In this document: positions 1 to 11,339 of the stretch, one piece after another
Layout: every line of letters starts with the position of its first letter
Numbering within the stretch: position 1 is the stretch's first letter
Source of the DNA: Actinomycetota bacterium
GTDB lineage: Bacteria > Actinomycetota > Actinomycetes > Streptosporangiales > Streptosporangiaceae
DNA length: 11,339 nucleotides
NCBI GenBank assembly: GCA_003140115.1
Contig: PLIQ01000305.1
Coordinates: forward strand, 15,785-27,123
Direction of reading: 5' to 3'
Made by a program: the position numbers and the translations under genes
The notes under the pieces: model-generated
What the model was told of the DNA's origin: nothing
The model's database searches: none
What the model saw: the letters and a program-made list of their open reading frames with translations, nothing else

Positions 1-116
1 GGGGTGTCAACCCCTCATTTTGACTCATGCTCGAATTGACCCATATTCGCGGGATATGTCCGTACCAACAATGGCGATAGCATCGTGATTGACTGACATC
101 ATTTGCGCGGTACCTA
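1..116. other. AT-richer intergenic edge with a possible terminator hairpin
   Basis: This stretch holds no supportable gene and is visibly richer in A/T than the rest of the window. Positions 1-14 form a 5-bp stem (GGGGT/ACCCC, 4-nt loop) followed by a short T-rich run, which could be the end of a plus-strand terminator for a gene left of the window. Two near-identical 9-mers, TTGACTCAT (20-28) and TTGACCCAT (36-44), lie 16 bp apart, and another TTGACT lies at 89-94. They resemble -35 hexamers, but no plus-strand gene follows, so I do not call a promoter. The TAA stop of the neighbouring minus-strand gene is at 117-119. Confidence 0.35.
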
Positions 117-827
117 TTAGCGTGACCGGGCGGGCGGGTGCCAGACCTGTACCGTGAGCGTGTCGCCCCGATTCGCCTTCCTCGGCGGCCTGGGATCCTG
201 ATCGACCACCAGCCCGTCGACCGCCATCGGGCGCTCCGTGAGCCGAACGACCCTGATGTGGAGCCCACGCCGGGTCGCCACCTCCAGGTACACCTGGTAG
301 AACAGCCCGCGAACGTCCGGGACGGCGACGGGACTGTTCCGCCGGCGCCGCGGCCCCAGCCGGCCGGTCAGCGCCAGCAGACCACCCGCCGCTTCGATCG
401 CGGCCAGCTCACCGATGATGCCCGGATCGGCCGGCGCCCGCCCCGCCGATCCGATGCCGGTCCCGGGCTGACCCAGGCCTCCGCCCGAGCACCGGAGGCC
501 GACCGTCTCGTCGTAGCGCTTGCGGCTGTCCGGATCGCCGAGCACCTCCCACGCCGTGTCGAGGATGTGCTGCGCCCGCGTGACCGCCGTGGTCACGTTC
601 AGCGCGGCACCCGAGATCAGTTCCGGCCGCAGCAGGGCCGCCTTGGCGTCGTACTCGCGCTTGATCCTGCGCGTCTCGGCGCCCGGCAACACGCCGAGGA
701 CGTCGTACCAGGTTATGCCGGGCTGGATTATGCCGGGCTCCGTAACGTCACCTGGATCACGCCAGCGGGAGCGGGAGGCCGCTCCGGCTCGGACCGGCTG
801 ATCGCTGGACAGGACGGGCTGGTACAT
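117..827 (-). CDS. J-domain-like protein with C-terminal PASTA domain, degenerate HPD motif
   Basis: This is a 236-residue protein. Residues 40-106 read as a J domain: TWYDVLGV at the start, a basic helix II (RRIKREYDAKAALL), and the typical end AWEVLGDPDSRKRYD. The invariant HPD tripeptide that stimulates Hsp70 ATPase is replaced by R67-P68-E69, so ordinary DnaJ co-chaperone activity is doubtful. A Gly/Pro-rich linker (about 110-165) with an RRRR stretch leads to a PASTA domain (167-230: VAVPDVRGL, then VVDQDPRPP and GDTLTVQV). PASTA domains usually bind peptidoglycan fragments outside the cell, but I see no signal peptide or membrane segment, so the location is unclear. The ATG start is supported by AGAGG five bases upstream. 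The gene stands alone, with about 300 bp separating it from the histidine-kinase gene. Domain calls are confident; function is unknown. Confidence 0.8.
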   Translation of the reverse strand: MYQPVLSSDQPVRAGAASRSRWRDPGDVTEPGIIQPGITWYDVLGVLPGAETRRIKREYDAKAALLRPELISGAALNVTTAVTRAQHILDTAWEVLGDPDSRKRYDETVGLRCSGGGLGQPGTGIGSAGRAPADPGIIGELAAIEAAGGLLALTGRLGPRRRRNSPVAVPDVRGLFYQVYLEVATRRGLHIRVVRLTERPMAVDGLVVDQDPRPPRKANRGDTLTVQVWHPPARSR

Positions 828-1125
828 GATGACCTCTGCAAGGTGAGCGCGCCGAGCGGCGCAGCCCGGTCGTGGCTACCGAGCTATGAGCATCGTGCCA
901 GCGCGGCATTGATCCGCGATTACGGCGTGATTGCGCCTCAGAGGCCAACGCCAACGCAAATGGAGAACACCGTTGACCAGGTCGACGTTGCCCACTCGGT
1001 TATCGTCCTCGTCGTATCCATCCCGCATAGGCCGGTGCCAGGCAGACACCACCCGATTTGTGATCAAGCCGGACGCATTGGCGCAGCCGACATCCTGCTC
1101 GTGCGAGAGTGGGGGGCGCACGGCG
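828..1125. other. Intergenic region between the J-domain gene and the kinase gene
   Basis: No convincing gene: frames open here on either strand lack a plausible ribosome site or recognisable protein. On the minus strand it must contain the promoter and leader of the J-domain/PASTA gene. A 5-bp stem (849-853 with 858-862, 4-nt loop) lies in that leader just upstream of the AGAGG site at 832-836. I see no clear -10/-35 pair. The left part is G/C-rich; the middle (about 890-1075) is less so. Confidence 0.4.
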
Positions 1126-1137
1126 TCACGTGCCCCC
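1113..1137 (-). terminator. Possible hairpin terminator at the end of the kinase operon
   Basis: Left arm 1113-1122 pairs with right arm 1129-1137, giving nine G/C-rich pairs with one bulged base (1117) and a 6-nt loop. The TGA stop of the histidine kinase (1126-1128) falls in the loop. There is no U-tract afterwards on the minus strand, so this would be the tract-less type often seen in high-G+C actinomycetes, or simply a stabilising 3' structure. Confidence 0.4.
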
Positions 1138-2442
1138 GTCGCGGAAGGGATGCACACCGCGGCGTTCGGCACTCACTTCGACCGGCCGGATGGCCCGGGG
1201 CTGACTGTGCCGCCAGGACACCGACATCAGGGCGCCGCCAAGTTCGGAATCGCCGACCTGCCAGCGGCCGCCGGTGGACCGGACGATCGAGTCGCCGAGA
1301 GCCAGGCCGAGGCCAGTCCCGGAGCCGTGCTCGGTGGTCCGGTGGAACCGGTCGAACAGACGGGACCGTTCCGCCTCCGGGATGCCGGGACCGCTGTCCT
1401 CCACCATCAGGCTGACCCGGCTGCCGTGGGCCAGGACCCGGATCCGGACCTGCCCGGCGGGGCCGGCGTAGCGGCAGGCGTTGTCGACCAGCACTCCGGC
1501 CAGCCGGTCGATCCACTCCGGCGGCGCGCTGATCAGGACCGGCCCGTCCGGGGTGTCGGCGGTGACGACCGGGCCGACGCTCCGGAACCGGTCCGCGCAC
1601 GCCTGGGCCAGCGTGGCCAGGTCGACCGGCTCGTCGCCCGGGGGCGGCGGCTGGGAGTCGAACCGGGCCAGCCAGAGCATGTCGTCGACGAGCTGGCGCA
1701 GCCGCTGGGTCTCGCCCTGGATCCGGGTGAGCGCGTCCCGGTAGCCGTCGGCGTCCCGCGGGGCGGACAGCGCCACGTCGGCCTCGGCCCGGATCACGGC
1801 CAGCGGTGTGCGGAGCTCGTGCGAGGCGTCGGCGGTGAACTCCAGCTGGCGGCGGCGCGACTGCTCCACCGGGGCCAGCGCACGCAGGCCCACTACCAGC
1901 GAGGCGAGGAACATGGCGGCCAGCACGAACGGTCCGGCGATGAGCTCGGCGTCCTGCAGCAGGTTCCGGGTGTGCGCGTCGCCGTCCAGGCTCTGGCCGG
2001 CGATCAGCCAGCCGCTGCCGTCCCGGGCCATCTTCAGCAGGAACTGCGCATCCCGGGGCCCGATACCAACCGTTAGCGCCTGCCCGTCGCGGGCCGTGCC
2101 GGTGCGGGAAAGGGACGCCGGCAGGGACGGCGCACCCGGGCTGTGCGCGGTGACCGTCCCGGCAGCGTTCACCGTCCACAGGTACACCGGCGCCGAATCG
2201 TCGTCCGCGTCATCATCCGGGTCCCGGCGGCCGCCGGGGCCGCTGGCCGGCTGGCTGAGCTGGGACGGGTCACTCCGGACATCGGAGAGCCGGTCGGCCA
2301 GCCGGGCTTCGGTCTGCCCAGTCAGGTGCGCGCCTACCAGCACGTTGAGCACGATCACGGCGGCCACGTAGGCCACGGCCAGCACCGCGGTGGCCACCGC
2401 GGCGACCTTCACCGCGGGGCCCGGCCGCATCCTGGCTTTCAT
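1126..2442 (-). CDS. Two-component sensor histidine kinase
   Basis: A 438-residue membrane sensor kinase, partner of the response regulator 6 nt upstream. Transmembrane segment 1 is at about 12-36 and segment 2 at about 166-186, enclosing an extracytoplasmic sensor region of roughly 130 residues. Almost no HAMP-like linker follows segment 2. The phospho-accepting H208 lies in ASHELRTPLAVIRAEAD. The ATPase domain has its N-box around N321 (VDNACRYA), the G1 box DSGPGIP (349-355), the F-box RLFDRFHR (361-368) and the G2 box GSGTGLGLAL (373-382), so all catalytic boxes are intact. The sensor loop contains an acidic patch, DPDDDADDD (74-82), and no cysteine. The start is the ATG at 2442; an in-frame ATG at 2430 is possible, and neither has a strong ribosome site, which suggests coupling to the regulator gene. 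The signal sensed is unknown. Confidence 0.93.
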   Translation of the reverse strand: MKARMRPGPAVKVAAVATAVLAVAYVAAVIVLNVLVGAHLTGQTEARLADRLSDVRSDPSQLSQPASGPGGRRDPDDDADDDSAPVYLWTVNAAGTVTAHSPGAPSLPASLSRTGTARDGQALTVGIGPRDAQFLLKMARDGSGWLIAGQSLDGDAHTRNLLQDAELIAGPFVLAAMFLASLVVGLRALAPVEQSRRRQLEFTADASHELRTPLAVIRAEADVALSAPRDADGYRDALTRIQGETQRLRQLVDDMLWLARFDSQPPPPGDEPVDLATLAQACADRFRSVGPVVTADTPDGPVLISAPPEWIDRLAGVLVDNACRYAGPAGQVRIRVLAHGSRVSLMVEDSGPGIPEAERSRLFDRFHRTTEHGSGTGLGLALGDSIVRSTGGRWQVGDSELGGALMSVSWRHSQPRAIRPVEVSAERRGVHPFRDGGT

Positions 2443-2448
2443 GCTGGC

Positions 2449-3117
2449 TCAGGCCGGGGTGATCCGGTAGCCGACGCCCCGGACAGTCTCGATCCGCACT
2501 CCCCCGCCGGCCAGCTTGGCCCGCAGCCGGGCCAGGTGGACGTCGATGGTGTTGGAGCCGAAGGCGTCGGCCTCGTTGTCCCAGACGTGCTGCGCGATCG
2601 AGCGGCGGTCCACCACGTTCGGCGACCGGCGCATCAGGATCTCCAGGATGCCGAACTCGGTACCGGTCATCGCCGGGGCCTGGCCGCGGACCAGTACCTG
2701 GCGGGTGGCCGGATCGAACTCGACCTCGCCGATCACCATCCGCGGCGGCTGGCTGACCTTGGGCCGGCGCTGCAGCGCCCGCAGCCGGGCCAGCAGCTCG
2801 CCGAAGTCGAACGGCTTGACCAGGTAGTCATCGGCGCCCGCGTCCAGGCCGGTAATCCGGTCCGCGGGCGTGTCCCGGGCGGTCAGCATCAGCACTGGCG
2901 GGGCGGTACCGCTCCGGCGCAGCCGGGCCAGGAGGTCCAGGCCGGACAGCCGGGGCATGCGCCAGTCCAGCACCACCACCTCGTAGGAGTAGAAGCGCAG
3001 GTAGTTCGCTGCGATCTCGCCATCGGGCACCAGATCCACGACATAGCCCTGCTCCCGCAGCCCGCGGGCCAGGACTTCGCCGAGATTCTCGTCATCTTCT
3101 GCCACCAGTACCCTCAC
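2449..3117 (-). CDS. OmpR/PhoB-family response regulator
   Basis: A 222-residue regulator. The receiver domain occupies about 1-118: acidic pocket EDD (7-9), phospho-accepting D51 (VVVLDWRMP), T79 (MLTARD) and K101 (DDYLVKPF). A winged-helix DNA-binding domain follows at about 125-222, with the expected TGTEFGILEILMRRSPNVV and the C-terminal VETVRGVGYRI hairpin. The start is GTG at 3117, preceded by a G-rich stretch (CTGGGG) that may act as ribosome site. It precedes its kinase by 6 nt and follows dprE2 by 41 nt, so it probably shares the transcript of the arabinan-precursor operon. Regulators of this class bind direct repeats spaced about 11 bp. Such repeats occur before this operon and before the divergent one, making it the best local candidate for their binding protein. 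That link is inference. Confidence 0.95.
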   Translation of the reverse strand: MRVLVAEDDENLGEVLARGLREQGYVVDLVPDGEIAANYLRFYSYEVVVLDWRMPRLSGLDLLARLRRSGTAPPVLMLTARDTPADRITGLDAGADDYLVKPFDFGELLARLRALQRRPKVSQPPRMVIGEVEFDPATRQVLVRGQAPAMTGTEFGILEILMRRSPNVVDRRSIAQHVWDNEADAFGSNTIDVHLARLRAKLAGGGVRIETVRGVGYRITPA

Positions 3118-3134
3118 AGCCCCAGAATCTACCC

Positions 3135-3149
3135 GCGGCCGGAAGCCGC
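3135..3149 (-). other. Short intercistronic hairpin between dprE2 and the regulator gene
   Basis: A 5-bp G/C stem (3135-3139 with 3145-3149, 5-nt loop) sits in the 41-nt gap between the dprE2 stop and the regulator's GTG. It could be an mRNA-processing or partial-termination point that makes regulator and kinase levels differ from the enzymes. With only five pairs it may be chance. Confidence 0.25.
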
Positions 3150-3160
3150 AGCGGAAGCGC

Positions 3161-3919
3161 TCACCGGGAGACCCGGCGCCAGGCAGGACGGGGGACGAGC
3201 CGGAACGCCACGGCCAGGCCGGCCAGCGGCGCCGGGATCCAGACGGCGGCCTTGCCGCCGCGCAGGGCCGCGGCGGTAGCCGCGCCGACCTTGGCGGGCG
3301 TGGTGGCCAGCGGCGCGGGCGGCATGCCCGCGGTCATCCGGCCGGTGACGAACCCGGGCCGGACCAGGACCACCCGGACTCCGCTGCCGTGCAGCGAGTC
3401 GGCCAGCCCGCGGGCGAACGCATCCAGCCCGGCCTTGGCCGCCCCGTACACGAAGTTGGCCTTGCGCGGGCGGACCGCGGCCACCGAGGACAGCATCACG
3501 ATCGTGCCGTGCCCCTGCTCGCGCATCCGGGTCGCGAGCGCCAGCAGGGCGGTGACGTGCCCGGTGAAGTTGGTGTCGATCATGGTGGCGGCCCGGGTGA
3601 CGTCGGCCTCCACGTCGGCCTGCGGGATGAGCACGCCGGCTGCTGAGATCACCAGGTCCACCGGGCCCGCGGCGAACTGGGCGTCGGCAAACCCCTGGTG
3701 GCCGTCCGCCTGGAGCGCGTCGTACCTGGCCGTGCGGGTCTGGTAGGGCAGCGTCTGGCCGGCTGCGGCCAGCCGCGCTTCATCCCGGCCGGCCAGGACG
3801 ACCTCGGTGCCGGGCGGGGCGTCCAGCGCGGCCAGGATGGCCAGGGCGAGCTCGCTGGTGCCGCCGAGCACCAGGATGCGGGAAGGCGCGGCGTGCTCGC
3901 GGCCGGGCGAAGCGGTCAT
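3161..3919 (-). CDS. dprE2: Decaprenylphosphoryl-2-keto-ribose reductase (DprE2), SDR family
   Basis: A 252-residue short-chain dehydrogenase, close in length to mycobacterial DprE2 (about 254). It reduces the 2-keto intermediate made by DprE1 to decaprenyl-phosphoryl-arabinose, using a nicotinamide cofactor. Seen: nucleotide-binding loop GGTSELA (19-25), SAAG (92-95), structural N117 (DTNFTG), and the catalytic set S145 (VMLSSVAAVR), Y158 and K162 (YGAAKAG). The C-terminal RLVPRPAWRRVSR resembles the mycobacterial enzyme. The start is the ATG at 3919, which overlaps the dprE1 stop by 4 nt (ATGA). The open frame continues upstream, but only as an alternative reading of dprE1. The tight coupling to dprE1 fits the known need for both proteins to complete one epimerisation. 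Confidence 0.93.
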   Translation of the reverse strand: MTASPGREHAAPSRILVLGGTSELALAILAALDAPPGTEVVLAGRDEARLAAAGQTLPYQTRTARYDALQADGHQGFADAQFAAGPVDLVISAAGVLIPQADVEADVTRAATMIDTNFTGHVTALLALATRMREQGHGTIVMLSSVAAVRPRKANFVYGAAKAGLDAFARGLADSLHGSGVRVVLVRPGFVTGRMTAGMPPAPLATTPAKVGAATAAALRGGKAAVWIPAPLAGLAVAFRLVPRPAWRRVSR

Positions 3920-5259
3920 ACGTTCACCAGTCCGAGTCGGCGGCCGAGGTCGGAGCGGAACCTCGACGCGGGGTCGAGCGAGGCCCGGGCCGCGCGCCAG
4001 CTGTCCAGATCGCGGCCGTACATCCCGGTGAAGGCGTCCCGGCTCAGCCGGCTGTCCTTGCACAGGTAGACGCGGCCGCCGGCCTCGGCTACCTGGCGAT
4101 CCAGGTTGTCGAGCAGGCGGTGCAGGTTTGGTCGGCCCGCTGGCATGTCCACCGCCAGCGACCAGCCGGGGAGCGGGAACGACAGGTAGTTGCCGCTGGC
4201 CGGGCCGAATCGCTTGAGGGTGCCGAGGAAGGCGGCAGCGCGGTTCCGTTGCAGTTCGGTGATCACGTGGGCCAGCAGGTTCTCTGCCCCGAAGGGCACG
4301 ACGAACTGGTACTGGCGCAGGCCGGCAGGCCCTAGCGTCCGGTTCCAGTCCTGGACCGCGTCCAGGCGGTGGAAGTACTCCGGTATGCCGGCCACGCTGG
4401 TGCGGCCGGCTGGCGAGGCCCGGAACCACAGCTGGTTGAACGCGCGGGCCGACCATGTGGTCACCGGGCAGAACGGCAGCGCCGGCGCGGGCCAGGGGCG
4501 TCCCGGGCGGTAGTGCAGGCCATCCGCCTCGTGAACAGGGTCGGGATAGGTCAGGTGGTTGCCGGTATCGAGCACGCCGCGGCCCAGCGAGCGGCCGGTG
4601 GCGGATAGGTCGACCCAGGACACGGCGTACCGGGCGCCGGGTTGGTCCTGCGCGGCCAGCAGCGCGTCCAGGCCTGGCAGCCTGCGGGTCGTGACCCGCA
4701 GGCGGGCGCTGCGGATCTGCAGCAGGCGGAGCCGGACGCTGACGATGACGCCTGTCAGGCCCATGCCGCCCACGGTGGCGCGGAACGCGGGCGTGCCCGG
4801 GTGGACGGCGCGCAGGGCGCCGTCGCCGTCCAGCAGCTCGATCGTGTCGATCCAGGCGGAGATGGAGCCGTCCGCGTGCTGGTTCTTGCCGTGCACGTCG
4901 GCCGCGACCGCGCCGCCTACGGTCAGGTGCCGGGTTCCGGGCAGCACCGGCGGGAGCAGGCCGAGCGGCACGAGGCAGGCCAGCAGCTCGGTGAAGGTGA
5001 CCGAGGCGCTGACCCGTACCGCGGCGTGCTCTAGGTCGGGCTCGATCCGGCTGGCCGTCACGGGGTGCAGCACCACGCCGCCGGCGTTCTGGGCCGCGTC
5101 GCCGTAGCTGCGGCCGGCCCCGCGGGCCAGCACGCCGCCGGCCGGGGCGCCGACGATGAGGTCGCCGAGCTGGCGCAGGTCCAGCGGGCCGGTCACCAGG
5201 GCCCGTGACGGCGCTGTCCGGCCCCAGCCGGACAGTGCCCGTTCGGCCGTCGTCGTCAT
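3916..5259 (-). CDS. dprE1: Decaprenylphosphoryl-ribose 2'-oxidase (DprE1), FAD-dependent
   Basis: A 447-residue FAD-binding oxidoreductase, compared with about 461 in M. tuberculosis. It oxidises the 2'-hydroxyl of decaprenyl-phosphoryl-ribose, the first half of epimerisation to arabinose. Family signatures: GWGRTAPS at the N-terminus (11-18), FAD-binding GRSYGD (49-54), LPGTRHLTVGGAVAADVHGKN (106-126), the substrate-side RQYQFVVP, FPLPGW (361-366) and the active-site lysine K401 in CKDSR. The position equivalent to M. tuberculosis Cys387, the covalent target of benzothiazinones in the motif after FP-PGW, is Ala369 (GCG codon at 4153-4155). The start is the ATG at 5259, 8 nt after the ubiA stop, with a weak ribosome site. 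The long open frame upstream of this ATG is an alternative reading of ubiA. It overlaps dprE2 by 4 nt. Confidence 0.95.
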   Translation of the reverse strand: MTTTAERALSGWGRTAPSRALVTGPLDLRQLGDLIVGAPAGGVLARGAGRSYGDAAQNAGGVVLHPVTASRIEPDLEHAAVRVSASVTFTELLACLVPLGLLPPVLPGTRHLTVGGAVAADVHGKNQHADGSISAWIDTIELLDGDGALRAVHPGTPAFRATVGGMGLTGVIVSVRLRLLQIRSARLRVTTRRLPGLDALLAAQDQPGARYAVSWVDLSATGRSLGRGVLDTGNHLTYPDPVHEADGLHYRPGRPWPAPALPFCPVTTWSARAFNQLWFRASPAGRTSVAGIPEYFHRLDAVQDWNRTLGPAGLRQYQFVVPFGAENLLAHVITELQRNRAAAFLGTLKRFGPASGNYLSFPLPGWSLAVDMPAGRPNLHRLLDNLDRQVAEAGGRVYLCKDSRLSRDAFTGMYGRDLDSWRAARASLDPASRFRSDLGRRLGLVNV

Positions 5260-5267
5260 CAGGTCGC

Positions 5268-6170
5268 CTAGAGCCCGGCCACGAACAGCGCCAGCCAGGC
5301 CAGCTCGCAGGCCACCATGGGGCCGTCGCGGGTCAGCAGGTCCTCCACTGGCGTGGCTGTGCCGTGCCCGGTCAGCACGCCGAACCGGACCAGCGCGGCG
5401 GCCAGCGGCAGGCCGCTGGCCAGGTGCCAGCGGGCGGTCCCGGGCGGCTGGCCGGCCGCCCAGGCCAGGTAGCACCCGATCATCGCGGTGCCGGCCGCGA
5501 GCTGGGCCAGCCGCAGCGCCCCGGCCCGGTACCGGTGCATGGCCGGCCGGTGCGCGATCGCATCGGGCCCCAGGCTGGTCAGCTCGGTGTGCCGCTTGGC
5601 CACGGCTACGCCGAACGCGCCCAGGCTGCAGACCAGCAGAAACCACCCCGATGGCCGCACGTGGGTGGCTGCCGCGCCGCCGAGCACGCGGAGCACGAAC
5701 CCGGAGGCCACGAAGCACAGCTCGAGCACGGGGATGTGCTTGAGCAGCCCGGAATACAGAAACGAGATGCCCAGATAGCCGCCGACCGACGCGGTCAGCA
5801 GCGGCTCGCAGATGACCACCCCCGCGGTGATCCCGGCCGCGGCGCTCACCGTGCTCAGCGCGATCGCGTGCGACTTGGGCAGCTCCCCGGCGGCGACCGG
5901 CCGGTGCCGCTTGCGCGGGTGCCGCCGGTCCCGTTCGGCGTCCGCGACGTCGTTGGCCAGGTACACGGCCACCGAGGCGCAGCCGAACGCGGCTGCGGCC
6001 ACCAGCGCGTAGCCTAGCCCGTCGTCCCGGCCCAGCGTGGCCCCGGCCAGCGGCGCCGCAAACACGAGCAGGTTCTTCGGCCACTGCCGCGGCCGGGCCG
6101 TCGTCAGGACGGCCGTGACCCACCGTAGCAGCCGGACCGGTGGTGACCCGGCCTCCGTCCCGGCGGTCAC
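5268..6170 (-). CDS. ubiA: Decaprenyl-phosphate phosphoribosyltransferase (UbiA/DPPR synthase)
   Basis: A 300-residue polytopic UbiA-superfamily prenyltransferase that joins PRPP to decaprenyl phosphate, giving decaprenyl-phosphoryl-5-phosphoribose, the first committed step to the arabinose donor. Seen: RPRQWPKNLLVFAAPLAG (26-43) as in the mycobacterial Rv3806c family, the Mg-binding motif N73-D74-x-x-D77-x3-D81, then HPRKRHRPVAAG (84-95). YSGLLKH (139-145) and AKRHTEL (191-197) form the second motif region. About eight or nine hydrophobic helices are visible. The start is GTG at 6170, whose GTGA overlaps the stop of the upstream glycosidase gene, implying translational coupling. dprE1 follows after 8 nt. 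The DPPR-specific phosphatase of the pathway is not encoded in this window. Confidence 0.93.
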   Translation of the reverse strand: MTAGTEAGSPPVRLLRWVTAVLTTARPRQWPKNLLVFAAPLAGATLGRDDGLGYALVAAAAFGCASVAVYLANDVADAERDRRHPRKRHRPVAAGELPKSHAIALSTVSAAAGITAGVVICEPLLTASVGGYLGISFLYSGLLKHIPVLELCFVASGFVLRVLGGAAATHVRPSGWFLLVCSLGAFGVAVAKRHTELTSLGPDAIAHRPAMHRYRAGALRLAQLAAGTAMIGCYLAWAAGQPPGTARWHLASGLPLAAALVRFGVLTGHGTATPVEDLLTRDGPMVACELAWLALFVAGL

Positions 6171-7417
6171 CGCGCGTACACCACCGTGAAGTCACGGCTG
6201 TAGACCGAGTAGTACCGGTAGGCGCTCTGCTGCTGGGTCGGCAGCAGGTTCACCGGCCGGGGGTCGGATGGATGACCATGCGCCTGGTAGTACTCGAACG
6301 ACATCCAGAACGGGTTGATGTCCAGCTGGAGCGCCTCGACCGCGCCGGCCCGCTGCAGCAGGCCGGCCAGCGTGCGCACGTCCAGCGCCGGACCGTACAC
6401 GAAGATGACCCGGCCGTCCCGGGTGACGCCCAGGCCGGAGCGCCACACGTAGTAGCCGCCGCCCAGGGTGGCGCCCCAGCTGCCGATCACGTCCTGGTTC
6501 ACCGATGCCGGGACGCGGCCTTGATCCACGATCAGCCGCAGGTTCTGCCGCACCCCGGTCACGTCCGGGGTCATCCGGACCTCACTGCCCCAGGCACCGA
6601 TCTTGATCGTGCCGTTGCGGTAGTAGACCACCGACGCCGCCCCGTCGGTCAGCGTGCCGCGGGTGGTGCCGTTGAGGTAGAAGCCGCCGCCCGCGGTGTT
6701 CAGCTTGAAGCCGCCGTTGAACGTGGCCAGGAGGCCGGTGCGGGTGCCAGCGGGCACGTACGGCTCGGCCTTCCAGTTACCCGGGCCCGGGTCCTCCGCG
6801 CCGGGGCGCAGCTGGAACCGGACCAGCCGCTGGTCCATCGAGACGATCCCGGCCACGTACGAGGTATGCACCCGGTCCGGCCGCAGGTAGGTGCCGAACA
6901 TGGCGGGCTGGCCGTTGACCTTCTCCAGCACGCGCCAGGCGCCCTCGCCCGGCAGCGGCGCGCCCGCCGGGGAGGTCAGCCGGGCCGGGATGATCGGCTT
7001 GAACCCGTGCGTGCGCGAGCGGGCGCTGCTGGCCTTGGCTGTCGCCAGGCTACTCGGCGGGGCGGCGAGGGAGAAGCCGGGCGTGCCGCCGACCTTGGGC
7101 GGGGAGTACGTCAGCCACTCGCCGAACGTCACCACCGGGCCCAGGTAGTGGTCCCGGGCCCATTCGGCCAGCTTGGAGGAAGCCGAACCGCCACCTGGGG
7201 CGGTCATCGCCTGCCCGACGGAGAAAGCCGCCCAGCAGCACAGGATGGCGATCAGGGCCAGCCCGGCCCGGACCGCACGGCGGTGCAGCAGGCGGATCCG
7301 GCCCCGGCGACGCCGGGCTCCCGGCCCCCGGGACCCCCCTGGGCCGGTGTCGTTCGGGATGGGGCCGCCCGGCCCGGTGTCGTGACGGCCAGCATGCCGG
7401 AATCCAGGTCGGGCCAC
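6167..7417 (-). CDS. Membrane-anchored phosphodiester glycosidase (NAGPA) domain protein
   Basis: A 416-residue protein. The N-terminus (1-49) is basic and Gly/Pro-rich with a repeated DTGPGG (13-18 and 23-28). One hydrophobic helix (about 50-70) then acts as signal anchor, placing the rest outside the membrane. Residues about 185-413 match the phosphodiester glycosidase (NAGPA, formerly DUF2233) fold: ATFNGGF (231-237), GGGFYLNG (243-250), DGAASVVYYRNG, GGGYYVWRSG (319-328) and LQLDINPF (363-370). Family members cleave sugar-1-phosphate diesters or act on exopolysaccharides; the substrate here is unknown. The start is GTG at 7417, strongly supported by GAGGAGGA eight bases upstream. It is first in the operon with ubiA-dprE1-dprE2, so it probably acts on an arabinan-containing or phosphodiester-linked envelope glycan. 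That role is inference from context. Confidence 0.88.
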   Translation of the reverse strand: MARPGFRHAGRHDTGPGGPIPNDTGPGGSRGPGARRRRGRIRLLHRRAVRAGLALIAILCCWAAFSVGQAMTAPGGGSASSKLAEWARDHYLGPVVTFGEWLTYSPPKVGGTPGFSLAAPPSSLATAKASSARSRTHGFKPIIPARLTSPAGAPLPGEGAWRVLEKVNGQPAMFGTYLRPDRVHTSYVAGIVSMDQRLVRFQLRPGAEDPGPGNWKAEPYVPAGTRTGLLATFNGGFKLNTAGGGFYLNGTTRGTLTDGAASVVYYRNGTIKIGAWGSEVRMTPDVTGVRQNLRLIVDQGRVPASVNQDVIGSWGATLGGGYYVWRSGLGVTRDGRVIFVYGPALDVRTLAGLLQRAGAVEALQLDINPFWMSFEYYQAHGHPSDPRPVNLLPTQQQSAYRYYSVYSRDFTVVYAR

Positions 7418-7425
7418 TTTGGCTG

Positions 7426-7433
7426 TCCTCCTC
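7426..7433 (-). promoter_or_regulatory. Strong Shine-Dalgarno site of the glycosidase gene
   Basis: The minus strand reads GAGGAGGA here, 8 nt before the GTG at 7417. It is the strongest ribosome site in the window and decides the start of the first gene of the arabinan-precursor operon. Confidence 0.8.
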
Positions 7434-7459
7434 GGAAATGCGACTGCGTTCCCGAAGAG

Positions 7460-7491
7460 GGTCTACCGGCCCGACATGAAGGAACCATGAC
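7460..7491 (-). promoter_or_regulatory. Operon promoter with 11-bp direct-repeat regulator box (box 1)
   Basis: On the minus strand, positions 7491-7475 read GTCATGGTTCCTTCATG: two copies of TCATG with an 11-bp period, the usual layout of OmpR/PhoB-family operators. After exactly 9 nt comes TAGACC (7465-7460), a plausible -10, which would give a start near 7453 and a leader of about 35 nt containing the strong ribosome site. There is no good -35; the box covers that position, as expected for an activator-dependent promoter. Sixteen of 17 bases recur at 9725-9741. The binding protein is not proven; the response regulator at the end of this operon is the local candidate. Confidence 0.6.
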
Positions 7492-7535
7492 GCGATTGCC
7501 CGTACGGCCGTGCCACTGACCTCGGGGCGGCACGA

Positions 7536-7573
7536 CGGTCACGGTTTCCGTGCGCTCGTATGCACGGTGACCG
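7536..7573. other. Large interrupted inverted repeat between the two minus-strand operons
   Basis: CGGTCA (7536-7541) pairs with TGACCG (7568-7573), and CCGTGC (7548-7553) pairs with GCACGG (7562-7567). This makes a 12-bp stem with a 6-nt one-sided bulge and an 8-nt loop. It lies between the end of the NuoF-like gene and box 1 of the glycosidase operon. On the plus strand it is followed by a short A/T-rich stretch. It could terminate read-through from the NuoF-like gene or be a regulatory site; the sequence does not decide. Confidence 0.4.
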
Positions 7574-7624
7574 CCATTTATTGATGTCCGGATTCACGAT
7601 CTGCCGCCGCGATGGCACCCGGCG

Positions 7625-7660
7625 CTGACCCGATATGCTCTGGTCAGGCAAATGCTGACC
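7625..7660 (-). terminator. Possible terminator/alternating hairpins after the NuoF-like gene
   Basis: CTGACC occurs at 7625-7630 and 7655-7660, and its complement GGTCAG at 7642-7647. The central copy can pair with either neighbour (6-bp stems with loops of 11 and 7 nt). The nearer pair lies 22 nt past the stop of the NuoF-like gene. No U-run follows, so termination is only a possibility. Confidence 0.3.
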
Positions 7661-7681
7661 TGGTCGGGCAGCCCGGCAGCC

Positions 7682-8971
7682 TCAGGTCCAGTCATCCTCA
7701 TGAGCCGGGACGCTGTCCGGCAACGGCAGGAACGGCCGGCGGCTAGAGCCCGTGCAACGGCCGCGTTCGTGCCACGCCAGTTCAGGCTCGAAGACCTGCA
7801 AGGCGCTGCGGACGAACCGGATCGTGCCGTCCGGATGGCTGCACGCTCCCCGGCCGGCCACCAGCCCGGCCCAGCGCTCGAGGTCGGCGCGGGTCTGCCG
7901 GCGGGGCCGGGGCCCGGCCAGCTCGGCCAGGGCGGCGGCGATGCGGGGCAGCCCATTCAGGCACGGCCCGCACTGGCCGGCGGACTCCGCCGCCAGGTAG
8001 GCGACGACCCGCGCGGTCTCGGTCAGGCCGCAATGATGTGATGGCAGCGCGGCAAGCACGCCCGCGCCGGCTGCGGCGCCGTGCCGGCGCAGCGACCCGT
8101 TGTCCAGCGTGAGGCCGACCGAGTCCGGCAGCGCCAGCCAGCTGCCGTGGTACCCGCCCACCAGCCAGGCTTGCGTCTCAGCGTCAGAGCTGAGCAGCGT
8201 CCGCAGCGGCGTCCCGATCGCGGTCTCGATGACCCGGCAGCCGCCGCCTGCCGGGTACAGCGTCGTGAGCATGCTGCCAGGCTCGGCCGCCGTGCCGATC
8301 GCCCGGAACCAGCGCGGGCCATAGCGGGCGATCAGGGCCAGGTGAGCGAGGGTCTCCACGTTCTGCACCAGGGTGGGCTGACCGTGCAGGCCGCGCTCGG
8401 TCACCCGCGGCGGGGTGAAGAGCGGCAGCGCCGGGCCGCCGCCGATGAGGTTCACCACGGCTGATTCCTGGCCGGCCAGGAATCGCGGTGGCGTTTCGGT
8501 GATGGTGACCTCGAGCCGGTCCACCCCTCGGGCCCGGCGTCCGGCCAGTGCGCGCCGGACACCGGATCCGGCACCCCGGTGCAGGTACAGGCGCGCCTCG
8601 CCGGCCCCGACCGCCTCGCCGGCCAGCTGCAGCCCATCCAGCACCAGGTGCGGCGCGACCTGCAGCAGGAGCTCGTCCTTGCGGCTCGCGGGTTCGCTTT
8701 CGGCGCCGTTGGCCACCACGACCTTCCGGCCCCGCGCGGCGGCCACGATGGCCAGCTTGCGGTGCGCCGGAAAGGCCGCTCCGCCCCGGCCGGTAAGGCC
8801 GGACGCTTCGATGTGCGGGATCAGCACCCCGGCGGACCCGCTGTACGGGACAGGACCGAATCTAGCCAGGTGACCGCGGAGGTCTTCCGGCCGGGACGGC
8901 AGCAGGCGGGGCAGCCCGGCGGGTGGCCAGGCAACCCGGTCCCGGGACTGCTCGGACGCGGCGGCGGTCAC
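7682..8971 (-). CDS. NuoF-like (NADH dehydrogenase 51-kDa type) flavoprotein
   Basis: A 429-residue protein from the GTG at 8971, whose GTGA overlaps the stop of the preceding gene. The frame opens further upstream but that extension is the other gene read in another frame. The N-terminal half has the FMN/NADH-binding signatures GLTGRGGAAFP (58-68), VVANGAESEP (85-94) and GQPTLVQNVETL (197-208). An SLBB-like middle follows, then an Fe-S region ESAGQCGPCLNG (329-340) and GACSHPDG (375-382). In complex I NuoF the first motif has three cysteines; here only C334 and C337 remain, with Ala331 at the first position, plus C377, giving three of four ligands. No NuoE, NuoG or other complex I gene is near, so this is a stand-alone actinobacterial relative that probably moves electrons between NAD(P)H and a membrane or ferredoxin partner. 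Its partner gene upstream looks truncated. Confidence 0.82.
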   Translation of the reverse strand: MTAAASEQSRDRVAWPPAGLPRLLPSRPEDLRGHLARFGPVPYSGSAGVLIPHIEASGLTGRGGAAFPAHRKLAIVAAARGRKVVVANGAESEPASRKDELLLQVAPHLVLDGLQLAGEAVGAGEARLYLHRGAGSGVRRALAGRRARGVDRLEVTITETPPRFLAGQESAVVNLIGGGPALPLFTPPRVTERGLHGQPTLVQNVETLAHLALIARYGPRWFRAIGTAAEPGSMLTTLYPAGGGCRVIETAIGTPLRTLLSSDAETQAWLVGGYHGSWLALPDSVGLTLDNGSLRRHGAAAGAGVLAALPSHHCGLTETARVVAYLAAESAGQCGPCLNGLPRIAAALAELAGPRPRRQTRADLERWAGLVAGRGACSHPDGTIRFVRSALQVFEPELAWHERGRCTGSSRRPFLPLPDSVPAHEDDWT

Positions 8972-9270
8972 CGCGACACCGGCCGGCGGCCAAGACGGGC
9001 AGGGCGGCTTGACTGCGACATGTGTTCCGCGAAGACGGCGGCTACCCGGCAGCACCGCGATACCGGGCGGCCCGCGGCGGGCAGCCGCCAAGCAACGGCC
9101 GCCACCACGACCAGCACGCAGCCGACGGCCAGTCCGAGCAACCGCTCCTGCGGCAATCCCAGGATCCGGCGGTTCCTGGTCACGACCAGGCCCAGCACTA
9201 GCACGGTGAGCAGCAGTGTCACGATGCCGGTAGCCCGGCTGGCGTACCAGAAGACGATCGAACCGGTCAT
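8968..9270 (-). CDS. Ferric-reductase-like membrane protein, apparently internally deleted
   Basis: A 100-residue protein with two hydrophobic helices (about 4-30 and 44-63). The start, SIVFWYASRATGIVTLLLTV, looks like the first helix of actinobacterial ferric-reductase-like proteins (WY-ARATG-V-LLL), and RLLGLAVGCVLVVVAAVAWRL looks like their last helix. The intervening four helices, with the haem-ligating histidines, are absent; the only histidine is near the C-terminus. It therefore seems to be an in-frame remnant, or a very reduced form, of a protein normally about 200 residues long. The ATG at 9270 is chosen; a TTG fifteen bases upstream is less likely. It begins 1 nt after the stop of the preceding gene and overlaps the NuoF-like start by 4 nt, so coupling is preserved. 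Function is doubtful. The family comparison is from memory, not alignment. Confidence 0.55.
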   Translation of the reverse strand: MTGSIVFWYASRATGIVTLLLTVLVLGLVVTRNRRILGLPQERLLGLAVGCVLVVVAAVAWRLPAAGRPVSRCCRVAAVFAEHMSQSSRPARLGRRPVSR

Positions 9271-9271
9271 G

Positions 9272-9613
9272 TCACGAGCCGCCAAAGGTGACCGGGCGCT
9301 GCCTGAGCCTAGGGGCCGGCAGCGGACTCAGGCTGAAACCGTCCGACCCGGAGCAGGCCGGGGCAGGAGAGCTGAAAGCGGAGGTGGCTGGCCGGCTGAG
9401 CCTGCTGGCACCCGAGCCAGGGGCGGCCCCCTGTCCCGCCCCAGGCGAACTGCTGCCCGGAGCCGCCATCCGGGTTTCCCGGGCCGCCCCGGGCCGCGCG
9501 ACCGCCACGGCGCCTGCGGCAACGACACTGGCCAGGACGACAGACGTGGCGACTGAGCCCACCCTGGCCGGGCCTTCTTCCCGGGCTGCGACCCGCTGGC
9601 GAAGCTCGTTCAT
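9272..9613 (-). CDS. Small single-span membrane or secreted protein, unknown function
   Basis: A 113-residue protein: a charged N-terminus (MNELRQRVAAREEGPARV), one hydrophobic segment (about 19-38, SVATSVVLASVVAAGAVAVA), then a low-complexity Ala/Ser/Pro/Gly tail ending in VTFGGS with one cysteine. I recognise no domain. Short proteins of this make-up often precede ferric-reductase-like genes in actinomycetes, which fits its place 1 nt before that gene; this is recollection rather than a search. Start choice is uncertain: ATG at 9613 gives a natural charged N-terminus but has no ribosome site, while GTG at 9640 (nine residues longer) would be almost leaderless relative to the -10-like TAACCT at 9654-9649. 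The long low-complexity tail makes even its coding status less sure than its neighbours. Confidence 0.55.
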   Translation of the reverse strand: MNELRQRVAAREEGPARVGSVATSVVLASVVAAGAVAVARPGAARETRMAAPGSSSPGAGQGAAPGSGASRLSRPATSAFSSPAPACSGSDGFSLSPLPAPRLRQRPVTFGGS

Positions 9614-9648
9614 AGTCGAGCTGTGGTTTATGGGCGACACGCACGGCG

Positions 9649-9680
9649 AGGTTAGGCGGCCATCATGAAGGAGACCTTAA
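9649..9680 (-). promoter_or_regulatory. Promoter of the redox remnant operon with regulator half-site (box 2)
   Basis: On the minus strand 9680-9664 reads TTAAGGTCTCCTTCATG. The right half (TCCTTCATG) is identical to boxes 1 and 3; the left TCATG is degraded (12 of 17 bases match box 1). After exactly 9 nt comes TAACCT (9654-9649), a good TAnnnT -10, placing the start near 9642. The same box-to--10 spacing as before the glycosidase operon argues that it is real. Confidence 0.5.
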
Positions 9681-9724
9681 GCGCCAGGTCAGCGGGATGC
9701 CCGGGCGCAGATCCGCAGCCTGAT

Positions 9725-9741
9725 CATGAAGGAAGCATGAC
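9725..9741. promoter_or_regulatory. 11-bp direct-repeat regulator box in the divergent region (box 3)
   Basis: On the plus strand CATGAAGGAAGCATGAC differs at one base from 7475-7491. Its minus-strand reading has two TCATG copies 11 bp apart. It lies about 60 bp upstream of box 2 in the same orientation, and 29 bp before the plus-strand -10-like TACCCT at 9771-9776. It could act on either the minus-strand redox operon, the plus-strand membrane-protein gene, or both. Confidence 0.55.
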
Positions 9742-9755
9742 AACGGGCCGTTCGC

Positions 9756-9783
9756 GGCGGCCGTGCCGCCTACCCTCCAGGCA
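9756..9783 (+). promoter_or_regulatory. Probable leaderless promoter of the DUF6069-like gene, with inverted repeat
   Basis: TACCCT (9771-9776) fits a -10 hexamer and lies six bases before the ATG at 9783, so transcription would begin at or next to the start codon. There is no ribosome site, consistent with a leaderless mRNA. GGCGGC (9756-9761) and GCCGCC (9765-9770) form an inverted repeat with a 3-nt centre directly against the -10. It could be an operator or chance in G/C-rich DNA. The -35 position (about 9748-9753) is poor. Confidence 0.45.
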
Positions 9784-10283
9784 TGGTCAAGCAGCTCGCA
9801 TCCATCAACGGGATCGACTTCCTCCCGCGGCACTCCCAGCCGAGAACCTCCCGGGTGGTGATGGCCACCCTTGCCGCCGTCGCCGGATCCCTGGCCGCGG
9901 ACGCCCTGCTGGTGGTCATCGGGCAGGCCGTCTTCCCCGGCACCAGGGGATACGTGCATTTCCAGTTCCACGACTACGCCAAGCTGACCGTGATCGGGGT
10001 CATCATCGCGTGCACAGCATGGCCTGTCGTCACGCGGATCTCATCCACCCCCCGGTGGCTGTTCCTCCGCCTGGCCATCCTAGTTACGCTCATTCTGTGG
10101 CTGCCCGACGTCTACATCCTGTACCAGGGCCAGCCCGCCGACGCGGTCGCCGTCCTGTTCATGATGCACCTGGCCATTGCCCTGGTCACCTACAACGTGC
10201 TCGTACGGCTGGCACCCACCGGTCCCGCCCCGCAGCAAGCCAGCGGTGAGCCGCAGGTCATCTTCAAGGCGGATGCCCCCTAG
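9783..10283 (+). CDS. Four-helix membrane protein, DUF6069-like
   Basis: A 166-residue protein with four hydrophobic helices at about 25-50, 66-85, 92-109 and 121-142. Conserved-looking polar positions in or near the helices are YVHFQFHDYAKLT (57-69), the WP pair at 80-81, LPDVYILYQGQP (107-118) and MMHLAIALVTYNVLV (127-141). The pattern resembles the actinobacterial DUF6069 membrane family, whose function is not established; the assignment is from memory. The ATG at 9783 is the first start in the frame and suits a leaderless message. The C-terminal tail (145-166) is soluble. It is transcribed away from the redox remnant operon, and one copy of the regulator box lies 42 bp upstream. Confidence 0.8.
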   Translation: MVKQLASINGIDFLPRHSQPRTSRVVMATLAAVAGSLAADALLVVIGQAVFPGTRGYVHFQFHDYAKLTVIGVIIACTAWPVVTRISSTPRWLFLRLAILVTLILWLPDVYILYQGQPADAVAVLFMMHLAIALVTYNVLVRLAPTGPAPQQASGEPQVIFKADAP

Positions 10284-10385
10284 GCCCGGGCGGGAACCGG
10301 CCCGTGCGGCGGTGTCGTGTTCACCCTGAACCCCCACCCGGGGTGTGGCCATGAGCAGCCAGCGCCGGCTGGTTAAGTGGACGGC
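10284..10385. other. Gap before the VIT gene with weak hairpins
   Basis: A 5-bp stem (10287-10291 with 10300-10304, 8-nt loop) follows the stop of the upstream gene, and a second (GTTCA 10319-10323 with TGAAC 10327-10331, 3-nt loop) lies further on. Either could be a weak terminator. I cannot point to a convincing promoter or ribosome site for the VIT gene, which may be leaderless or read from upstream. Confidence 0.3.
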
Positions 10386-11150
10386 ATGAGTGCTGATGAG
10401 GTCATGCCCTCGGATGCTCAGGTCCAGGCGGCCGCCGAAGGGCAGGCCACGCATCCCGGGGAACCGCATGCGGCCGGTACCGCGGGGCGGCTGAACTGGC
10501 TGCGGGCCGGCGTGCTGGGGGCCAACGACGGGATCGTGTCGGTGGCCGGCATCGTCGTCGGGGTGGCGGGGGCCACGTCCGCCCGCGGGCCCATCTTCAC
10601 CGCCGGGCTCGCCGGGCTGGTCGCCGGGGCCGTGTCGATGGCGCTGGGTGAGTACGTGTCGGTCTCCAGCCAGCGGGACAGCGAGCGCGCCGAGATAAGC
10701 CAGGAGAAACGCGAACTCGCCGACACCCCCGAGGCCGAACTCGCCGAGCTCACCGCCCTGTACGAGGCCAAGGGCCTGTCCGCGGCCACCGCGCGCACCG
10801 TCGCCGCCGAACTGACCGCCCGGGACGCTTTGGCCGCCCACCTCGACGCTGAACTGCACATCGACCCCGATGACATCCCCAGCCCGGTCCAGGCCGCCGC
10901 CGCCTCCGCGCTGTCGTTCACCTCCGGCGCGCTACTGCCAATGCTGGCCATCCTGCTGCCCCCGGCCCCGGCGCGGGTACCGGTCACCTTCGTCGCCGTG
11001 CTGATCGCCCTGGGCCTGGCGGGTGCCCTCAGCGCCCGCATCGGCGGCAGCAACATCCGCCGGGCCGTGCTGCGGGTCGTCATCGGCGGCGCCCTCGGCC
11101 TGGCCTTCACCTACGGCATCGGGCTCCTGTTCGGCACCGCCATCGGCTAA
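10386..11150 (+). CDS. VIT-family (CCC1/VIT1) metal transporter
   Basis: A 254-residue membrane protein of the vacuolar iron transporter family, which moves Fe2+ and/or Mn2+ out of the cytosol, typically by proton exchange. A polar N-terminus (1-35) precedes helix 1 with the conserved N47-D48-G49-I-V (ANDGIVSVAGIVVGV). Helix 2 ends in SMALGEYVSVSSQRDSE (84-100), with E89 conserved. The cytosolic metal-binding region follows (100-165), rich in Glu: E100, E103, E107, E110 and more (ISQEKRELADTPEAELAEL). Three helices then complete the fold (about 170-192, 198-217, 227-252) with FTSGALLPML and SARIGG in the expected places. ATG 10386 is chosen; a GTG three codons upstream is possible. Bacterial relatives without a vacuole act at the plasma membrane. 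It may give metal tolerance, in keeping with the nearby redox genes. Confidence 0.92.
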   Translation: MSADEVMPSDAQVQAAAEGQATHPGEPHAAGTAGRLNWLRAGVLGANDGIVSVAGIVVGVAGATSARGPIFTAGLAGLVAGAVSMALGEYVSVSSQRDSERAEISQEKRELADTPEAELAELTALYEAKGLSAATARTVAAELTARDALAAHLDAELHIDPDDIPSPVQAAAASALSFTSGALLPMLAILLPPAPARVPVTFVAVLIALGLAGALSARIGGSNIRRAVLRVVIGGALGLAFTYGIGLLFGTAIG

Positions 11151-11339
11151 CCGGTACTGGTCGGCCACGGGAACCAGCGGCGGCCGGGCGTACAACCATG
11201 CCCAGCCGCGGTCCCAGGTTGTCAGCGACAAGAGCGGCACAGCGTCGATTCTCCTCGGCTAGGCGTATTCGTGCCACAATCCGCGCCACGCCCAACCATC
11301 TCTACGGTATGTTTTCCCAGGTGGGGCGCCAGGGGGTCG
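11151..11339. other. Right-hand edge, no firm gene
   Basis: No gene is supported on the plus strand. On the minus strand a GAGGAGA (11256-11250) precedes a GTG (11240) by 9 nt and opens a frame of about 30 W-rich residues before it runs antisense into the VIT gene, where it becomes low-complexity. I treat this as unproven. A 5-bp stem, TTGTC/GACAA with a 3-nt loop, lies near 11219-11231. The last 70 bp are less G/C-rich and may hold the upstream region of a gene outside the window. Confidence 0.3.

What the first reader, a model, noticed from the sequence alone, without database searches (positions are those of the whole stretch)
7475..9741. A three-copy 11-bp direct-repeat element links two operons into a putative regulon
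CATGAAGGAACCATGAC at 7475-7491 recurs at 9725-9741 with one difference, and in weaker form at 9664-9680 (first nine bases identical). Each full copy contains two TCATG units (minus strand) 11 bp apart, one helical turn, which is how OmpR/PhoB regulators bind. None lies in a gene; all lie upstream of starts. This would place the glycosidase/DPA/two-component operon and the redox remnant operon (and perhaps the DUF6069-like gene) under one regulator, probably the response regulator encoded at 2449-3117.
Basis: partly seen in the sequence, partly recalled or inferred. Interest (0 to 1): 0.75.

Follow-up and report, generated by a model that had tools for sequence, protein, structure and literature searches.

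The report
Conserved switch site for envelope-sugar operon
A short repeated DNA sequence that a reader spotted is very probably a conserved switch site in front of a cell-envelope sugar operon that also encodes its own likely regulator, while the suggested link to a second operon holds only in part.

Summary
The repeats are real. In the direction of the glycosidase/DPA/two-component operon, copy 1 reads GTCATG-N5-TTCATG, then 9 nt, then a -10-like TAGACC (window 7491 to 7460, minus strand). The same 32-bp layout stands before orthologous operons in relatives: half-sites 80-86% identical between promoters, flanks 30-33%. Exact matches occur in 8 of 297 family genomes, 7 of them among the 14 that carry an orthologue of the window's response regulator. 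In two related genomes where the regulator gene lies apart from the operon, a site stands about 120 bp before it. Best reading: an autoregulated OmpR-family promoter with the repeat in place of the -35. The two-operon regulon is partly supported. At the redox operon the weak copy (9664), not the strong one (9725), has a correctly spaced -10. One of 10 orthologous redox operons (G033) has a similar weak site before its first gene; nine do not. The only other genome sharing the window's intergenic stretch holds it as a relic. Binding, activation and the signal are inferred. A new member of a known kind.

The parts
7475..7491 (-). Operator copy 1, GTCATG-N5-TTCATG in operon direction
   Evidence: (44.1 bits with its -10; a training site)
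7460..7465 (-). -10-like hexamer TAGACC, 9 nt after the second half-site
   Evidence: same spacing in the 17 promoters aligned
6167..7417 (-). NAGPA-like (phosphodiester glycosidase) protein, first gene of the operon
   Evidence: PF09992, 24.1 bits, just below the cutoff of 25; many relatives carry PF09992
5268..6170 (-). UbiA-type decaprenyl-phosphate phosphoribosyltransferase
   Evidence: NF008978, 231.1 bits, cutoff 207
3916..5262 (-). DprE1-like oxidase
   Evidence: NF053785, 423.3 bits, below its cutoff of 500
3161..3919 (-). DprE2-like reductase
   Evidence: NF053786, 241.8 bits, below its cutoff of 250
2449..3117 (-). OmpR-family response regulator, probable binder of the site
1126..2442 (-). 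Partner sensor histidine kinase
   Evidence: HisKA, HATPase_c
9725..9741 (-). Operator copy 2, GTCATG-N5-TTCATG, without a -10 at the standard spacing
   Evidence: 21.0 bits; 27.4 bits over the 17 bp
9664..9680 (-). Operator copy 3 (weak), TTAAGG-N5-TTCATG
   Evidence: (13.4 bits with its -10)
9649..9654 (-). -10-like TAACCT, 9 nt after copy 3 and 8 nt before a GTG at 9640 (possible leaderless start)
9272..9640 (-). Small ORF (122 aa) before the redox genes; no Pfam match; homologues in 3 of 12 redox loci
8968..9285 (-). Internally shortened ferric-reductase-like membrane protein (105 aa)
   Evidence: aligns to both ends of two intact relatives; PF01794 in those relatives
7682..9091 (-). NuoF-like (Complex1_51K) protein

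Best explanation
The repeat is the operator of an autoregulated two-component system. The sensor kinase phosphorylates the OmpR-family response regulator encoded in the same operon. The regulator binds as a head-to-tail dimer to two half-sites 11 bp apart, placed over the -35 region and ending 9 nt before the -10, and recruits RNA polymerase at a promoter without a good -35, switching on glycosidase, DPA enzymes, regulator and kinase. The redox remnant operon at 7682-9640 is a probable extra target in some lineages through copies 2 and 3. Shown: sequence, fixed geometry, conservation, co-occurrence. Inferred: binding, activation rather than repression, the identity of the regulator, and the signal.
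For: Fixed 32-bp layout in 17 aligned promoters (16 from relatives): half-sites 0.80 and 0.86 mean pairwise identity, -10 0.71, flanks 0.30-0.33. Among the 19 loci with NAGPA of 57% or more, 10 of the 17 that hold upstream sequence have the site, all in the same orientation to the gene. Exact pattern in 8 of 297 family genomes, 7 of them among the 14 with the regulator orthologue (Fisher p 7e-10). With one mismatch: 12 of 14 with the regulator, 31 of 283 without; in 11 of the 12 the hit lies at the operon or the regulator gene. Of 6 regulator-bearing genomes not used to write the pattern, 4 have a hit (p 0.002), 3 of them in place. Two operon sites not used for the matrix score 31.9 (L006) and 36.5 (L180). 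In G007 and G009 a site lies about 120 bp before the regulator gene, apart from the operon; in L001 the divergent DprE2 gene has its own site in the same relative orientation. Class-wide, 1 of 394 genomes, G001 itself, has an exact match. Same geometry as reported for OmpR-type SARP promoters (passages of PMC10936776).
Against: No binding or expression data. G003 and G006 have the site at NAGPA but no regulator orthologue (best E 1e-44 and 3e-39); their assemblies may be incomplete. G033 (no close NAGPA) and G104 have the regulator but no operon-type site, though G104 keeps the same recognition segment. The reversed-pattern control also hits 22 of 297 genomes, and more often with the regulator (5 of 14) than without (17 of 283; p 0.002), so part of the one-mismatch excess may be composition. 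In one search the reversed control hits 4 of 394. Pattern and matrix were written from several of the promoters they score. Genomes are related, so p values overstate independence; one search scored only the 10 best candidates per genome.
Confidence: 0.82

Rival explanations
1. Strong form of the first reader: the same regulator controls both the DPA operon and the redox operon as a functional unit, perhaps with DUF6069.
For: Copies 2 and 3 score 21.0 and 13.4 bits, above shuffles and high-GC controls; both face the redox operon; copy 3 has a -10 at the right spacing and a GTG 8 nt further. In G033, whose regulator is 83% identical and which lacks a close NAGPA, the redox operon has TTCAGC-N5-TTCATG-N9-TAGCCT (12.9 bits; 17.3 for the proximal half plus -10, where 2 control hits in 447 kb reach 15) about 110 bp before a homologue of the small first ORF. 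In G007 a ferric-reductase-family gene next to the kinase has its own site.
Against: 9 of 10 redox operons in relatives (NuoF-like 57% or more) have no site above 5.9 bits. In G004 the shared 475-bp stretch, 91% identical, is a relic with changes in both copies and lost starts; none of the other 296 genomes sampled has more than short weak matches. The window's ferric reductase is internally deleted. Nothing found for DUF6069.
Confidence: 0.42
2. The site is read by another OmpR-type DNA-binding protein (a paralogous response regulator or a SARP) that co-occurs with the operon.
For: G003 and G006 have the site without a detected orthologue of the regulator. A similar site with the same spacing stands before a different OmpR-family regulator, 41% identical, in four other genomes.
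Against: Co-occurrence with this regulator and sites before the regulator gene when it is separate (G007, G009).
Confidence: 0.12
3. The regulator represses: the dimer on the repeat blocks polymerase at a weak promoter, and a change of phosphorylation relieves this.
For: The site covers the place of the -35 element, where binding can also block polymerase (inference).
Against: No competing -35 is visible (inspection); the geometry equals that of known activators.
Confidence: 0.12
4. Chance repeats without function.
For: Short two-copy repeats are often chance (stated by the repeat tool); copy 3 is weak.
Against: Conservation and co-occurrence for copy 1.
Confidence: 0.02

Closest known systems
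PHO boxes of PhoP/PhoB (two 11-nt direct repeat units)
   Same: Two 11-nt direct repeat units bound by an OmpR-family regulator (passages of PMC4415409 and PMC7866108); the half-site shares TTCA with the Streptomyces unit as I recall it
   Different: Half-site ends ATG; target is a DPA operon. The PhoB model scores 171.7 (cutoff 296.2) and RppA 221.2 (cutoff 250) for the regulator; orthology to Streptomyces PhoP was not tested directly.
SARP (AfsR) promoters, afs box
   Same: Direct repeats 11 bp apart over the -35 region with the 3' repeat 8 bp from the -10 (passages of PMC10936776); here 9 nt after a 6-nt half-site
   Different: The candidate regulator has receiver and Trans_reg_C domains and sits beside a kinase; no SARP activation domain was matched.
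CutRS of Streptomyces
   Same: Actinomycete two-component system with a small regulon
   Different: CutR binds TAWATAAA (passages of PMC12802291), unlike this site.
Mycobacterial DPA genes (DprE1, DprE2, UbiA)
   Same: Same enzyme families by NCBIfam, two of three below the curated cutoff
   Different: I recall no dedicated two-component system beside them; three papers listed for those terms, listing only.

Membership tests
OmpR/PhoB-family response regulator with its operator | Receiver plus winged-helix Trans_reg_C domain | tested here: met
   PF00072 and PF00486 above cutoffs
OmpR/PhoB-family response regulator with its operator | Tandem direct half-sites about 11 bp apart at target promoters | tested here: met
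OmpR/PhoB-family response regulator with its operator | Direct binding of the regulator to the repeat | not testable with these tools
   needs EMSA or footprinting
Activator promoter with the repeat replacing the -35 (sigma adaptation / class II-like) | Proximal repeat at a fixed 8-9 nt from the -10 | tested here: met
   9 nt in the 17 promoters aligned, which were chosen by an ungapped pattern or matrix; two of them (L006, L180) were found by a matrix not trained on them
Activator promoter with the repeat replacing the -35 (sigma adaptation / class II-like) | Transcription rises with the regulator | not testable with these tools
   needs reporter or RNA data
Autoregulated two-component system | Site upstream of the regulator's own transcription unit in several genomes | tested here: met
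   operon promoters; before the regulator gene in G007:C187 and G009:C195. That regulator and NAGPA share one transcript is inferred from gene order.
SARP | OmpR-type domain followed by a bacterial transcriptional activator domain | tested here: not met
   one search shows receiver plus Trans_reg_C only
CutR regulon | TAWATAAA site | tested here: not met
   conserved core is GTMAYG-N5-TTCATG, compared by eye
Conserved two-operon regulon | Site upstream of the redox-operon orthologues | tested here: inconclusive
   1 of 10 loci with a weak site in place (L208, 12.9 bits), 9 without

The most novel reading that the evidence does not exclude
A lineage of soil actinomycetes has put the DPA (arabinan donor) pathway and a phosphodiester glycosidase under a dedicated, self-amplifying two-component switch with a near-private promoter code, and members tie ferric-reductase-type redox genes to the same switch (window and G033 redox operons, G007 ferric reductase), coupling envelope sugar supply to redox state.
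Probability: 0.33. Interest if true: 0.6.

Novelty: new member of a known kind. Interest (0 to 1): 0.42.

Why it matters
It gives a testable, rare promoter code for an actinomycete two-component system whose signal is unknown, and places enzymes of the DPA pathway (DprE1 is a tuberculosis drug target, recalled) under a dedicated sensor in Streptosporangiaceae-type organisms. The exact 32-bp pattern is rare enough that regulon members can be listed from sequence.

Tried and rejected
CutR as a model: rejected, different motif. Literature: TCATGAAGG with 'response regulator' gave 5 papers, none judged relevant from the listing; DprE1/DprE2 with two-component gave 3 (listing only); phosphodiester glycosidase with decaprenyl and actinobacteria gave 0; Trebonia with two-component and regulon gave 0. 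These are the searches behind my statement that I found no earlier description.

Ordinary sigma-70 promoter: the scan found no promoter-like site in 7300-9900, and by eye no conserved hexamer stands 16-18 nt before the -10.

Duplication of the whole promoter from 7475 to 9725: flanks do not align clearly better than shuffles (136 of 2000 reach the downstream score, 1996 of 2000 the upstream one) or random window pairs; rejected.

Conservation of copy 2 in G004 as independent support: first taken so, then rejected, because the shared 475 bp are a relic.

First motif CATGAAG-N4-CATGAC with one mismatch: 19 of 20 genomes had matches, and the reversed control 10 of 20; too loose, replaced by the 32-bp layout. 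AT-rich matches such as CATGAATATTTCATGAC (L111, L118) lack the -10 spacing and were set aside.

Two-mismatch comparison: 12 of 15 genomes (14 with the regulator plus G003) against 2 of 15 chosen controls; reversed control 5 of 15 against 4 of 15. Of the 20 matches in the first set, 15 lie at the operon, the regulator or the G007 ferric reductase; the other 5 were not examined.

The one-mismatch hit of G175 lies on another contig and scores 10.6 bits; its operon site was found by the matrix (36.5 bits).

Full report
What is there. The minus strand from 7417 to 1126 carries NAGPA-like protein, UbiA-type decaprenyl-phosphate phosphoribosyltransferase, DprE1-like, DprE2-like, OmpR-family response regulator and histidine kinase, all in one direction. 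The nearest loci come from records titled Streptosporangiales, Streptosporangiaceae, Trebonia and similar. No whole genome is held for the window.

Observation. Both full copies and the weak copy exist as described. The two full copies are the only matches in the window with up to 3 mismatches, 0.01 expected.

The missing part. In operon direction, copy 1 is GTCATG-GTTCC-TTCATG, 9 nt, TAGACC. The same order and spacing stand upstream of NAGPA in L001, L002, L003, L004, L006, L007, L008, L010, L011 and L013: 10 of 17 loci with upstream sequence among the 19 loci whose NAGPA is 57% or more identical (L009 and L017 begin at the gene). L005, L012, L014, L015, L016, L018 and L019 lack it. L008 and L011 have the same site and close flanks and count as one in the alignment. 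The other 61 of the 80 loci are more distant; 10 of them have matrix hits of 12-25 bits, none among those with at least 64% GC, which I take as chance in AT-rich DNA. Further operon sites are in L173 (G032), L174 (G052) and L180 (G175). L019 is a second NAGPA copy of Trebonia kvetii beside another two-component pair.

Footprint. Over 17 promoters, mean pairwise identity is 0.80 and 0.86 in the half-sites, 0.71 in the -10, 0.48-0.49 in the two spacers and 0.30-0.33 in the flanks. Choosing promoters by the pattern inflates the site values, but not their place before orthologous genes.

Co-occurrence. The regulator orthologue (E up to 1e-60, 10 best candidates scored per genome) is in 14 of 297 family genomes. 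The exact 32-bp pattern is in 8 of 297: seven of the 14, plus G003. With one mismatch: 12 of 14 against 31 of 283. Fisher p: 7e-10 and 1.4e-9; for the six regulator-bearing genomes not used for the pattern, 4 of 6 against 30 of 282, p 0.002. Against this, the reversed-pattern control hits 22 of 297 genomes, 5 of 14 with the regulator and 17 of 283 without (p 0.002), so counts alone are partly confounded. Position is the better argument: in 11 of the 12 regulator-bearing genomes with a hit it lies at the operon or the regulator gene. Class-wide, 1 of 394 genomes, G001 itself, has an exact match, the reversed control 4 of 394.

The site follows the regulator gene. In G007 and G009 regulator and kinase lie on another contig than NAGPA, and a site stands about 120 bp upstream of the regulator match (G007:C187:342-373, match from 496; G009:C195:14472-14503, match 13688-14350 minus). 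The two are related and their flanks are alike, so this may be one event. In L001, DprE2 is divergent and has a second site in the same relative orientation.

Exceptions. G003 and G006 have the operon site without a regulator orthologue. G104 has the regulator and NAGPA side by side without the standard site, and G033 has the regulator without a close NAGPA (36%).

Second operon. Copy 2 (21.0 bits) has no -10 at the standard place; copy 3 (13.4 bits) has TAACCT at the right spacing and a GTG 8 nt further. I fetched 10 redox operons with a NuoF-like protein of 57-68%; three partial matches of that level at contig ends (G009:C507, G009:C948, G052:C642) were not fetched. One, G033 (L208:2182-2213), has TTCAGC-N5-TTCATG-N9-TAGCCT at 12.9 bits, about 110 bp before a homologue of the window's 122-aa ORF, followed by ApbE-, ferric-reductase- and NuoF-like genes. 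The proximal half plus -10 alone scores 17.3 there and 15.5 at copy 3; 2 of 13 control hits in 447 kb reach 15. The other nine have nothing above 5.9 bits, nor have two more distant ones (L218, L219). A ferric-reductase-like gene is present in 12 of 12 redox loci and an ApbE-like gene in 9 of 12 (L215 supplied the queries). The window's 105-aa version aligns to both ends of the intact protein and lacks the middle. G004 shares 475 bp around copies 2 and 3 at 91%, with lost starts, a frameshift, a base change in copy 2 and an insertion plus a base change in copy 3; 14 other genomes of 297 have only matches of 25-54 bases. G007 has a site before a ferric-reductase-family gene next to the kinase. 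So a redox theme recurs, but not as a conserved unit.

Mechanism. The regulator has receiver and winged-helix domains. The segment SNTIDVH-ARLR, which I take for the recognition helix (recalled), is invariant in the 15 sequences aligned, including G104. Repeats 11 bp apart over the -35 region and 8 bp from the -10 are the reported layout of SARP promoters, where two OmpR-type domains engage the repeats and sigma region 4 (passages of PMC10936776). I infer the same kind of activation. PHO boxes are likewise two 11-nt repeat units (passages).

Verdict. Copy 1 is very probably a conserved operator of an autoregulated two-component/DPA operon; the two-operon regulon is plausible in some lineages. 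New member of a known kind. I found no earlier description in the searches named under Tried and rejected.

Noticed in passing
L182:4158-4189 (also L183, L184, L185): A similar site, [CT]TAACGGAACCTTCATG-N9-TAGCTT, stands immediately before the start of a different OmpR-family regulator (L182: 41% identical to the window's) in four genomes; flanks are nearly identical among the four, so their conservation is not informative.
   Followed up: partly
L208:2182-2213 (G033): Weak site with correct -10 before an intact redox operon in a genome that has the regulator but no close NAGPA.
   Followed up: partly
window 8968-9285: The ferric-reductase-like protein is internally shortened: both ends align to two intact relatives, the middle is missing.
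   Followed up: partly
L117:5140-5613 (G004): An isolated 475-bp island 91% identical to window 9557-10030, with DUF6069 and the small ORF decayed, in a genome whose NAGPA is only 68% identical to the window's; suggests recent transfer.
   Followed up: partly
L178:7136-7152 (G104): Between divergent NAGPA and regulator genes G104 lacks the standard site but has an 11-bp direct repeat GTTCAGGAACC-GTTCAG; perhaps a diverged operator.
   Followed up: no
L111:5898 and L118:5664: CATGAATATTTCATGAC, identical in two genomes (G011, G008); in L111 it lies upstream of a methyltransferase gene.
   Followed up: no
L019:10001-13587 (Trebonia kvetii): A second NAGPA copy lies beside another response regulator (37% identical) and a kinase, without the site.
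   Followed up: no
window 117-827: A DnaJ domain and a PASTA domain in one predicted protein, minus strand, after the kinase gene.
   Followed up: no
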